A DNA stretch of 64,000 bases from Parabacteroides sp. (lineage in GTDB: Bacteria; Bacteroidota; Bacteroidia; Bacteroidales; Tannerellaceae): positions 45,803 to 109,802 of the forward strand of contig JAGBDR010000016.1 in assembly GCA_017937385.1 (NCBI GenBank), written 5' to 3'. The translations under genes and the position numbers were made by a program. Each line of letters starts with the position of its first letter. The stretch's first letter is position 1. Shown here in pieces: positions 1-64,000 of this stretch. Below the pieces are notes generated by a model. The model was not told the origin of the DNA. It searched no databases and worked only from the letters and a program-made list of their open reading frames with translations.

Positions 1-362
1 GGACGTTCGTCGCCATCGCGATTTTCCTGTTCGCTTTCAGCAGCATTATCGGGAACTACTACTACGGAGAGGCGAACATCCGCTTTATCACACCGAAGAA
101 AAGCGTGCTCTACCTCTATCGCCTGGCCGTCGGCGGCATGGTGATGTTCGGAGCGGTGGCAAGCTTGGAGCTGGCCTGGAGTTTGGCGGATATCACGATG
201 GCTTTCATGACGATCTGTAACTTGGTCGCCATCTCGTTGCTGGGCAAACAGGCTTTCCGCCTGCTCCGCGATTACACCGCGCAGAAACGGGGCGGGACCA
301 AGAGCCCCGTGTTCGACAAAAACAGGCTGCCGGAGCTAAAAGACAAGGCGGAATGCTGGTAA
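1..362 (+). CDS. Sodium/alanine symporter (AGCS family), C-terminal part
   Basis: This is the 3' end of a gene that begins before the window; the open frame starts at base 3 and stops at 360-362. The visible 119 residues open with a hydrophobic helix followed by FSSIIGNYYYGEANIRF, a pattern typical of the last third of AGCS carriers, which import alanine or glycine with Na+. Two more membrane helices follow, then a basic cytoplasmic tail rich in Lys and Arg. An internal Met at 105 could be taken as a start, but the same frame runs upstream without a stop and carries family sequence, so this is a fragment cut by the window edge. The next gene converges on it with only 7 bp between stops. Confidence 0.8.
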   Translation, partial: TFVAIAIFLFAFSSIIGNYYYGEANIRFITPKKSVLYLYRLAVGGMVMFGAVASLELAWSLADITMAFMTICNLVAISLLGKQAFRLLRDYTAQKRGGTKSPVFDKNRLPELKDKAECW

Positions 363-369
363 ACACCTC

Positions 370-1596
370 CTACTGGTAGATCAGACTGAACAACCGCTCA
401 GGCGCAAAGACCTCGTTGGCGACCTCCCGTATCTCTTCGGCAGTCAACTTTTCCACCTTGGCAAAGACTTCCGGCAAAGTGTCGTAGCGGTCATAATGGA
501 GGAAACTCTTCCCCAACCCCAAGAACAGCCCTTCCCGGTTGTCGCTGGAGACACCTAACTGCCCGATCACCTGTTTCTTCGCCGCCGCCAACTGGGTCGC
601 GGTCAGTTTCACGTCGCGCAGCTTCGCCAGCTCCTTGTGGACGAGCCGGATTGCTTTCTCCTTGTTTTTGGGGTCAGTCCCGAAATAGATGCTTGCCAAT
701 CCCGTGTCGGTATAGGAGGTCACGTTCGACTCGACGTTATAGACCAACCCGTTCTTCTCCCGGAGCGAGACATTCAGCCGGTTGTTCATCCCCGGACCGC
801 CCAACAGGTTGTTCAGTAGGAACAGTGGCAGGCGTTTCTCGTCATGCATGCTGTAGGCCCGTCCTCCGATCAGCACATGCGCCTGATGGGTTTCCTTGTG
901 TATTTGGCGGCTGGCGGGAAAGAGTTCGCCCGGTGCCGTCCGGTTGCGTGCCGCCATGGGAAAAGCGATATCCGACAGGGCGCTTTCCGCCATCTGCACG
1001 ATCTTCCTGAACGGGGTCCGGCCCATCGAGAAAAACACCATGTTTTCGGGCGCATAGAACCGCCTCATGAACGACTTGCCGGACTCGCTGTCGAAACGGA
1101 GCAACGACTGTTCGTCGCCCAAGATGTTATGTCCCAACGCATGACCGTCGAACAACAGGTTCTCAAACTCGTCGAAGATCAGCTCCGAGGGGCTGTCTTC
1201 GTATGAATTGATCTCGTCTAAAATCACATCCACCTCCTTTTCGATCTCCTGTTCGGGGAATTGCGAGTGGAACACCAAGTCGGCCAGCAACTCGAAAGCC
1301 CGCCGGAAATGTTCCTCCATAAAGATGGAATAGACGAAAGTCTCCTCTTTCGTGGTATAGGCGTTCAGCTCTCCGCCGACATTCTCCATCCGGTTCAGGA
1401 TATGCCAGGACTTGCGCTTTTCCGTCCCTTTGAATATCATGTGTTCGACAAAATGTGCCAAACCGAATTCACCGGCCTCTTCATCCCGTGTCCCGGCATT
1501 CACAGCAAACCCGCAATAAGAAACCGGAGAAGCAACAGGAAGATGTACGATTCGCAAGCCGTTCGGCAAGATATGTGAGAAGTAGTCTTTTTCCAT
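370..1596 (-). CDS. M16 family zinc metallopeptidase (pitrilysin/processing-peptidase type)
   Basis: The 408-residue protein carries the inverted zinc motif HFVEH at residues 48-52, with the third ligand expected at Glu128 in the run EVDVILDEIN. This is the M16 signature HxxEH followed by a Glu about 75 residues later. The length fits the single-chain M16B type, with an active N-terminal half and an inactive C-terminal half around residues 200-400 (R/Y-type substrate pair region LREKNGLVYNV near residue 280). No signal peptide is seen, so it is probably cytoplasmic, degrading peptides or processing a partner protein. The ATG at 1594-1596 is the only sensible start. A minus-strand -7 box (TACTTTTG) sits at 1625-1618, giving a short leader. 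Confidence 0.88.
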   Translation of the reverse strand: MEKDYFSHILPNGLRIVHLPVASPVSYCGFAVNAGTRDEEAGEFGLAHFVEHMIFKGTEKRKSWHILNRMENVGGELNAYTTKEETFVYSIFMEEHFRRAFELLADLVFHSQFPEQEIEKEVDVILDEINSYEDSPSELIFDEFENLLFDGHALGHNILGDEQSLLRFDSESGKSFMRRFYAPENMVFFSMGRTPFRKIVQMAESALSDIAFPMAARNRTAPGELFPASRQIHKETHQAHVLIGGRAYSMHDEKRLPLFLLNNLLGGPGMNNRLNVSLREKNGLVYNVESNVTSYTDTGLASIYFGTDPKNKEKAIRLVHKELAKLRDVKLTATQLAAAKKQVIGQLGVSSDNREGLFLGLGKSFLHYDRYDTLPEVFAKVEKLTAEEIREVANEVFAPERLFSLIYQ

Positions 1597-1617
1597 GATT
1601 TATTCGTTAGAATGGCA

Positions 1618-1625
1618 CAAAAGTA
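1618..1625 (-). promoter_or_regulatory. -7 promoter box (TAnnTTTG type) for the M16 peptidase
   Basis: The minus strand reads TACTTTTG about 22 bases before the peptidase start codon. It matches the Bacteroidota housekeeping -7 consensus. A clear -33 TTTG was not identified. Confidence 0.45.
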
Positions 1626-1639
1626 CAAAATATCAACCT

Positions 1640-1826
1640 CTCGTTGTGCCAATATCATTAAAATAGATACTTTTGTGCATTGTTAAATTCATAAACGATA
1701 ATGAGAAAAGTAATCGGCATCGGGGAGACCATTCTCGACATCATTTTCAAGAACACCCGGCCCCATACGGCGCTGCCGGGTGGGTCGACTTTCAACGGCC
1801 TTGTCTCTTTAGGGCGGTTAGGCATT
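1640..1826 (+). repeat. Duplicated promoter and 5' end of the PfkB kinase gene (truncated copy)
   Basis: Bases about 1640-1826 match 3080-3266 at a constant offset of 1440 bp, with five mismatches seen (1649, 1679, 1756, 1759, 1781). The copy contains the -7 box TACTTTTG (1668-1675), the leader, the ATG at 1701 and the first ~42 codons of the kinase. Similarity ends abruptly at 1827. The intact gene is downstream, so this is the partial copy. Confidence 0.93.
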
Positions 1827-1954
1827 TCAGACTCGACCGCTTTTCGAGCTTTTTCAAGCTGTTCCGGGATTTGATACTGATACAAGTATTCCTCATTTAG
1901 TTCAAATGCCGCAAATTTTTCTTGCCAAGTTTGGGCTAAATTGTCTCTTTTCAT
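1658..1954 (-). pseudogene. 5' fragment of an unidentified gene fused to antisense kinase sequence
   Basis: The first ~42 residues (MKRDNLAQTWQEKFAAFELN and on to EQLEKARKAVES) are charged, helical and look like real protein. From about base 1826 the frame runs antisense through the duplicated kinase segment, which is not meaningful coding sequence. I read this as the N-terminus of a gene truncated by the same rearrangement. I do not recognise the family. No promoter box was identified in front of it. Confidence 0.45.
1701..1874 (+). pseudogene. Truncated sugar kinase fragment
   Basis: The frame starts with the same residues as the intact PfkB kinase at 3141 (MRKVIGIGETILD), keeps the substrate-binding GGST motif, then leaves the duplication at base 1827 and reads about 15 unrelated codons to a TGA at 1872-1874. 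All ATP-binding and catalytic residues are missing, so it cannot be a kinase. It has a complete copy of the kinase promoter, so a short transcript and a 57-residue peptide may still be made. This looks like recent recombination debris because the copy is still about 97% identical. Confidence 0.85.
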
Positions 1955-2267
1955 ACATGATTTATTATTCGTTACTACTATTAGATTTCAGGTCACATAT
2001 ACGTTTCCGTCTTATCCGAGAGCAAACATACAGGAAGTGCTTTTAACAGACAAGAAAGTTCTATTATGTTAAAATTATTTACAAAACCTTTGTGTTAAAA
2101 TCGGAAAAAGAAAAGTTAAAATCGAGTAGCTGATTATTGAATGACAAATGTTTATATGGAAACAAGAAAAAAAGGCATAAAAAAATTCCATGCCCATGCG
2201 TTTTTGATTGCATGGGCATGGAATGGGAAAGGGATGGGCATGGAATGAAAAACCGTATTTCGAATAC
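1955..2267. other. AT-rich intergenic stretch with a phased box array
   Basis: About 310 bp without a convincing gene. It is AT-rich (2030-2180) and holds the ATGCCCAT/ATGGGCAT array at 2187-2247. The small plus-strand frame at 2208-2417 overlaps this array and the end of the gene below and is not supported. Confidence 0.6.
2187..2247. repeat. Phased 22-bp array of ATGCCCAT/ATGGGCAT boxes (locus 1)
   Basis: The 8-mer ATGCCCAT occurs at 2190-2197. Its reverse complement ATGGGCAT occurs at 2212-2219 and 2234-2241, so the step is exactly 22 bp. Flanking bases are also similar (TTCC before, GGAA after). The first two boxes can form a hairpin around a T-rich loop. It lies just beyond the 3' end of the minus-strand gene 2268-2729. 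Confidence 0.8.
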
Positions 2268-2729
2268 CTAAAACCGTATGGAAAAGTTTACGGCAGGTGT
2301 ATAAACGGTATTTCCCGTATAAGAGGGTGTATAAATAGGCGTCAATCCTATATCGACCTTATTCATTGCTTTCTTTTTATAGCGATGCGATACGATGAAA
2401 AGAGGTATACTCGATAGTGTCAAGGTTCCTCCTGCTATTAATACTGCAACAAATGGATTTCCTTTTCCAATGCCGCCTGATTGATTATCTATTGCTAATC
2501 CAATCATACCATAAAACGTCGTTGGCAAGCCAACTCCTAAAGCACTCCAACCGGCAATACGGAGGATTTTAGACGTTTTCCATTCCTTTGTTTGTTTATA
2601 CAAATCTTGCGTTACTAAAGACGATGATCCATCATTTACAACAACCCATGATTCATGAACGGCCTCATCCCGCGCATAAAGCGGATGTGACAGGAACAGG
2701 AAAATTAGAAGAAATGTTATGTAACGCAT
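2268..2729 (-). CDS. Exported hypothetical membrane protein
   Basis: I chose the ATG at 2727-2729 because the protein then begins with a signal peptide (MRYITFLLIFLFLSHPLYA, cut near residue 19); the longer frame adds 25 residues of unlikely sequence. The 153-residue product has two hydrophobic segments at about residues 57-80 and 93-113, each glycine-rich, and ends in aromatic-flanked alternating residues with a terminal Phe, like the last strand of an outer-membrane protein. I do not recognise a named family. The G+C content is clearly lower than that of the neighbouring kinase and helicase, and it sits inside the 1.25 kb that separates the two copies of the kinase 5' end, so it may have arrived with the rearrangement. 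Confidence 0.6.
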   Translation of the reverse strand: MRYITFLLIFLFLSHPLYARDEAVHESWVVVNDGSSSLVTQDLYKQTKEWKTSKILRIAGWSALGVGLPTTFYGMIGLAIDNQSGGIGKGNPFVAVLIAGGTLTLSSIPLFIVSHRYKKKAMNKVDIGLTPIYTPSYTGNTVYTPAVNFSIRF

Positions 2730-3140
2730 ACGATTTATAATTAGATATTTGCATTCACCCTTAAAGATGAATGCAAATATAATGAATATCTCAAAATCAA
2801 GCAATTATTTAGAACATTTTACAATAGCTTGATAATTGTGTGTCAATGCATTTCATAACGAAAAATTTTTATGATTAATGACTAAAAGTTTTTATTTGAT
2901 ATTATAACATGGCTTCATTACAGCTTGTTGGTTAATATAATGCAAAATAATCCATTTTTTCTTGATACTTTTTCATGGAATTATTTTAACTATTAAATGA
3001 ATTGATAGAAGGAAAATTTAACTGATATTCCAGAACAAAATATCAAATTGGAAATAGGGTACGAAAAAATATTACCTCCCTCGTTGTGTCAATATCATTA
3101 AAATAGATACTTTTGTGCTTTGTTAAATTCATAAACGATA
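2730..3140. other. AT-rich intergenic region
   Basis: About 410 bp, very AT-rich, with no open frame of interest. Its last ~60 bp are the kinase promoter and leader that are also present at 1640-1700. I see nothing else I can name. Confidence 0.6.
3108..3115 (+). promoter_or_regulatory. -7 promoter box for the PfkB kinase
   Basis: TACTTTTG, 25 bases before the start codon at 3141. The same box is present in the truncated copy at 1668-1675. Confidence 0.55.
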
Positions 3141-4070
3141 ATGAGAAAAGTAATCGGCATCGGGGAGACCATTCTCGACATCATTTTCAAGAACAACCAG
3201 CCCCATACGGCGCTGCCGGGCGGGTCGACTTTCAACGGCCTTGTCTCTTTAGGGCGGTTAGGCATTCCTGTTTCGTTTATCAGTGAAACAGGTAATGATC
3301 ATGTCGGAGACATCATCTGCGACTTCATGACCGAGAACCAGCTTTCCACCCGCTATGTGGACCGTTTCCCGAACGGGAAAAGCCCGGTTTCGCTCGCTTT
3401 CTTAGACGCAGACAACAATGCCCATTACACGTTCTACAAGGATTATCCGAAGCAACGCCTCGACGTGCCCCTGCCGGAAATCGACGAAGACGATATCTTC
3501 ATCTATGGTTCCTACTACTCGTTGGCTCCAGAGCTGAGGGAACGGGTGGTGGAGTTTCTCGATTATGCACGCCAGCGCAAGGCGATCCTCTATTACGACC
3601 CGAATTTCCGCAAGGCGCATGCCCACGAGGCGATCTATCTCACCCCGACACTGCTCGAGAACTTCGAATATGCCGATATCATACGCGGTTCGGACGAAGA
3701 CTTCCTCAATATTTTCGGGAAATCCGACAGCGGAAAGGTCTATTCGGACCATATCCGTTTCTACTGCGACCGCTTCATCACCACCCACGGGGCCGGCGGC
3801 GTAGACCTCTACCACGGCAACCAACGCTGTCATTTCGACGTGCCCGCCATTCGCGCGGCCAGCACGATCGGGGCGGGCGACAACTTCAATGCCGGCATCG
3901 TCTACGGCCTGTTGAAATATGACATCCGCCACCGCGACCTCGCCACCCTCCCGCAGGAAACATGGGCGAAGATCATCGGCTGCGGGATCGACCTGGCTAC
4001 CGAGGTTTGCCGCAGCTACGACAATTATATTTCAAAAGAATTTGCAACGGACTATCGGGCCCGGTTTTAA
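3141..4070 (+). CDS. PfkB-family carbohydrate kinase (fructokinase-like)
   Basis: The 309-residue protein has the PfkB fold signatures: the N-terminal substrate motif LPGGSTFNGLVSLGRLG (residues 25-41), and the C-terminal ATP/anion-hole motif GAGDNFNAG at residues 244-252, where Asp247 is the expected catalytic base. The family phosphorylates sugars or ribonucleosides with ATP in the cytoplasm; Bacteroidales members of this length are usually annotated as fructokinase-like. The substrate cannot be fixed from sequence. It has its own promoter box at 3108 and is followed 46 bp later by a phosphatase lipoprotein gene with a separate promoter box. Its promoter and first 42 codons are duplicated 1.44 kb upstream. 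Confidence 0.85.
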   Translation: MRKVIGIGETILDIIFKNNQPHTALPGGSTFNGLVSLGRLGIPVSFISETGNDHVGDIICDFMTENQLSTRYVDRFPNGKSPVSLAFLDADNNAHYTFYKDYPKQRLDVPLPEIDEDDIFIYGSYYSLAPELRERVVEFLDYARQRKAILYYDPNFRKAHAHEAIYLTPTLLENFEYADIIRGSDEDFLNIFGKSDSGKVYSDHIRFYCDRFITTHGAGGVDLYHGNQRCHFDVPAIRAASTIGAGDNFNAGIVYGLLKYDIRHRDLATLPQETWAKIIGCGIDLATEVCRSYDNYISKEFATDYRARF

Positions 4071-4087
4071 ATATCGCTTTTTTTATG

Positions 4088-4095
4088 TATCTTTG
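4088..4095 (+). promoter_or_regulatory. -7 promoter box for the phosphatase lipoprotein
   Basis: TATCTTTG, 21 bases before the ATG at 4117, inside the short gap after the kinase stop codon. Confidence 0.5.
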
Positions 4096-4116
4096 CTTGG
4101 CAAGAGTAATAGAAAT

Positions 4117-5181
4117 ATGATTTTGAAACGGATTCTTTTCTTATTCGCCAGTATAGCCCTATTGACGAGGTGCCATTCCGGGAAAGTGCCGGAAGTCCGC
4201 ACGGTCTGCTTGCGTGACGACATCGGCAACTATATCATCAAATGGGAAACGGACCCTCGCACGGACGGGACGATGAAGTTGTATGTCTCCGACACCCCGG
4301 ACGCTTTCGACATGTCGTATCCTTGCAGTTATGCCGACATCGACGACGGACGGGTGACCTACATCACGAACGACAACATCACCCGCAAATACTTCCTCCT
4401 GTCGTTCAACGACAAATATTACCGTACCGTCGGCGCCCGCTTGGTACAGATGGACAGCGTGCAGAACCTGCGCGACATAGGCGGCTATTCCTGTGAACAT
4501 GGGAACCGCATGACCGGCTGGGGAAAGGTCTTCCGCTCAGGCGAATTCAAGTCGCTCAGCCGCAACGACACGATCCGGCTGGACAACCTGAAGCTCAAGA
4601 CAATCATTGACCTCCGGGGAGAAGACGAAACGGTTTCCGCCCCGGTGAAATATGCAGGAGCAAACATCCTCTCCATCCCGATCCCGATAAAGGGCAAAGA
4701 GCAGATCACCCAACGCTTGAAGAAAGGGCGCATACGCAAAGGCGACGGGTTCCTGTATATGCAGGACACCTATATCAGCTATGTGACGGAAAACAGCGAA
4801 CAGTTCGGCAAAGCCCTGCGGGTTTTCCTCGACAAAGACAACTATCCGATCCTCGTGAACTGTTCGATAGGGAAAGACCGTGCCGGCTTCCTGACGGCTC
4901 TCCTGTTAGCCGCCCTCGACGTGCCGGAAGAAACGATCATGAAGGACTATATGGCTTCCAACAACCACATAGACCTGCGGCACTTGGCCCACATGGCACG
5001 CGGCCTCAATACGGATGCCCAGGAAACCATCACCGTGCTGCTCAGCGCAAACGAGACTTGGCTCGATCTGGCTTTCCACAAAATAAAGAAAGAATATGGC
5101 TCGATCGACAAATATTTGTCTAAGGGGTTGCATCTCACGGAGAAAGAGCGCGATACATTAAAAGATATCATATTAAACTGA
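4117..5181 (+). CDS. Tyrosine-type phosphatase lipoprotein (Y_phosphatase3 family)
   Basis: The start at 4117 gives a lipoprotein signal (MILKRILFLFASIALLTRC, Cys19 as the acylated residue). A first domain of about 100 residues precedes a dual-specificity/tyrosine phosphatase domain that opens with the family motif LRDIGGY and has the active-site loop NCSIGKDRAG, a CX5R motif in which the His usually before the Cys is Asn. The protein is 354 residues long and should sit on the periplasmic or outer-membrane face, where it could remove phosphate from proteins or small phosphoesters. The gene has its own -7 box and follows the PfkB kinase in the same direction. The longer frame reading back into the kinase gene was rejected because it lacks the signal. 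Confidence 0.82.
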   Translation: MILKRILFLFASIALLTRCHSGKVPEVRTVCLRDDIGNYIIKWETDPRTDGTMKLYVSDTPDAFDMSYPCSYADIDDGRVTYITNDNITRKYFLLSFNDKYYRTVGARLVQMDSVQNLRDIGGYSCEHGNRMTGWGKVFRSGEFKSLSRNDTIRLDNLKLKTIIDLRGEDETVSAPVKYAGANILSIPIPIKGKEQITQRLKKGRIRKGDGFLYMQDTYISYVTENSEQFGKALRVFLDKDNYPILVNCSIGKDRAGFLTALLLAALDVPEETIMKDYMASNNHIDLRHLAHMARGLNTDAQETITVLLSANETWLDLAFHKIKKEYGSIDKYLSKGLHLTEKERDTLKDIILN

Positions 5182-5202
5182 CCGGTATCCGAATTATTTG
5201 CG

Positions 5203-5210
5203 TACCTTTG
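5203..5210 (+). promoter_or_regulatory. -7 promoter box for the DEAD-box helicase
   Basis: TACCTTTG, about 40 bases before the TTG start of the helicase at 5251. Confidence 0.5.
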
Positions 5211-5250
5211 TCCCCACGCTGAATATTATCATATATACATACATCGCATT

Positions 5251-7053
5251 TTGAAAACATTTGAAGAATTAGGAGTTGCCGCACCGATATTGAAGGCAAT
5301 CCAAGAAATGGGCTACGAATCGCCCATGCCGGTACAGGAGGAAGTGATTCCTTTCTTACTGGGAGAAGACAACGACGTAATTGCATTAGCACAGACAGGG
5401 ACAGGAAAAACAGCCGCTTTCGGCCTTCCGGTCTTGCAAAAAATCAATGTAACTACATATCAGCCCCAAGCACTCGTGCTTTGTCCCACCCGCGAGCTCT
5501 GCCTGCAGATCGCCGACGACCTGAACGACTACTCCAAGTATATCGATAGCCTGAAGGTCCTTCCGGTATACGGAGGTTCCAGCATCGAGAGCCAGATCAA
5601 GACGTTGAAACGCGGCGTACACGTGGTCGTAGCCACTCCGGGACGTCTTCTGGACCTGATGAACCGCAAGACGGTAGACCTCAGCTTGGTGAAGAACGTC
5701 ATCATGGACGAAGCGGACGAGATGCTCAACATGGGCTTCACCGACAGTATCAACGCGATCCTCGCCGAGGTGCCGGAAAACCGCAACATGCTGCTCTTCT
5801 CGGCCACCATGCCGAAGGAAATCGCCGCCATCACGAAGAAATACATGCGGAATCCGAAAGAGATCGTGATCGGCAACAAGAACGAAGGCAACAAGAACAT
5901 CCGTGACATCTACTATATGGTCCGTGCGCAGGACAAATATCTGGCACTGAAACGCATCGCCGACTTCTATCCGAACATCTACGGTATCATTTTCTGCCGT
6001 ACCCGCAAGGAGACGCAGGAGATCGCCGACAAGCTGATACAGGACGGCTACAACGCCGACTCGCTGCATGGCGAATTGAGCCAGGCGCAGCGCGATTACG
6101 TGATGCAGAAGTTCCGCATCAAGAACCTCCAGCTGCTCGTCGCCACCGACGTGGCTGCCCGCGGTTTGGACGTGGACGACCTGACACACGTGGTCAACTA
6201 CGGTCTGCCCGATGAAGTGGAATCCTACACGCACCGCCGCGGCCGTACGGGACGTGCCGGAAAGACCGGGATCTCCATCTCGATCTGCCACGTGAAGGAA
6301 AAAGGCAAAATCCGCGAGATCGAACGGATCATCAACAAGAAATTCGAGAAAGGCGAGATGCCGACCGGGCATGCGATCTGTGAAAAACAGCTTTTCAACT
6401 TAGTAGACCAGATCGAGAAGGTGAAGGTCAACGAGGAGGAGATTGCGTCCCTGATGCCTCAAATTTACCGCAAGCTGGAATGGTTGGACAAAGAGGATAT
6501 CATCAAGCGGGTCGTTTCACTTGAGTTCAACCGCATGATCGACTATTACAAGGATGCCGATGAGATCCAGCAGGTAGACGAGCGTGCCGCCCGTGGCGAA
6601 CGGAAAGAACGCCGGATGCATACTGCCGAGGAGGGCTATTCGCGCTTCTTCCTCAACTTCGGCAAGGCCGACGGACTCTACCCGAACCAGCTGATCGAAC
6701 TGGTCAACAAATGTGTGCCGGGCAAGGTGCGCATCGGCAAGATCGACCTGCGCGAGAATTTCTCATTCTTTGAAGTGGATGAAAACGAAGCCCGACGGGT
6801 GATGGATTGCATGAACGGGTTCGAGGTGGACGGACGGCGCATCTCCGTCGAGCCGGCGCAAGGCAAGAAGGGAGAAGGCGACGGTAAAGGGCGCAACGGC
6901 AAACGGAGTTACGGACGAAGCGAAAACGGCTACAAAGGCAAACGCCACAGCGACCGTTCGGACCGTACTTTCCGGAAAGAGGAACGCGAAAGCGACCGCC
7001 CTTGGAAACGGACGGCCGCCGCACGCGAAGCCCGTAAGAAAAAACGTTTCTGA
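5251..7053 (+). CDS. DEAD-box ATP-dependent RNA helicase with DbpA-type RNA-binding domain
   Basis: The 600-residue protein has the helicase motifs in order: Q motif (PMPVQEE, 25-31), AQTGTGKT (47-54), PTREL, TPGR, DEAD (153-156), SAT, then HRRGRTGR in the second RecA domain. Residues about 468-543 match the DbpA RNA-binding domain (FFLNFGKADG to RRISVEPA), which in E. coli DbpA reads 23S rRNA. A Gly/Lys/Arg-rich tail follows. The likely role is ribosome assembly or cold-stress RNA unwinding. The start is TTG at 5251: no ATG lies in frame until residue 20, and the residues after the TTG (KTFEELGV) are typical of the family N-terminus. It has its own promoter box at 5203. Confidence 0.92.
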   Translation: MKTFEELGVAAPILKAIQEMGYESPMPVQEEVIPFLLGEDNDVIALAQTGTGKTAAFGLPVLQKINVTTYQPQALVLCPTRELCLQIADDLNDYSKYIDSLKVLPVYGGSSIESQIKTLKRGVHVVVATPGRLLDLMNRKTVDLSLVKNVIMDEADEMLNMGFTDSINAILAEVPENRNMLLFSATMPKEIAAITKKYMRNPKEIVIGNKNEGNKNIRDIYYMVRAQDKYLALKRIADFYPNIYGIIFCRTRKETQEIADKLIQDGYNADSLHGELSQAQRDYVMQKFRIKNLQLLVATDVAARGLDVDDLTHVVNYGLPDEVESYTHRRGRTGRAGKTGISISICHVKEKGKIREIERIINKKFEKGEMPTGHAICEKQLFNLVDQIEKVKVNEEEIASLMPQIYRKLEWLDKEDIIKRVVSLEFNRMIDYYKDADEIQQVDERAARGERKERRMHTAEEGYSRFFLNFGKADGLYPNQLIELVNKCVPGKVRIGKIDLRENFSFFEVDENEARRVMDCMNGFEVDGRRISVEPAQGKKGEGDGKGRNGKRSYGRSENGYKGKRHSDRSDRTFRKEERESDRPWKRTAAAREARKKKRF

Positions 7054-7054
7054 A

Positions 7055-8629
7055 TTATCCGTTCTTCAACACATCCTCTTTATCCGGAGCACCGGGTTCG
7101 GGTGTCGATTCCGGATGGAAGGGGTTGAAGTAGTAAATACCTTTTTCACCGAGGAATTGCAGGAAATAGGGCAGTTTCTGCATGAAGAGGCTGCATTCTT
7201 TCGACTTGGCAGGTGTCCAGGCGGATTCGGCCACAGCGACCAAGCGGGGGAATGTCTTGTAGTCCAGCCGTTTGGCATCGGCTACCCGTTCTGTCCAGAG
7301 GGAGAATTGGAGTCCCATCACCTGGTCTTCATAATCGCGCGTCAGATGAAGGATCGGTTCCGGAAAACGGTAGATGTCTTCAACCGGATTGAAGCCGCCC
7401 CACACGCGGCCCACCTTATGGCCGCCATATTGGATGAAGTCGGCATACAACGGACGGCGCGGGGTCATAATCACCCGGTAGCCGTTTTCGAGCGCTTTCA
7501 CCAACTGGTGTTTCCGGTCGTGGCGCCACCACATGACGACCGCCTTGTCGGGAGAGACACCGGCGTCGATCATCTCGTCCCAGCCGATCATCGTCTTGCC
7601 TTTGGATGCGACGATATCGGCGGCGCGGCGAATGAAATAGTGTTCAAGCCCAGTCTCATTGCCCAATTTCTTATCTTTGATGAACTGTTGGATCTCAGGA
7701 TCGGTAAACCAGCTTTGGTTGCCGTAGTGCACCTCGTCGCCACCGATGTGGATATAAGGAGACGGGAACAGGGCGACGATCTCGTCGAGCACGTTGCTGA
7801 TAAACTCAAACGTCTCTTCCTTGCAAGGATGGAACGTGAAATGCTGCCATTTCCCCTCGCCTCCACCGGAGATTTCGGGATAGGAACGGCAGACGGCGGT
7901 AGCATGGCCCGGCATATCGAACTCAGGAACGACCAGGATGTGGCGGTCGGCGGCGTATGCCACGATCTCCTTGATCTCTTCCTGGGTGTAGAATGCGGCA
8001 GGTGCTTTCGGGTCGTGCCAGTTGCCGACAGCTCCTTCGACGGTCAGTTTCGGATAACGCTTGATCTCGATGCGCCAGCCCGGTTCGTCGGTCAAATGCC
8101 AATGGAACACGTTCAGGCGAAGAGAGGCCATGATATCTAAATATTGCTTCACCTTCTCTTTGCCGAAAAAGTGGCGGCTCTCGTCGAGCATGAAACCCCG
8201 CCAGCCGTAGCGGGGCTGGTCCTGGATCTTGCAGGCTCTCACGTTGCCTTTTCCGAAACGGGAGAGTTGCAAAAGAGCCTCTTTCGCATAAAACAGGCCG
8301 GCTTCGGAAGAGGCTTGCAGCAAGATGTGGTCCGGTTCGACAGCAAGCGTATAGGCTTCATCGGCCAGCTTGCCGCTGTCTGTCAGTTCCAGCCGGATGG
8401 TTCCGCTGGCAGGCGACGATTGCATACCGGCCTCTTTCAACTCGGCCGGCAACTGGGCGGCCAGCTTGTCGGCATACCCGCCGTTTCCCTGTACTTGGAG
8501 ATTCTTCCCGATCACAAAAGAGCCTTTCCCGCTCTGAACTTTCGCAGGGGTCGGGAACAAAGGTTGTTGTGCCACGACCGGCAACATGCATAGAAGTAGT
8601 AATGTGCTTAAATAAATTAGTTTCCTCAT
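7055..8629 (-). CDS. Secreted beta-N-acetylhexosaminidase (GH20)
   Basis: The protein starts with a signal peptide (about residues 1-20, ending VVAQ), then a GH20 N-terminal domain (about 22-137) and the catalytic barrel. The catalytic pair is Asp298-Glu299 in HIGGDEVHYG; the barrel entry RGFMLDESRHFF and NVFHWHLTDEPGWR are also diagnostic. GH20 enzymes remove terminal GlcNAc or GalNAc by substrate-assisted catalysis, in the periplasm or on the surface. With the sialidase and GH2 enzyme nearby, the natural role is trimming of mucin or N-glycan antennae. The length (524) lacks the C-terminal carbohydrate-binding domains of longer homologues. A minus-strand promoter box lies at 8656-8649. It converges with the helicase gene. 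Confidence 0.92.
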   Translation of the reverse strand: MRKLIYLSTLLLLCMLPVVAQQPLFPTPAKVQSGKGSFVIGKNLQVQGNGGYADKLAAQLPAELKEAGMQSSPASGTIRLELTDSGKLADEAYTLAVEPDHILLQASSEAGLFYAKEALLQLSRFGKGNVRACKIQDQPRYGWRGFMLDESRHFFGKEKVKQYLDIMASLRLNVFHWHLTDEPGWRIEIKRYPKLTVEGAVGNWHDPKAPAAFYTQEEIKEIVAYAADRHILVVPEFDMPGHATAVCRSYPEISGGGEGKWQHFTFHPCKEETFEFISNVLDEIVALFPSPYIHIGGDEVHYGNQSWFTDPEIQQFIKDKKLGNETGLEHYFIRRAADIVASKGKTMIGWDEMIDAGVSPDKAVVMWWRHDRKHQLVKALENGYRVIMTPRRPLYADFIQYGGHKVGRVWGGFNPVEDIYRFPEPILHLTRDYEDQVMGLQFSLWTERVADAKRLDYKTFPRLVAVAESAWTPAKSKECSLFMQKLPYFLQFLGEKGIYYFNPFHPESTPEPGAPDKEDVLKNG

Positions 8630-8648
8630 GATTTATCTTATTATTGGG

Positions 8649-8656
8649 CAAATATA
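8649..8656 (-). promoter_or_regulatory. -7 promoter box for the GH20 gene
   Basis: The minus strand reads TATATTTG 20 bases before the start codon, implying a very short leader. Confidence 0.45.
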
Positions 8657-8702
8657 TATATAAAATTCATATCTTTAACCGCTGAACAAAATAACAAAAC
8701 TC

Positions 8703-10313
8703 ATGAATAGATTTTTTATCCTAACAATCACGCTGATCGGTTACGGTTGTAACCTTGGGGCTCAGGAAATCGAATATTCCCGGCCGGTCAACACGCCCGA
8801 AAGCTGCACAAGCATCATGGTCGGCAAAAAAGCCTCGGCTGACGGCTCGGTGCTGACCAGTCATACTTGCGACGGAAACTACCGTACCTGGATGGATATT
8901 GTCCCGGCTGCCCATTACGAGCGCGACACGACGGTCGCTATCTATGACGGCCGTATGCACACTGAATATCCGGCCGACCGCACGAACATGGAACTGAAAG
9001 GGACGATACCGGAGGCCCGTTCGACTTACCAGTTCCTGAACACCGCCTATCCTTGTCTCAACGAGAAACAGTTGGGGATCGGCGAGACCACCATCTCCGG
9101 ACGCAAGGAGTTGCAGAACACGAAAGGAATGTTCCGGATCGAGGAACTGGAAAAGATCGCTTTGCAACGTTGCACGACGGCACGCGAGGCGATCCAGTTG
9201 ATCGGCCGGTTGGTCGCCGAATACGGATACGGGGATTCGGGCGAATGCCTGACGATCGCCGATCCGAACGAAGTCTGGCATTTCGAGGTGTTTGGGGAAG
9301 GGCCGGACAAGATCGGAGGCGTATGGGCGGCCGTTCGCATCCCGGATGACCATGTGGGCGTATCGGCCAACATCCCGCGTATCTCGACAATCGACCCGAA
9401 AGACAAGGAGCATTATATGGTTTCGGAAAACGTATTTTCGGTTGCCAAGAAGCTGGGTTTCTGGGACGGCAAAGAGCCGTTCAAGTTCTGGAAAGCCTAT
9501 AGCGGAGGGAACTATTTCGGCGAACCGAAGGCGTTCAGCATCCGCGAATATTTTATCCTGAATGCATTGGCACCCTCGCTCAACCTGTCGTACGACGCGG
9601 AAGAACTGCCGATCAGCGTCAAACCCGACAAAGCGGTTTCCGTAACGGATGTGATGGCATTGCTTCGCCAGACGTATGAGGGAACGGAATGGGACGTAAC
9701 GAAGAACCTGAAGATAGCGGTTAAGAACCGGGAAACCCAGGAAACAGATACGATCACGAGCCCGGCGGCTAATCCTTGGATGGGAACGGATATGGTGAAT
9801 ATGTTGAACGGTGTGAAGGAAGGGACGGTGACTCGCAACCGTTTGGTGGCGGTTCCGCAATGTTCTTATTCACACGTGATACAGCTTCGCAGCTGGCTGC
9901 CTGATGCCGTGGGTGGTGTCGCTTGGTTGTCGTTCGACAATCCGGGACAGAGCCCGCGTATCCCGATCTTTGCCGGTACGACCGACCTGCCGGCCGCTTT
10001 CGGTATTTGCGGACAGCACCGCCACCGGGAGGATGGAATCGTATGGAAATACCGGACGGCAAACAAGCTGGCGACGGTGCGCTGGGGAGTGACCCGAGAC
10101 AAGGTCAACGGTGCAGTCGCCCATTTCGAGGAAAAAGGACTGTCGGAAATGCCTTTCGTAGAAAGCCGCTACAAAGAGTTGCAAAACAGCAAGGGAGAAG
10201 AGGCGGCACGTGCCTTCTTGACCGGTTACACGGCCGATTTCGCTGGCGCGACCATCCAGCGCTGGCAAGAGATGGCAGACGAGTTCTGGAAGATGTTCGC
10301 AAGAGGATTTTGA
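8703..10313 (+). CDS. Exported C69-family dipeptidase (PepD/U34 type)
   Basis: A signal peptide (about residues 1-20) precedes PESCTSIMVGKKASADGSVL, the start of the mature N-terminal nucleophile domain; Cys35 is the predicted catalytic residue, exposed by removal of the leader as in other C69 enzymes. TSHTCDGNYRTWMD is also characteristic. The length of 536 residues is normal for the family, which cleaves dipeptides, here in the periplasm or cell envelope. The gene is followed closely by a C1-type exopeptidase, so the two probably act together on peptide scavenging. A weak TATCTTTA at 8669 could be its -7 box. Confidence 0.88.
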   Translation: MNRFFILTITLIGYGCNLGAQEIEYSRPVNTPESCTSIMVGKKASADGSVLTSHTCDGNYRTWMDIVPAAHYERDTTVAIYDGRMHTEYPADRTNMELKGTIPEARSTYQFLNTAYPCLNEKQLGIGETTISGRKELQNTKGMFRIEELEKIALQRCTTAREAIQLIGRLVAEYGYGDSGECLTIADPNEVWHFEVFGEGPDKIGGVWAAVRIPDDHVGVSANIPRISTIDPKDKEHYMVSENVFSVAKKLGFWDGKEPFKFWKAYSGGNYFGEPKAFSIREYFILNALAPSLNLSYDAEELPISVKPDKAVSVTDVMALLRQTYEGTEWDVTKNLKIAVKNRETQETDTITSPAANPWMGTDMVNMLNGVKEGTVTRNRLVAVPQCSYSHVIQLRSWLPDAVGGVAWLSFDNPGQSPRIPIFAGTTDLPAAFGICGQHRHREDGIVWKYRTANKLATVRWGVTRDKVNGAVAHFEEKGLSEMPFVESRYKELQNSKGEEAARAFLTGYTADFAGATIQRWQEMADEFWKMFARGF

Positions 10314-10314
10314 G

Positions 10315-10349
10315 CAATTGACAATTGACAATTGAGAATTGACAATTAA
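10315..10349 (+). repeat. Heptanucleotide tandem repeat, five units of CAATTGA
   Basis: Five consecutive 7-bp units (CAATTGA three times, then GAATTGA, CAATTAA) begin just after the C69 peptidase stop codon. Each unit contains AATT, giving partial dyad symmetry. Confidence 0.9.
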
Positions 10350-10354
10350 TTCAT

Positions 10355-10396
10355 AAATCAAAAATCAAAAATCATAAATCATAAATCATAATTCAT
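10355..10396 (+). repeat. Heptanucleotide tandem repeat, six units of AAATCAT, running into a start codon
   Basis: Six 7-bp units (AAATCAA twice, AAATCAT three times, AATTCAT once). The last unit supplies the first two bases of the ATG at 10395 of the next gene, so unit gain or loss would change the leader directly before translation starts. Confidence 0.9.
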
Positions 10397-11567
10397 GAAA
10401 CCAATCGTTTTATCTTGTATGTTGGCTTGCGCGGTTTCGGCTGCGTTTGGCCAAGGGTACCAATTTACGGAGGTGGTAACGGTTCCCGCGACTCCGGTCA
10501 AAAACCAGGCGGCAACAGGCACTTGCTGGTGCTTTGCCACGACTTCGTTTATGGAATCCGAACTGCTTCGCATGGGCAAAGGCACGTATGACCTGTCGGA
10601 GATGTTCATCGTCCGCCAAAAGTATATGAACCAGTTACAGGACAACTACCTGCGCCGGGGCAACGGCAACATCGGGCAAGGGAGCCTTTCGCATACCTTT
10701 ATGAATGCATACCGACAAGTGGGGATTGTCCCGGAAGAGGTGTATTCAGGAATCAACTACGGTTCCGAACGGCATAATCATAGCGAGATGGTCCGTTATA
10801 TGCACGCCCTTGCGGATGTGGCGGTGAAATCAAAAAACCGTAGCCCGGAATATGACAAACTGATCGACAACCTGTTCGACACCTATTTGGGGAAATTGCC
10901 GGAAAAATTCACCTACAAAGGAAAAGAGTATACACCGAAGTCATTCGCCGAATCATTGGGGTTGGATATGGATGACTATATCGAACTGACCAGTTTCACG
11001 CATCATCCGTATTATGTGAAGTTCGATGTGGAAGTACCCGACAACTGGGAGCATTCCCTCATGTACAACCTGCCGCTTGATGAAATGATGGAGACGGTAG
11101 ATTATGCTTTGAATAACGGCTATACGGTATGCTGGGACGGTGACGTGAGCGAAAAGGGATTCTCTTTTACCAACGGTGTCGCCATCAATCCGGAAGTGAA
11201 GAAGGTGGAAGACTTGTCAGACACGGACCGTGCCCGTTTCGAGAAATTAGGTGAAAAGGAACGTTTGGAAGAGGTGTTCAAGTTCGAACGTCCTTACCCG
11301 GAAATCAACGTGACTCCGGAAGTGCGTCAGGCAGGTTTCGAATCGTTCGTGACGACCGATGACCATCTGATGCACGTGACCGGCATCACGAAAGACCAGA
11401 ACGGCACGAAATATTACATCACCAAGAACTCATGGGGCACCGACCGCAACAAATTCGGCGGTTACCTGAACATGTCGGAGAGCTTCGTCCGCGCCAAAAC
11501 CATCTATGTGATGGTTCATAAGAATGCGATCCCGAAAGCGATCAAGACAAAGTTAGGAATCAAATAA
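10395..11567 (+). CDS. Exported C1-family peptidase (bleomycin hydrolase/aminopeptidase C type)
   Basis: A signal peptide of about 19 residues (ending AAFGQ) precedes a papain-fold domain. Catalytic Cys44 lies in ATGTCWCFAT, His324 in DDHLMHVTG and Asn345 in TKNSWGTD, in the order and spacing of the bleomycin hydrolase/PepC group. At 390 residues it is shorter than cytoplasmic PepC and, unlike it, exported. Expected activity is aminopeptidase or peptide trimming in the periplasm, matching the C69 dipeptidase upstream (81 bp gap, same strand). The gap is made almost wholly of two heptanucleotide repeats, so an independent promoter is not evident and the pair is probably co-transcribed. Confidence 0.88.
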   Translation: MKPIVLSCMLACAVSAAFGQGYQFTEVVTVPATPVKNQAATGTCWCFATTSFMESELLRMGKGTYDLSEMFIVRQKYMNQLQDNYLRRGNGNIGQGSLSHTFMNAYRQVGIVPEEVYSGINYGSERHNHSEMVRYMHALADVAVKSKNRSPEYDKLIDNLFDTYLGKLPEKFTYKGKEYTPKSFAESLGLDMDDYIELTSFTHHPYYVKFDVEVPDNWEHSLMYNLPLDEMMETVDYALNNGYTVCWDGDVSEKGFSFTNGVAINPEVKKVEDLSDTDRARFEKLGEKERLEEVFKFERPYPEINVTPEVRQAGFESFVTTDDHLMHVTGITKDQNGTKYYITKNSWGTDRNKFGGYLNMSESFVRAKTIYVMVHKNAIPKAIKTKLGIK

Positions 11568-11590
11568 TATATAATATACAAAAACACATT

Positions 11591-11808
11591 GTGTCAAAAA
11601 GCGCTGTAGGCGCTTCGCATAATAGCCCCAGGTTTCAACCTGGGGAAAGGTGTATCCCTCGTTGTGTTTGTACCCTGTAAGGGTACTGCAATGAATATAA
11701 ACTATATAGCAGCACCCTTACAGGGTGCCAACGGGGTACGGGAACATAACTCCCGGGGTTGAAACCCCGGGCTATTAAGCGAAGCGCCTACAGCGCTTTT
11801 CGACACAC
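11591..11808. repeat. Nested palindromic REP-like element, 218 bp
   Basis: The stretch is an imperfect inverted repeat centred near 11699. The outer arms are 11591-11629 (GTGTCAAAAAGCGCTGTAGG and on) and 11767-11806. Inside each arm is a hairpin: CCCCAGGTT/AACCTGGGG at 11626-11645 and CCCGGGGTT/AACCCCGGG at 11752-11771. An inner pair CCCTGTAAGGGT (11673-11684) and ACCCTTACAGGG (11714-11725) shares the same centre. The region separates a plus gene from the 3' end of a minus operon, where palindromes of this kind often act as bidirectional terminators. Confidence 0.85.
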
Positions 11809-11816
11809 CCTCCTAC

Positions 11817-11849
11817 TTTGCGAGGCGCTTACAGCGCCTTTTGACACAC
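11817..11849. repeat. Single REP-like unit
   Basis: A third copy of the GGCGCTTACAGCGCCTTTTG-type unit, ending GACACAC, next to the larger palindrome and just beyond the GH2 stop codon. Related solo copies are at 40422-40449 and 58295-58327. Confidence 0.8.
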
Positions 11850-11876
11850 TGCCTTGGTTATTTCGTCCGGAACGTA

Positions 11877-14876
11877 TCAGAACCGAATCTTCATCTCGCC
11901 ATAGCAAGGCACTGCTTCCAGCGTCTTGCAATAGTTGCCCCACGCAATTTCTGGGTAATCCCACTGGTTATTAATGTAAAGGATCAACTGTCCGTCTCCT
12001 CTTTTGGAAGTACGGCAAGCCAGAGAGGCATCTGGTGAACAAACCGTAAGCCCGGCTTTTCCGCCTGTTGCGGAAAGAGTATAACGATAGATATGCTCTT
12101 TCATGCCCTTTGCCATTTGCGTCAACGGGCGTTCGCAGTTGGCACCGGCATCCGCCCAGTAATAATAATTGTGCGTATCGGCTACCCAAGGTTGGGCTGG
12201 ATTCTCGCCATATCCTACTTGTTTCGGGTTGTAAAGGGACGTTTCGCCTGTGTTTCCGGCAAAAGCACCTTCGGGATAACAACTCCATATGCCTTTACGC
12301 TCCCATTGCAGATTGTCTAATTGTCCGGAAAGATAGAAAGACAAGCCCGTCTCACGCAGGTAGCCGTTCGGCTGGCCGGCAGCGATATAGCTGACATTCA
12401 TTTCCCCGTCGGCGGAGATCCGGATCGACAGATCCGTTTGCACATCCTTATAAGTACCGGAAAGGGCGACTTCGATCGCATTCTCTTTGCGGGTATACGT
12501 CAGGCTCTGTTTCTTCCAGTCGCTATCAGCGGTCAGGAATTTTTGCGCGCTCTTGCGTACTTCCGCTCCCGTCAGATGGTTCAGGTTGATATCGAGATGA
12601 AGGAACGGACCTTTCTCGATGACGACTTGTCCGTGGGAAGTCGCATTACAAATCAGACCGGTTTCTTTGGAGAACGGTATCTCGAAATGGCTGCCTTTGA
12701 CCGTCAGCATACCGGCCGTCTCTTCCACCTGCAACGTCCCGTTTACGGGAGTCGCATTCAGACCAGCGGAGCAGCGGTGGCAATCGTTGCCCAACGAAAC
12801 CTGTTCGGCATCCAACAGTTCGCCCGTAGCCGTATAGAACCGGATCGACAGCGGTTCGCCTTTCTCCCACGCCTCGGCAGGGATCACCAGCAACCCTTTC
12901 TGATGAGGTGCAATGGAAGGGGCGGTAAGTTCTTTTTCTGTTCCTTTGTACGTATACCGGATCTTGATCTCATTCAGGTCGGTATGATCGAACCGGTTGT
13001 ACACCGGAAGCAGCAGCCGTTGTCCGGACTGGAAAGAAGCCACCTCGGTCGTCAACAAACGAACCGGCGAATAGGCTTTCTTGGTTGCCCAGAATTCCGG
13101 TTTTTCCCGGCGCCAGACATCCACGATCCCCCACTCTCCGTAGCCGACACATTTCCCCTGATAGTCTTCCGGCTTGGCAGTACGGGCAAACTCTTTCCAA
13201 AAGGCCGTTCCCATTTTCGGTTCGGGCAACATGAACGTTTCATCCACATATCCCCAGATCGCGCCGCCTAGACCGCCGGGAGCCTCGAAAAGGCCACTCC
13301 ACATCTTTTCGATCGAATAGCCCCAGAATTCACGGATATTCGGATCTTCTTGCAAGGTAGCATAGGTGTAACAGGCCGGATGCGCCCATTCGTCGAACAG
13401 GGCCGGTATTCCCTCACCCTGGAATCCTCGGGTAGAACGGTTCCACTGGTTCAGGTTTCCGTTTACATCCTGGTAGTGCATGCTTAAAATGTCATAAATC
13501 GGCTTCTTCTCGCCGACCGATCCGGGATAGCTGAATATAACCGGCCGTGTCTTGTCGGTTGCTTTCACCCAATCCCAGCTTTGTTGGAAGTTCGTGCCAT
13601 AGACGCTTTCATTCCCGATGGACCAGAACAAGATGGACGGATGGGAACGGAACGACTTCACCATCTCGCGGCATTGCGAGAGATAGCGGGGGGTAAACTC
13701 GGCACTGTCCTGCGTTTTGCCCGGAGCATAATTCTTCTGGCGGTAGGTATCGACAAAGCAGACGGCCGTCTCACTCTCCACATAAACTCCGTAGCGGTCG
13801 CAATACTCCAGGAAACGTTCCGTAGGAGGATAATGCGAGGTGCGGACAAAGTTCATATTGGAACGTTTAAACAGGATCACATCGAGGCTGTCCAGTTCGG
13901 CAGTCGTCGTACGTCCCAAGGTCGGATGGATGTCGTGACGGCAAGCTCCCCGCAATTTCACGGGGGTGCCATTCACGAACATACGGTCTTTCTCGATCTT
14001 CACTTCTCGGAAACCGATACGGCGGTCGAAATGGCCGATCTCCTTTCCGTCCTTGCTGAGCGTGACGGTCAGCGTATACAGATTCGGATGTTCGGCATCC
14101 CATTTCAAGGGGTTCTTCACCGGCAGCTCATTCGTGTTCATCCCTGTTTGCAAGGAGAATCGGGACTGGGACAACGGATAGCGTTTGCCAGCAGGATCGG
14201 TCAGTGTATAGGTAACTTCAGCACCTCCGGCAACCGGGCTGTTATAACCGATCTTCAGGACGGCATCCCGATAGGTGCTATCCAAAAGTGTCTCGGCATA
14301 GAAATCATACAAGCAGGTTTCGGGTAATGCGAACAAGGTCACGTCGCGCAGGATCCCGCCGATCGGATGATGGGCATAGCCGGAAGCATACGAGATGTCG
14401 TCCAGGCGATCCGTCACTTCGAGGCGTATCTCGTTTTTCTTACTGGGACGGACAAAAGAGGTGACATCCGTCTCCCAACGGGTAAAGCCGCCATGATGCT
14501 CGCGGACAAATGTGCCGTTCACAAACAGGCGGGCATGGCTGTATACGCCATCAAAACGCAAGATTGTATGTTTGCCGGCATAATCGGCCGGAACGGTAAA
14601 CGACTTCCGGTAGGTGAACGGTTTGTCGTGTTCAATGGCATAGCCTTGCATGGCAGGCTCGCCGGGAACCTCGATCCGGGTCCATTTGCTATCCGGGGAA
14701 TACCGGAACTGCCACGTTCCACTCAGCAGAACGGCAGGCGATTCAACTCCCGCCAATTTCTGCAAGACAGGATAGGAGGCCTCATCAGGAAGCCTCTCCA
14801 TCTGTACAAATGCTTTCGTTTCTGACAACAGGAAGCTGCAACCGAAAGCGAACAGTATTGTCTTTATCTGTTTCAT
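11877..14876 (-). CDS. Exported GH2 family glycoside hydrolase (beta-galactosidase/glucuronidase type)
   Basis: The start at 14876 gives a signal-like N-terminus (about residues 1-22). Residues about 48-185 form the jelly-roll sugar-binding domain, 190-300 an immunoglobulin-like domain, and 300-600 the catalytic barrel with the general acid Glu423 in FWSIGNESVYG and the likely nucleophile Glu496 in LFDEWAHP. C-terminal beta domains complete the 999 residues. GH2 members release beta-linked galactose, glucuronate, mannose or related sugars; the exact bond is not decidable here. It is the last gene of the minus operon, 17 bp after the SSS symporter, which argues that it frees the sugar that the operon imports and degrades. 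The 5' extension to 14903 was rejected. Confidence 0.85.
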   Translation of the reverse strand: MKQIKTILFAFGCSFLLSETKAFVQMERLPDEASYPVLQKLAGVESPAVLLSGTWQFRYSPDSKWTRIEVPGEPAMQGYAIEHDKPFTYRKSFTVPADYAGKHTILRFDGVYSHARLFVNGTFVREHHGGFTRWETDVTSFVRPSKKNEIRLEVTDRLDDISYASGYAHHPIGGILRDVTLFALPETCLYDFYAETLLDSTYRDAVLKIGYNSPVAGGAEVTYTLTDPAGKRYPLSQSRFSLQTGMNTNELPVKNPLKWDAEHPNLYTLTVTLSKDGKEIGHFDRRIGFREVKIEKDRMFVNGTPVKLRGACRHDIHPTLGRTTTAELDSLDVILFKRSNMNFVRTSHYPPTERFLEYCDRYGVYVESETAVCFVDTYRQKNYAPGKTQDSAEFTPRYLSQCREMVKSFRSHPSILFWSIGNESVYGTNFQQSWDWVKATDKTRPVIFSYPGSVGEKKPIYDILSMHYQDVNGNLNQWNRSTRGFQGEGIPALFDEWAHPACYTYATLQEDPNIREFWGYSIEKMWSGLFEAPGGLGGAIWGYVDETFMLPEPKMGTAFWKEFARTAKPEDYQGKCVGYGEWGIVDVWRREKPEFWATKKAYSPVRLLTTEVASFQSGQRLLLPVYNRFDHTDLNEIKIRYTYKGTEKELTAPSIAPHQKGLLVIPAEAWEKGEPLSIRFYTATGELLDAEQVSLGNDCHRCSAGLNATPVNGTLQVEETAGMLTVKGSHFEIPFSKETGLICNATSHGQVVIEKGPFLHLDINLNHLTGAEVRKSAQKFLTADSDWKKQSLTYTRKENAIEVALSGTYKDVQTDLSIRISADGEMNVSYIAAGQPNGYLRETGLSFYLSGQLDNLQWERKGIWSCYPEGAFAGNTGETSLYNPKQVGYGENPAQPWVADTHNYYYWADAGANCERPLTQMAKGMKEHIYRYTLSATGGKAGLTVCSPDASLACRTSKRGDGQLILYINNQWDYPEIAWGNYCKTLEAVPCYGEMKIRF

Positions 14877-14893
14877 GTTATCTGTATTTAAAT

Positions 14894-16447
14894 TTACCAC
14901 CAAAAATAATAAAAGCCTATTAATATCGCCAATATGGCTATCGATATCACATTGAATATCCGGCCGGTATGGAACAACGCCGGGTCATGCCGCGTATAAG
15001 CATTCATCGGTTGGTCTTTTTTCCCAAACACGACAATGAGCGCACAACACATCAGGAATACAATCCCCATCCGGTCCATCCAAGGCAATTCGGGGCAAAG
15101 GAATTTCAAGCCGAAAGAGAAAACGAACGAACCCAATGCCGCTGCCAACGCCCCGTTTGCTGTCGCCCGTTTATAGAAAAAGCCGGCTAAGAAGATCGAC
15201 AAGGCACCCGGACTGACAAAGCCGGTAAACTCCTGGATATACTGGAAAGCCTGGTCCAGCCCCGACAACATCGGAGCGATCAGCACGGCTATCAGCAACG
15301 AACCGAAACTGGTCCACCGCCCGGTGCGGACCAGTTCTTTCTGTCCTGCCTCTTTTTGAAAATAAGAGCGGTAGATATCCATTGTAAAAATCGTAGAAAT
15401 ACTGTTCATCATCGAAGCGAGCGAACTGACGATTGCGGCGGTCAAGGCAGCAAACGCCACTCCCTTCACCCCCACCGGAAGCAGATTGCCGAGCAGCCAT
15501 GGATAAGCCTCGTCCGATTTCTCCAACGGAGCCTCCAATGCAAAAGCGGCAATCCCCGGAATCACGACCAACAGCGGTATGAACAATTTGATGAAACCGG
15601 CGAAAAGCATCCCGTTCTGTGCCTCCCGGAGCGATTTGGCGGCCAAGGCCCGCTGGATGATATACTGGTTACATCCCCAGTAATACAGATTGGCCACCCA
15701 TAGGCCACCGAGAATCACGGAGATACCCGGCAGGTCTTTATATCCGGGATGCGACTTGTCGAGGATCAGATGAAATTTATCGCTTGTTTGGCCATAGAGG
15801 TTGACCATTCCCTGGTACACCCCGCTACCTTCTCCCAAAAGATCCAGGGCGATATAGGCAGTGATCAGCCCGCCGCCAACCAAAAACACAACCTGGATCA
15901 CATCCGTCAGCGCCACCGCTTTCAATCCTCCGTAGATCGAATAGATACCGGCAAAAGCGGCCAGTCCGATTATACCGTACAGTATCGGGATCCCCATCAC
16001 CTTCTCGATCGTTAAGGCACCCAAATACAAGATGGAGGTCAGATTGATAAAAACAAACACGGCCAGCCAGAAAAGGGCCATCACCGTCTTGACACGCTTA
16101 TCAAAACGCTCTTCAAGGAATTGGGGCATCGTGAAGATCTTCTTCTCCAAAAAGATCGGGATAAAGAACTTCGCCACGATAATCAGCCCGAGGGCTGCTA
16201 TCCATTCATAAGTCGCCATTGCCAGCCCTATGGCATAGCCGGAACCGGACATGCCGACAAACTGCTCGGCCGAAATATTGGAGGCAATGATAGAAGCACC
16301 TATCGCCCACCAGGCAAGTCCGCGCCCTGCCAGGAAATAATCTCCGGCATCCCGCTCTTCGCCTTTCTTGCCACACGAAACAAAAAGGCCGACGCAAAGG
16401 ATCAGGGAACAGTAAGCAATAAAAATTATAAGATCGATTGTGTTCAT
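14894..16447 (-). CDS. Sodium/solute symporter (SSS/SGLT family)
   Basis: The 517-residue protein has about 14 membrane helices and the SSS pattern: an N-terminal helix, the segment DYFLAGRGLAWWAIGASIIASNISAEQ (Na+ site region) and GLKAVALTDVIQ in the middle. The closest named subgroup by appearance is SGLT-type sugar symporters. It should sit in the inner membrane and import a monosaccharide or sugar acid with Na+. It lies between the SDR gene (35 bp upstream) and the GH2 gene (17 bp downstream) in a five-gene minus operon, so its cargo is most likely the product of the GH2 enzyme and the substrate of the dehydratase and SDR. Confidence 0.87.
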   Translation of the reverse strand: MNTIDLIIFIAYCSLILCVGLFVSCGKKGEERDAGDYFLAGRGLAWWAIGASIIASNISAEQFVGMSGSGYAIGLAMATYEWIAALGLIIVAKFFIPIFLEKKIFTMPQFLEERFDKRVKTVMALFWLAVFVFINLTSILYLGALTIEKVMGIPILYGIIGLAAFAGIYSIYGGLKAVALTDVIQVVFLVGGGLITAYIALDLLGEGSGVYQGMVNLYGQTSDKFHLILDKSHPGYKDLPGISVILGGLWVANLYYWGCNQYIIQRALAAKSLREAQNGMLFAGFIKLFIPLLVVIPGIAAFALEAPLEKSDEAYPWLLGNLLPVGVKGVAFAALTAAIVSSLASMMNSISTIFTMDIYRSYFQKEAGQKELVRTGRWTSFGSLLIAVLIAPMLSGLDQAFQYIQEFTGFVSPGALSIFLAGFFYKRATANGALAAALGSFVFSFGLKFLCPELPWMDRMGIVFLMCCALIVVFGKKDQPMNAYTRHDPALFHTGRIFNVISIAILAILIGFYYFWW

Positions 16448-16482
16448 GATATCAGTTTTAATAAAAATTCAAGGACAGACGG

Positions 16483-17274
16483 TTATTCATCCTGCATCAA
16501 CGCCGATCGCCCGCCGTCCATCAAGATTGTCGTTCCGCTGATAAACCGTGCATACGGAGAGGCGAGATACACACACAAGCCCCCAACCTCTTCGACCGTG
16601 CCGATCCGTTTGACCGGATGCAGGTTGATCGTCCGCTGGCGTTCCGCTTCAGGATCCGGGAACGAATTGAACCAAGTGTCGTTGCCTGCCGTATCGATAA
16701 ACCCGGGAGCCACTCCTATCGTACGGACTGTCGGTCCCCACTCGATCGCCAAACTACGGACCAAACCGGTGATAGCCGTTTTCGTCACATTATAAGGAAA
16801 ACAACCGGGAATGGAACTGAAAGCATGGTTGGAAGTCATCAGAAGCAGAACGCCTTCTCCGCTCTTCTCCAAATGAGGCCTGCAAAGCTTGGCCAGTCGC
16901 CAATGGGAAGTCAAGTTCAGATCGAGATTGTAATGCCAATGCGCTTCCGTACAACCGGCCGCTCCCTCGAAAACATTCATTCCGGCATTGGAGACCACCA
17001 CATCCAGACGTCCGAAAGCACGGACGGTCTCTTCAACGAGCCTTTTCAAATCCTCCGCATCCGTCACATCCGCTTGCCAGTAAAATGCACGCACGCCTTC
17101 AGACTCTACCGCTTCACGGAAAATCTGTACGCTCGCATCGTCCGGAGACTTGCGCGAACAACCTGCCACACACGCGCCGGCCCGGGCAAATTCCCGGGCG
17201 ACACCTAATCCGATCCCGGAGGAAACTCCGGTGATCAGGACTACTTTATCTGTATAATCGAGTACAAAGCTCAT
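16483..17274 (-). CDS. Short-chain dehydrogenase/reductase (SDR)
   Basis: A classical 263-residue SDR. The cofactor motif TGVSSGIG is at residues 15-22, NAG at 96-98, and the catalytic pair Tyr161 and Lys165 in YNVTK; the preceding SNHAFSS supplies the serine. The C-terminus (ISGTTILMDGGRSALM) is normal for the family. These enzymes oxidise or reduce an alcohol/ketone with NAD(P). The gene starts 5 bp after the stop of the enolase-superfamily gene, so translation is probably coupled and it should act on the same sugar acid or its 2-keto-3-deoxy product. The substrate is not deducible. Confidence 0.88.
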   Translation of the reverse strand: MSFVLDYTDKVVLITGVSSGIGLGVAREFARAGACVAGCSRKSPDDASVQIFREAVESEGVRAFYWQADVTDAEDLKRLVEETVRAFGRLDVVVSNAGMNVFEGAAGCTEAHWHYNLDLNLTSHWRLAKLCRPHLEKSGEGVLLLMTSNHAFSSIPGCFPYNVTKTAITGLVRSLAIEWGPTVRTIGVAPGFIDTAGNDTWFNSFPDPEAERQRTINLHPVKRIGTVEEVGGLCVYLASPYARFISGTTILMDGGRSALMQDE

Positions 17275-17279
17275 AAAAA

Positions 17280-18449
17280 TCAGATATAAAAATTGTCTGG
17301 AGCATCCGTTACGATACCGGGGTGTTTCTCCATCTCTTCCTCAACAAGGTCCACTCCCAAACCGGGGCGGTCAGACAAATGCAGATGGCCGTCATAGACC
17401 ATCTCGGCAATCGGATGGTCAATTACCGTATCGCGCCAAGGAACATCGTTGAACATGAATTCCTGACGGAAGAAGTTCGGAATAGCGGCACATACATGCG
17501 AAGAGGCAAGTGTCGAAAGAGGCCCGTTCGGATTATGCGGGGCAATCAGAACGTTGTAGGCTTCTGCCATCGTAGCCATCCGTTTCATTTCAGACGGTCC
17601 GCCACAACGGGTGATGTCGGGCATAATCACGTCGCATACATGTTTTTCCAATAGCGAACGGATACCGAAGCGGGTATAATGGCGCTCTCCGACACAGATA
17701 GCGACATCCGACGGGATGCGCTCGCGCATGGCACGGAGCGTCTGCGAACTTTCCGGACCGGCAGGCTCTTCATACCAGGTGATGTCAAGTTTTGCCAGGC
17801 GTTCCGCCATCTTGACGGCAATCCGGTAATTCAGCATGGCATGTGTCTCGATCATAATGTCGCACTCAGGACCGACTGCCTCGCGTACGGCTTTGGAGAC
17901 GTTGAACGCCAGATCTTGCTGTTCCGCCGTAAGTGTCAGGTTAGAGGCGAGATCTTCACCATAAAAATAGTTCGTATGGGCGAATGGATCGAACTTCAGT
18001 CCCGTAAATCCGGCTTCCACGACACGGCGTGCCTGGGCGGCATAATCCGCCTCGTTATGTCCGCCACCGGTAAACCAATAGTTGGCATACAGTAGGATGT
18101 CTTTCCGATATGCTCCGCCTAACAGCTCATAGCAAGGAACCCCCAATACCTTCGCTTTCAGGTCAAGTAATGCCATGTCGATACCGCTGATCGCACACAG
18201 GCTGGCTCCGTACGGTCCAATCCAGTTCAGGTCGCGATAGAGTTTTGTCCAGATAAAATCAGTCTTCATCGGATCCAGTCCGATGATACGCTGCCCGACA
18301 TGTTTGGCGGCTTCGAAAACGATCGGACTGCCGGGCCAGTTGGTAGCCTCACCTACGCCGGTATAACCTTCGTCAGTATAGATCTTCAATAATGTCCAAT
18401 TGTATTTGATCCCCTGGACCAACCATACTTTTACGTCTGTAATCTTCAT
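17280..18449 (-). CDS. Enolase-superfamily sugar-acid dehydratase (mandelate racemase/muconate lactonizing group)
   Basis: The 389-residue protein has the N-terminal capping domain (residues 1-120) and the barrel with expected metal ligands Glu201 (MIETHA), Glu227 or Glu228 (WYEEPA) and Glu255 (CVGERH). Possible acid/base residues are Lys152 (LKFDPF), His203 and His305 (APHNPNGP). This His-containing arrangement resembles acid-sugar dehydratases such as galactonate dehydratase rather than muconate lactonizing enzymes. The reaction would convert an aldonate to a 2-keto-3-deoxy acid in the cytoplasm. It is the second gene of the minus operon, 27 bp after the RraA-like gene. The exact substrate is unknown. 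Confidence 0.83.
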   Translation of the reverse strand: MKITDVKVWLVQGIKYNWTLLKIYTDEGYTGVGEATNWPGSPIVFEAAKHVGQRIIGLDPMKTDFIWTKLYRDLNWIGPYGASLCAISGIDMALLDLKAKVLGVPCYELLGGAYRKDILLYANYWFTGGGHNEADYAAQARRVVEAGFTGLKFDPFAHTNYFYGEDLASNLTLTAEQQDLAFNVSKAVREAVGPECDIMIETHAMLNYRIAVKMAERLAKLDITWYEEPAGPESSQTLRAMRERIPSDVAICVGERHYTRFGIRSLLEKHVCDVIMPDITRCGGPSEMKRMATMAEAYNVLIAPHNPNGPLSTLASSHVCAAIPNFFRQEFMFNDVPWRDTVIDHPIAEMVYDGHLHLSDRPGLGVDLVEEEMEKHPGIVTDAPDNFYI

Positions 18450-18476
18450 TGTTTTATCTTCTTTTTTGTATCACAT

Positions 18477-19169
18477 TTACATAATTCCGTATTTATCAAA
18501 AGCGTCACGCGCCTTCATCCCTTCCTGAATCTTCTTTAAGACGATCCGCTCGCCTCTGGCTTTCTCCAAAGCACGAGTGAACACTTCTTCCTCGATCTCA
18601 CAAGGTACGACACATACGCCATCGATGTCGCCGACCAGAATATCTCCGTCGTTAATCCGTACCCCCTCCATCTCAATAGGGACACGATAGTCGATCACCT
18701 TGCCTCTGGGAGCCTGGTCCTGAGCATAAGGACCATAAGAAAAGCACGGAAAATCCAGAGCCAAAATACCTTTCGTGTCGCGGGAATAGCCGTTGACAAC
18801 GGATCCGGCAGCCTTACACTTAATCGCACGGGCGCTCATCAATTCCCCCCACAAGGCATAAGCCGGAGATGAACCGGAACAAACATATACTTCGTCTTCC
18901 TTCAAATCGTCCAACGCCTCCAACATCAGGCCGAAAGAACGTTTCAGCACAGGGTTTGCCCCTTTTTCCTTTCCAGCCTCCAACACATCGGCCTCCAACA
19001 CTGTCATGGCACGTCCGACAACCAACATATCGTCACGAAGCGGACGGATACGAGGGGGCAAAAACTGGTGTGTATACCCCATCTTGTCCATGATATCACC
19101 GATTACAGCGGTGTAAAGTTCTTCTTTTATTAAAGCAAACAGAGCTTTGTCATCCTTCCATTCTTTCAT
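18477..19169 (-). CDS. RraA-family protein (HMG/oxaloacetate-type aldolase fold)
   Basis: From the ATG at 19167-19169 the product is 230 residues. It has the RraA fold signatures: the core GSVVNGYSRDTKG (residues about 123-135, with the Arg-Asp pair that binds substrate and metal in class II pyruvate aldolases of this fold) and DGDILVGDIDGVCVVP. Many RraA-like proteins outside enterobacteria are not RNase E regulators but aldolases or lyases acting on keto acids. Being first in an operon with a sugar-acid dehydratase, it is a good candidate for cleavage of the 2-keto-3-deoxy acid to pyruvate and an aldehyde. That is an inference. The 5' extension to 19304 crosses the promoter and was rejected. 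Confidence 0.82.
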   Translation of the reverse strand: MKEWKDDKALFALIKEELYTAVIGDIMDKMGYTHQFLPPRIRPLRDDMLVVGRAMTVLEADVLEAGKEKGANPVLKRSFGLMLEALDDLKEDEVYVCSGSSPAYALWGELMSARAIKCKAAGSVVNGYSRDTKGILALDFPCFSYGPYAQDQAPRGKVIDYRVPIEMEGVRINDGDILVGDIDGVCVVPCEIEEEVFTRALEKARGERIVLKKIQEGMKARDAFDKYGIM

Positions 19170-19205
19170 TGTCGATTCCTTTTTATCATTGATTATTTCT
19201 ATCGG

Positions 19206-19213
19206 CAAAGATA
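19206..19213 (-). promoter_or_regulatory. -7 promoter box for the minus-strand sugar-acid operon
   Basis: The minus strand reads TATCTTTG 37 bases before the RraA-like start codon. It lies in the 211-bp divergent gap shared with the ROK regulator gene. Confidence 0.5.
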
Positions 19214-19344
19214 GAGTTTGAAAAAGAAAGGGACGGCCGGAATAAAAACGGTTACTTATGCTACAAGGAACCATTGAATGAAACAAGTATACAAAACGGA
19301 ACACATTTTTATTTTCACAACTCTATTTTTGAAAAATATTTATA

Positions 19345-19352
19345 TACTTTTG
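19345..19352 (+). promoter_or_regulatory. -7 promoter box for the ROK regulator
   Basis: TACTTTTG, 29 bases before the ATG at 19381. It faces away from the box at 19206-19213, so one regulator bound between them could control both directions. Confidence 0.5.
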
Positions 19353-19380
19353 CGGAGTTATACTTCATTATAACCTTTTA

Positions 19381-20601
19381 ATGACGATGAATACAACTTT
19401 TTTACTCTCTTCTGACAGCAACAACCGTAGTGAACTTCTGAAAAAGAAGATCATCCACTATTATATCGCCAATGGCGATGCAACCCTTGCCGATCTGGGC
19501 CGTGAAATGGACCTGAGTATTCCGACTGTTACCAAACTGGTTTCCGAACTTCAAGACGACGGGTATATCCTGGACTTCGGAAAACAGGAAACCAGCGGGG
19601 GGCGCAAGCCGAACATTTACGGTCTCAACCCCGCATCCGGTTACTTCGTAGGGGTTGATATGCTGAAAGACAAGCTGAATATCGCGGCGATCGATTTCAA
19701 GGGTGACAAGATACAACTTGAAGAGAACATCCCGTACCAATTGGAAAACACGCCGGCTTCGTTGGAACAACTCTGCAAGATTATCAACGATTTTATCGTT
19801 TCATTACCGGTCGAACGGAATAAGATATTGGCGATCGGAGTCAACATCACCGGCCGCGTGAATCCGGCATCGGGCTACAGCTACAGTATCTTCTATTTCG
19901 AAGAGAAACCCCTTGCGCAGATTCTTGAAGAACGGTTGCAAACAAAGGTCTTTATCGAAAACGATAGCCGTGCCATGACCTATGGCGAGTATATGAAAGG
20001 TATCGTACAGGGAGAAAAGAACATCCTGTTCGTTAATATGGCATGGGGATTAGGATTGGGCATCATTATCGACGGTAACTTGTATTACGGGAAATCAGGT
20101 TTTTCCGGAGAGTTCGGGCATTTCTGCATGTTCGAAAATGAAGTGTTGTGCCATTGCGGAAAGAAAGGTTGTCTCGAGACAGAGGCTTCCGGATCGGCAT
20201 TCCACCGGATCTTGATGGAACGTTACCGGGAAGGCAGCAACACCATACTTGCCCAAAAGTTAGATAGCGGAGAGGAAATCTCGCTCAGCGATTTGCTTGA
20301 AGCGGTGCAAAAGGAAGACGTGCTTTGTATTGACATCCTCGAACAAATGGGCGTGAACTTGGGAAAGGGCATTGCCGGACTGATGAATATCTTCAACCCG
20401 GAGCTGGTCATATTAGGCGGAACGCTTTCGTTGGCAGGCGAATATATCAGTCTGCCCATCAAGAGTGCCATCCGCAAGTATTCCCTCAACTTGGTCAGTC
20501 AGGACACGGAAGTCAAAATCTCCAAGTTAGGAGAAAGAGCCGGCGCATTCGGAGCATGCCTCTTATCCAGAAGCAAGCTGCTTGGTATGATACATTATTA
20601 A
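19381..20601 (+). CDS. ROK-family transcriptional regulator (NagC/Mlc type)
   Basis: Residues about 17-62 form a winged helix-turn-helix (DLGREMDLSIPTVTKLVSEL), followed by the ROK sugar-binding domain with END at 193-195, the GEFGH motif at 243-247 and the structural zinc cluster CHCGKKGCLE at 257-266. At 406 residues it has the regulator, not the kinase, length. Homologues bind DNA and release it when amino sugars or their phosphates bind. It is placed at the head of the nan genes and divergent from the sugar-acid operon, so it is the obvious candidate to control one or both. A second ATG lies two codons later; the first is used here. Confidence 0.9.
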   Translation: MTMNTTFLLSSDSNNRSELLKKKIIHYYIANGDATLADLGREMDLSIPTVTKLVSELQDDGYILDFGKQETSGGRKPNIYGLNPASGYFVGVDMLKDKLNIAAIDFKGDKIQLEENIPYQLENTPASLEQLCKIINDFIVSLPVERNKILAIGVNITGRVNPASGYSYSIFYFEEKPLAQILEERLQTKVFIENDSRAMTYGEYMKGIVQGEKNILFVNMAWGLGLGIIIDGNLYYGKSGFSGEFGHFCMFENEVLCHCGKKGCLETEASGSAFHRILMERYREGSNTILAQKLDSGEEISLSDLLEAVQKEDVLCIDILEQMGVNLGKGIAGLMNIFNPELVILGGTLSLAGEYISLPIKSAIRKYSLNLVSQDTEVKISKLGERAGAFGACLLSRSKLLGMIHY

Positions 20602-20673
20602 GTATCTTCCATTCTTTAAACCATTATTTGCAATAATATTTTAATCATATCTATATTACTAAAATATTTTATT

Positions 20674-20681
20674 TATATTTG
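20674..20681 (+). promoter_or_regulatory. -7 promoter box for the nan operon
   Basis: TATATTTG in the 131-bp AT-rich gap between the regulator and the lyase gene, 52 bases before the lyase ATG. Confidence 0.5.
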
Positions 20682-20732
20682 CCGAGTATTTAAAGGTATT
20701 AGATAGTAAAAACAGATTAAATCACTCAGATA

Positions 20733-21650
20733 ATGGAAAAGATTAAAGGCTTAATCGATGCACCTTTCACCCCGTTTTACGAAAACGGGGAAGTAAACTA
20801 TGAACCGATAGAAGCATACGCTCGGCTTCTGGTCAAAAACGGTTTAAAGGGAGTATTTATCAACGGCTCTTCAGGTGAAGGCTATATGCTGACCGACGAA
20901 GAGCGCATGAAGCTGGCCGAAAAATGGGTAGAAGTAGCCCCGGCCGGTTTTAAGGTCATCGTGCACGTTGGCAGCACATGCGTCAAATCGAGCCACAAGT
21001 TGGCCGCCCATGCCCAAAAGATCGGTGCCTGGGGGATCGGCGCCATGGCTTCTCCTTTTCCGAAAGTGAACCGGATAGAAGAGCTGGTGAAATATTGTGA
21101 GGAAATCGCTTCCGGTGCTCCCGAACTCCCGTTCTATTACTATCATATCCCGGCTTTCAACGGCGCTTTCCTGCCGATGGTCGAACTACTGAAAGCGGTA
21201 GACGGGCGCATCCCGAACTTCGCCGGTATCAAGTATACATACGAAAGCCTATACGAATACAACCAGTGCCGCCTGTATAAAGACGGCAAATTCGATATGC
21301 TTCACGGGCAGGACGAAACGATTCTCCCCTGCCTGGCTATGGGCGGCGCACAAGGCGGTATCGGCGGGACCACCAACTACAATGGCAAGGAGCTGACCGG
21401 GATACTTGAGGCTTGGGCTGCCGGAGACCTTGAAACGGCACGTGAGCGACAGAACTTCTCACAAGAAGTAATCAACGTGATCTGCCGGTATCGCGGAAAT
21501 ATCGTGGGCGGCAAGCGGATCATGAAGCTGATCGGGCTTGACTTGGGCAAAAACCGGACCCCGTTCCAGAACATGACGGACGCGGAAGAGGCCACCATGA
21601 AAGCGGAACTCGAAGCGATTCATTTTTTCGACAGATGTAACAAATTCTAA
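20733..21650 (+). CDS. nanA: N-acetylneuraminate lyase
   Basis: A 305-residue DapA-fold aldolase. The carboxylate-binding motif GSSGEG is at residues 45-50, the catalytic Tyr137 is in FYYYHIP and the Schiff-base Lys167 in FAGIKYTY, matching the sialic acid lyase spacing. It splits Neu5Ac to ManNAc and pyruvate in the cytoplasm. The neighbours (epimerase 13 bp downstream, MFS transporter, sialidase) make the assignment firm over dihydrodipicolinate synthase. In Bacteroides fragilis the equivalent gene is called nanL. Confidence 0.93.
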   Translation: MEKIKGLIDAPFTPFYENGEVNYEPIEAYARLLVKNGLKGVFINGSSGEGYMLTDEERMKLAEKWVEVAPAGFKVIVHVGSTCVKSSHKLAAHAQKIGAWGIGAMASPFPKVNRIEELVKYCEEIASGAPELPFYYYHIPAFNGAFLPMVELLKAVDGRIPNFAGIKYTYESLYEYNQCRLYKDGKFDMLHGQDETILPCLAMGGAQGGIGGTTNYNGKELTGILEAWAAGDLETARERQNFSQEVINVICRYRGNIVGGKRIMKLIGLDLGKNRTPFQNMTDAEEATMKAELEAIHFFDRCNKF

Positions 21651-21663
21651 ATACAGAAAAGCC

Positions 21664-22860
21664 ATGAATGACCTGACAAAACCGTCCGAATATCTGGAAT
21701 ATTGGGGCGAAAAATATAAAAATGACCTACTGACCGACATTCTGCCTTTCTGGTTGAAATACGGTATCGACAAAGAGAATGGAGGGTATTTTACCTGCCT
21801 GGACCGGGACGGCTCGTTGCTGGACACAAACAAATCGATCTGGTTTCAGGGGCGGTTTGCCTTCATCCTCGCATACGCTTATAATCATCTCGAAAAACGC
21901 GCCGAATGGTTGGAGGCCTGCAAAAGCGGGATCGACTTTATCGAAAAACATGGTTTCGATACCGACGGACGTATGTTTTACGAGGTGACAAAGACAGGAA
22001 CTCCCGTACGCAAACGCCGATATGTATTTTCCGAAACGTTTGCCGCCATCGCCATGGCTCAATATTCGATTGCGTCGGGCGACAAAAGTTATGCTGAAAA
22101 GGCGGTCGAACTGTTCAACCGGATTCTTTACTACAAAAACACACCGGGCGCATTAGAGCCCAAATTCAGAGAAGGATTCGTTGCCAAGGGGCATTCCTTC
22201 TGCATGATCCTGATCGATACCGCCGCCCGTATCCGGGAGGCGGTAGACGATCCCGTGCTGACACGCCAGATCGACGAGTCGATTGCCGAGCTGCGCCGTG
22301 ATTTCATGAAGCCGGAGTTTAAAGCCATCCTGGAAACGGTCGGGCCGAACGGCGAATTCATCGATTCGATCCCGGGCCGGACCATCAATCCGGGACATTC
22401 CATCGAAACGGCATGGTTCATCCTCGAAGAGGCCAAGCACCGGAACTGGGACCCGCAGCTGAAGCAGATGGGACTCACGATCTTAGACTGGTCCTGGGAA
22501 TGGGGCTGGGACAAGACATACGGCGGCATCACCTATTTCAAGGATTGCAAGAACCGTCCGCAACAGGAATACTGGCACGACATGAAGTTCTGGTGGCCGC
22601 AATGTGAAGCCATCATCGCCACGCTATATGCCTATGAAGCGACAGGCGATCCCAAATACCTGGAGATGCACAAGCAAATCAACGAATACACCTACGCCCG
22701 TTTCCCGGACAAGGAATATGGCGAATGGTTCGGTTATTTCCACTACGACGGAACATGCTCACAACCGGCAAAAGGGAATATGTACAAAGGTCCGTTCCAC
22801 ATTCCCCGCATGCTTTTGAAATGCCATCTTTTATGTAAGGATATACTTGCGGGATTATGA
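21664..22860 (+). CDS. nanE: N-acylglucosamine 2-epimerase (AGE type), ManNAc to GlcNAc
   Basis: The 398-residue protein has the alpha/alpha-barrel pattern of AGE/renin-binding proteins, with conserved motifs PGHSIETAWF, DMKFWWPQCEA and KGPFHIPRMLLKC, the last two supplying catalytic His and substrate contacts. It interconverts ManNAc and GlcNAc. This unphosphorylated route is the Bacteroides type, unlike the ManNAc-6-phosphate epimerase of E. coli. It follows the lyase by 13 bp and overlaps the transporter gene by 4 bp (ATGA at 22857-22860), so the three are co-translated. No hexosamine kinase is present next to it, so phosphorylation must be encoded elsewhere. Confidence 0.92.
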   Translation: MNDLTKPSEYLEYWGEKYKNDLLTDILPFWLKYGIDKENGGYFTCLDRDGSLLDTNKSIWFQGRFAFILAYAYNHLEKRAEWLEACKSGIDFIEKHGFDTDGRMFYEVTKTGTPVRKRRYVFSETFAAIAMAQYSIASGDKSYAEKAVELFNRILYYKNTPGALEPKFREGFVAKGHSFCMILIDTAARIREAVDDPVLTRQIDESIAELRRDFMKPEFKAILETVGPNGEFIDSIPGRTINPGHSIETAWFILEEAKHRNWDPQLKQMGLTILDWSWEWGWDKTYGGITYFKDCKNRPQQEYWHDMKFWWPQCEAIIATLYAYEATGDPKYLEMHKQINEYTYARFPDKEYGEWFGYFHYDGTCSQPAKGNMYKGPFHIPRMLLKCHLLCKDILAGL

Positions 22861-24107
22861 TAAACAACAAGAAATACTATCCTTGGATAGTAGTCGCCCT
22901 GCTTTGGGGGGTCGCTTTGTTAAACTACATGGACAGGCAGATGCTTTCGACCATGAAGTCTGCCATGATGATCGACATTACCGAACTGGAATCGGCCACG
23001 AATTTCGGGCGTCTGATGGCGGTATTCTTGTGGATATACGGCCTGATGAGCCCGGTTGCCGGCATGATCGCCGACCGGATCAACCGGAAGTGGCTGATTG
23101 TAGGCAGCCTCTTCGTCTGGTCGTTCGTGACGCTGATGATGGGCTACTCGACCGATTTCAACCAGATCTATATCCTCCGGGCCATCATGGGAGTCAGCGA
23201 GGCGCTGTATATTCCCGCCGGACTCTCGCTGATCACGGACTACCACCAGGAAAAGACACGTTCGTTGGCCGTCGGGATCCACATGACCGGGCTTTACACC
23301 GGACAGGCATTGGGTGGCTTCGGCGCCACCATTGCGGGGGCATACAGTTGGGAAACGACTTTCCACTGGTTCGGAATTGTCGGGATTGCCTACAGCCTCG
23401 TCCTGATCCTCTTCCTGAAAGAGAAGAACGACCATACAGCTGTCAAAACGGTACTGGATTCCGAAACGGCAGAGAACCCCGTGAAAGCGGCGATAAAAGG
23501 AATGGGAATGTTGTTTGTCAACCTCTCTTTCTGGATCATCCTGCTCTACTTCGCCACTTCGAGTCTGCCGGGTTGGGCGACTAAAAACTGGTTGCCGACC
23601 TTGTTTGCGGAGAATCTCTCCATCGATATGTCGGAAGCCGGGCCGTTGTCAACCTTCACGATCGCTCTCTCTTCCTTCATCGGGGTGATTGCGGGTGGTA
23701 TCTTATCCGACAAATGGATCCAGCGGAACGTGCGGGGGCGCATTTATACTGGTTCCATCGGGCTTGCCCTGACCATCCCGGCGCTCTTGCTGTTAGGGTT
23801 CGGTACGAGCTTCCCGATGATTATCGGCGGCGGGCTCTGTTTCGGTATCGGCTTCGGCATTTTCGATGCCAACAACATGCCGATCCTCTGCCAGTTCGTA
23901 TCGCCGCGCTATCGGGCGACCGCCTACGGCATCATGAACATGACCGGGGTCTTTGCCGGAGCGATCATCACCCGTCTATTGGGCGAATCGACGGATGCCG
24001 GCAACTTAGGGCATGACTTTGCGATGATGGCCGGTCTGGTATTCGTCGCCTTAGTGGTGGAAATCATATTCTTACGTCCAAAGACGGTCAACAAGGCCGA
24101 CAACTAA
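22857..24107 (+). CDS. nanT: MFS sialic acid transporter
   Basis: A 416-residue major facilitator protein with 12 predicted helices. After the first helix comes NYMDRQML, then the loop 2-3 signature region GMIADRINRKWL, and in the second half GGILSDKWIQRN. It belongs to the sialate/hexuronate-like branch by context. It should import free Neu5Ac over the inner membrane for the lyase and epimerase encoded immediately upstream. Translation is coupled to the epimerase by a 4-bp overlap. No SusC/SusD outer-membrane pair is found in this locus, so outer-membrane passage depends on genes elsewhere or on porins. Confidence 0.9.
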   Translation: MINNKKYYPWIVVALLWGVALLNYMDRQMLSTMKSAMMIDITELESATNFGRLMAVFLWIYGLMSPVAGMIADRINRKWLIVGSLFVWSFVTLMMGYSTDFNQIYILRAIMGVSEALYIPAGLSLITDYHQEKTRSLAVGIHMTGLYTGQALGGFGATIAGAYSWETTFHWFGIVGIAYSLVLILFLKEKNDHTAVKTVLDSETAENPVKAAIKGMGMLFVNLSFWIILLYFATSSLPGWATKNWLPTLFAENLSIDMSEAGPLSTFTIALSSFIGVIAGGILSDKWIQRNVRGRIYTGSIGLALTIPALLLLGFGTSFPMIIGGGLCFGIGFGIFDANNMPILCQFVSPRYRATAYGIMNMTGVFAGAIITRLLGESTDAGNLGHDFAMMAGLVFVALVVEIIFLRPKTVNKADN

Positions 24108-24125
24108 TTTTAAATACAACATATC

Positions 24126-25745
24126 ATGAAAAAAATCTTTGTCTATTTCAGCCTCCTTCTTTTCATGCAGGCAGCCTTTGCCGCCGACAGTTTGTTTGTC
24201 AAAAAGCCGCAGATCCCGATACTGATTGACCGGACCGACAACATCTTGATCGAGATGCGCGTACAAGCCCACAAAGGGGACGTGCTCAACACGCTCGCCC
24301 TGCAATTCGGTGAGGGAGACGAAGTGAACAACATAAAAGCCTTGCGCCTGTATTATAGCGGAACGGAAGCGACCTCCCGCCAGGGAAAACACTTCGCGCC
24401 GGTTTCCTACATCTCCAGCCATGCCATTGGCAAGACAAGGGCCGCCAACCCCTCCTATTCGGTCAAGCAAAGCGAAGTGACCGACATCACGCCGGCCGTG
24501 ACCCTCACCAGCCACCAGCCGATGCTGGAAGGCATCAACTACTATTGGGTCAGCATTGAAATGAAACCGGGAACTTCCCTGTTGAGCACCCTCTCCGTAC
24601 AGATGCCGAAGGCCGAGATCAACAACCGGGCCGCCCTCATCGTGGAAGAGGGCAAGACCGATGTTCGCCGCATGGGAATCGGTGTCCGCCAAGCCGGTGA
24701 CGACGGGGTAGCCGCTTTCCGCATTCCGGGACTGGTGACAACCAACAACGGGACGCTGTTAGGCGTGTACGATATCCGTTATAACAGTAGTGTGGACCTG
24801 CAAGAGAAGGTCGATATCGGAGTCAGCCGCAGCACCGACAAAGGACAGACCTGGGAGCCGATGCGCGTAGCCATGACATTCGGCGAGACAGGCGGCCTGC
24901 CTCATTCGCAAAATGGTGTGGGCGACCCGTCTATCTTGGTGGATGAAAAGACAAATACGATCTGGGTGGTTGCCGCCTGGACACACGGCATGGGGAACGG
25001 ACGTGCCTGGTGGAATTCCATGCCCGGCATGGAACCGGACAACACGGCACAGCTGATGCTGGTCAAGAGCGAAGACGACGGCAAGACCTGGAGCCAGCCG
25101 ATCAATATCACCTCGCAGGTGAAAGATCCTTCGTGGTACTTCCTCCTCCAGGGACCGGGACGGGGGATCACGATGAAAGACGGGACGCTGGTTTTCCCGA
25201 TCCAGTTCATCGACTCCACTCGCGTGCCGAACGCCGGCATCATGTACAGCAAGGACCGGGGCACTACGTGGCATCGGCATAACCTCGCACGCACGAACAC
25301 GACTGAAGCACAGGTCGCCGAAGTCGAACCGGGCGTCCTGATGTTGAACATGCGCGACAACCGAGGAGGAAGCCGTGCCGTCGCCACTACCCGCGACTTA
25401 GGCAAGACCTGGCAGGAACATCCGTCCAGCCGCAGTGCTCTGCCGGAACCGATCTGCATGGCGAGCCTCATCCATGTGAATGCCCAGGACAATATCACGG
25501 GAAAAGACCTGTTGATCTTCTCCAACCCGAACTCGACGAAAGGGCGCAACCATATCACCATCAAGGTGAGCACGGACGGAGGCATGACTTGGCCGCTCTC
25601 CAACCAGCTCATGCTGGACGAAGATGAAGGTTGGGGCTATTCCTGTCTCTCCATGATCGACAAGGAGACGGTCGGTATCTTCTACGAGTCGAGCGTCGCC
25701 CACATGACTTTCCAGGCTGTCAAACTGACCGACTTGGTCCGATAG
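24126..25745 (+). CDS. nanH: Exported sialidase (GH33) with N-terminal BNR-associated domain
   Basis: A signal peptide (residues 1-19) precedes an N-terminal beta domain (about 22-180) of the kind found before Bacteroidales sialidases, then the six-bladed propeller. FRIP is at residues 198-201 (first catalytic Arg), and Asp boxes of the S-x-D-x-G-x-T-W type follow (STDKGQTW at 236-243, SEDDGKTW, SKDRGTTW, TRDLGKTW, STDGGMTW). The Tyr nucleophile is probably in GWGYSC. The enzyme frees terminal sialic acid from host glycans outside the cytoplasm, feeding the transporter whose gene ends 18 bp upstream. 539 residues is normal for this architecture. Confidence 0.95.
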   Translation: MKKIFVYFSLLLFMQAAFAADSLFVKKPQIPILIDRTDNILIEMRVQAHKGDVLNTLALQFGEGDEVNNIKALRLYYSGTEATSRQGKHFAPVSYISSHAIGKTRAANPSYSVKQSEVTDITPAVTLTSHQPMLEGINYYWVSIEMKPGTSLLSTLSVQMPKAEINNRAALIVEEGKTDVRRMGIGVRQAGDDGVAAFRIPGLVTTNNGTLLGVYDIRYNSSVDLQEKVDIGVSRSTDKGQTWEPMRVAMTFGETGGLPHSQNGVGDPSILVDEKTNTIWVVAAWTHGMGNGRAWWNSMPGMEPDNTAQLMLVKSEDDGKTWSQPINITSQVKDPSWYFLLQGPGRGITMKDGTLVFPIQFIDSTRVPNAGIMYSKDRGTTWHRHNLARTNTTEAQVAEVEPGVLMLNMRDNRGGSRAVATTRDLGKTWQEHPSSRSALPEPICMASLIHVNAQDNITGKDLLIFSNPNSTKGRNHITIKVSTDGGMTWPLSNQLMLDEDEGWGYSCLSMIDKETVGIFYESSVAHMTFQAVKLTDLVR

Positions 25746-25759
25746 TTTCACAATGAAAT

Positions 25760-25816
25760 TCCATGCCCATGGAATTTCCGTTTCATGCCCAGAGAATCTG
25801 AATTGCATGGGCATGG
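25760..25816. repeat. Phased 22-bp array of ATGCCCAT-type boxes (locus 2)
   Basis: ATGCCCAT at 25763-25770, ATGCCCAG at 25785-25792 and ATGGGCAT at 25807-25814: three boxes at exact 22-bp steps, flanked by TTCC/GGAA as at the first locus. It fills much of the 138-bp gap between the sialidase and the esterase fusion gene. Confidence 0.8.
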
Positions 25817-25883
25817 AAGGGTTGTCCGACTACGACCGGCCGGACGACCTCATCTATTCACCCGATAAAAAACGATAAGCAAT

Positions 25884-28800
25884 ATGAAGAAGATCCTGCT
25901 CTGCCTGTTCATCCTATGGAGCGCTATGCTCCAGGCGCAAAAAATCAAAGTGGCTTGTGTCGGCAACAGCGTCACTTTCGGCTACGGAATCGAGGAACGC
26001 GAAAAGTACAGTTATCCCGCCCAACTCCAACAGATGTTGGGCGATGGGTACGAAGTCGCTAACTTCGGGAAAAGCGGGGCGACGCTGTTGCGAAAAGGCC
26101 ACCGCCCCTATAACGAGCAGGAAGAATGCCAAGCGGCCCTCGCCTTTGCCGCCGACCGGGTCGTTATCCATTTGGGGCTGAACGACACCGACCCGCGCGA
26201 CTGGCCGAACTACCGGGATGATTTCACAAAGGATTACCTCGCCCTCATCGATGCGTTCCGCCAAGCCAATCCGAAATGTCAAATCTGGATCTGCTGTCTG
26301 ACGCCGATTTCGCACCGCCACCCACGCTTCAAGTCGGGCACGCGCGACTGGTACTGGCAGATTCAACGAACTATCGAATCGATTGCCACCCTTGCCCGGA
26401 CCGGGCTGATCGACCTGCAAGCGGGACTGTACGACCGTCCCGACCTCTTGCCCGACGCCTTGCATCCCACAGCCGAGGGGGCCGGAATCATTGCCCGGAC
26501 GGTCTGCCAAGCGCTGACTGGAGATTATGGAGGTCTTCAACTGCCCATGACCTATTCGGACAACATGGTGCTCCAGCGGGAGAAACCGCTTCGCATAGCC
26601 GGAACCGCCAATGCTGGAGAGAAAGTGACGGTTGCCATTGCCGGACAACAGGGCGAAGCGATGACGGCACCCGACGGGAAATGGTCCGTCACCCTGCCGC
26701 CGATGCAGGCAGGAGGTCCTTATACGCTCCGTATCTCGGCGACATCCGGAAAACGGGAATACACGAATGTCCTGATCGGCGAAGTATGGCTCTGTTCCGG
26801 CCAGTCGAACATGGCGTTCCAAGTAAGCAGTGCTGTGGAGAGCCAGCGGAAGGCATTCTTGGAATATGCCGCCGGGAAACCGCACATCCGCCTGTTCGAC
26901 ATGAAACCGCGCTGGGCGACGAACGCGGTGGAATGGGCGGCTTCGACACTGGATTCGCTCAACCGGCTCCAGTATTACCACAAGACCGAATGGAAGGAAT
27001 GCGACGCAGAGACGGCAAACCGTTTCTCCGCCATCGCCTTTGCGTTCGGGCAGATGTTGTCGGACAGCTTGCAGGTTCCGGTCGGGCTGATCCTGAACGC
27101 CATCGGCGGTTCGCCGGCGGAGGCCTGGATAGACCGCAAGACGCTGGAGTTTGAGTTTCCGGACATCCTTTACGACTGGAAACAGAACGACTTTATCCAG
27201 GACTGGGCGCGGGGACGCGCCGCCCTCAACATCCGCCAGTCGGCGAACAAGCAGCAACGCCATCCCTACGAACCGTGCTACCTATACGAATCCGGCATCC
27301 GGCCACTTGACAAGTTCCCGATACGGGGCGTCATCTGGTATCAGGGGGAATCGAACGCCCACAACATGGAGGCGCATGAAAAACTGTTCCACTTGTTGGT
27401 CAAGAACTGGCGGGAGAACTGGGCGGAAGAGTTGCCTTTCTATTACGTGCAACTCTCTAGCATCGACCGCCCCAGTTGGCCCTGGTTTCGGGACAGCCAG
27501 CGGCGGATGCTCTCCTCCATCTCCAACAGCGGTATGGCTGTCAGCAGCGACCACGGCGATTCCTTGGATGTCCACCCGCGCCACAAACGGGAAATCGGGG
27601 AACGACTGGCACGCTGGGCACTCAACCGGACATACGGGCATGACCTCCTTCCCTCCGGCCCGCTCTACCGTTCGGTGACTTTCAAGGATGGGGCCGCCTA
27701 CGTCACCTTCGACTACGGGAACGGACTGCACAGTTCCGATGGCGGTCCGCTCCGCACTTTCGAGATCGCCGGGCACGACGGCCTGTTCGTCCCTGCCGAG
27801 GCGCAGGTCATCGAAGGGAAGACCGTACAAGTATGGAGCGACCGGATCCGGAACCCGAAATTCGTCCGCTATGGCTGGCAACCTTTCACTCAGGCCAACT
27901 TGGTGAACGAGGCCGAGCTTCCTGCCTCAACGTTCCGCACAGAAGCGACCCCGGTCAGCTGGTTCCGGTTGCCTGACCTGCCCGGGACGGAGAAAGGGAC
28001 GGCATTGGGCGTGTCGGCTCCGTTCGCCGGCATCAGTGGCGGTGAACTGCTGGTTGCCGGCGGGTGTAACTTTCCCGGCAAGCCGGCGGCAGAAGGGGGA
28101 ACCAAACGGTACTACCGGGAGATTTACGCATATAACATAGAACATCCGACAGACGCAGGATGGAGAATCGTCGGCAAACTGCCCCAACCGCTTGCCTACG
28201 GCGCGTCGGTCACCATACCCGACGGGCTTGTCTGGATCGGGGGAAACAACGACAAGGATGCCTCCAGGCAGGTATTCCGCATCCATTGGGATGCCGGCAG
28301 GCAACAGCTAAACATGACGGAACTGCCATCGCTTCCCCTGGCGATGGACAACCTTGCGGCGACATACGCGGACGGATATTTGTATGTTGCCGGGGGAACG
28401 GGGAGGCCTGGCAAGGGCGATTCGCGAACCGCCCCTACGAATCCCTTCTTTTGTTTGCAGCTCACGTCCTCGCCCCAAACGGAATGGACACGGCTTCCGG
28501 ACTTTCCCGGACCTGCCCGCGTACAACCTGTTCTCGCGGCCCAACAATCCGAGGAGGGCATACGGCTCTACATAGCGGGCGGTTTTCAGCCCGTTTTCTC
28601 CCATCAGGAAGCCATTGTCTGCACAGATATGCTTTCTTATCACCCGGCAAGCGGACAGTGGAGAAGCGAAGGATTTCTGCCCCTTTTGGAAGAGGCTTCC
28701 CCGCGCACCGTCACGGGAGGTTGCGCCGTCGCGTCGGGCGACAGCACCATTCTGTTGATCGGAGGCGTAAACCACGACCGCTTCCGCGACGCCCTCAACC

Positions 28801-29027
28801 ATCCGCAGCCCGACTACCTGTCGCATCCTGCTGGCTGGTATAAGTTCAACACCGCCCTGTTGCAATACAACACCTTCACCAAACACTGGACCAACTTAGG
28901 CGACTACCAAGAGACCGCCCGTGCCGGTGCCGGCATCGCAGCCACAGGTAACACCTTCTTCCTCATTGGCGGAGAACTAAAGCCGGGCATCCGTACGCCG
29001 GAGGTGAATGGGTTTGAAGTACCATAG
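25884..29027 (+). CDS. SGNH esterase / sialate O-acetylesterase / mutarotase-like triple fusion
   Basis: This 1047-residue exported protein (signal about 1-18) has three parts. Residues 20-210 are an SGNH/GDSL hydrolase with GNSVTFG (27-33), GLND (98-101) and DALH (191-194). Residues about 218-680 are a sialate O-acetylesterase (SASA) domain with SGQSNM (305-310), WYQGES (485-490) and a terminal His near 564. Residues about 690-1047 are a kelch-like propeller resembling the cyclically permuted mutarotase/NanM group (ELLVAGGCNFPG, DGLVWIGGNND). Together they would remove O-acetyl groups and interconvert sialic acid anomers before uptake. In related bacteria these functions are usually on two or more genes. 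It is the last gene of the nan cluster. Confidence 0.88.
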   Translation: MKKILLCLFILWSAMLQAQKIKVACVGNSVTFGYGIEEREKYSYPAQLQQMLGDGYEVANFGKSGATLLRKGHRPYNEQEECQAALAFAADRVVIHLGLNDTDPRDWPNYRDDFTKDYLALIDAFRQANPKCQIWICCLTPISHRHPRFKSGTRDWYWQIQRTIESIATLARTGLIDLQAGLYDRPDLLPDALHPTAEGAGIIARTVCQALTGDYGGLQLPMTYSDNMVLQREKPLRIAGTANAGEKVTVAIAGQQGEAMTAPDGKWSVTLPPMQAGGPYTLRISATSGKREYTNVLIGEVWLCSGQSNMAFQVSSAVESQRKAFLEYAAGKPHIRLFDMKPRWATNAVEWAASTLDSLNRLQYYHKTEWKECDAETANRFSAIAFAFGQMLSDSLQVPVGLILNAIGGSPAEAWIDRKTLEFEFPDILYDWKQNDFIQDWARGRAALNIRQSANKQQRHPYEPCYLYESGIRPLDKFPIRGVIWYQGESNAHNMEAHEKLFHLLVKNWRENWAEELPFYYVQLSSIDRPSWPWFRDSQRRMLSSISNSGMAVSSDHGDSLDVHPRHKREIGERLARWALNRTYGHDLLPSGPLYRSVTFKDGAAYVTFDYGNGLHSSDGGPLRTFEIAGHDGLFVPAEAQVIEGKTVQVWSDRIRNPKFVRYGWQPFTQANLVNEAELPASTFRTEATPVSWFRLPDLPGTEKGTALGVSAPFAGISGGELLVAGGCNFPGKPAAEGGTKRYYREIYAYNIEHPTDAGWRIVGKLPQPLAYGASVTIPDGLVWIGGNNDKDASRQVFRIHWDAGRQQLNMTELPSLPLAMDNLAATYADGYLYVAGGTGRPGKGDSRTAPTNPFFCLQLTSSPQTEWTRLPDFPGPARVQPVLAAQQSEEGIRLYIAGGFQPVFSHQEAIVCTDMLSYHPASGQWRSEGFLPLLEEASPRTVTGGCAVASGDSTILLIGGVNHDRFRDALNHPQPDYLSHPAGWYKFNTALLQYNTFTKHWTNLGDYQETARAGAGIAATGNTFFLIGGELKPGIRTPEVNGFEVP

Positions 29028-29077
29028 GTTTGTTGTGAAAATAACGCCGTTATTCTTCCAGATCTATAATATTTCAC

Positions 29078-29085
29078 TATATTTG
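29078..29085 (+). promoter_or_regulatory. -7 promoter box for the first Rpn nuclease gene
   Basis: TATATTTG, 33 bases before the ATG at 29119. The second Rpn gene has the same word, 29 bases before its start. Confidence 0.5.
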
Positions 29086-29118
29086 TCCCATACAATATTA
29101 TTAATAAAAGAATTAACT

Positions 29119-30075
29119 ATGAAGTATCTAAACCCCCGTGCTGATTTGACGTTCAAACGTATTTTCGGCGAGCATCCCGATCTGGTCATCAGTTTGCTCA
29201 ATGCGTTGTTGCCTCTGAAAGAGGAAGAAGAAATTAAAGAGATAGAATACTTGCCTTCGGAACTGGTTCCGGACAACCCGTTGCGCAAGTTCAGTATCGT
29301 CGATGTCCGTTGCCGGGACAAGCAAGGGCGGCAGTTCTTGGTCGAGATGCAGATGCTCTGGTCGCCGGAGTTCCATCAGCGCGTCCTGTTTAATGCATCC
29401 AAGGCCTATGTGCGCCAGTTGGATGCGGGGAAACGGTATGAACTGTTGCAGCCGGTCTATTCGTTGAACATCGTAAACGAAGTGTTCGAACCGGGACTGC
29501 CCGGCTATTACCATCACTACGCACTCGTCCATGTTGAGCATTCAGACCGCATTATTGAAGGCCTGCAATTGATCTTTGTGGAGCTACCCAAATTTACGCC
29601 CCATACCTTTACTGAGAAGCGTATGCAACTTCTCTGGCTCCGCTTCTTGACAGAGATTGGCGAAAAAACACGTGAAGTCCCGCCCGAACTCAACGCCGAA
29701 CCGGCCATCCGCAAGGCCCTGCAAATCCTTGAAGAGTCTGCTTTCTCGGAAATCGAAATGTACCAATATGAAAAGTTCTGGGACTATGTCAGCGTCGAGA
29801 AAGCCCTTTTTTGCAGAGGAAAACGTGAAGGAAGAGCTGAAGGAAGAGCTGAGGGAAGAGCAGAAGGGAGGGCTGAAGGTAGAGCTGAAGGACATGCCGA
29901 AGGTCGTGCGGAAGGACGTGCTGAGGGGTTGGCTGAAGGAATGGAAAAAGGCAAAGCAGCAGGTAAAATAGAAGAACAGCGTCTCATTGCTTCCAATTTA
30001 AAAAAACAGGGGATTTGTGTCGAAACGATTGCTCAATGTACCGGTTTGTCGGTGGAAGAGATCAATAAGTTGTAA
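29119..30075 (+). CDS. Rpn-family PD-(D/E)XK nuclease with (GRAE)n tail, copy 1
   Basis: I start at 29119 because MKYLNPRADLTFKRIFGEHP is the family N-terminus; the longer frame overlaps the promoter. The PD-(D/E)XK core has Asp62 (IVDVRCRD) and Glu76-x-Gln78 (VEMQM), the E-x-Q variant seen in Rpn nucleases. Residues about 238-275 are nine four-residue units mostly RAEG, encoded by 12-bp repeats, followed by a short helical C-terminus (IAQCTGLSVEEINKL). E. coli Rpn proteins are DNA nucleases that promote RecA-independent recombination and act in phage defence, held in check by a short internal product from the 3' end. A paralogue with the same layout is at 52049. Confidence 0.85.
   Translation: MKYLNPRADLTFKRIFGEHPDLVISLLNALLPLKEEEEIKEIEYLPSELVPDNPLRKFSIVDVRCRDKQGRQFLVEMQMLWSPEFHQRVLFNASKAYVRQLDAGKRYELLQPVYSLNIVNEVFEPGLPGYYHHYALVHVEHSDRIIEGLQLIFVELPKFTPHTFTEKRMQLLWLRFLTEIGEKTREVPPELNAEPAIRKALQILEESAFSEIEMYQYEKFWDYVSVEKALFCRGKREGRAEGRAEGRAEGRAEGRAEGHAEGRAEGRAEGLAEGMEKGKAAGKIEEQRLIASNLKKQGICVETIAQCTGLSVEEINKL
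29830..29940 (+). repeat. In-frame 12-bp tandem repeat in the Rpn copy 1 gene
   Basis: About nine 12-bp units close to GGAAGAGCTGAA encode repeated GRAE. The unit is a multiple of three, so changes in number would alter tail length without breaking the frame. Confidence 0.88.
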
Positions 30076-30190
30076 CCTCTTCATCCATCAAAGCGGGAGC
30101 AATGTTGTATAAACAGTATTGTTTTGTTCTGTAACTCACATATTTTGTAAAATTAAGGTCGTTTTTTCTTGTTGATTCGGAAAACCTATT

Positions 30191-30198
30191 TACCTTTG
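30191..30198 (+). promoter_or_regulatory. -7 promoter box for a non-coding transcript or long leader
   Basis: TACCTTTG, nearly 390 bases before the next start codon, which implies either a separate small RNA or an unusually long 5' leader. Confidence 0.5.
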
Positions 30199-30204
30199 CA
30201 ACGA

Positions 30205-30474
30205 TTCCGTAGTGGGCAGCGGTCCACAGAGCGCGGGATCGGTTACATATTGTAAGCATTTTACGAAGATTATTCCAGTTCTAAAATCTGGTAAATTTTA
30301 ATCCAACGGAATAATGGACAGTAAATGCTTGCGCTGTTTACGTATAGTTTATCCTCTCTTTGTAAGAGTTGGTGTATATTATATCGTATAAAGCGCGGGC
30401 TGTTGTTCTATTATTGTTGGATGGGCTTACCAGAGCCTTAGGACTGATAATAGATAACAAGCCCGCGTTTTTTT
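30205..30474 (+). ncRNA. Candidate structured small RNA or attenuator leader
   Basis: Downstream of the -7 box at 30191 the strand holds ordered complementary segments: GTGG/CCAC near 30212-30227, AAGCATTT with AAATGCTT, and ATTATTCC with GGAATAAT nested inside them, which would make a long rod with internal loops. It ends with a ~21-bp imperfect stem (30394-30415 with 30446-30467) and a run of seven T, the layout of an intrinsic terminator. There is no open frame. It may be a free small RNA or an attenuated leader of the DUF6383 gene. I considered 6S RNA because of the rod shape but cannot show it. Confidence 0.4.
30394..30474 (+). terminator. Intrinsic terminator with long stem
   Basis: CGCGGGCTGTTGTTCTATTA pairs, with one bulge per side, with the segment ending ACAAGCCCGCG at 30467, followed directly by TTTTTTT. 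A small inner hairpin GGCT/AGCC sits in the loop. Confidence 0.65.
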
Positions 30475-30581
30475 ATGCTCGTTCATAATCCTCATCTTCG
30501 CGGGGAGTTGTTCTTCCCTTCGTGAAATTAGTTGTTGGAGTTTTTAATACACTATTTTATTAACAATTAATTTAAATGATT

Positions 30582-33500
30582 ATGAACAAGAAGTTTTCTA
30601 CGCTTTTGGCAGCGGGCTTGTTAGCGACAAGTTCGTTGTGTGGTAGTGCTTGGGCGCAAGTCACTATCAATGGGATCGATTTGAAGAAGGCTACAATTCC
30701 CGACGGTACGACCGTCAAGACATGGGCAAAAGGCCCTTATTTTGTGGTGGTTGATGCTGACAATAGTGGTGATGCAAGTGAAAATGACATCTTACTGAAA
30801 GTCACGTACAATGAAACCTCAAAGCAATTGGAATACGCAGGTCAAACATTGACAGCCAATGACAATAAGTTAGACTTGAGTACAATCTCTTGGTATCTGC
30901 ATGAAACCTCTAACACGGATCCGAACGATGGTAAAACTTATTACTACAAATTGCAGAATGTCGGCGAGGAAACATACCTGGCATTTGATGATGATGGGAA
31001 TCCTATTACCGACCCGGCCAAGAGTTCGCACGATAAGGACAAAAAACAATTTGCTATCTTCGCTACAGCGGATGATAGCTATGCAAATCAGTTTAGTAGT
31101 ACCAACAATACTTTGAATCTTTATCCCAAAGGATCTGCTGCTACTAACGCCGGTTTGACAATTGCCTCTACCGGTGTTACCCTTTCTGCTTCAGCCAGCG
31201 CACTCACCCTCTACACCCTCGATACTCAAGAACTGGCCGCTGATGAAGCTGCTGAAGCCATGAATGCCGAGATGGCTGGCGAAGGTTTCAGCTTCGATTT
31301 TGGAGTGGACAACAAGTATGCTTGGCAAAACGACAACCTGTCAGATGTAAAACTGAAAGCATTCTATGTTGATTCTAAAATCGATTTAGAGAATGGCATG
31401 GAAATTCCCGCTGGTGTTTATTTCGCTACCGACTATCCGGAAGAATTGGTCGGAACAAACGAGATTACCACTGGAGAGCTGTTCAAGCAGTGCACCTTCT
31501 TGGCTATCGACCCGATGGTCAACTACGACATCAACAAGGCTGACCGCGGAAATGGTGTAGGTTTCGAATTGGCAACCGTACAAGGTTCCGAAATGAACTT
31601 CTTTATGGGAAGCAACAAGAATGACAACTATTCTCATGCAGAAGAAATCTATGTAGGCAATGCTTGTTTCACAATTGAAGTGCCCGATGCCGTAACCGCA
31701 CCGGATGAATACAACATCAAGGCGAAAGACATCCACGTGTTCGTTTCAGCTAAAGACAATGCAGCTCAAAAACATGTGGCAAAGTCTAATCTTTATATTG
31801 GTTGTGTGACAGACCAGCTTAAGAACTACTTGGTTACGACAGATCTTAGTGGCGCTTTAGCTTTCACTACTACCAACTCAACACTGTTAGATGGCGATGA
31901 TCTGGTTGAATTCTTGCAGGAAGAAGACGCTCCTTCTGTCTATACGCTCCAGTTCGTAAGTGGACAGAAGAAGAAAGACGAAGCTTCTGAATACAAACAG
32001 TATCTGACTGTTTATAAGCCAAATACAAACTTTGCGTTAGCTTCCACTGTTGATTTCGACGAGGCAGACCCGATGTACCAGTTCGTGGTAACGGATATCA
32101 ACAAGACCAATAAGACCATCACATTGACAAACCGTCAGACAAAACATTCATTCACGGTTTCTCTGTATGAAAACAAGGAAGATGTTTATACCGTATTGCC
32201 GGCAGCTTCTACGGATGTGTATGTAGAATATGTTAATAGTGATGAAGAAGATGAAAGCGTAGAGTTTGCTAAATGCGAATTGACAAATATGCAGATCGTC
32301 CTGACTCCATACACTGTTGAAGACAAGTTCGCTACATTCGTGAACAGGGCCGACAACATGGGCTTGGTTCAGTTTGAATTAGCTGTAAACAATGATGCTG
32401 CAACTGCATTCTATGTAGGTGGTACAAGAGATAACGATGGTAAACTTGATGCAGGTGAAGAACTTTTGGGATATGTTGATAGCGAAAACATGACACAGTT
32501 CGAATTGATCAAGAGCGAAAAACCGTCATTGGTATTGAACAAGTACATCTATCTGGACGGCAAACGCATCAAGACTTCTACTGAAAGAGATACGGTCGCT
32601 TATTATAAGTATGCAATCCAGGCATTTGATGAAGAAATTGATGATCTCTATCTGAATGTTGCTTCTTCTACGTATAAATTAGAAACAAAGACAGCTAATT
32701 CAGCTCAGAAATTTATCATCAAGCAGAATCTGGACGGTTCAGTCGCTTTGATCAATGCAAATAATGTAGACGATGCTATGGGTGCTTTCGCTATGGTTGA
32801 TGAAAACCTGGTGAAAGATAAACAACCCGCATGGGTAGATGCCTACAACTACCAGCTTGAAAATAAGATCAACAAAGGCCTGAAGACCTTCATGGTTGAT
32901 GAAACTCCGGCTGTCAGCTACGAAGCTGTTCCGCAGCACGTATCTTTCGGATTGGTTCGCGGTGGTTTCTTGACAAACAAGGACAACGATGCATTCCAGA
33001 GCATCGCCACGGAAGCAAGTGAAGATTTGACATTCTGGGTAGACACCGTTAAGTCTGATCAGAACATTCCTTCGTTCTACATCACGAAAGCCGGTCACTT
33101 CCTGTACAATGCTGAAGACTCTGTCACTTATTACGAGGCTCGTGGCAACTACCGCTTCAACTTGGAAAGCACGAAAGGTCAACCAGCTAAGCTGATCTTC
33201 AAGGCCGGTGAATTGGTTTCTTCCGATACATTGCGTACAGTTGTTGACGGCAAGTCTGTCTTGGTTGCTGAAAAGGACAATGCACCGAAGAAGATCAAAG
33301 GTGGTCTGAACAAGTTCCAGTTCCAGATCATCAAGGCTGAAGATGGTAGCGACGAATATGTAATCCGTCAAGGCCGTACCAATTACGTTCAAATGATCAA
33401 CAGCTACTTCTATTTGAGTGCAAACAAGAACACGGCTGTTCGTTTCACTATCGAAAAACAGTCTGCTCCGACAGCCAATGAAGGGGTAGCAGTATCCGAA

Positions 33501-33695
33501 GTAACCGTTATCGCTGGTGAAGGCCAGTTGACAATTGCTAACGCTGCCGGCAAGAAGGTAGTTGTAAGCAACATTCTCGGTCAGGTAGTAGCTAACACGG
33601 TTTTGACTTCCGACAACGCTGTAATCGTTGCTCCTCAGGGTGTAGTTGTTGTAGCCGTTGAAGGTGAAGAAGCTGTGAAGGCTATCGTAAAATAA
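30582..33695 (+). CDS. Large exported protein with C-terminal DUF6383-type domain
   Basis: A signal peptide (MNKKFSTLLAAGLLATSSL to about SAWAQ) leads a 1037-residue, acidic, Asn/Asp/Thr-rich protein with no catalytic motif that I recognise. The last ~75 residues (from EGVAVSEVTVIAGEGQLTIA, through VVVSNILGQVVA, to EEAVKAIVK) match the DUF6383 pattern of Bacteroidales and also resemble type IX secretion C-terminal domains in layout. It is probably a surface or secreted protein. Base composition is more AT-rich than the neighbours and codons look like those of a highly expressed gene. A second ATG two codons upstream (30576) is equally possible. The promoter may be the distant one at 30191 or an unseen nearer one. 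Confidence 0.75.
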   Translation: MNKKFSTLLAAGLLATSSLCGSAWAQVTINGIDLKKATIPDGTTVKTWAKGPYFVVVDADNSGDASENDILLKVTYNETSKQLEYAGQTLTANDNKLDLSTISWYLHETSNTDPNDGKTYYYKLQNVGEETYLAFDDDGNPITDPAKSSHDKDKKQFAIFATADDSYANQFSSTNNTLNLYPKGSAATNAGLTIASTGVTLSASASALTLYTLDTQELAADEAAEAMNAEMAGEGFSFDFGVDNKYAWQNDNLSDVKLKAFYVDSKIDLENGMEIPAGVYFATDYPEELVGTNEITTGELFKQCTFLAIDPMVNYDINKADRGNGVGFELATVQGSEMNFFMGSNKNDNYSHAEEIYVGNACFTIEVPDAVTAPDEYNIKAKDIHVFVSAKDNAAQKHVAKSNLYIGCVTDQLKNYLVTTDLSGALAFTTTNSTLLDGDDLVEFLQEEDAPSVYTLQFVSGQKKKDEASEYKQYLTVYKPNTNFALASTVDFDEADPMYQFVVTDINKTNKTITLTNRQTKHSFTVSLYENKEDVYTVLPAASTDVYVEYVNSDEEDESVEFAKCELTNMQIVLTPYTVEDKFATFVNRADNMGLVQFELAVNNDAATAFYVGGTRDNDGKLDAGEELLGYVDSENMTQFELIKSEKPSLVLNKYIYLDGKRIKTSTERDTVAYYKYAIQAFDEEIDDLYLNVASSTYKLETKTANSAQKFIIKQNLDGSVALINANNVDDAMGAFAMVDENLVKDKQPAWVDAYNYQLENKINKGLKTFMVDETPAVSYEAVPQHVSFGLVRGGFLTNKDNDAFQSIATEASEDLTFWVDTVKSDQNIPSFYITKAGHFLYNAEDSVTYYEARGNYRFNLESTKGQPAKLIFKAGELVSSDTLRTVVDGKSVLVAEKDNAPKKIKGGLNKFQFQIIKAEDGSDEYVIRQGRTNYVQMINSYFYLSANKNTAVRFTIEKQSAPTANEGVAVSEVTVIAGEGQLTIANAAGKKVVVSNILGQVVANTVLTSDNAVIVAPQGVVVVAVEGEEAVKAIVK

Positions 33696-33753
33696 GCATG
33701 AATTTATAATCAAATAATTCTAAAATGTTTGGCCACGTGCCGTTCCCCGTACC

Positions 33754-33781
33754 GTAGAGACGCACTGCCGTGCGTCTCTAC
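33754..33781. repeat. Perfect GTAGAGACGCAC palindrome
   Basis: GTAGAGACGCAC, four-base loop TGCC, then GTGCGTCTCTAC: a perfect 12-bp stem. There is no T-run, so it looks like a dispersed palindromic repeat, although it could stop transcription from the gene that ends 58 bp upstream. Confidence 0.85.
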
Positions 33782-33911
33782 ATGGAACAACGGCAACTAC
33801 CCTGTGACAGGCGAACAAGTGGTTGGATTTAATATTAATAATACTAAAGTATATTGAAATTAAAAGTTCTAATAGCCGGATCCCTGTGAAGGGCGAAAGC
33901 TATAACAAAAC

Positions 33912-33944
33912 AAGCCCCGTAGGTAGAAAACTCCTGCGGGGCTT
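33912..33944 (+). terminator. Hairpin, possible terminator
   Basis: AAGCCCCGTAGG and CCTGCGGGGCTT form a strong stem around a nine-base loop, with the bases after it only modestly T-rich (CGTTGT). It may terminate the DUF6383 transcript. Confidence 0.5.
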
Positions 33945-33982
33945 CGTTGTCGATAATGCAAGAGGGAAGATTGCCTTTTATA

Positions 33983-34090
33983 TCAATGCCCATCGTGGAG
34001 TTGTTAGAATGCCCATCGTAAGGTTATTAGAATGCCCATTCCAAGGTGGTTAGAATGGGCATTGTAGCGACCTTACAATGGGCATCATGG
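33983..34090. repeat. Phased 23-bp array of ATGCCCAT/ATGGGCAT boxes (locus 3)
   Basis: Boxes start at 33986, 34009 and 34032 (ATGCCCAT) and at 34055 and 34078 (ATGGGCAT, the reverse complement). The step is exactly 23 bp four times. Units share TTAGA before the box but the spacer bases differ, so this is not a simple recent tandem duplication. Confidence 0.85.
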
Positions 34091-34132
34091 TTCTCCTGCA
34101 ATCCTGTGTCCCGTATCGGGATACGGAATCTG

Positions 34133-34720
34133 TCACACCAACGCCAATTTACGGGCCTCCGCATCCCAGCGCGGCTCCGAATAAACCAGGCTGACCACTT
34201 CGGCAGGGGTGGAGGCGACGGCCCAGAGGGCGGCGTGCTGCGGGCGCATGAAATGCTCGCTGACGGCACGGCGGAACATCTCCAACAGAGGGTCGAAATA
34301 GCCGTCCGTGTTCAGGATGATGATGGGGTTGAGATACAGGCCCAACTGTTTCCAGGTGATGACCTCCAGCAACTCTTCGAGTGTGCCGCACCCGCCGGGC
34401 AAGGCGATCGCGGCATCCGACAGGTCGGCCATCCGTTGTTTGCGTTCGTGCATGCTGCCGACTTCGACCAGCTCGGTCAATCCTTTGTGGCACCAATCCT
34501 GTTCCACCATGAAATGGGGGATCACGCCTGTGACCGTCCCGCCGGCTGCCAACACGGCGTCTGAGACGGCACACATCAGGCCTGTATTGCCGGCCCCGTT
34601 GACCACCCGCAACCCCCGCTCGCCCAACAGCCGTCCCAACTCGGCGGCCGCCTCCCGGTAGACGGGAGCGACTTGCGTGCTGGAGGCGCCATACACGCAG
34701 ACGGAAGCAATCTTATTCAT
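34133..34720 (-). CDS. LOG-family protein (cytokinin riboside phosphoribohydrolase-like)
   Basis: Starting at the ATG at 34718-34720, the 195-residue product shows the LOG/lysine-decarboxylase-like signature PGGCGTLEELLEVITWKQLG and the N-terminal Rossmann strand KIASVCVYGASS. Members hydrolyse nucleoside 5'-monophosphates with modified bases to the free base and ribose 5-phosphate; many bacterial members have an unknown physiological substrate. It is cytoplasmic. It lies 11 bp after the AlkD-like gene and is the last gene of that minus-strand cluster. The upstream extension to 35011 runs through the AlkD coding region in another frame and was rejected. Confidence 0.88.
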   Translation of the reverse strand: MNKIASVCVYGASSTQVAPVYREAAAELGRLLGERGLRVVNGAGNTGLMCAVSDAVLAAGGTVTGVIPHFMVEQDWCHKGLTELVEVGSMHERKQRMADLSDAAIALPGGCGTLEELLEVITWKQLGLYLNPIIILNTDGYFDPLLEMFRRAVSEHFMRPQHAALWAVASTPAEVVSLVYSEPRWDAEARKLALV

Positions 34721-34731
34721 ATCTTGTCTTA

Positions 34732-35442
34732 TTAAGATTTCATCTTCAGGAAATATTGCCGCCGGTCTTCCGGGTAATGCTCGATGGCATAGCGGAGCGC
34801 CGTGCGCGGAAGCCGGGTGGCGTAGCGTTCGAGGAAGTCGGTGAGCACCTCCCGGTCGCGCTTGCCCACTTCGCGGAGCATCCAGCCGACGGCCTTGTGC
34901 ATCAAGTCGTGCCGGTGCGTCATCAGCCGCTCGGCCAACGCTAAGGTGTCGGCAAAGTCGGAACGGCGGATAAAGGCCCACGTGCTGACAATCGCAATCC
35001 GCTGTTCCCACAGGTTGTCGCTTGCCGCCAGTTCATACAGGATGGAACGGTCGCGGCCGATCAGATATTCGCCGAGGATATCCCGGCAGGAGAGGTCCAC
35101 CAGGTCCCAGTTGTTGCAACGACGGGTATTCTTGAGGTAGAAACGGCAGATCTTTTCCCGCTCTTCCGCCGTCGTCTTCCGGCATTGGCAACGGTAGACC
35201 AAGATCAGCAGGGCGCAGAGGCGGGCTTCATGCCAAGGGCTGTCCAAGAGGAGCTGCAACTCGTCGAAAGGCATTGCCTTGTTGGCCTTGGCGATGCTGC
35301 GGGTTTGCGGGACCATGACACCTAAGAAACGGTCGCCCTCGCCATACTGCCCCGGGCCGGTCTTGAAGAAACGGCTCAGGTGGGCGGCCTTTTCGGGTGA
35401 ACCGACCGATTGCAGTTCACTCAGCACAAACCGCGCCGTCAT
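34732..35442 (-). CDS. DNA alkylation repair protein (AlkD-like, HEAT-repeat glycosylase)
   Basis: The 236-residue all-helical protein carries the AlkD family region RCNNWDLVDLSCRDILGEYL and repeated helical hairpins such as LWEQRIAIVSTWAFIRR and DLMHKAVGWMLREVGKRD. AlkD-type enzymes excise alkylated purines such as 7-methylguanine using HEAT-like repeats that cradle DNA. Its start codon overlaps the stop of the upstream dehydrogenase gene by 4 bp (ATGA at 35439-35442), so they are co-translated although their functions are not obviously linked. Confidence 0.88.
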   Translation of the reverse strand: MTARFVLSELQSVGSPEKAAHLSRFFKTGPGQYGEGDRFLGVMVPQTRSIAKANKAMPFDELQLLLDSPWHEARLCALLILVYRCQCRKTTAEEREKICRFYLKNTRRCNNWDLVDLSCRDILGEYLIGRDRSILYELAASDNLWEQRIAIVSTWAFIRRSDFADTLALAERLMTHRHDLMHKAVGWMLREVGKRDREVLTDFLERYATRLPRTALRYAIEHYPEDRRQYFLKMKS

Positions 35443-36401
35443 GGACGCAGCACCCGTGACACAGGACGGTCGCCTTCCAGAAATCCGATGACATTGTTGC
35501 AGACCGCGCGCGCCATGATGATGCGCGTCTCTAATGTTTGCGTCCCGATATGGGGCGTGAGGACGACATTCTCCATCTCCAACAGTTCGGGCAGCGGATA
35601 GTCGCCGAACTCGAACACATCCAGGCCGGCCCCGTGGATCGTCCCGTCTTGCAGGGCCTGCACCAACGCTTTCTCGTCGACCAGCGGGCCGCGGGCCGTG
35701 TTGATGAGGACGGCGGAGGGCTTCATCAGCTTTAGTTCCGCCTCGCCGATGATATGGTAAGTCTCCGGCGTATAAGGGGCGTTCAGGGAGACGAAATCGG
35801 ATTGGGAGAGGAGTTCCTCCTTGGTGGCGTAGGTCACGTTCAGCCGGGTTTCCTCTTCGACATAGAGCTGGCGGCGGTTGTGGTAGAGGACCTCCATGCC
35901 ACAGGCGTTCGCCCGGCGGGCAAGGGCTTTCCCTATGCGCCCCATGCCGATGATGCCCAAGGTCTTGCCGGTCACGTTGATCCCTAAGTTCTCCAGGACG
36001 CCGACCTTCATGTCAAGGCGTTCGCGGCGCAGCTTGCGGTCGCATTCGGTCACGCGGCGAGCCACGTCGAGCATCAGCGCGAGCGCGAGGTTGGCGGTCG
36101 GCGCCGTCACGGGGTCGGGGGTATTGGCGACCGTGATGCCTTTCTCCAGGCAGTAGGCAACGTCGATGTTGTTGTAGCCGACCGCATAATTGGCTACCAA
36201 TTTCAGATTAGGAGCCGCATCAATCAGCTCCTTGTTTACCGGAAAGTCGAACATCGAGCAGAGCACGTCGTACTCCGGCATCATTCCCAAAACCTCTTCG
36301 TAGGTGAAATCCCTTCCCTCAGGAAAGGTAACCTCATACTTGCTCTCCAGCTCGGCAAAGCCTTCGCGGAACATGTCGTAAGTGACTAATATCTTTGTCA
36401 T
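35439..36401 (-). CDS. D-isomer-specific 2-hydroxyacid dehydrogenase (glyoxylate/hydroxypyruvate reductase-like)
   Basis: From the ATG at 36399-36401 the product is 320 residues. It contains the NAD-binding motif GIIGMGRIGKALARR, the signature SLNAPYTPETYHIIG and the active-site elements NTARGPLVDEKAL and LTPHIGTQT (His as acid/base). Such enzymes reduce glyoxylate, hydroxypyruvate or related 2-keto acids with NAD(P)H in the cytoplasm. The substrate cannot be told. A minus-strand -7 box (TATTTTTG) lies at 36428-36421, so it heads the unit with the AlkD-like and LOG genes. The 16-residue extension to 36449 was rejected because it crosses that box. Confidence 0.88.
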   Translation of the reverse strand: MTKILVTYDMFREGFAELESKYEVTFPEGRDFTYEEVLGMMPEYDVLCSMFDFPVNKELIDAAPNLKLVANYAVGYNNIDVAYCLEKGITVANTPDPVTAPTANLALALMLDVARRVTECDRKLRRERLDMKVGVLENLGINVTGKTLGIIGMGRIGKALARRANACGMEVLYHNRRQLYVEEETRLNVTYATKEELLSQSDFVSLNAPYTPETYHIIGEAELKLMKPSAVLINTARGPLVDEKALVQALQDGTIHGAGLDVFEFGDYPLPELLEMENVVLTPHIGTQTLETRIIMARAVCNNVIGFLEGDRPVSRVLRP

Positions 36402-36420
36402 GGCTATTCTTTTTTGAGGA

Positions 36421-36428
36421 CAAAAATA
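36421..36428 (-). promoter_or_regulatory. -7 promoter box for the dehydrogenase-alkD-LOG unit
   Basis: The minus strand reads TATTTTTG 20 bases before the dehydrogenase start codon. Confidence 0.45.
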
Positions 36429-36461
36429 CGAAATTATCCGGTTCCACATGAACCCGATTTT

Positions 36462-37277
36462 TCACTTGTCACTTTTTCGCTCCTCATGTTCGCGGATGAA
36501 CCGGACGGCAAGGGGGAAAGCGGCGTCGCGCATGGTGCCGTGGTCGAAACCGCCTAATTCGTAGAGGGTGACATCGGGGTGGCCGAGTAGTCGGAAAAGG
36601 CGGTAGAAATAGGCCGTTTCTTCGTAGCGACCGTACAGTTCCATCTCGCGGTCGCCGGAGAGAAGCAGGATCGGAGGACAGTCTTTCCGGACGTGATAGA
36701 GGGGAGCCGTTTCGTCGATGGTCGGCTGCAAGGGGTTCAGCCCGCGCCGGTTGCGGGTTTCGAAATGGGTGATGACCTGGCCGCTGAAAGGGATGATCCC
36801 GGCGAGCCGGTCGGCGTCCTGGCCGTAACGCGCCAACAGCGTCTTGTCGAGTCCGACCATGTCGACCAGATAGCCGCCGGCGGAATGGCCGGCAATGTAG
36901 ATGGAGGAGGGGTTGCCCCCGTATTGCGCGATATGATCGAACACCCAGGCGATGGCGGCTGCGGCATCATCGACGATCTCCATCGTCTGCACATGAGGCG
37001 ACAGGCGGTATTCGACCCCGACCACGACCATGCCTTCCGTCAGCAATTGGGAAGGCACCTCGCGGCTTCCGCCCGTCAGTCCGCCGCCATGAAACCAGAC
37101 GACGACAGGCGCATTCTTCACTTCCGCCCGGTAGGCGATATCCAGGCGGCACATTTTGTCGGCATACTCGTCCGTAGCGGCCTCGCGATACGGCACATTG
37201 CGCTTATAGGCATACCCCGTAGCGGCAGCCGCCACGGAAACCAACATCAGCAAGAGGGATAACCAAGTCTTGTTCAT
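36462..37277 (-). CDS. Exported alpha/beta hydrolase (carboxylesterase type)
   Basis: A signal peptide (about residues 1-20) is followed by an esterase fold of the HSL/carboxylesterase group: oxyanion motif HGGG at residues 63-66, nucleophile elbow GHSAGG with Ser132, and the catalytic His in GFDHGTM near the end; the Asp is probably in LLLSGDRE. The 271-residue enzyme likely hydrolyses small acyl esters, perhaps acetyl groups on glycans, in the periplasm. It is 60 bp upstream of the dehydrogenase start on the same strand but both have their own -7 box. Confidence 0.82.
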   Translation of the reverse strand: MNKTWLSLLLMLVSVAAAATGYAYKRNVPYREAATDEYADKMCRLDIAYRAEVKNAPVVVWFHGGGLTGGSREVPSQLLTEGMVVVGVEYRLSPHVQTMEIVDDAAAAIAWVFDHIAQYGGNPSSIYIAGHSAGGYLVDMVGLDKTLLARYGQDADRLAGIIPFSGQVITHFETRNRRGLNPLQPTIDETAPLYHVRKDCPPILLLSGDREMELYGRYEETAYFYRLFRLLGHPDVTLYELGGFDHGTMRDAAFPLAVRFIREHEERKSDK

Positions 37278-37296
37278 ACGATTTGATTTTAGATGC

Positions 37297-37304
37297 CAAA
37301 AGTA
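37297..37304 (-). promoter_or_regulatory. -7 promoter box for the esterase gene
   Basis: The minus strand reads TACTTTTG 20 bases before the start codon at 37277. Confidence 0.45.
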
Positions 37305-37359
37305 GCCTGATTTTTACACGTATGCAAGGAATTCGGGGTTTCGCTGTCAAAACTCATCC

Positions 37360-37788
37360 GTTACTTTTCTCTTGAAAGAAAAGTAACCAAAAGTTCAAGG
37401 CTGAACCGGTCTCGCTACTCCGTTCCCTCTGTTCGCTGTCGCGTCTGAAACTCGCTTCGCTCAAACAGCAGACGCTCCGGACGCTCACTCCGGTCACTGC
37501 GCTTAACGCTCGTCCGCTTAGGCCGGAGATAGAGCCTGGCGGCTCTTTAGGGATGGCCGATACCTGCACCTATATCACAAGTGGCATCGGCCATCCTAAA
37601 AGAAAGCGGAGCTTTCTCGGAAAGGCCTAAGCGGACGGGCGTCAAGCGGAGGGGAAAGGTGTAGCGGCAGGAGCCTGCGCTGTTTGAGCGAAGCGAGTTT
37701 CGCAGGCGACAGCGGAACCTTTGCCCGGAGTAGCCCGGACGGTTAAGCCTTGATCTTTTGGTTACTTTTGGATCAAGCCAAAAGTAAC
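37360..37788. repeat. 429-bp nested palindromic intergenic element
   Basis: The whole stretch folds back on itself around base 37574. The outer arms begin with GTTACTTTT (37360) and end with AAAAGTAAC (37780-37788) and carry AAAGTAACCAAAAG and its complement. Middle arms are AACTCGCTTCGCTCAAACAG (about 37449) with its complement near 37680, then CGTCCGCTTAGGCC (about 37511) with GGCCTAAGCGGACG (about 37625). The innermost pair is GGATGGCCGAT (37551-37561) and ATCGGCCATCC (37586-37596). All pairs share the same centre. It sits in a 577-bp divergent gap and encodes no credible protein. The size and terminal repeats suggest a non-autonomous mobile element or a large structured RNA. Confidence 0.85.
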
Positions 37789-37823
37789 ATACCCCGATAA
37801 GGCTAATATTGGCCAATTATCCC

Positions 37824-37831
37824 TACATTTG
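37824..37831 (+). promoter_or_regulatory. -7 promoter box for the spmA-spmB fusion gene
   Basis: TACATTTG, 24 bases before the ATG at 37855. Confidence 0.5.
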
Positions 37832-37854
37832 TCATCTCAACACAATAAACAGCT

Positions 37855-39087
37855 ATGGTTCTCAATTACATCTGGATTGCTTTCTTCCTGATTGCCTTCG
37901 CGGTGGCGCTCTGCAAGCTGGTCATCGGCGGGGATACGGAAGTTTTTACCAACATCATCAACGCCTCTTTCGCCTCGGCCAAGACGGGGTTCGAGATCTC
38001 CCTCGGGCTGACGGGCGTCTTAGCGCTCTGGCTTGGGATCATGAAAATCGGGGAACGGGGCGGCGTGATACAGGCGTTTGCGCGGCTGACGTCGCCCGTG
38101 TTCAGCAAGCTCTTTCCTGAAATACCGAAAGACCATCCGGCGACAGGCTCCATCTTCATGTGCATCTCCGCCAACCTCTTGGGACTGGACAACGCCGCCA
38201 CGCCGATGGGGCTGAAAGCCATGAAGGAGCTTCAGGAGCTGAACAGGCAGAAGGATTCGGCCAGCAACCCGATGATCATGTTCCTCTGCATCAACGCGTC
38301 GGGGCTGACGCTGATCCCGGTCTCCATCATGACCTACCGGACGCAGATGGGAGCGGCCAACCCCGCCGATGTCTTCCTGCCCCTCATGCTCGCGACCTTC
38401 TCCTCCACCCTGGTCGCGATTCTGGCGGTCTGTGTCAAGCAACGGATCAATATCCTGCAACGCAACTTAGTGCTTTTCTTCGGCGGGATGATCGCGTTTG
38501 TCGGCGGCGTGGCGTGGCTCTTCGGGAGGATGGACAAGGAGTCGGCCTCCCTCTACTCTACCCTGTTTGCCAACCTGCTGCTCTTCTCCATCATCTGCGG
38601 GTTCATCATCAGCGGGATCCGGAAGAAGATAAACGTCTATGACACGTTCATCGAAGGGGCGAAAGAGGGGTTCCGGACAGCCGTGACGATCATCCCCTAC
38701 CTCATCGCCGTGCTGGTCGCCATCGCCGTCTTCCGGGCTTCGGGGGCGATGGATTTCCTGATCGACGGCATCCGTCTGGGGGTCGCGTCGGCAGGACTGG
38801 ACACGCAGTTCGTGGAGGGCCTGCCCACCATGCTGATGAAACCGCTCAGCGGCAGTGGGGCACGGGGCTTGATGCTGGATGCGATGGGGACCTACGGGGC
38901 GGATTCGTTCGTCGGCCGCCTTTGTTCCATTGTGCAGGGGTCGAGCGACACGACTTTCTATGTCGTCGCCCTCTATTTCGGCAGTGTCGGGGTGCGCAAC
39001 ACCTACTATACGATCCCCTGTTCCCTGTTGGCCGACCTGGCGGGGGCGGTTGCGGCAGTCGCCATGACCTATCTGTTTTTTACCTGA
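37855..39087 (+). CDS. SpmA-SpmB fusion membrane protein (nucleoside-recognition/Gate domains)
   Basis: The 410-residue protein joins two Gate-type membrane domains. Residues about 1-200 look like SpmA (CISANLLGLDNAATPMGLKA) and residues about 230-410 like SpmB (TIIPYLIAVLVAIAVFRASG and KPLSGSGARGLMLDAM). In Bacillus these are two genes needed for spore core dehydration; Bacteroidetes do not sporulate but often carry the fused form with unknown transport function. About ten hydrophobic helices place it in the inner membrane. It has its own -7 box and is followed 40 bp later by a HEPN/nucleotidyltransferase pair, which appears unrelated. Confidence 0.87.
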   Translation: MVLNYIWIAFFLIAFAVALCKLVIGGDTEVFTNIINASFASAKTGFEISLGLTGVLALWLGIMKIGERGGVIQAFARLTSPVFSKLFPEIPKDHPATGSIFMCISANLLGLDNAATPMGLKAMKELQELNRQKDSASNPMIMFLCINASGLTLIPVSIMTYRTQMGAANPADVFLPLMLATFSSTLVAILAVCVKQRINILQRNLVLFFGGMIAFVGGVAWLFGRMDKESASLYSTLFANLLLFSIICGFIISGIRKKINVYDTFIEGAKEGFRTAVTIIPYLIAVLVAIAVFRASGAMDFLIDGIRLGVASAGLDTQFVEGLPTMLMKPLSGSGARGLMLDAMGTYGADSFVGRLCSIVQGSSDTTFYVVALYFGSVGVRNTYYTIPCSLLADLAGAVAAVAMTYLFFT

Positions 39088-39127
39088 AATTTCGTACCTT
39101 CGTATGCTAAAAACAGAGAGAAAGAAT

Positions 39128-39541
39128 ATGGGACAACAAGACATACGCTGGAAACAACGTTTCCAGAACTTCGACAAAGCGTTCCTCCGACTGAGCGAGG
39201 CTATCCGGATCATACGGGACGACCCGGACAATTTCCTCTTGCAGGCCGGACTGCTCCAAATCTACGAGTTCACTTTCGAACTTTCGTGGAAAACGTTGAA
39301 AGACTACTTGGAGGCAGAAGGATTCACGTGCGCCTCCCCGCGTGCCACCTTGCGGCAAGCGTTCCAATCGGGCTATATTCAGGACGGCGACTTATGGCTG
39401 CAAGCCTTGAACGACCGGAATCTGACCACGCATACGTATGACGAGGCTACCGCCCTATCGGTCGCAAACAACATTCAAACCCTATATTTCCCTCTACTAA
39501 AGGAGTTGCACGTATGGCTGGAGATGCAATCACGCGATTAG
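39128..39541 (+). CDS. HEPN-domain protein (nucleotidyltransferase substrate-binding, HI0074 type)
   Basis: I use the ATG at 39128, giving 137 residues. The protein matches the HI0074 group: WKQRFQNFDKAFLRL at the start, FEFSW-like ELSWKTLKDYL in the middle and the HEPN motif Arg-x4-His-x-Tyr in NDRNLTTHTYDEA. In HepT-type toxins this motif is the RNase centre, silenced when the partner nucleotidyltransferase adenylylates the Tyr. The partner gene overlaps by 28 bp, so the two are co-translated. The pair may be a toxin-antitoxin module; the order is HEPN first. A TACCTTCG at 39096 resembles a weak -7 box. Confidence 0.82.
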   Translation: MGQQDIRWKQRFQNFDKAFLRLSEAIRIIRDDPDNFLLQAGLLQIYEFTFELSWKTLKDYLEAEGFTCASPRATLRQAFQSGYIQDGDLWLQALNDRNLTTHTYDEATALSVANNIQTLYFPLLKELHVWLEMQSRD

Positions 39542-39834
39542 GGCTGACACCCGGACACAAGGCGATTATCGACCGGATCTTCTCGCGATATCCGCATGTC
39601 GAGGAAGTCATCGTGTTCGGCTCAAGGGCAAAGGGCAATTACAAGCCCGGCTCGGACATCGACTTGGCAATCAAAGGTCCCGGCTTGACAAGAGAAGACC
39701 TGTGCGCCCTTGCGGGAGCATTCGAAGAATCGCTCCTGCCCTTTTTCGTCGATCTCCTCTCCTATTCCTCCATTACGAACCCCGATCTGAAAGCACATAT
39801 CGACCGGGTTGGAATCAGTATTTACAGGCAATAG
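39514..39834 (+). CDS. Minimal nucleotidyltransferase (MNT/MntA type)
   Basis: The 106-residue protein has the minimal nucleotidyltransferase signature VFGSRAKGNYKPGSDIDLAI, with GS followed by the metal-binding D-x-D pair. It overlaps the HEPN gene by 28 bp in another frame. MNT antitoxins of this class transfer AMP from ATP to the HEPN partner. The C-terminus (AHIDRVGISIYRQ) is usual for the family. This is module one of two; a differently built module lies 1 kb downstream on the other strand. Confidence 0.85.
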   Translation: MAGDAITRLGLTPGHKAIIDRIFSRYPHVEEVIVFGSRAKGNYKPGSDIDLAIKGPGLTREDLCALAGAFEESLLPFFVDLLSYSSITNPDLKAHIDRVGISIYRQ

Positions 39835-39987
39835 GAAATGTATGACGAGGCTATTTTCACCTACTATCAAAATGATACTGCGACCCCATGTAAATCGGAT
39901 TTGTAGTGCATCTATTTGGAATTAGTATAGCGAGTAATATTTTTTAATATATCATTCAGTAAGATAAAACGCAAAAAGAATAACAAT

Positions 39988-40422
39988 ATGGCAATAGCAT
40001 TCTACGCGGAAGAGATCCAGCTTCCGGCAATCAAAAAGAGAGCGGTCAGCAACTGGGTCAAAGAGGTGGCCGCCACATACGGGAAGAAAGTGGGCGACAT
40101 CAGCTACATTTTCTGTTCGGACGAGAAGATCCTGGAAGTAAACCGCCAGTATCTCCAACACGATTATTACACGGACATCATCACGTTCGACTATACAAGC
40201 GGCAATAAGATCTCCGGCGACCTCTTCATCAGCCTCGACACGGTGAAGACCAATTCCGAGGCGTTCAACACCCCCTACAACGAAGAGCTCCACCGCACCA
40301 TCATCCACGGCATCCTCCACCTCTGCGGCATCAACGACAAAGGCCCTGGCGAACGCGAAATCATGGAAGCCAACGAGAACAAGGCGCTGGCGATACTACC
40401 GGAGGAATGCAGGGAGACTTGA
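39988..40422 (+). CDS. ybeY: Endoribonuclease YbeY (rRNA maturation)
   Basis: The 144-residue protein has the zinc-site motif HGILHLCGIND, in which the first two His match the H-x3-H of YbeY; the third ligand, His in most bacteria, is not present at the usual place (INDKGPGE follows), as is common in Bacteroidetes. DIITFDYTSG and SGDLFISLDTV match the family core. YbeY acts in 16S rRNA 3'-end processing and ribosome quality control. It is flanked by HEPN/MNT modules on both sides. The 153-bp gap in front is AT-rich and shows no clear -7 box. Confidence 0.9.
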   Translation: MAIAFYAEEIQLPAIKKRAVSNWVKEVAATYGKKVGDISYIFCSDEKILEVNRQYLQHDYYTDIITFDYTSGNKISGDLFISLDTVKTNSEAFNTPYNEELHRTIIHGILHLCGINDKGPGEREIMEANENKALAILPEECRET

Positions 40423-40449
40423 AAGGTGCTGTAGGCGCCTTTCGACATA
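40422..40449. repeat. Solo REP-like unit
   Basis: AAAGGTGCTGTAGGCGCCTT followed by TCGACATA, beginning at the ybeY stop codon, matches the unit at 11591 and 58295. Confidence 0.8.
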
Positions 40450-40490
40450 CCACCTCTATCCTTATAGGGGTATGAACTATATGGCTAAAA

Positions 40491-40874
40491 TCAATATTGA
40501 AGTGAATCGATTATCCTCAACATCGCAGACTTCAAAGGAGGCAAACTTTGCTTAACAATGGCAAATATAATTTCTTCATCAATATTGGCATATTCATGTG
40601 AGATAATATTCCGAAGGCTAACTATTTTACGCCAAGGTATGTCTGAATATTCAGCCAATAACTTGCCATTCGTACTTTCATCTATTTTTTTCACATTTTC
40701 TCCAATAATTTGAAGACGCATTACACAACCATCAAAAATCAACACACGCTGAGGGGAAAGGAGAAAATCTTCAGGTACTTGGATGGATTCACTCCACATC
40801 ATTATTAAATTGATGGATTCAACTATCAATTCACAACGGTCCAATATTCTTACATTATCAAACATAGATTCCAT
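40491..40874 (-). CDS. HEPN toxin-like protein (HepT/DUF86 type)
   Basis: A 127-residue helical protein with the HEPN centre Arg-x4-His-x-Tyr in SLRNIISHEYANID, the arrangement of HepT RNases. Starts at 40883 (TTG), 40874 (ATG) and 40865 (ATG) are possible; I use 40874, which keeps a 17-bp overlap with the nucleotidyltransferase gene upstream. The predicted role is an RNA-cleaving toxin whose Tyr is adenylylated by the partner. It differs from the HEPN protein at 39128 in sequence and in gene order (here second). Confidence 0.83.
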   Translation of the reverse strand: MESMFDNVRILDRCELIVESINLIMMWSESIQVPEDFLLSPQRVLIFDGCVMRLQIIGENVKKIDESTNGKLLAEYSDIPWRKIVSLRNIISHEYANIDEEIIFAIVKQSLPPLKSAMLRIIDSLQY

Positions 40875-41151
40875 CCTTGACAATATTCCTTTTTAGAGCC
40901 GGGCGTAAAGAGTCACGCAATCTAACCAGATCAACCTTGCATTTGCACAATGATTCTAATAGTTCTTTAAGATCAAAGATTATAAACGGCTCGACTTTTT
41001 CAAGCGAAACGAATACATCAAGATCACTATCTTCATTCTGTTCACCTCTGGCAACAGATCCGAAGATCCCCAATTCTTTAATTCCAAACCGGGGACCAAA
41101 TTCTCTTTTGAACTCAGATAGTATTTCTTTGTATTCCGTTACAGACTTCAT
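40858..41151 (-). CDS. Minimal nucleotidyltransferase antitoxin (MntA type)
   Basis: The 97-residue protein starts MKSVTEYKEILSEF and has the motif GIFGSVARGEQNEDSDLDVFV with GS and the D-x-D pair. It directly precedes and overlaps the HepT-like gene, the usual MntA-HepT order. I chose the ATG at 41149-41151; an upstream extension to 41220 is AT-rich and unlike the family. Compared with neighbouring genes the composition is AT-rich, which suggests transfer. Confidence 0.85.
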   Translation of the reverse strand: MKSVTEYKEILSEFKREFGPRFGIKELGIFGSVARGEQNEDSDLDVFVSLEKVEPFIIFDLKELLESLCKCKVDLVRLRDSLRPALKRNIVKDGIYV

Positions 41152-41235
41152 AAATCCATCTTTTTCCACAAAGTTAGAAATAAAATCCAAATATACAACT
41201 CGGTATTTATCTCCCAACACTTTTCATTCCTAATA

Positions 41236-41264
41236 CTCGCCCAAAACAACCATTTGCTCATTTA
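41236..41264 (+). promoter_or_regulatory. LytTR-like direct-repeat operator, site 1
   Basis: CTCGCCCA (41236-41243) and CTCATTTA (41257-41264) are direct repeats with starts 21 bp apart, the geometry of LytTR-domain sites. The second repeat ends 25 bp before a -7 box at 41290. The same arrangement is found before the sensor kinase gene. Confidence 0.6.
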
Positions 41265-41289
41265 CCGGACAAATCCCTGTATTATCACA

Positions 41290-41297
41290 TAGATTTG
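41290..41297 (+). promoter_or_regulatory. -7 promoter box for the small lipoprotein gene
   Basis: TAGATTTG, 76 bases before the ATG at 41374 and 25 bp after the LytTR-like repeats. Confidence 0.5.
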
Positions 41298-41373
41298 GGG
41301 CAGAACTCTATTACCGGCCTAATCCTGGGAACAGGTAAATAAGCGTTTGGTAATCATCATAAAATTATCAGGT

Positions 41374-41577
41374 ATGAGAAATGTGACGATCTTCTTGCTT
41401 TCTATCCTGTTGACAACGGCAGGTTGTAACAGACAACATCAATCACTAAATGCGTTTGAGCTTTGCCAGGATTATAAAAAGGGTAGGCTGAAAGGCAAAC
41501 TGAAAGAGGTTGCCGCTACATTGGGGGAGGATGACAATCGGGTGGTTATGTTGGTGAAACATAGGAAGAAAGGCCTA
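41374..41577 (+). CDS. Small lipoprotein of unknown function
   Basis: The ATG at 41374 begins a clear lipoprotein signal (MRNVTIFLLSILLTTAGC, Cys18), followed by only 49 residues that are basic and probably helical. The stop is at 41578-41580. I know no family for it. It lies 161 bp upstream of the LytS-like kinase gene, with its own -7 box and a LytTR-like direct repeat matching that of the kinase promoter, so it is likely a target of the response regulator and might signal to, or be monitored by, the kinase periplasmic domain. The 9-codon upstream extension was rejected because it precedes the signal peptide. Confidence 0.6.
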
Positions 41578-41638
41578 TAAGCGTATTACTGAGAGGTTTA
41601 TGACAAAGATACACATTCATTTGTCATAATCAAATATA

Positions 41639-41667
41639 CTCATTCAAAACGACTGCCTGCTCATTCA
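41639..41667 (+). promoter_or_regulatory. LytTR-like direct-repeat operator, site 2
   Basis: CTCATTCA occurs at 41639-41646 and again at 41660-41667, a perfect 8-base direct repeat with a 21-bp step. The second copy ends 26 bp before the -7 box at 41694. Site 1 has nearly the same repeat, step and distance. Confidence 0.65.
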
Positions 41668-41693
41668 TCCAACAAGAAACGGTCTTTACGGGA

Positions 41694-41701
41694 TATATTT
41701 G
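41694..41701 (+). promoter_or_regulatory. -7 promoter box for the two-component operon
   Basis: TATATTTG, 36 bases before the kinase ATG at 41738. Confidence 0.55.
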
Positions 41702-41737
41702 AAAGGTAATTCAATTATTCATCTTATTTTTACAGGT

Positions 41738-44362
41738 ATGAAAACAACACTCTTATTGCTTCTCCTCTTTTGGGTAGGCAGCGGTTCGGCCGAAACGTTT
41801 GCGCCCTATACTCCCGACTCCTTGAAAAAGGGCGATTGGGTGGAAATCGAGTCGGTCCATTATTATCCTTACGTGGCTCCGGGTATCGAAGAACAAGTGC
41901 CTTGGCGGGCGGAAAATATCCGGCGGATCGTCTTTAAGGCGACCGTGACGGAGTTGGATGAACGTAGCCTTACTTTCGATTATACGTTCCAGAACCTGTA
42001 TGATTGTCGGAACGATACCGAAAAGCCCGGCTTCTACTACTTTGACAGCCGCTATCAGCAAGATTTTGCGTTCGACCATGAACTGGTCGGCAAACAGGTC
42101 CTGCGCGTCACATACGACCGGGACAGCCGGAAAGCACATACTTTTGACGGACAGGAAACGGTCTTTTCCTACACGAAAAACTATGTTCCTTTCGGAGTAA
42201 GACAGGCCGGGCTATCCGCCTATCCGGAAATAACCGTCCGGGATTCCATCCTCTTGGACCAATGGCTGATGCCGGCAGCCCGGGAGATTCTTGCCGGTTG
42301 GCAAAAAGACGGGATGCCCCGGCTGGCATCCGGCACGCGGGTCATCGACGCTTCGTTCGCCCTACCTCCGAATACGGAGTTTACGTGCAGCTATGTCAAT
42401 TTCGACTTGTCGGACGCTTCGGACATCCACAAAAAGATATTCATCCCCTATCCGACCGAATACAAAGTGGGCGAACGGGTGACGCTCTTGCTCACTCCGG
42501 GAGATTCCATCACACAAGACAAAGAGCGGTTTGCTCAGACGCATATCCGGCATTACGAGGGACGGGGGAGCTTGCAAAACAATTTGCAATATAATATGCA
42601 GCGGTTTGCCGATCCCCATAACCCGTACACATTGGGTTGGGGCCCCATGACACCCGACCAAGTCAGAAAGGCGTTTCAAATCCGGGATTCCCTTTTTCAA
42701 AAGGCCTTGGAGACGGAGCTCAAACATCTGGATCCGTATTGGAGAAAGGTATTCGAGCGTTCGGAGCGATATTTTGAAGGGATGTTCGTATTGGAGGTTT
42801 ATATACATGCCTCGGACAAGCAGGATTGGCTAAAGAGCGGTTTGCTTGATTGGCAAGCGCCCTATTTCACATCGCTCAATCCGCTTATCGACGTCGCATA
42901 TAGTTTGAAAAGAGCGAACACGGCGACCTACGATTATTTCTTGTACGCCTATTCCATCTATAAGAAGCAAGCGCTTAAATCAGACAACCTGTGTTTGGAC
43001 AAACAAAGAGAAATCTCTCCACAAGAAGAGTATATCATCAGCAAACAACTCTTCTCCGGTTATCCGAAATACATGGCAATATGCTCTACAATCCAGCTGC
43101 TGATGCATGGCAACATGCTATCCGAAATAGAAGAAGACTATCAGGATTTCATCCGCTCCTGTCCCGATACCAGCCTGACCAACCGGCTAAAAATGACATA
43201 CGACAGACTATCCCCTTTCGAAACCGGGAAGAATATCCGGGAAAGCGGACTTCTGATAGCCGATAGCCTGCACTTGGTGAAAGGAAGCGACCGGAAATAC
43301 ATCCTGTTGTTTTTATCCACAAGAGAACAAGGGCTTCCGGCACCCAACCTCCGAAACGCACTCGATTTCAAAAAGCGTCTCGAATCGGAAGGGCTTGCCT
43401 CCATCGTGCGACTTGAGCTATATTCCAAGTTCCAGTCCAACAATGCCCAACAAGTAAAGCCCTTCAAAGCCATTTCCGACCGACAAATGGAGGAATTAAG
43501 AGATAAGAAACTCGGCCCCACGACGATCCTGATGCGTGAAGATGGAACCATCCTCCACCGGCAATTTACGAATTGGGAATTTGATCCCGCCCCCGCTTTA
43601 GAAGCCCTCCGAAACGACCTGAGGCGGAAAGACGAATCTTTCAACGACTTCCTGAAAGGATTCAAGAAAGGGGTCATCGGAACATTTCTAATCGCGGCAA
43701 TCATCGGTACTGCCTATTATTTCCGGATGAAGGGGAAGCAAAAGAAGGAGCGTAACCGCCGCCGGATCCGTGAGCTCGAACTACGCGCCATCCGTTCGCA
43801 GATGAACCCGCATTTCATTTTCAATGCGCTCAGCTCGATCCAGAATCTGATCAACCGCTCGGCCAATCAGGAGGCGAACAAGTACCTGATCGACTTCTCA
43901 CGCCTGTTGCGGAAAGTGCTGGCGACTTCCGAAAAGGAACTGGTGCCCCTCTCCGACGAGATCGAACAATTGCAGCTCTACCTGAAGCTCGAACAACTCC
44001 GTTTCCCCTTCTCCTACTCGCTGACGGTAGACACGACCCTCGAACCGGATGCAATCGAGATTCCGGGGATGCTGATACAACCTTTCGTCGAGAACGCCGT
44101 CAAACACGGAATTGCTCCGCGTGGTACGGGTGAAATCATAATTCGATTATCTTTGCAAGACCGGTTGTTGATTATCGACATCATCGACGACGGCCCCGGA
44201 ATCGAAACGGAAACGGGAAGCGGTTTCGGGATCCGCGCCATCAGCAACGAGTTTGAGATATTAAAAGAGTTGTACAATACGGAAATCGGCATAACAATCG
44301 AAAACAGGCAGAAGAAAGAATCCGTTTCCGGTTGCCATGTCCGGCTATCCATTCCTTTATAA
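41738..44362 (+). CDS. LytS-type sensor histidine kinase with periplasmic thioredoxin-like region
   Basis: From 41738 the 874-residue protein has a signal/first helix (to about residue 18), a long periplasmic part, a membrane helix near residue 645 (GVIGTFLIAAIIGTAYYF) and a LytS-family cytoplasmic domain. His692 in NPHFIFNALSS is the phosphorylation site and Asn786 in PFVENAVKHG is the N box; the G boxes are DDGPGI and GSGFGI. The outer part just before the helix (YILLFLSTREQG, then GPTTILMREDG) resembles a thioredoxin-fold domain without a CxxC pair, so it is probably a protein-binding or lipoprotein-like sensor. The regulator gene starts 8 bp downstream. Confidence 0.85.
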   Translation: MKTTLLLLLLFWVGSGSAETFAPYTPDSLKKGDWVEIESVHYYPYVAPGIEEQVPWRAENIRRIVFKATVTELDERSLTFDYTFQNLYDCRNDTEKPGFYYFDSRYQQDFAFDHELVGKQVLRVTYDRDSRKAHTFDGQETVFSYTKNYVPFGVRQAGLSAYPEITVRDSILLDQWLMPAAREILAGWQKDGMPRLASGTRVIDASFALPPNTEFTCSYVNFDLSDASDIHKKIFIPYPTEYKVGERVTLLLTPGDSITQDKERFAQTHIRHYEGRGSLQNNLQYNMQRFADPHNPYTLGWGPMTPDQVRKAFQIRDSLFQKALETELKHLDPYWRKVFERSERYFEGMFVLEVYIHASDKQDWLKSGLLDWQAPYFTSLNPLIDVAYSLKRANTATYDYFLYAYSIYKKQALKSDNLCLDKQREISPQEEYIISKQLFSGYPKYMAICSTIQLLMHGNMLSEIEEDYQDFIRSCPDTSLTNRLKMTYDRLSPFETGKNIRESGLLIADSLHLVKGSDRKYILLFLSTREQGLPAPNLRNALDFKKRLESEGLASIVRLELYSKFQSNNAQQVKPFKAISDRQMEELRDKKLGPTTILMREDGTILHRQFTNWEFDPAPALEALRNDLRRKDESFNDFLKGFKKGVIGTFLIAAIIGTAYYFRMKGKQKKERNRRRIRELELRAIRSQMNPHFIFNALSSIQNLINRSANQEANKYLIDFSRLLRKVLATSEKELVPLSDEIEQLQLYLKLEQLRFPFSYSLTVDTTLEPDAIEIPGMLIQPFVENAVKHGIAPRGTGEIIIRLSLQDRLLIIDIIDDGPGIETETGSGFGIRAISNEFEILKELYNTEIGITIENRQKKESVSGCHVRLSIPL

Positions 44363-44370
44363 GACATAAT

Positions 44371-45126
44371 ATGGGCACAAAAATAAGTGCAGCAATCGTA
44401 GATGACGAACAGGGGAACCGGGAGAACCTGTTCCACATGATCGGGCACTATTGTCCGCAAATCAAAATATCGGCCGTTTGCAACTCCGTCACCGAAGCCT
44501 GCGCCGTGTTGCCCGAAGCGAAACCGGATATTCTTTTTCTGGATATCCGGTTGGGCGACGATACCGGATTCTCCCTTTTGGGCAGCCTCCCGGAGATTCC
44601 TTTTGAAGTGATCTTCGTCACCGCCTACGACAACTATGCGATCCAGGCCATCCGCTTCAGTGCGCTCGACTATTTGTTGAAGCCGATCGACCCGGAAGAG
44701 CTGGTACATGCCGTAGACAAGGCGGTCCAAGTCGTTCTCCGGAAACAGGAGAACAGGCGGATGCTGAACCTTCTGCAAAACGTACAGGCATTGGACAAAC
44801 AGAAGAAAATAGCCCTGTCGGTCGCCGATAAGATAGAGTTTGTCGAAATCGGCTCCATCATCCGTTGCGAATCGGAAAGCAACTACACGACTTTCTATCT
44901 GAAGTCGGGAGAAAGACTGATCGTATCGAAAACGCTCAAGGAGTTCGACGAATTGCTGACGCCCTACCACTTCCTCCGCGTCCACCAATCGCACCTGATC
45001 AACCTGGATGAAATCAAAAGCTTCATCAAAAGTGATGGCGGATATATACGCATGAAAGACGGCTCCTCGGTCAGCATTTCCCGCCAACGGCGGAACTATG
45101 TGCTGGAGGTACTGAAGGAATTATAA
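44371..45126 (+). CDS. LytTR-family response regulator
   Basis: The ATG at 44371 gives 251 residues: a receiver domain with acidic pocket Asp11-Asp12, phosphoacceptor Asp58 (LFLDIR), Thr in FVTAYD and Lys in YLLKPID, then a LytTR DNA-binding domain from about residue 150 (SIIRCESESNYTTFYLKSGE, FLRVHQSHLINL). LytTR domains bind two short direct repeats spaced one site per about 21 bp, which is what is seen before the kinase gene and before the small lipoprotein gene. It is the second gene of the operon; the longer frame to 44332 overlaps the kinase end. Confidence 0.93.
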   Translation: MGTKISAAIVDDEQGNRENLFHMIGHYCPQIKISAVCNSVTEACAVLPEAKPDILFLDIRLGDDTGFSLLGSLPEIPFEVIFVTAYDNYAIQAIRFSALDYLLKPIDPEELVHAVDKAVQVVLRKQENRRMLNLLQNVQALDKQKKIALSVADKIEFVEIGSIIRCESESNYTTFYLKSGERLIVSKTLKEFDELLTPYHFLRVHQSHLINLDEIKSFIKSDGGYIRMKDGSSVSISRQRRNYVLEVLKEL

Positions 45127-45146
45127 ACGCATTGCGGGAGGTATCT

Positions 45147-45569
45147 TTATTCCTTATACTTCAGGTCGAAACGACCTTTCGACACGCGTCCGCCCTCGAA
45201 AGTGCCGCTGAACACACCGTCCGACATACGGGAGATGTAGACTTGGCCGTCTTCCAGCTTCTGATTCTCAAAGGAAGCATTCTTATACGGACAGGTTTCG
45301 CCCGCCTTAGGAGCGACCACCGTAAAACGGATATACGAATCGAAGCCGACCTGTGCCGAAACCGTCATGCCGGAGTCCTCTCCCCGCTCCTCGTATGCAG
45401 CATTCGGCAATCCCCACCGGCCACTTGTATATACCCAGCCATCGACCAAGCAACCGAACGTATTTGCCCCGGTCGCAGTCACTTCGGGCATAATCGTCGG
45501 ATCGACCGATTCATTCTCTTCACAGGCCACACAAAACAGCAACAAACAAATCAATAACAGATGTTTCAT
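45147..45569 (-). CDS. Lipoprotein of unknown function
   Basis: MKHLLLICLLLFCVAC is a lipoprotein signal with Cys16. The remaining ~124 residues start with an acidic linker and contain GANTFGCLVDGWVYTSGRW, a pattern that recalls the DUF6252 group of Bacteroidota lipoproteins, though I hold that only loosely. The rest looks all-beta. A start two codons earlier (45575) is possible. It follows the outer-membrane barrel gene by 12 bp or less on the same strand, so the two probably form one surface unit. It converges on the response-regulator gene with a 20-bp gap. Confidence 0.7.
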   Translation of the reverse strand: MKHLLLICLLLFCVACEENESVDPTIMPEVTATGANTFGCLVDGWVYTSGRWGLPNAAYEERGEDSGMTVSAQVGFDSYIRFTVVAPKAGETCPYKNASFENQKLEDGQVYISRMSDGVFSGTFEGGRVSKGRFDLKYKE

Positions 45570-45581
45570 AACCATATCTGA

Positions 45582-46241
45582 TTAAAAATGCAAATTCATA
45601 CCGAATAATAAAGACAAATGGGAAAAACACCCTCCGCCGTCACTCAATTCAGGAGCGTTGACCTGCCATTTCTGGCCATGATAGCGAACCGAATAGCTAT
45701 CGGAAGAAGTAACAACCCAATTCAACCGGGCGGAAACACCCATACACGGAGCAAGGAGATATTCACCCCCTGCCGACAGGTTACAAGCCAGTTTATTCAT
45801 GGAGACCTCCCGAGTCTTGCCGTACACGACACTTTTATCTTTATAATGCTGATATCCTGCTCCGGCCGATAAGGACAGATGGTGGTTCCGTTTCATCATG
45901 AACAAAGCAAGCTGAGGTGCGATATAATGCATCTGAATGTTGTCGGAACTTTCATCATGTGTGTTTGCATAGCGCCCACCTTGATAGGTCAGTCCGGGGG
46001 CAAGTTTAAATGAATCGAAAGGATGGGTGTCGCCTAAGAAATAATAGTCGGCATCCCACGCGATCCCGTTACGCAGGGCATTCCGATAAGCATCGGAGTG
46101 GTTCGTAATCCCAATCATTTTTCCCAAATACCAGGAAGGTCCTGCATGAACGGAGAGCACCGACTTCCTGACAGGCGGTTCCTGGGCAGCAACCGACGCG
46201 ACTTGCATCCATAGCCCAAGTAAAAACACATACTTTTTCAT
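45582..46241 (-). CDS. Outer-membrane beta-barrel protein
   Basis: A signal peptide (MKKYVFLLGLWMQVASVAAQ) precedes about 200 residues with alternating polar and hydrophobic strands (SVLSVHAGPSWYLGK, HLSLSAGAGYQHY, CNLSAGGEYLL, VSARLNWVVTS) and the terminal LLFGMNLHF, which ends in the C-terminal Phe used for barrel assembly. It has 219 residues, so an 8- to 10-strand barrel is likely. No enzymatic motif is visible. The start at 46241 is chosen for the signal peptide; the longer frame to 46319 is upstream sequence. Its partner is the lipoprotein gene downstream. Confidence 0.75.
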   Translation of the reverse strand: MKKYVFLLGLWMQVASVAAQEPPVRKSVLSVHAGPSWYLGKMIGITNHSDAYRNALRNGIAWDADYYFLGDTHPFDSFKLAPGLTYQGGRYANTHDESSDNIQMHYIAPQLALFMMKRNHHLSLSAGAGYQHYKDKSVVYGKTREVSMNKLACNLSAGGEYLLAPCMGVSARLNWVVTSSDSYSVRYHGQKWQVNAPELSDGGGCFSHLSLLFGMNLHF

Positions 46242-46387
46242 ACCTTTTCTTTTAGACTTAATATAAGTAAGATGGTCATGGCTGCCGGAACGCTGCATAC
46301 CGCCATTGATAAGTCTCATCGAACCTTAACGAAACAAAGCATAAGCAAAATATTCTTTGGGATGATGACCGAAAGGCCGAGTATGAC

Positions 46388-46395
46388 TATCTTTG
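46388..46395 (+). promoter_or_regulatory. -7 promoter box for mnmG
   Basis: TATCTTTG, 26 bases before the ATG at 46422. Confidence 0.5.
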
Positions 46396-46421
46396 CACAA
46401 GAAACAAAGACAATTAGGACA

Positions 46422-48299
46422 ATGACTTTCAATTACGATGTGATCGTGGTAGGTGCCGGTCATGCAGGCTGTGAAGCCGCAGCGGCTGCCGCCAATTTAG
46501 GTTCGAAGACACTTCTCATTACAATGGATATGAACAAGATTGCACAGATGAGTTGCAATCCGGCGGTGGGAGGTATCGCCAAAGGACAGATTGTCCGTGA
46601 AATCGATGCGTTCGGCGGTTATATGGGAATTGTGACAGACCGGACCGCCATTCAGTTCCGTATGCTGAACCGGAGCAAGGGTCCGGCCATGTGGAGCCCG
46701 CGCTCCCAAAGCGACCGCGCCCGTTTCATCGAATGCTGGCGGGGTATACTGGAAAATCTTCCGAACTTATCGATCTGGCAAGATACCGTACATGAACTAT
46801 TGCTTGACGGAAAGACCGTTTGCGGTGTAAAGACCGATATGGGAGTCGAGTTCCATGCCAAAAGCGTAGTCTTGACAAACGGGACTTTCCTGAACGGGCT
46901 TATGCACATCGGGCGGACACAGATCAGAGGCGGGCGTATTGCGGAACCGGCGGCGACCGGACTGACTGAACAATTAGTTTCACTCGGTATCCGGTCCGCA
47001 CGCATGAAGACCGGGACGCCGGTACGTATTGATGCCCGGAGCGTACATTTCGATGAAATGGCGGAGCAGCCCGGTGAAAACGATTTCCATAAATTCTCTT
47101 ATATGGACACGTCGCACCGCGTCTTGAAACAACTCAGTTGCTGGACGACGTTTACCAATGAAGCCTGCCACGACATTTTGCGGCAGGGTCTCCCCGACTC
47201 CCCGTTGTATAACGGGCAGATCCAGAGCATCGGCCCACGCTACTGTCCGAGCATCGAGACGAAGATCGTGACGTTTGCCGACAAACCCCAGCATCAGCTT
47301 TTCTTGGAGCCGGAAGGCGAAACGACACAGGAATACTACCTGAACGGCTTCTCCTCTTCCCTCCCGTTGGATATCCAGCTGCGTGCCCTGCAACAGATCC
47401 CGGCATTCCGCGACATACAGATCTATCGTCCGGGATATGCCATCGAATATGATTTTTTTGATCCTACACAACTCCACCACAATTTGGAGACCAAGCAGAT
47501 CCGCAACCTGTTCTTTGCCGGACAGATCAACGGGACGACCGGATATGAGGAAGCTGGCGGACAAGGATTGCTAGCCGGTATCAATGCACATATCAATTGC
47601 CATGGCGGAGAACCGTTCGTGTTAGGACGTAACGAAGCCTATATCGGTGTGTTGATCGACGACCTTGTCACGAAAGGTGTGGACGAGCCCTACCGGATGT
47701 TTACCTCGCGTGCCGAATACCGGATTTTGCTCCGTCAGGATGATGCGGATATGCGTTTGACGGAAAAATCATATCATCTCGGTTTGGCCAAACAGGACCG
47801 CTATGAATTGCTGAAAGAGAAAAAGGCAAGCCGGGACGCGATCATTTCCTTTGCAGAAAACTACTCCATTAAACCGCACTATATAAACAGTGGTCTGGAG
47901 GCTTTGGGCACTACCCCACTCGCACATGGCTGCAAACTGATCGAACTGATTCCGCGTCCGCAAATCACGTTGGAAAATATCGCGGAACTGGTCCCTGCAT
48001 TCCGGACAGAATTGGACAAGGTTCCTGTTTCACGAAAAGAGGAGATTGTCGAAGCGGCGGAAATCCTAATCAAGTATAGCGGTTATATCCGCCGCGAACA
48101 GATCATCGCCGACAAGATAAACCGCCTGGAGAATATCCATATCAAAGGCAAGTTCGACTATAATTCGATCCAGTCCTTATCGACGGAAGCCCGCCAGAAG
48201 CTGACTCGGATAGATCCGGATACCATTGCCCAGGCAAGCCGTATCCCAGGTATCTCCCCAAGCGACATCAACATCCTTTTGGTGATGTTAGGACGTTAA
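46422..48299 (+). CDS. mnmG: tRNA uridine-5-carboxymethylaminomethyl modification enzyme MnmG (GidA)
   Basis: The 625-residue protein starts MTFNYDVIVVGAGHAGCEAA, the FAD-binding motif of MnmG, followed by the signatures CNPAVGGIAKG and GPAMWSPRSQSDR, later FAGQINGTTGYEEAGGQGLLAGINA, and the C-terminal helical region. With MnmE it adds the carboxymethylaminomethyl group at U34 of several tRNAs. The 50-residue upstream extension was rejected; it crosses the -7 box at 46388. It is followed by a canonical parS sequence and then uvrC, consistent with the frequent location of gidA near the replication origin. Confidence 0.96.
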   Translation: MTFNYDVIVVGAGHAGCEAAAAAANLGSKTLLITMDMNKIAQMSCNPAVGGIAKGQIVREIDAFGGYMGIVTDRTAIQFRMLNRSKGPAMWSPRSQSDRARFIECWRGILENLPNLSIWQDTVHELLLDGKTVCGVKTDMGVEFHAKSVVLTNGTFLNGLMHIGRTQIRGGRIAEPAATGLTEQLVSLGIRSARMKTGTPVRIDARSVHFDEMAEQPGENDFHKFSYMDTSHRVLKQLSCWTTFTNEACHDILRQGLPDSPLYNGQIQSIGPRYCPSIETKIVTFADKPQHQLFLEPEGETTQEYYLNGFSSSLPLDIQLRALQQIPAFRDIQIYRPGYAIEYDFFDPTQLHHNLETKQIRNLFFAGQINGTTGYEEAGGQGLLAGINAHINCHGGEPFVLGRNEAYIGVLIDDLVTKGVDEPYRMFTSRAEYRILLRQDDADMRLTEKSYHLGLAKQDRYELLKEKKASRDAIISFAENYSIKPHYINSGLEALGTTPLAHGCKLIELIPRPQITLENIAELVPAFRTELDKVPVSRKEEIVEAAEILIKYSGYIRREQIIADKINRLENIHIKGKFDYNSIQSLSTEARQKLTRIDPDTIAQASRIPGISPSDINILLVMLGR

Positions 48300-48308
48300 A
48301 ATGTGAAA

Positions 48309-48324
48309 TGTTCCACGTGAAACA
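48309..48324. promoter_or_regulatory. parS-like centromere site
   Basis: TGTTCCACGTGAAACA is a 16-bp imperfect palindrome identical to the ParB/Spo0J parS consensus TGTTNCACGTGAAACA. It lies in the short gap between mnmG and uvrC. ParB binds such sites and spreads to organise origin segregation. No other copy was noticed in the window, and parA/parB are not here. Confidence 0.85.
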
Positions 48325-48385
48325 TTTACTTTAACATCAATAGCGTAAGAATCTGAAAATAGGATAGAAACATAAGCGAAAAGAC

Positions 48386-50191
48386 ATGAGCGCAACCGAG
48401 GAACATATAAAGAATATCCTTTCTGTCATACCGGAATCGCCAGGCTGTTACCAATATTTCGACGAGAAAGGGACGATCATCTATGTAGGTAAAGCAAAGA
48501 ACCTGAAGCGTCGTGTTTCCTCCTATTTTAACAAAGAACACGACAGTAACAAAACGCGTGTCCTGGTGAAACAGATACGGGACATCAAATATTTCGTTGT
48601 CGATACGGAAGAGGATGCACTCTTGTTGGAGAACAATCTGATCAAACAATACCGCCCCCGGTACAACGTGTTGTTGAAAGACGACAAGACCTATCCGTCC
48701 ATTGTTGTCAAGAACGAATATTTCCCACGCATATTCCAAACCCGGAACATCGTACGCGACGGTTCACGCTATTACGGTCCCTACCCTTCCATCTTCACAG
48801 CAAAAGTCATGCTGCAAATGTTGAAAGAGTTGTATCCGTTACGCACCTGCAAATACCCGCTTACTCCCGAATCCATTGCGGAAGGGCGGTATAAAGTGTG
48901 TCTCGAATACCACATCAAGCGATGCAAGGGACCTTGTGAAGGATTGCAGACATTGGAGGAGTACCAACAGAACATTTCCGAAATAAAGGAGATCCTACGT
49001 GGAAACATTTCGCAAATAAGCAAGCATCTGTACGAGGAGATGCAGAGACTGGCAGGAGAATTGCGGTTTGAGGAAGCACAGAAGATCAAAGAGAAATATG
49101 AAGTCATCGAGAATTATCGTTCCAAATCGACCGTCGTTACCCCGATGCTTCACAATATAGATGTATTTTCATTGGCTGAAAACGAAAATTCCGCTTACAT
49201 CAATTATCTGCATATCGGCAACGGAGCGATTGTGCAAGCCTATACGTTCGAGTACAAGAAGCGTTTGGACGAGTCGAAAGAGGATTTGCTCAGCTTGGGG
49301 ATCATCGAAATGCGCAACCGCTTCAAAAGTACTGCCCGTGAAATCATCGTCCCTTTTCCGTTAGATATCGCACTGGAAAATGTTTCGATCACTGTTCCGC
49401 AACGCGGAGACAAGAAGAAACTGGTGGAATTGTCGGAAATGAATGTGAAGCAATATAAGGTCGATAAACTGAAACAGGCGGAAAAACTGAATCCGGAACA
49501 ACGTAGCACACGCCTTTTAAAAGAGATACAGGACACGCTTCATCTTCCCAAACTGCCGGTTCATATCGAATGTTTCGATAACTCCAACATACAGGGAAGC
49601 GATGCAGTGGCAGCATGTGTCGTCTTTAAAATGGCGAAACCATCGAAGAAAGATTACCGAAAATACAATATCAAGACAGTCGTCGGACCGGACGATTACG
49701 CCTCCATGAAAGAGGTCGTACGTCGCCGTTACCAGCGTGCCATCACCGAAAAGGCTCCCCTGCCCGACCTGATCATCACCGACGGAGGAAAGGGACAAAT
49801 GGAGGTCGTGCGCGAAGTAATCCAAGACGAGCTGCACTTGGATATTCCGATTGCCGGACTGGCTAAAGATGGGAAACACCGGACTTCGGAGCTCCTGTTC
49901 GGTTTCCCGCCCGAGACAATCGGTATGCCGATACAAAGTTTCATGTTCAAATTCTTCACGCAAATACAAGACGAGGTGCATCGTTTCGCCATCGCTTTCC
50001 ACAAGGACAAGCGAAGCAAGAACCAGACAAAATCCGAATTGGATGCAATAAAAGGGATTGGAGAAAAGACAAAAATATTACTTTTACGCCATTTTAAGAG
50101 CGTAAAGCGAATACGCGAAGCCAGCTTCGACGAACTGAAAACCGTGGTCGGAGAAGCTAAGGCAAAAGCATTAATGGACGGTTTAAAATAG
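48386..50191 (+). CDS. uvrC: Excinuclease ABC subunit C
   Basis: The 601-residue protein has the N-terminal GIY-YIG nuclease (GCYQYFDEKGTIIYVGKAKNLKRR, residues about 19-42), a central UVR helical motif (LYEEMQRLAGELRFEEAQKI), the RNase H-like C-terminal nuclease (HIECFDNSNIQGSDAVAA, PDLIITDGGKGQM) and a terminal double helix-hairpin-helix (IKGIGEKTKILLLRHF). It cuts on both sides of UvrB-bound lesions in nucleotide excision repair. It heads a run of same-strand genes (dtd, MazG-like, deoC) with gaps of 4-17 bp, so it is probably the first gene of an operon. Confidence 0.96.
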   Translation: MSATEEHIKNILSVIPESPGCYQYFDEKGTIIYVGKAKNLKRRVSSYFNKEHDSNKTRVLVKQIRDIKYFVVDTEEDALLLENNLIKQYRPRYNVLLKDDKTYPSIVVKNEYFPRIFQTRNIVRDGSRYYGPYPSIFTAKVMLQMLKELYPLRTCKYPLTPESIAEGRYKVCLEYHIKRCKGPCEGLQTLEEYQQNISEIKEILRGNISQISKHLYEEMQRLAGELRFEEAQKIKEKYEVIENYRSKSTVVTPMLHNIDVFSLAENENSAYINYLHIGNGAIVQAYTFEYKKRLDESKEDLLSLGIIEMRNRFKSTAREIIVPFPLDIALENVSITVPQRGDKKKLVELSEMNVKQYKVDKLKQAEKLNPEQRSTRLLKEIQDTLHLPKLPVHIECFDNSNIQGSDAVAACVVFKMAKPSKKDYRKYNIKTVVGPDDYASMKEVVRRRYQRAITEKAPLPDLIITDGGKGQMEVVREVIQDELHLDIPIAGLAKDGKHRTSELLFGFPPETIGMPIQSFMFKFFTQIQDEVHRFAIAFHKDKRSKNQTKSELDAIKGIGEKTKILLLRHFKSVKRIREASFDELKTVVGEAKAKALMDGLK

Positions 50192-50208
50192 AGATTCAAA
50201 ATAAAGAT

Positions 50209-50661
50209 ATGAGAACATTGATACAACGGGTACAACACGCCTCTGTGACCATAGACGGACAGCTGAAGTCCAAAATCGGAAAAGGCCTGCTCGTATTGGT
50301 CGGTATTGAAGACCGCGACACCCAAGAAGACATCGAATGGTTGTGCAAAAAGATTGCCAACCTGCGTATTTTCGACGATGAAAACGGTATTATGAACCGT
50401 TCTGTCATCGAAACGGAAGGAGAAGTGATGGTGGTCAGCCAGTTTACCTTGCACGCCTCCACCAAGAAAGGGAACCGTCCCTCCTATATCCATGCCTCCA
50501 AACCGGACGTCGCCATCCCGATGTACGAGTCTTTTTGCGCCGAGATGGGCTTGCAAATCGGCAAGGAGGTACAGACCGGCAGGTTCGGTGCCGACATGAA
50601 AGTGGAATTGCTGAACGACGGTCCTGTCACGATCTGGATCGATTCACAAAACAAAGAATAA
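50209..50661 (+). CDS. dtd: D-aminoacyl-tRNA deacylase
   Basis: The 150-residue length and motifs MRTLIQRVQHASVTI, SQFTLHA (catalytic Thr region) and NDGPVTIWIDS (the Gly-cis-Pro gate) identify DTD, which removes D-amino acids from mischarged tRNA. It sits 17 bp after uvrC and 5 bp before the MazG-like gene on the same strand. Confidence 0.95.
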   Translation: MRTLIQRVQHASVTIDGQLKSKIGKGLLVLVGIEDRDTQEDIEWLCKKIANLRIFDDENGIMNRSVIETEGEVMVVSQFTLHASTKKGNRPSYIHASKPDVAIPMYESFCAEMGLQIGKEVQTGRFGADMKVELLNDGPVTIWIDSQNKE

Positions 50662-50666
50662 AAGAG

Positions 50667-50999
50667 ATGGAAGCAATTACGCTTAAACAGGCACAGGAAC
50701 AGGTGGACAACTGGATCCGGACGTATGGCGTCCGTTATTTCAACGAACTGACGAATATGGCCATCCTGACCGAAGAGGTCGGTGAACTCGCCCGCATCAT
50801 GGCACGTACATACGGCGAACAGTCTTTCAAGGAGAGCGACAAGCATCGTGATTTGGGCGATGAAATGGCGGATGTCTTATGGGTATTGCTCTGCCTTGCC
50901 AACCAGACCGGTGTTGACCTGACGGCAGCCTTCAAAAAGAATCTGCAAAAGAAAACGGACCGGGACAAAGAACGACATATAAACAATAAAAAACTATAA
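50667..50999 (+). CDS. MazG-like nucleotide pyrophosphohydrolase
   Basis: The ATG at 50667 yields 110 residues. The helical core LTEEVGELARIMARTYG carries the E-x2-E metal site and DLGDEMADVLWVLLCLANQ the E-x2-D half, which is the MazG fold pattern. The single-domain size fits the MazG-related dCTPase/house-cleaning group rather than full-length two-domain MazG. Expected role: hydrolysis of non-canonical or excess NTPs. It lies between dtd (5 bp) and deoC (4 bp), so it is co-transcribed with both. Confidence 0.87.
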   Translation: MEAITLKQAQEQVDNWIRTYGVRYFNELTNMAILTEEVGELARIMARTYGEQSFKESDKHRDLGDEMADVLWVLLCLANQTGVDLTAAFKKNLQKKTDRDKERHINNKKL

Positions 51000-51003
51000 G
51001 AGT

Positions 51004-51945
51004 ATGATACACGAACACGATCACGAATGTGAATGTGGATGCGGGCATCATCATCACGATGAAGATACCGAACATCTCCACACCAACAAATACCAGCAGG
51101 CATTCGCTAAATTCGAGACTGCCGGCACGACAGAGGAGGTTGCTGAACGAGTAAAGGCATTGCTTGGAAAACACGGAAACGACAACTTCACACCCGCTGT
51201 TTTGAAGCAAATTCACGGTTTCATCGACTTGACTTCCCTTACCAGCATCGATACGAAAGAGAGTATCTGGAAGTTGGTCGATAAAGTAAATGATTTCGAG
51301 GGAACTCGCCCCGATGTACCCAACGTGGCCGCTATCTGCACCTATCCCCTATTCGTGGAAACGGTAAAAGAGGCCCTCTCCGCACAGGAGGTAAAGATTG
51401 CCTCCGTCGCAGGCGGTTTCCCCTCCTCGCAGACTTTCATGGAAGTAAAGATTGCCGAGACGGCTATGGCTGTCATGCAGGGAGCCGATGAAATCGATGT
51501 GGTCATGAACTTAGGCTATTTCCTTGAAGAAAACTATGACGAGCTGACCGAAGAGATTCAGGAAATCAAAGAGAGCTGCCGGGATGCCAAACTAAAGGTC
51601 ATCCTCGAAACAGGCGCCCTTCAGACACCCGAAAGCATACAGAAAGCGGCGATCCTCGCGGTCTATTCCGGTGCGGATTTCATCAAGACATCGACCGGAA
51701 AAGGCTATCCGGGTGCCACTCCGGAAGCTGTCTACACGATGTGCCAAGTACTGAAAAAGTACCATTCCATCACAGGAAAGCGTGTCGGCATTAAAGTCGC
51801 AGGCGGTGTCCGTACGGCAGAAGAAGCGGTTCGTTTCTATACCATCGTCAAGGAAGTATTAGGAGACGCCTGGTTGAACAAAGAGCTGTTCCGTATAGGA
51901 GCCAGCAGTCTGGTGGAAGATATCGAACACCGTTTGGGGAAATAA
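51004..51945 (+). CDS. deoC: Deoxyribose-phosphate aldolase with His/Cys-rich N-terminal leader
   Basis: The catalytic part is a standard DeoC: SIDLTSL-like FIDLTSLTSID, Asp165 in DEIDVVMNLG, Schiff-base Lys228 in FIKTSTGKGYPG and the second Lys in GIKVAGGVRTAEEA. It splits 2-deoxyribose 5-phosphate into glyceraldehyde 3-phosphate and acetaldehyde. The first 26 residues are unusual: they contain nine His and three Cys (MIHEHDHECECGCGHHHHDE and on), a likely metal-binding leader, and no other in-frame ATG occurs before the catalytic domain, so it is not a mis-called start. It ends the uvrC operon; a strong hairpin follows at 51951. Confidence 0.93.
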   Translation: MIHEHDHECECGCGHHHHDEDTEHLHTNKYQQAFAKFETAGTTEEVAERVKALLGKHGNDNFTPAVLKQIHGFIDLTSLTSIDTKESIWKLVDKVNDFEGTRPDVPNVAAICTYPLFVETVKEALSAQEVKIASVAGGFPSSQTFMEVKIAETAMAVMQGADEIDVVMNLGYFLEENYDELTEEIQEIKESCRDAKLKVILETGALQTPESIQKAAILAVYSGADFIKTSTGKGYPGATPEAVYTMCQVLKKYHSITGKRVGIKVAGGVRTAEEAVRFYTIVKEVLGDAWLNKELFRIGASSLVEDIEHRLGK

Positions 51946-51950
51946 AAGCA

Positions 51951-51988
51951 ATCTTCCCGATTATTAACAAACAGATAATCGGGAAGAT
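51951..51988 (+). terminator. Hairpin downstream of deoC
   Basis: ATCTTCCCGATTAT and ATAATCGGGAAGAT form a perfect 14-bp stem around a ten-base loop six bases after the deoC stop codon. There is no long T-run, so it may act as a rho-assisted terminator or stabilise the 3' end. Confidence 0.65.
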
Positions 51989-52011
51989 ACCATACTCTCA
52001 GATTGTTTTTG

Positions 52012-52019
52012 TATATTTG
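52012..52019 (+). promoter_or_regulatory. -7 promoter box for the second Rpn nuclease gene
   Basis: TATATTTG, 29 bases before the ATG at 52049. Confidence 0.5.
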
Positions 52020-52048
52020 TTGCAAATAACTAAACCAACTGAATCATT

Positions 52049-53119
52049 ATGAGATATCTTGATCCAAAAGCAGACCTTACTTTCAAACGAGTTTTCGGTG
52101 AACACCCAGACTTGGTGATGAGTTTTTTGAATGCTCTCTTACCTTTGGAAACAGGGCAAGAAATCACCTCTATCGAATACCTGCCGGTAGAATTAGTACC
52201 AGATAATCCTTTACGCAAGAATAGTATCGTAGATGTGCGTTGCCGTGACAAGCAAGGACGGATCTTTTTGGTGGAGATGCAAATGATTTGGTCGCCTGAA
52301 TTTAAGCAAAGAGTATTATTCAATGCCTCCAAAGCATACGTGCGCCAATTGAATGTAGGAGAACAATATGAACTACTTCAACCTGTCTATTCACTCAATC
52401 TTGTGAATGACATTTTTGAGTTGGATTTACCGGAAGAATTTTACCATTACTATCGCTTAGTACATGTGGAGCATACTGAAAAAGTAATCGAAGGGTTACA
52501 TTTGGTCTTTGTTGAACTTCCGAAATTCACCCCACATAATTATAGTGAAAAAAGGATGCAGGTTCTTTGGTTGCGTTATCTTACAGAAATTAATGAACGA
52601 ACTCGTGAAGTTCCTGCAGAACTTCTTGCCAATCCTGAATTGAAAAAGGCGGTAAACGCTTTAGAAGAATCCGCTTTTACCGATGCACAATTGGCTGGAT
52701 ATGAAAAGTTCTGGGATATCATCAGCGTAGAAAAAACGCTGTATGGAAGTGCTGAACGCAGAGGAATGGCTAAAGGCATGGCTAAAGGAATAGCTAAAGG
52801 CTTGGAAGAAGGGCTAAAAAAAGGGTTAGAACAAGGATTAGAACAAGGCTTTGAAAAAGGTGTGAAACAGGGTATTGAAAAAGGAATAGAACAAGGAGTG
52901 AAGCAAGGTATTGAGCAAGGTGTAAAACAGGGAATAGAACAGGGCATTGAGCAAGGAATTAAAAAAGGAATTGAACAAGGAATAGAACAAGGCATTGAAA
53001 AAGGCAAAGCCGAAGCAATAAAAGATATCGCCCGCAATATGAAAAAGGCCGGTATTCCAAACACGATCATCACACAGAGTACAGGTCTTTCAGACAATGA
53101 AATCTCTAAACTTTTATAG
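52049..53119 (+). CDS. Rpn-family PD-(D/E)XK nuclease with 20-unit repeat tail, copy 2
   Basis: The first ~235 residues align closely with the gene at 29119 (MRYLDPKADLTFKRVFGEHP) and keep Asp62, Glu76 and Gln78. The tail differs: twenty four-residue units ending in Gly (MAKG, LEQG, IEQG, VKQG, IKKG and similar), then a helical C-terminus GIPNTIITQSTGLSDNEISKLL. The tail is polar with a regular small residue, which suggests an extended or helical spacer. Several ATG codons occur at and inside the repeat (52766, 52778), relevant to internal translation of a short inhibitor as in E. coli Rpn loci. Compared with copy 1 the base composition is more AT-rich, so the two have diverged. Confidence 0.85.
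   Translation: MRYLDPKADLTFKRVFGEHPDLVMSFLNALLPLETGQEITSIEYLPVELVPDNPLRKNSIVDVRCRDKQGRIFLVEMQMIWSPEFKQRVLFNASKAYVRQLNVGEQYELLQPVYSLNLVNDIFELDLPEEFYHYYRLVHVEHTEKVIEGLHLVFVELPKFTPHNYSEKRMQVLWLRYLTEINERTREVPAELLANPELKKAVNALEESAFTDAQLAGYEKFWDIISVEKTLYGSAERRGMAKGMAKGIAKGLEEGLKKGLEQGLEQGFEKGVKQGIEKGIEQGVKQGIEQGVKQGIEQGIEQGIKKGIEQGIEQGIEKGKAEAIKDIARNMKKAGIPNTIITQSTGLSDNEISKLL
52763..53002 (+). repeat. In-frame 12-bp tandem repeat in the Rpn copy 2 gene
   Basis: Twenty degenerate 12-bp units of the type GGAATAGAACAA span exactly 240 bp and encode the xxxG repeat. The number of units is more than twice that in copy 1. Confidence 0.9.
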
Positions 53120-53172
53120 CCCGTTTCTGCCCAACACAAAGAAAGAAATAGTGTTTTACAACGTACAGGACA

Positions 53173-54147
53173 CTATTTCTCCCGCTCTATGACATAGTCT
53201 GCCAAAGCGAGCAACCCCTCGCGTGCCTCCGATTGAGGGAGTGTCTTCAATACCTCTACTGCCTTGTCGCGATAGGTCCGCATCTGTTGTTCGGCATATT
53301 CGATACCACCGTTCGCTTTGGCAAAATCTATCAGTCGGTCGATATTTTTGGTGGTAAAATCTTTCTTTTGGATAATATGAAGGCAATGATCTGTTTCCTC
53401 CCTCCTGCCCGTCCGCAAAGCGTACAACAAAGGAAGCGTCACTTTCCCCTCCCGGATATCGTTGCCGGTCGGTTTGCCGATATTCGCCTCTTTGAAATAG
53501 TCGAAGATGTCGTCTTTGATTTGGAAACAGTATCCTAAATATTCACCGAACTCACGGCATTTTTCTACCATTTCACCGGAGGCTCCGGCAGAAATGGAAC
53601 CGATCTCGGCACAAGCGGAAAGCAACATGGCCGTTTTTTTCCGTATCACTTGCATATAACAAGATTCATCGATGATACTTTCTTCAGCCGTTTCCAATTG
53701 TTTGATCTCCCCTTCCGAAAGGTCACGGCCCAAGTTGGAAACAATTCCGATGATTTGCAGATTTCCTGTCTGGATAGAACGGATCAACGCGGTGGAAAGG
53801 ACATAATCGCCGACTAAAACAGAAATACGGTTGTCGAATATGGCATTCAGGGAGGGAACACCGCGACGCTGTTTCGTCTCATCGACCACATCATCGTGGA
53901 TCAGCGTGGCAGTGTGAAGCAATTCCAGCAAAACAGCCGAATTAATCGTATTGTCCGTTATCTGTCCGCACGCTTTAGCCGCCAAAAGCACCAACAAAGG
54001 GCGGATATGTTTCCCGCTCGCATTCAGTATCTGGTCAATGGCTGACTGCAAACGGTTTGTCTCGCTTCGCAACGAAGCGGCAAACTCTTCATTAAAACGT
54101 TTAAACTCTACGGCAACCGGTTGTTCTATTTTATTTCTATCCTTCAT
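53173..54147 (-). CDS. Polyprenyl diphosphate synthase (long-chain trans-isoprenyl)
   Basis: The ATG at 54145-54147 gives 324 residues. The first Asp-rich motif DDVVD lies in LIHDDVVDETKQRRG, the second DDIFD in QIKDDIFDYF, with GKHIRPLL near the start. Members of this length in Bacteroidales make the octaprenyl-like side chain of menaquinone from farnesyl diphosphate and isopentenyl diphosphate (ispB-like). The 24-residue extension to 54219 crosses the -7 box at 54173-54166 and was rejected. It is divergent from polA with under 100 bp between them. Confidence 0.9.
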   Translation of the reverse strand: MKDRNKIEQPVAVEFKRFNEEFAASLRSETNRLQSAIDQILNASGKHIRPLLVLLAAKACGQITDNTINSAVLLELLHTATLIHDDVVDETKQRRGVPSLNAIFDNRISVLVGDYVLSTALIRSIQTGNLQIIGIVSNLGRDLSEGEIKQLETAEESIIDESCYMQVIRKKTAMLLSACAEIGSISAGASGEMVEKCREFGEYLGYCFQIKDDIFDYFKEANIGKPTGNDIREGKVTLPLLYALRTGRREETDHCLHIIQKKDFTTKNIDRLIDFAKANGGIEYAEQQMRTYRDKAVEVLKTLPQSEAREGLLALADYVIEREK

Positions 54148-54165
54148 AATCGATCCTAAGATGCG

Positions 54166-54173
54166 CAAAAGTA
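54166..54173 (-). promoter_or_regulatory. -7 promoter box for the polyprenyl synthase gene
   Basis: The minus strand reads TACTTTTG 19 bases before the start codon at 54147. Confidence 0.45.
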
Positions 54174-54246
54174 ACAAAAAGTATTGAGTAAGCGAGTTTT
54201 TTCGTACATTTACCGACAATTGTCACCCTAAAACGTGTTAAAAGAG

Positions 54247-57072
54247 ATGAAGTTATTCCTTATAGATGCTTATGCATTGATTTATCGGTCCTACTACGCT
54301 TTCATCAAGAATCCGCGTATCAACTCCAAAGGTATGAACACTTCGGCCATCTTTGGCTTTATCAACAGCTTGGAAGATGTCCTGAAACGTGAGAACCCGA
54401 CCCATATTGCTGTTGCCTTCGACCCGAAAGGCCCGACTTTCCGTCACGAAGCTTACGAGCAATACAAAGCACAACGGGAAGAGACTCCGGAGGACATCCG
54501 CAAGTCGATCCCCTTTATCAAAGAGATCATAGAGGCTTACAAGATCCCGATATTGGAAGTACCGCGTTATGAGGCCGACGATGTGATCGGAACGATTGCC
54601 AAGCAAGCCGAAAAGGAGGGTTTCGAAGTGTATATGATGACACCGGACAAAGACTATGGCCAGTTGGTTTCCGAACATATATTCATGTACCGTCCCCGCT
54701 TCGGTGGCGACTACGAGACGATGGGCGTCCCCGAAATATTGGGCAAATACGGCCTGACATCGGTCGACCAGGTGATCGATCTTTTAGGACTGATGGGCGA
54801 CAGTGCCGACAACATTCCTGGATGTCCAGGTGTCGGTGAAAAGACCGCCCAGAAGTTATTGACCGAATTCGGAACGATCGAAAATCTTTTGGAGAACACC
54901 GACCAGCTGAAAGGTTCCCTCCAAAAGAAGGTCACGGAAAACCAGGAACAGATTCGTTTCTCCAAATTTTTGGCAGCCATTAAGACGGATGTCCCGATCC
55001 GGTTCGACGCAGCCCAATGCATCCGGGAAAAGCCGAACAAGGAACGTCTGGTGGAGATTTACACGGAATTGGAATTTAAAACATTTATTAACAAGATAAA
55101 CGAAGTGCCAGCTACAAAAGCCAAAACGGAGTTCAAAGCAGCTCCGGCCTCGGCAAAAAGCGGTACAAAGAAAAAAGCGGCTCCCACAGGTCCGATTCAA
55201 GGCTCGCTCTTTGAAGAATTTGCGGCCGAACCTACGGATGTTCCCAAATATTCGGCTCTCGCGGACTTAAAGTCAACCTCTCATGTTTATCATCTTGTTG
55301 ACACAGAGGAGAAAAGATGCGAATTAGGGCGGTTTTTGAGCGAACAGGATTTTTTTGCTTTTGACACGGAAACAGACAGCATAGACCCGTTGAAGGCTGG
55401 ATTGGTCGGAATGTCGTTCGCCGTCAAGGAGAACGAAGCCTGGTATGTCCCGGTCCCGGCCACTCGTGAAGAAGCGGACAAAGTGCTTGCCCACTTCTCC
55501 CCTGCCCTGCAAAATCCGAAATCACTCAAGATCGGACAGAACATCAAATTCGATATCCTCGTCGTCCGCAAATATGGAATCCGGGTAGCCGGTCCTCTGT
55601 TCGACACGATGATCGCCCATTACCTCCTGAATCCGGAATTGCGCCACGGTATGGACTACTTGGCGGAAACATACCTTAAATATAAAACGGTGCACATCGA
55701 GGAACTGATCGGCCCGAAAGGGAAAAAGCAACTCTCCATGCGCGACGTTCCGGTTGTCCAGGTGGCCGAATATGCGGCCGAGGATGCAGATGTTACGCTT
55801 AAGCTGAAAAACTATTTTGCCCCCTATTTAGAAAAAGAAGGGCTCGAATCGCTTTTCTATGACATCGAGATGCCTTTAATATATGTATTGGCCGAAATGG
55901 AACATACGGGAGTGACGCTCGACATCGTCGCTTTGAAACAATCGTCCGAAGAACTGACAGCCGCACTCAAGCAGTTGGAGAAAGAGATCTACGAACTGGC
56001 AGGCATGAAGTTCAACATCAATTCCACCCGCCAGGTCGGGGAAGTCCTTTTCGACCATCTCAAAATAGAGGGAAAAGCCAAAAAGACGAAGACCGGAAGC
56101 TACAGCACCAATGAAGAGATCTTGGAGAAAATGCGTTCCAAACATCCCATCGTAGGAAAGCTACTCGAATATCGCGGACTGAAGAAGTTGCTCAGTACCT
56201 ATATCGACGCACTGCCCGAGCTGATCAATCCGGAGACCGGCAAGATTCATACGTCCTACAACCAGGCCGTCACCTCGACCGGCCGTCTCAGTTCCACCAA
56301 CCCGAACCTGCAGAACATTCCGGTGCGCGACGAATTAGGACGTGAAATCCGAAAAGCCTTTACCGCCGAAAACGAAGACTGCGTGTTCTTCTCTGCCGAC
56401 TATTCGCAGATCGAACTCCGCATCATGGCTCATCTCAGCCAGGATGCCCACATGATAGAAGCTTTCCGGAGCGGAGCCGACATTCATGCTGCCACCGCTG
56501 CCAAAATATACGGCGTGCCGGTCGAAGAGGTCACTTCCGATATGCGCAGGAAAGCAAAAACCGCCAATTTCGGTATCATCTACGGTATCTCCGTCTTCGG
56601 GCTGGCCGAACGGTTGAACATCCCCCGCGCAGAATCGAAAGAGCTGATCGAAGGCTACTTCAAGACCTATCCGGGCATTCGGGCCTACATGGACGAAAGC
56701 ATTGCGGTCGCAAAAGAAAAAGGATATGTCGAAACCATTTACAAGCGCAAACGCTTCCTGCCGGACATCAATTCCCACAACGCTATCGTACGGGGATATG
56801 CCGAGCGAAACGCCATCAACGCACCGATCCAAGGCAGTGCTGCCGACATCATCAAGGTGGCCATGATCCGCATCTTCAACCGCTTCGAAACCGAAGGCCT
56901 GAAGAGTAAAATGATCCTGCAAGTACACGACGAACTGAACTTCAACGTCTACAAGGACGAACAGGAAAAAGTGAAACAGATCGTACTGGAAGAAATGGAA
57001 GGCGCCATCCAATTGCAAGTCCCGCTGATCGCCGACTATGGCGAAGGGGTGAACTGGCTGGAGGCACATTAA
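54247..57072 (+). CDS. polA: DNA polymerase I
   Basis: A 941-residue Pol I with all three activities. Residues 1-290 are the 5'-3' exonuclease (MKLFLIDAYALIYRSYYAF, YEADDVIG, LMGDSADNIPG). A charged linker (about 290-330) leads to the 3'-5' exonuclease, which keeps the catalytic pair in FDTETD (Asp373, Glu375), so proofreading should be active. The polymerase domain has STGRLSSTNPNLQNIP, FFSADYSQIELRIMAH (motif A), RRKAKTANFGIIYG (motif B) and LQVHDEL (motif C). A GTG at 54235 could add four residues; I prefer the ATG at 54247. A TACATTTA at 54205 is a fair -7 box. Confidence 0.96.
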   Translation: MKLFLIDAYALIYRSYYAFIKNPRINSKGMNTSAIFGFINSLEDVLKRENPTHIAVAFDPKGPTFRHEAYEQYKAQREETPEDIRKSIPFIKEIIEAYKIPILEVPRYEADDVIGTIAKQAEKEGFEVYMMTPDKDYGQLVSEHIFMYRPRFGGDYETMGVPEILGKYGLTSVDQVIDLLGLMGDSADNIPGCPGVGEKTAQKLLTEFGTIENLLENTDQLKGSLQKKVTENQEQIRFSKFLAAIKTDVPIRFDAAQCIREKPNKERLVEIYTELEFKTFINKINEVPATKAKTEFKAAPASAKSGTKKKAAPTGPIQGSLFEEFAAEPTDVPKYSALADLKSTSHVYHLVDTEEKRCELGRFLSEQDFFAFDTETDSIDPLKAGLVGMSFAVKENEAWYVPVPATREEADKVLAHFSPALQNPKSLKIGQNIKFDILVVRKYGIRVAGPLFDTMIAHYLLNPELRHGMDYLAETYLKYKTVHIEELIGPKGKKQLSMRDVPVVQVAEYAAEDADVTLKLKNYFAPYLEKEGLESLFYDIEMPLIYVLAEMEHTGVTLDIVALKQSSEELTAALKQLEKEIYELAGMKFNINSTRQVGEVLFDHLKIEGKAKKTKTGSYSTNEEILEKMRSKHPIVGKLLEYRGLKKLLSTYIDALPELINPETGKIHTSYNQAVTSTGRLSSTNPNLQNIPVRDELGREIRKAFTAENEDCVFFSADYSQIELRIMAHLSQDAHMIEAFRSGADIHAATAAKIYGVPVEEVTSDMRRKAKTANFGIIYGISVFGLAERLNIPRAESKELIEGYFKTYPGIRAYMDESIAVAKEKGYVETIYKRKRFLPDINSHNAIVRGYAERNAINAPIQGSAADIIKVAMIRIFNRFETEGLKSKMILQVHDELNFNVYKDEQEKVKQIVLEEMEGAIQLQVPLIADYGEGVNWLEAH

Positions 57073-57110
57073 TCCCAAACTTCAATTATAAACATCTTTC
57101 TCTAATCGAC

Positions 57111-58277
57111 ATGAAATATCTCATTCTATTCTCTATCATATCGCTCGTTTGCTCATGTAGGCAAACGAGCGACGGCATACAGTCGCAACTAATTGTCGCC
57201 GACCTCACCCAAGATTATCCGCCAAAAAGAATTGAGCTGCAAGACATTGCCGACATAACATACATTCCATTAGCAACTGCCGACTCCATGCTTGTCAATT
57301 CCGACTTTTCCGTCGTTTCAAACGACGGTATAGTAGTAAGAGGGGGAAAAATCGGTGAAATCCTTCTGTTCGACAAACAGGGACAAACCTTACAAGGCCG
57401 TATATGCAGGAGAGGACAAGGACCGGAAGAATATACCGCCATCATCCACAACATCGTGGACTGGGAGCGAAAAGAGGTTTTCATTGGCGACTACAAAAGC
57501 CTCAAAGTGTACGATTTTCAGGGGAATTACCTCCGCACACTGATAAGGGACAACGACATGATGATGTTGGATATAGGCAACCTGAATCGCGACTATCTCC
57601 TATGCGGTTATAACAACAGCGGTTCGGAAGAACCTTATCAACCCTACTTCTCCCTCTCCAAAGAGAACGGGAAAACCGACACCCTCACTATCGAGATTCC
57701 CCGTTTCATTGCCAGCAACCGAAAAGTGGAGTGGGATGACGGATATGTTACGGACGCTTACGGTTACCTGCCGAATCTCTATAAGTGCGCCGACAAGATC
57801 TATCTGACAAACGTCGCATTAGATACCATCTTCGCCATCCAACCCGACCAAACACGCATACCGGTTATGATTCCGCTCCAAGCTCCAACCCAAGACGAAG
57901 AGGCTCCCCTCCTCTACCTGAGGGGTATAAACGACCATTATGCCTGGACCAGGAAGATGCCCCGCCATGTGAAAGTCCAATTAAGCAACATGATGAACGA
58001 CCCCAGTTTTTTAGAAAAAACCTATATGTACGATCGCCATACTGGTGAATGGTTCGAACCTATCTACCGTAACCGTGCCATCAGCAACCGCAAAATGGAT
58101 CCTAAATTCATCAACACAACCTCCGTCCCTTACGGCTATGGCCTGATTATACTAAATGCGATGGATTTGGTAGAAGCCTACGAAAACAACCAAATAACAG
58201 ATGAAAAATTGAAAAACATTGCTTCCAAACTTCAGGAAGAAGACAACCCTGTATTAATGTTGTTGAAGTTTAAAGGA
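57111..58277 (+). CDS. Six-bladed beta-propeller lipoprotein (BF3164-like)
   Basis: A short lipoprotein signal (MKYLILFSIISLVCSC) gives an acylated Cys near residue 14-16. The rest is a beta-propeller of the BF3164-like type common in Bacteroides: QDIADITYIPLATADSMLV, GKIGEILLFDKQGQTL, CRRGQGPEEY and NYLRTLIRDNDM. These lipoproteins are abundant in gut Bacteroidales; their function is unknown, and the propeller may bind peptide or glycan. It follows polA by 38 bp, but the functions are unrelated. A related propeller, fused to a TonB domain, is at 61822. The stop is at 58278-58280. Confidence 0.8.
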
Positions 58278-58294
58278 TAAACAGGACGAGGGTG

Positions 58295-58327
58295 TGTCGA
58301 AAGGCGCCTACAGCGCTTTTTGACACA
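58295..58327. repeat. Solo REP-like palindrome
   Basis: GTGTCGAAAGGCGCCTACAG followed by CGCTTTTTGACAC is itself an imperfect palindrome and matches the units at 11591, 11767, 11817 and 40422. It lies 15 bp after the propeller gene stop. Confidence 0.85.
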
Positions 58328-58630
58328 GTGCCAATACCATATCGTAATTGTTAAAACTGACAATAACCCCAATCGGGCCGTTTTTTCTATTTGGAGTGAA
58401 ATACTGAACGATTTCTACCTGACTTTTTTCTCTTTTAAATCCATTTGAAGAAACATTCCATCAAATGAGGCCGGCAACTCATCGGAAAACAGCCTCTTTT
58501 TGTCATTAAAAAACCGACAATCCTACCATTGTGAAAAAGCTAAACTCCCGGAGAATCGCTTGTAGCCAACAAAAGTTTCCACCGCTCCGAATATTTCAAA
58601 AGAAAATTACTCCTTTTCTGCCATGAGGAG

Positions 58631-58750
58631 GGACTTCATCGCCCTGACGACCGTCCTCATCGCCCTGAAGTCGGACTTCACTACTCCCGGCCCGGCACTT
58701 CATGGTGATGAAGTCCGACTTCACGATAAAAAACTGCGCACTTCATGACA
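58631..58750. repeat. Phased 21-22 bp array of ACTTCA boxes
   Basis: The word CTTCA (CCTCA once) starts at 58634, 58655, 58676, 58698, 58719 and 58741, steps of 21, 21, 22, 21 and 22 bp. Two units also share ATCGCCCTGA, and complementary words (GAAGTCGGACTTC, ATGAAGTCCGACTTC) form palindromes. Layout and step match the ATGCCCAT arrays but the word is different. Confidence 0.8.
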
Positions 58751-58981
58751 GGATCCCCATTTGAGTCCATGCAAAACCGGTATTTAGGGTATTCTTAAAA
58801 GGATGTATTTTGTTGTTAACAAAACAATATTATACAATAACCTCGCCGATTTATTGATTTCTGACAAAGGAATATAAGAACGTAGAAAACATATTTTGCT
58901 CTTCTGTTCTTTTGTCTGCCCTTCCTCTATGCGTGGTCTTGATTTTTATTTAGCTTACATAGAAATCGAAGGTTTTTTATG

Positions 58982-58989
58982 TAAATTTG
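58982..58989 (+). promoter_or_regulatory. -7 promoter box for ychF
   Basis: TAAATTTG, 36 bases before the ATG at 59026. Confidence 0.5.
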
Positions 58990-59025
58990 CCTCACGAAAA
59001 TAACAAAACAATATATACATCTATT

Positions 59026-60129
59026 ATGGCATTACAATGTGGCATCGTAGGACTTCCCAATGTGGGCAAGTCCACTCTTTTCAATTGCTTGTCGAATGCA
59101 AAAGCACAGTCGGCTAACTTCCCGTTCTGTACGATTGAACCCAATGTCGGCGTGATCACCGTACCTGACGAACGTTTGAACAAGTTAGCGGAAATCGAAC
59201 ATCCCCAGCGGGTCATCCCGACTACGGTGGAAATCGTGGACATCGCCGGCCTCGTCAAAGGCGCCAGCAAAGGGGAAGGATTGGGAAACAAGTTCCTTGC
59301 CAATATCCGCGAGACAGATGCGATCTTGCATGTGTTGCGTTGTTTCGACGATGACAATATCGTCCATGTAGACGGCCGTGTCGATCCGGTGCGCGACAAG
59401 GAGATCATCGACGCCGAATTGCAGATCAAGGACTTGGAAACTATCGAAAGCCGGATCGCCAAAGTACAGAAACAGGCCCAGACCGGCGGCGACAAACAGG
59501 CAAAAATCGCTTATGAGGTACTTTGCCGATACAAGGAAGCGTTGGAACAGGGCAAAAGCGCCCGTACCGTCACCTTTGAAACGAAAGACGAACAGAAGAT
59601 CGCACACGATCTGTTCCTGTTGACCGATAAGCCGGTAATGTATGTCTGCAACGTAGACGAAGCAAGTGCCGTCAACGGCAATAAATATGTGGAAGCCGTC
59701 CGTGAAGCCGTGAAAGATGAAGGCGCGGAAATCCTGATTGTGGCTGCCAAAATCGAAAGTGAAATCGCCGAGTTCGACACCTACGAAGAACGTCAGATGT
59801 TCCTGCAAGAGATCGGTTTGGAAGAATCCGGTGTCGCCCGCCTGATCAAGTCGGCCTACAAGCTCCTGAACCTGCAAACCTTCCTGACGGCCGGTCCTGA
59901 TGAATGCCGCGCTTGGACTTTCCATAAAGGCTGGAAAGCTCCGCAATGTGCCGGTGTGATCCATACCGACTTCGAGAAAGGTTTTATCCGTGCCGAAGTC
60001 ATCAAGTATGAAGATTACATCTCCTACGGTTCGGAAACGGCCGTGAAAGAGGCTGGGAAGATGAGTGTCGAAGGAAAAGAATACATTGTGCAGGACGGTG
60101 ATATCATGCACTTCCGGTTCAATGTCTAA
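59026..60129 (+). CDS. ychF: Redox-regulated ATPase/GTPase YchF
   Basis: The ATG at 59026 starts MALQCGIVGLPNVGKSTLFN, the P-loop of the Obg-related YchF group, followed by PFCTIEPNVGV, DIAGLVKGASKGEGLGNKFL and the C-terminal TGS domain (TAGPDECRAWTFHKG to GDIMHFRFNV). The 367-residue length is standard. YchF binds ATP better than GTP and associates with ribosomes. The 13-residue extension to 58987 was rejected because it begins inside the -7 box. The PHP lipoprotein gene starts 21 bp downstream, so read-through is likely. Confidence 0.95.
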   Translation: MALQCGIVGLPNVGKSTLFNCLSNAKAQSANFPFCTIEPNVGVITVPDERLNKLAEIEHPQRVIPTTVEIVDIAGLVKGASKGEGLGNKFLANIRETDAILHVLRCFDDDNIVHVDGRVDPVRDKEIIDAELQIKDLETIESRIAKVQKQAQTGGDKQAKIAYEVLCRYKEALEQGKSARTVTFETKDEQKIAHDLFLLTDKPVMYVCNVDEASAVNGNKYVEAVREAVKDEGAEILIVAAKIESEIAEFDTYEERQMFLQEIGLEESGVARLIKSAYKLLNLQTFLTAGPDECRAWTFHKGWKAPQCAGVIHTDFEKGFIRAEVIKYEDYISYGSETAVKEAGKMSVEGKEYIVQDGDIMHFRFNV

Positions 60130-60150
60130 TCTTTCAAAAGCAAAAGCGAC

Positions 60151-61563
60151 ATGGCAAACAAAGCATATACCATCCTAATCGCAGCCTTGACCGCCCTGTG
60201 GGGACTTACCGGCTGCGTGCGATACGACATCGCAGAACCGTTAAACCGTTTCACCAACTCCGAGGCAGGAGTGGCCGACGGCAGTGAGATCACGGCAAAC
60301 GCAGGGACTACCTGGTTTGCCGACGGTGAATATGAAAACTTCATACTTACGGGGCAGGCGCTCACCGAAAAGGATGCGGAAGCGGCCCTGCTCTTCCATA
60401 CCGACGGGCAGTCGGGTTATGAAGTGGCATTCCGTAACGGCCCCATCGACGGTACCCGTAAAAGCGGAAGTCTTACTTCCGTGCGCAATCTCTACCGTTC
60501 ATTGGCCGAAGACGGTAAATGGTTCGACTTCGAGATTGCCGTGCGCGGACATAACATATCGGTCGCCATCAACGACACGACGGTCGTATGCTATACCGAA
60601 CCCGAACATCCTTATCGCACGGAAGAACATGCCGGGCAGTTGCTCAGCCGGGGTTCGGTCGCTTTGCGAGGCATAAGCGGGAACGTGACGTTCCGCAACC
60701 TCCAAATGACACGTCTGAGAAAAAACGCGGTCAATGAGGCGGACACCATGCCGCGAATAGATGAACAGAACGACGCCGTCATCCGTTTTCAACAGCAAGA
60801 TTTTCCTGTGATCGACTATCATGTACACCTGAAAGGCGGCCTGACGAAAGAGATGGCGCAAGCCATGTCGATGAACTACGGCATCAACTACGGCGTGGCG
60901 CCCAATGCCGGTGAAGGGGGTGTCGGACGTATGCTTGCCGACGACAAGGAGGTATACGAATACTACAACGAGGTAAAGGATATGCCCTTCCTGCGCGGCG
61001 TGCAGGGCGAAGGGCGCAAATGGACCGCCACTTTCTCGCAGGAGGCTTTGGGCGTGTTCGACTACCTCTTTACCGATGCCATGACCATCATCGACCATAA
61101 AGGACGCAACTCGCGCATCTACCGTCCTGAAGAGGTGCATTACGACGGTGTCACGAAAGAACAATACATGGATCACCTGGTGGACCAGACCGTCAAGATC
61201 CTCACCAACGAGCCGGCCGATATCTATGCCAACCCGACTTTCTTGCCGGATGAACTGAACGAAGCGTATGCCCAATACTGGACCGACGAGCGGGTAGACC
61301 GCGTTTTGGACGTATTGGTCCAATACAACATCGCCCTCGAAATCAACGCCCGCTACAAGATCCCGAGCCTCGACATCATCCGCAAGGCCAAAGCACGCGG
61401 TATCAAGTTCACTTTCGGCACAAACAACGTCGATGCCGACTTCGGCAAACTGGAATATTGCCTGCAGGCGGTCAAGGAATGCGGTCTGACGGTAAACGAC
61501 CTCTGGTTCCCGACCATGAGTGTACGAAGAGAGCGCGAGGTGGTGATTTATAATAAGTGGTAA
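60151..61563 (+). CDS. Lipoprotein with lectin-like domain fused to PHP-type metal-dependent hydrolase domain
   Basis: A lipoprotein signal ends at Cys22 (LWGLTGCVRYD). Residues about 40-200 form a jelly-roll resembling the DUF1080/laminin-G-like domain (FADGEYENFILTGQAL, GSVALRGISGNVTFRNLQM). From about residue 222 comes a PHP-like domain: DYHVHLKGG (metal His pair), DAMTIIDHKGRN, NALEINARYKIP-like ALEINARYKIPS and FGTNNVDADFG near the end, all plausible metal-ligand strands. PHP domains hydrolyse phosphoesters or related bonds. I know of no characterised protein with both parts, so the substrate is open; a surface or periplasmic sugar phosphate or glycan is reasonable. It follows ychF by 21 bp. 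Confidence 0.75.
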   Translation: MANKAYTILIAALTALWGLTGCVRYDIAEPLNRFTNSEAGVADGSEITANAGTTWFADGEYENFILTGQALTEKDAEAALLFHTDGQSGYEVAFRNGPIDGTRKSGSLTSVRNLYRSLAEDGKWFDFEIAVRGHNISVAINDTTVVCYTEPEHPYRTEEHAGQLLSRGSVALRGISGNVTFRNLQMTRLRKNAVNEADTMPRIDEQNDAVIRFQQQDFPVIDYHVHLKGGLTKEMAQAMSMNYGINYGVAPNAGEGGVGRMLADDKEVYEYYNEVKDMPFLRGVQGEGRKWTATFSQEALGVFDYLFTDAMTIIDHKGRNSRIYRPEEVHYDGVTKEQYMDHLVDQTVKILTNEPADIYANPTFLPDELNEAYAQYWTDERVDRVLDVLVQYNIALEINARYKIPSLDIIRKAKARGIKFTFGTNNVDADFGKLEYCLQAVKECGLTVNDLWFPTMSVRREREVVIYNKW

Positions 61564-61622
61564 AAAGTGTGTGTTAAAAGTCTATATTATAGGACGCAGC
61601 ATACATAGGCAGAACGCAGAGC

Positions 61623-61659
61623 AACGCAGGCAATATTATTTGAATATAGCCTGCGTTTT
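61623..61659 (+). terminator. Intrinsic terminator after the PHP lipoprotein gene
   Basis: AACGCAGGC (61623-61631) and GCCTGCGTT (61649-61657) form a 9-bp GC-rich stem followed by TTC and T-rich sequence. Confidence 0.7.
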
Positions 61660-61782
61660 CTGTATCCGGGGTAATTGTTGTTTGGCACAGTTCCATCTTA
61701 TTATATTGTTACTTTATAAATGTCCAATTTTATTAGTAATCTTTTTCTTACGAAATCATAGTAATATATTGATCCGATTGTC

Positions 61783-61790
61783 TATATTTG
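61783..61790 (+). promoter_or_regulatory. -7 promoter box for the propeller-TonB gene
   Basis: TATATTTG, 31 bases before the ATG at 61822. Confidence 0.55.
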
Positions 61791-61821
61791 CCTTTACATT
61801 CAATTTTTAATATAAAGGCTT

Positions 61822-63429
61822 ATGAAAACACATCACCTCCTGTCGTTCTTTCTCGCCGTCTTCCTGTTGGAAGCCTGTTCCGAAAACAAGATTACCGAAG
61901 GGAAATCACTGGACGATTGCCCCGTAGTCACAACCACGCAAATAATCGGAAAGGACAAGGTCACAACTTTACATCTCGACCGGGTAAAAGACACACTCGA
62001 CTTGCCGGTCAGTCGGCTGTTGGACAACTTCCGGATTGTTCCGCTCGACAACCGCGACGAGGCATTGATAAAATGGGAAACGGTTTTCGCCAGCGATAAC
62101 TACATCTGTACGGGTGGAATCAGCCAGGAACCTTGCAGGCTATTCGACCAGACGGGCCGCTTCATCTGCCAGGTCGGGGCGAACGGACAAGGTCCCGGTG
62201 AGTATTGGGCGGTTTATGACAAATACATAGACGAGGCGAACAAACGGATCTACCTGATGCCGTGGAATACCCAATCGTTGTTGGTTTATGACCTGAATGG
62301 CCAGTACCTGTCCAACATACCCCTGCCGACATTAGCACCGAAAGGCGTTTTCGCAATCGACACGCAAAAAGAGCTGCTCACGGTCGGACTGCTGCCTTTC
62401 AATAATATCGAAGGCGCTTCGGTCGTTTGGCAACAGGATTTCGAAGGAAATATCCTGCATCGGGTGGATGCCGCCCCCTACGCCATCGAAGGAGACTACA
62501 GCAACGAAATCGATCACAACGGGAACTTAGCCGACGGAACGTTTGACTTCTCCATCTTCAATTTTTGGGATCCGCGAAACGACACGCTCTACCATTTCAT
62601 AGCAGAAGAGAACCGCCTCGCCCCGCGTTTTACACTCAAGCAACCGGAAAAGAAGCTGCAACACTCGTATCTTGAACTCCCCGGTTACTACCTGGCCGAC
62701 ATCACGACCGAGATTTCCCGCGGAGAAGTAACTGACCGTGTTTATGTCCTAACCGACAAGAAGACACAAAAGGGAGCTTACGTGCGTATCCTGAACGATC
62801 TGATCGGCAACAGGCCTATCAAATATGCCGACTTCTTCTTCAAGCGAGGTTACTTCGCCTTTTCAATGGACCCGGGGAACCTTTTGGACGACATCGAAGC
62901 CGCCCTCTCCCACCCCGACCGCCTCAGCCCAAAGCAACAGGAACAATTGAAGTCCTTGCAAGAAAGCGTCAGCACAGACGACAACAACTACCTGTTTATC
63001 GGCAAGATCAAGTCTGAAATCAACGACCTGGCACTAAACACGTTTACTGCCCGGACAGAAGAACAGCCGGCAAAACAGCCGCGACAAACAACCGGGACCG
63101 CTCCGAAAACAGAAGCGACAGACGGAGAAGATCCGGACCTTGTCTATTCTACCGCTACACTGGAAACCTGGAAAAGCTACTTTCCTGCCCATAACAAATA
63201 CAAAGATTGGGATCCCAAAGACCCAAAACAAACATTGGTCGGAGCAGTCATCGACAAACAGGGCAAGCCACATGACCTCCGAATTATCAGAAGCAGCGGC
63301 ATCAAAGAATTGGATGAAGAGGTCGTACGCCTGATACGGGAAGCCCCGATCACCCCTGCCAAAAACAAGAACGGAGAGGAGGTAGAACAGACCAACTGGG
63401 TTTGTATGGTCCATTTCCCGCCCAAATGA
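61822..63429 (+). CDS. Beta-propeller lipoprotein fused to a TonB C-terminal domain
   Basis: The signal MKTHHLLSFFLAVFLLEAC gives lipidated Cys19. Residues about 50-400 are a BF3164-like propeller (LLDNFRIVPLDNRDEAL, QVGANGQGPGEYWAVYD). A charged, Lys/Glu/Pro/Thr-rich linker (about 405-435) leads to a C-terminal domain (about 440-535) with the TonB pattern LVGAVIDKQGKPHDLRIIRS, ELDEEVVRLIREAPITPAKN and WVCMVHFPPK. TonB C-terminal domains normally contact TonB-box receptors from the inner membrane side; here the protein should be anchored by lipid instead of a membrane helix, so energy transduction is unlikely in the usual way. The ECF sigma gene follows 217 bp downstream. Confidence 0.8.
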   Translation: MKTHHLLSFFLAVFLLEACSENKITEGKSLDDCPVVTTTQIIGKDKVTTLHLDRVKDTLDLPVSRLLDNFRIVPLDNRDEALIKWETVFASDNYICTGGISQEPCRLFDQTGRFICQVGANGQGPGEYWAVYDKYIDEANKRIYLMPWNTQSLLVYDLNGQYLSNIPLPTLAPKGVFAIDTQKELLTVGLLPFNNIEGASVVWQQDFEGNILHRVDAAPYAIEGDYSNEIDHNGNLADGTFDFSIFNFWDPRNDTLYHFIAEENRLAPRFTLKQPEKKLQHSYLELPGYYLADITTEISRGEVTDRVYVLTDKKTQKGAYVRILNDLIGNRPIKYADFFFKRGYFAFSMDPGNLLDDIEAALSHPDRLSPKQQEQLKSLQESVSTDDNNYLFIGKIKSEINDLALNTFTARTEEQPAKQPRQTTGTAPKTEATDGEDPDLVYSTATLETWKSYFPAHNKYKDWDPKDPKQTLVGAVIDKQGKPHDLRIIRSSGIKELDEEVVRLIREAPITPAKNKNGEEVEQTNWVCMVHFPPK

Positions 63430-63471
63430 TATGCCGGACGGCAGTAACTTGAATGGTATTCATGGTCGATT

Positions 63472-63508
63472 TATTTTTGTACATTCCATTATTGTCGGGG
63501 GAATGTAC
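63472..63508 (+). promoter_or_regulatory. -7-like box overlapping an inverted repeat, possible operator
   Basis: TATTTTTG (63472-63479) runs into the inverted repeat GTACATTCC, 12-base loop, GGAATGTAC (63479-63508). The layout could be a promoter with an operator over the start site, or the terminator of the gene upstream. The sigma factor gene begins 139 bp later. Confidence 0.35.
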
Positions 63509-63600
63509 GATTTTATCCGCTATTCCCTATCCATCTGCAGACGAAACGATTCCTGAATCTTTCCGTACAAAATCGAACCTCGCATGAGCGGAAGAAGAAA

Positions 63601-63608
63601 TAGATTTG
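63601..63608 (+). promoter_or_regulatory. -7 promoter box for the ECF sigma factor gene
   Basis: TAGATTTG, 38 bases before the ATG at 63647. Confidence 0.45.
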
Positions 63609-63646
63609 CACCAGACAAAAACGAAATCAATAAAAAAACAAGCATT

Positions 63647-64000
63647 ATGGACAGAATTCAATTTCAACAAAAATTAGTAGGTTTACAAGATCACATGATG
63701 AGTTTCGCGATCAAACTGACAGCAAACCGAGATGATGCTTTGGACCTGTTGCAGGATACGACATTGAAAGTATTGGACAACCAGGAAAAATTTGTCGACA
63801 ACGTCAACTTCGCAGGCTGGGTGATGACCGTAATGCGCAATATTTTCATTAATAATTATCATAAGATCGTACGTGTACAGACGGTAGTCGATCAGAATGC
63901 GGATCTGTATAACTTGAATATTGCCAACGACTCCATTTCCGGCTCGCCGGACAAAGTCTATCAGATCCAAGAAATCACCGCGGCAATATCCGAACTCAAC
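63647..64000 (+). CDS. ECF-type RNA polymerase sigma factor, N-terminal part
   Basis: 118 codons are visible before the window ends. The start MDRIQFQQKLVGLQDHMMSF, then LTANRDDALDLLQDTTLKVL (region 2.2) and GWVMTVMRNIFINNYHK (region 2.3-2.4) are typical of ECF sigma factors of Bacteroidetes, which often answer surface signals through anti-sigma partners. Region 4 is beyond the edge but the last residues (IQEITAAISELN) reach its start. A propeller lipoprotein with a TonB domain lies immediately upstream. Confidence 0.88.
   Translation, partial: MDRIQFQQKLVGLQDHMMSFAIKLTANRDDALDLLQDTTLKVLDNQEKFVDNVNFAGWVMTVMRNIFINNYHKIVRVQTVVDQNADLYNLNIANDSISGSPDKVYQIQEITAAISELN

Follow-up and report, generated by a model that had tools for sequence, protein, structure and literature searches.

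Phased palindromic box arrays behind genes in Parabacteroides, a probable gene-end element of a kind not described so far

The focal array and its surroundings

The window, i.e. the whole stretch of 64,000 nucleotides of Parabacteroides DNA that was analysed, contains an array of five ATG(CC/GG)CAT boxes between two convergent genes (Table 1). The boxes starting at 33986, 34009 and 34032 read ATGCCCAT and those at 34055 and 34078 read ATGGGCAT, which confirms the original prediction of five boxes at four exact steps of 23 bp, three of them in one direction and two in the other. Boxes two to five lie inside an inverted repeat, the 36-nt arms of which are 83% complementary and separated by 5 nt, and the array corresponds to the four boxes that are usual for its kind (see below) plus one extra unit. 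The stop of the gene encoding the LOG-type protein is 47 bases away, which places the array in the 3' region of this gene, while 290 bases lie between the array and the stop of the DUF6383-domain gene. Two further structures are separate from the array, namely a GTAG-type palindrome 3' of the DUF6383-domain gene and a GC-rich hairpin between that gene and the array, which is without a U tract and absent from our terminator scan.

In total, the window contains 12 occurrences of the word, compared to an expectation of 2.36 (sd 1.64; maximum of 7 in 100 shuffles), and 10 of these 12 boxes are contained in three arrays. The two other arrays, which had been reported at 2190 and 25763 with a step of 22 bp, are located as stated; the middle box of the latter is decayed to ATGCCCAG, and the former stands 26 bases 3' of the stop of a 153-aa open reading frame (ORF). 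Apart from the arrays, the window harbors heptamer repeats close to a gene end (TTGACAA and TAAATCA, 5-7 copies, 10310-10404), and repeats of 7 bp are the commonest period in the samples of G013 and G012, too. In addition, a nearly identical stretch of ~80-90 bp is present twice (about 1628-1720 and 3078-3160), both copies of which terminate with the beginning of one and the same gene (ATGAGAAAAGTAATCGGCAT...).

Table 1 Features of the window at and around the three box arrays.
Feature	Position	Strand	Remarks
Five-box ATG(CC/GG)CAT array (focal array)	33986..34085	.	step exactly 23 (four times)
Inverted repeat within focal array	34009..34085	.	arms 34009-34044 and 34050-34085
LOG-type protein (Pfam Lysine_decarbox, LDcluster4)	34133..34720	-	convergent neighbour
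1039-aa protein, DUF6383 C-terminal domain	30576..33695	+	convergent neighbour
GTAG-type palindrome, GTAGAGACGCAC/GTGCGTCTCTAC	33754..33781	.	12-nt perfect arms
GC-rich hairpin	33912..33944	.	12-nt arms, 92%
Three-box array, step 22	2190..2241	.	boxes 2190/2212/2234
153-aa ORF	2268-2729	-	no Pfam match; overlooked by gene caller
Three-box array, step 22	25763..25814	.	boxes 25763/25785/25807
BNR-repeat neuraminidase-type gene	24126-25745		stop 17 bases before array 25763..25814

Genome-wide occurrence and exact pitch of the arrays

A genome-wide analysis of box spacing had been suggested as a check of the original prediction. In the genome of the window (G000), 49 box pairs were found at step 22 and 44 at step 23, and control patterns read backwards yielded no pair at either step. 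We counted 62 arrays, 37 with step 22 and 25 with step 23, none of which mixes the two steps. Within the 59 stretches fetched around these arrays (352 kb), on which the spacing counts are based, strict boxes are 22 (49 cases), 23 (44), 44 (13), 46 (26), 17 (1) or 40 bp (1) apart, and never 20, 21, 24 or 25 bp. If one arm mismatch is allowed, 82 pairs are found at 22, 74 at 23, 2 at 21, few elsewhere and again none at 20, 24 or 25. The pitch is also kept by decayed neighbours: in a test without bias toward the exact step, a degenerate next box was located exactly at the step at 54 of 124 array ends, once at +1, once at +2 and at none of these ends at -1 or -2. The centre dinucleotide is CC or GG in all 186 of the ATGNNCAT neighbours at ±22/23, in which count a box may appear twice.

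The possibility considered beforehand, that a single strain alone has the arrays, does not apply, since a box pair is present in 29 of 123 genomes of the family (three or more pairs in 21) and, within the genus, in 19 of 38 genomes (three or more in 15). Elsewhere in the order, 10 of 388 genomes contain one or two pairs and 8 of 388 do so for the backwards control, from which we conclude that this signal represents background; within the sampled part of the order, the signal of the word is confined to the family. A scan of named genomes with the 23-bp pattern, which may leave out the records of the window's own genome, retrieved 10 stretches, nine from Parabacteroides and one from Nostocales. 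The pattern had no exact match in viral_contigs, and we therefore rejected a phage origin.

The step-23 arrays as copies of one element

With decayed boxes included, four boxes are present in 19 of the 25 step-23 arrays of G000, in 11 of 17 in G015 and in 11 of the 19 listed for G016, a member of the same genus as G000 and a close relative of G015. The 17 arrays of G015 comprise all of its 32 box pairs, and the arrays of G016, at least 19, cover 34 of 40 pairs. Among the step-22 arrays of G000, three boxes are found in 20 of 37.

The step-23 consensus of G000, which was derived from 29 four-box windows in 24 arrays, all turned to one orientation, is TAAGA-ATGCCCAT-TNTAAGGTCNTTACA-ATGCCCAT-TCTAACAACCTNACA-ATGCCCAT-TCTAACNACCTTACG-ATGGGCAT-TGT, with an extended box palindrome of about TTACR-ATGSSCAT-YNTAA. 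In the consensus as read by eye, the flanks are not conserved beyond about 5-6 bp, and a target duplication was not noticed. The spacers at the same position of different arrays share an identity of 0.682 vs 0.605 when permuted (z 10.5), based on the 16 of 19 four-box arrays of G000 that were left once near-duplicates had been removed. This signal is weak in G015 (z 2.7, 11 arrays) and in step-22 arrays (z 2.3, 17 arrays), and there is none in 11 arrays among those listed for G016 (z 0.0). The difference between z 10.5 in G000 and 0.0 in G016 indicates that whole elements spread in the former, and that the units of the latter carry no memory of their position. From the usual number of four boxes and the position-specific spacers we conclude that all arrays of this step derive from a single palindromic element of ~100 bp, of which they represent copies, which the earlier reading had missed. 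Its statement that the spacers vary applies in so far as they vary more than the boxes; they are, however, not random, but follow position-specific consensuses in the 23-bp arrays.

Location of the arrays relative to genes

The 23-bp form, which usually consists of four palindromic boxes, is mostly located just behind stop codons, with convergent gene pairs favoured and divergent ones avoided. Among the 23 step-23 arrays of G000 with both neighbours called, 9 are located between convergent (p 0.003), 14 between tandem and none between divergent genes (p 0.016 by region count, 0.003 by length), whereby the background regions for these p values were taken from the same array-centred stretches. 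The corresponding numbers are 10, 7 and 0 in G015 (n=17) and, among the arrays listed, 8, 10 and 0 in G016 (n=18). For the step-22 arrays of G000 we obtained 8 convergent, 21 tandem and 5 divergent cases (n=34), the last of which include the window array at 2190 owing to the overlooked 153-aa gene. The step-23 arrays of G000 are flanked by 33 gene 3' ends at a median distance of 35 bp, 26 of them within 100 bp, and the median is 39 bp for step-22 arrays; flanking 5' ends are at a median of 179 bp (step 23) and 163 bp (step 22). Most arrays (56 of 62) lie outside called genes, and the 6 overlapping ones all have step 22. Overall, the step-22 arrays are less clearly 3'-bound than the step-23 arrays.

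The genes beside the arrays are functionally mixed: the 27 proteins tested, whose 3' ends face step-23 arrays, matched 84 Pfam families, of which only PDDEXK_2 and AAA_22 were found in more than one protein. The location of the arrays fits the role at transcription ends that had been raised as a possibility, and a general nucleoid role is not indicated, since the arrays are tied to 3' ends.

Changes between close relatives

Copying or homogenisation has taken place among the 23-bp arrays throughout the genome, and their gains and losses comprise exact units. All copy-number changes observed from G015 to G016 are exact multiples of 23 bp, with the array in G016 being 46 bp shorter at L204 and L213, 23 bp shorter at L217 and 23 bp longer at L208. 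The loss or gain of one 23-bp unit at L217/L243 and L208/L224 is usable as a strain marker.

The idea that the spacers are as conserved as the boxes, which had been put forward as a point against the original prediction, is not borne out by the substitutions between G015 and G016. In 13 of 14 pairs (L211, with a coding identity of 0.775, was dropped), 3 of 360 box bases and 27 of 480 spacer bases differ, compared to 58/956 in the near flanks, 416/4102 in other intergenic and 2651/41969 in coding sequence; since most pairs were found via exact boxes on both sides, the conservation of the boxes is partly ascertained. In the five pairs found by their flanks only, the contrast is weaker, with 9/135 box vs 26/180 spacer changes (p 0.02), and L232 alone accounts for 7 of the 9 box changes.

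Arrays of G015 and G016 without an ortholog in the first pass were compared separately. The array is present at L209, L217, L218, L236 and L232; at L235/L256 and L237/L259, the place of the G016 array is taken in G015 by another palindrome (TGTAGAGACG...); the array is absent at L231/L257, where the junction is not clean; L203, L205, L216, L226 and L228 gave no assignment and L240 had no listed match. We also noted, at L216, L256 and L259, palindromes (TGTAGAGACGGGGC...) like the one at 33754-33781 of the window, which in G015 are located at two loci with an array in G016, as if gene-end palindromes were interchangeable. The proteins beside the G000 arrays had no counterpart beside the fetched G015/G016 arrays (E 1e-15, 45% identity, 60% coverage).

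Folding and transcription termination

The transcribed array could act at the RNA level by folding, on either strand, into one long or several hairpins, which would end transcription or protect the mRNA 3' ends of the two neighbours; this is the main rival of the protein model given below, and we regard it as possible but on the whole rather unlikely. It would agree with the strong predicted folding of the focal array on the two strands (-48.2 kcal/mol, z -5.0, and -49.3 kcal/mol, z -7.8), but these z-scores are not independent evidence, because any palindromic array folds well. The orientation of the boxes favours folding beyond random flips in G015 (z -3.2) and in the arrays listed for G016 (z -3.2), which are largely the same arrays; in G000, the effect is weak (z -1.6 for step 23, -0.5 for step 22). 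In the step-23 sets, the two arms of local hairpins showed no positive covariation, so that RNA pairing is not favoured as the constraint. The pairing between the left and the right half of an array exceeds that of permuted halves for step 22 (n 30, z 2.85, p 0.003), and it does so slightly in G015 (z 1.6) and in the listed arrays of G016 (z 1.2).

With respect to termination, no terminator-like site was detected between 33600 and 34250 of the window, and the focal array does not have the GC hairpin directly followed by a U tract that defines an intrinsic terminator. Overall, hairpin-plus-U structures are not depleted at array-bearing ends in the three genomes, which speaks against an array acting as RNA: such a structure is present at 19/53 ends with and 22/91 without an array in G000, at 5/21 vs 3/14 in G015 and at 6/24 vs 1/11 in G016, whereby the tandem controls include operon junctions. 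At convergent ends of G000, hairpin-plus-U is rarer with an array (9/27 vs 7/10, p 0.05, with as few as 10 controls), which speaks for an RNA role. The hairpin followed by a T run that is visible by eye 3' of the orthologous LOG gene in three other species (L112, L114, L125) points in the same direction, as does the other palindrome that G015 has in place of the array at L235/L256 and L237/L259. Hairpins, however, need no exact pitch.

Mobility and slippage

Another explanation is a selfish, non-autonomous, MITE-like mobile element without host function, for which the 3' location would represent the insertion site of least harm. This would be consistent with the position-specific consensus across G000 loci, with the array-flanking proteins of G000 that are unmatched beside the fetched arrays of G015 and G016, and with the patchy presence in the genus. 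We nevertheless consider it unlikely, since neither a flank conserved beyond about 5-6 bp nor a target duplication was noticed by eye, no clean empty site was found, including the junction at L231/L257, and copies that have diverged still show the exact pitch, which implies constraint. Moreover, the one transposase family tested (PF01797, RAYT-type Y1 transposase) is absent from G000, which is 90.5% complete, from the single-contig genome G015 and from G016; it was found in 5 of the 16 genomes searched, G059 and G097 among them, and in 5 of 14 controls, one of which is E. coli. A plain minisatellite, i.e. a palindromic unit duplicated by slippage without any function, would explain the changes by exactly one or two units in G015/G016, but is very improbable in view of the same box at 62 loci, the modal four boxes of step-23 arrays, the position-specific spacers and the 3' bias.

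A putative protein bound to the boxes

The analysis as a whole suggests a REP-like gene-end element, the rigid pitch of which points to adjacent dimers of a putative DNA-binding protein. Our best explanation, with a probability of roughly 45%, is that the arrays are dispersed non-coding palindromic 3'-end elements, whose boxes would be bound by such dimers and which would act at gene ends. Each extended box would bind one dimer and adjacent dimers would touch one another, so that substitutions in the spacers would be tolerated, but insertions or deletions of single bases would not. Acting on the ends of the genes on either side, the bound array would then constitute a transcriptional roadblock or boundary between these neighbours and perhaps also a boundary for supercoiling.

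The strict pitch, the conserved boxes, the variable spacers and the absence of local covariation in step-23 arrays are best accounted for by dimers arranged side by side. The putative multimeric protein that had been considered possible is hence the best account of the strict pitch. The orientation of the boxes in G015 and G016, which favours folding, the covarying halves of the step-22 arrays and the unrelated units that coexist in G097 (see below) run counter to protein binding, and the less clear 3' location of the step-22 arrays is a further point against the overall reading. Taken together, the original prediction is partly supported, as word and step are preserved with more variable spacers, more than one strain has the arrays and their location is at gene ends.

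Other words with similar geometry

In G059, 50 ATGSSCAT pairs are present. The backwards-control word TACSSGTA forms 73 pairs in G097, a family member of a different genus, and 1-4 pairs in five other genomes. Among the G097 units listed, all read TACCGGTA with a step of 22 and about 3.8-4 units, i.e. a related genus has a similar architecture with another word and the pitch kept, which was likewise missing from the earlier reading. G075 contains 2 and G078 6 pairs, mostly ATGCGCAT, which is weak evidence, since half of the G078 pairs are located in one near-identical tandem.

In samples that were not chosen for arrays, 22 is the foremost lag, heptamer lags aside, in G013 (5) and in G011 (3), and G012 has it once. 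Lags 21-23 passed neither in four genomes from other families nor in three samples of 15-17 kb from the family. The mean dyad score of units of 20-24 bp vs shuffled units is 0.74/0.53 in G097, 0.73/0.57 in G011, 0.63/0.56 in G012 and 0.62/0.50 in G008, and it is near the shuffled value in G013 (0.55/0.53) and G026 (0.55/0.58, one array); the stretches of G097 and G008 were picked for TACSSGTA arrays, and only their other repeat families are unselected. Because of the weak dyads in G013 and G026 and of one non-dyad period-22 array in the outgroup G040 (L188), a family-wide claim is only partly supported. G026, another Parabacteroides, also has intergenic arrays with a period of 41-42 bp (L183, 13167-13400; L184, 8364-8551), about twice a 21-bp pitch.

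These observations could reflect a gene-end system of the whole clade: a geometry of ~four boxes at a pitch of 21-23 bp 3' of stop codons would be inherited, and the word would be replaced between species (ATGSSCAT, TACCGGTA and perhaps ATGCGCAT), because each genome would keep its own matching DNA-binding protein. We judge this to be doubtful; if true, a switch of words between species at unchanged geometry would teach something new about the co-evolution of short repeats and their proteins. In G097 (L168-L177), several unrelated units of 21-22 bp coexist, a number of them in ~four copies, e.g. TGTTGATAATTGTCAACAAATC and GAAAAACGCCGGCGGCCTTTT, which is not easily explained by the binding of a single protein.

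Comparison with known repeat elements

In their behaviour the arrays are much like the GTAG- or CGTC-tagged REPs and the BIMEs, a likeness that the earlier reading had missed. The latter are short palindromes in many copies, mostly downstream of coding regions (PMC3733652), and like the arrays they lie between convergent or co-directional genes, often close together and in opposite orientation, and are foldable (PMC3733652). The palindrome of 20-40 bp, the high copy number and the extragenic location of REPs are all found here, with dyad units of 22-23 bp at 62 loci, 56 of them extragenic; the rigid 22/23-bp pitch and the arrangement in arrays of usually three or four boxes set the arrays apart. 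Membership in the RAYT-linked REPs/REPINs was rejected, because the ends of the step-23 consensus (TAAGA and TGT, by eye) are without a GTAG or CGTC tag and the Y1 transposase is absent from G000, G015 and G016. The claim that no described element has this layout stands in so far as our search of open-licence papers retrieved none describing the arrays, but their behaviour resembles that of REP/BIME-type repeats. Rfam (4227 families, gathering score) had no match in the four of 59 stretches scanned (L072, L050, L053, L022), which argues against a known RNA family there, and the spacers of 14-15 bp with a shared consensus do not fit a CRISPR array.

The BrickBuilt MITE of the Bacteroidales relative Porphyromonas gingivalis likewise consists of intergenic tandem units of 23 nt (AGAYCATARTATCCTCTCRTRTG); it has a leader and a tail with terminal inverted repeats, whereas here the whole array measures about 100 bp (PMC4596501). 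With up to 3 mismatches allowed, its unit was not found anywhere in the window, and we rejected identity on the basis of the unit sequence. The ERIC/RU sequences of enterobacteria are palindromic and, unlike the arrays, are not known to be made of phased boxes. Their small size of about 100-170 bp and intergenic location, as given for these mobile sequences in PMC2759123, are similar to those of the arrays.

The arrays thus seem to represent a gene-end element of a kind not described so far, with about sixty copies in G000. The genus Parabacteroides is common in the gut, but the ends of its transcripts have to our knowledge been little studied, and an exact-pitch element behind dozens of ordinary genes offers a testable handle on transcription ending and insulation in this genus. 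In eukaryotic rDNA, tandem terminator boxes behind the gene are bound by TTF-I and stop the polymerase. The arrays share with them the placement of several boxes behind a gene, a functional analogy only, and if the clade-wide word-switching is true, they would represent a bacterial counterpart of such protein-roadblock terminator boxes, with a fast-switching specificity.
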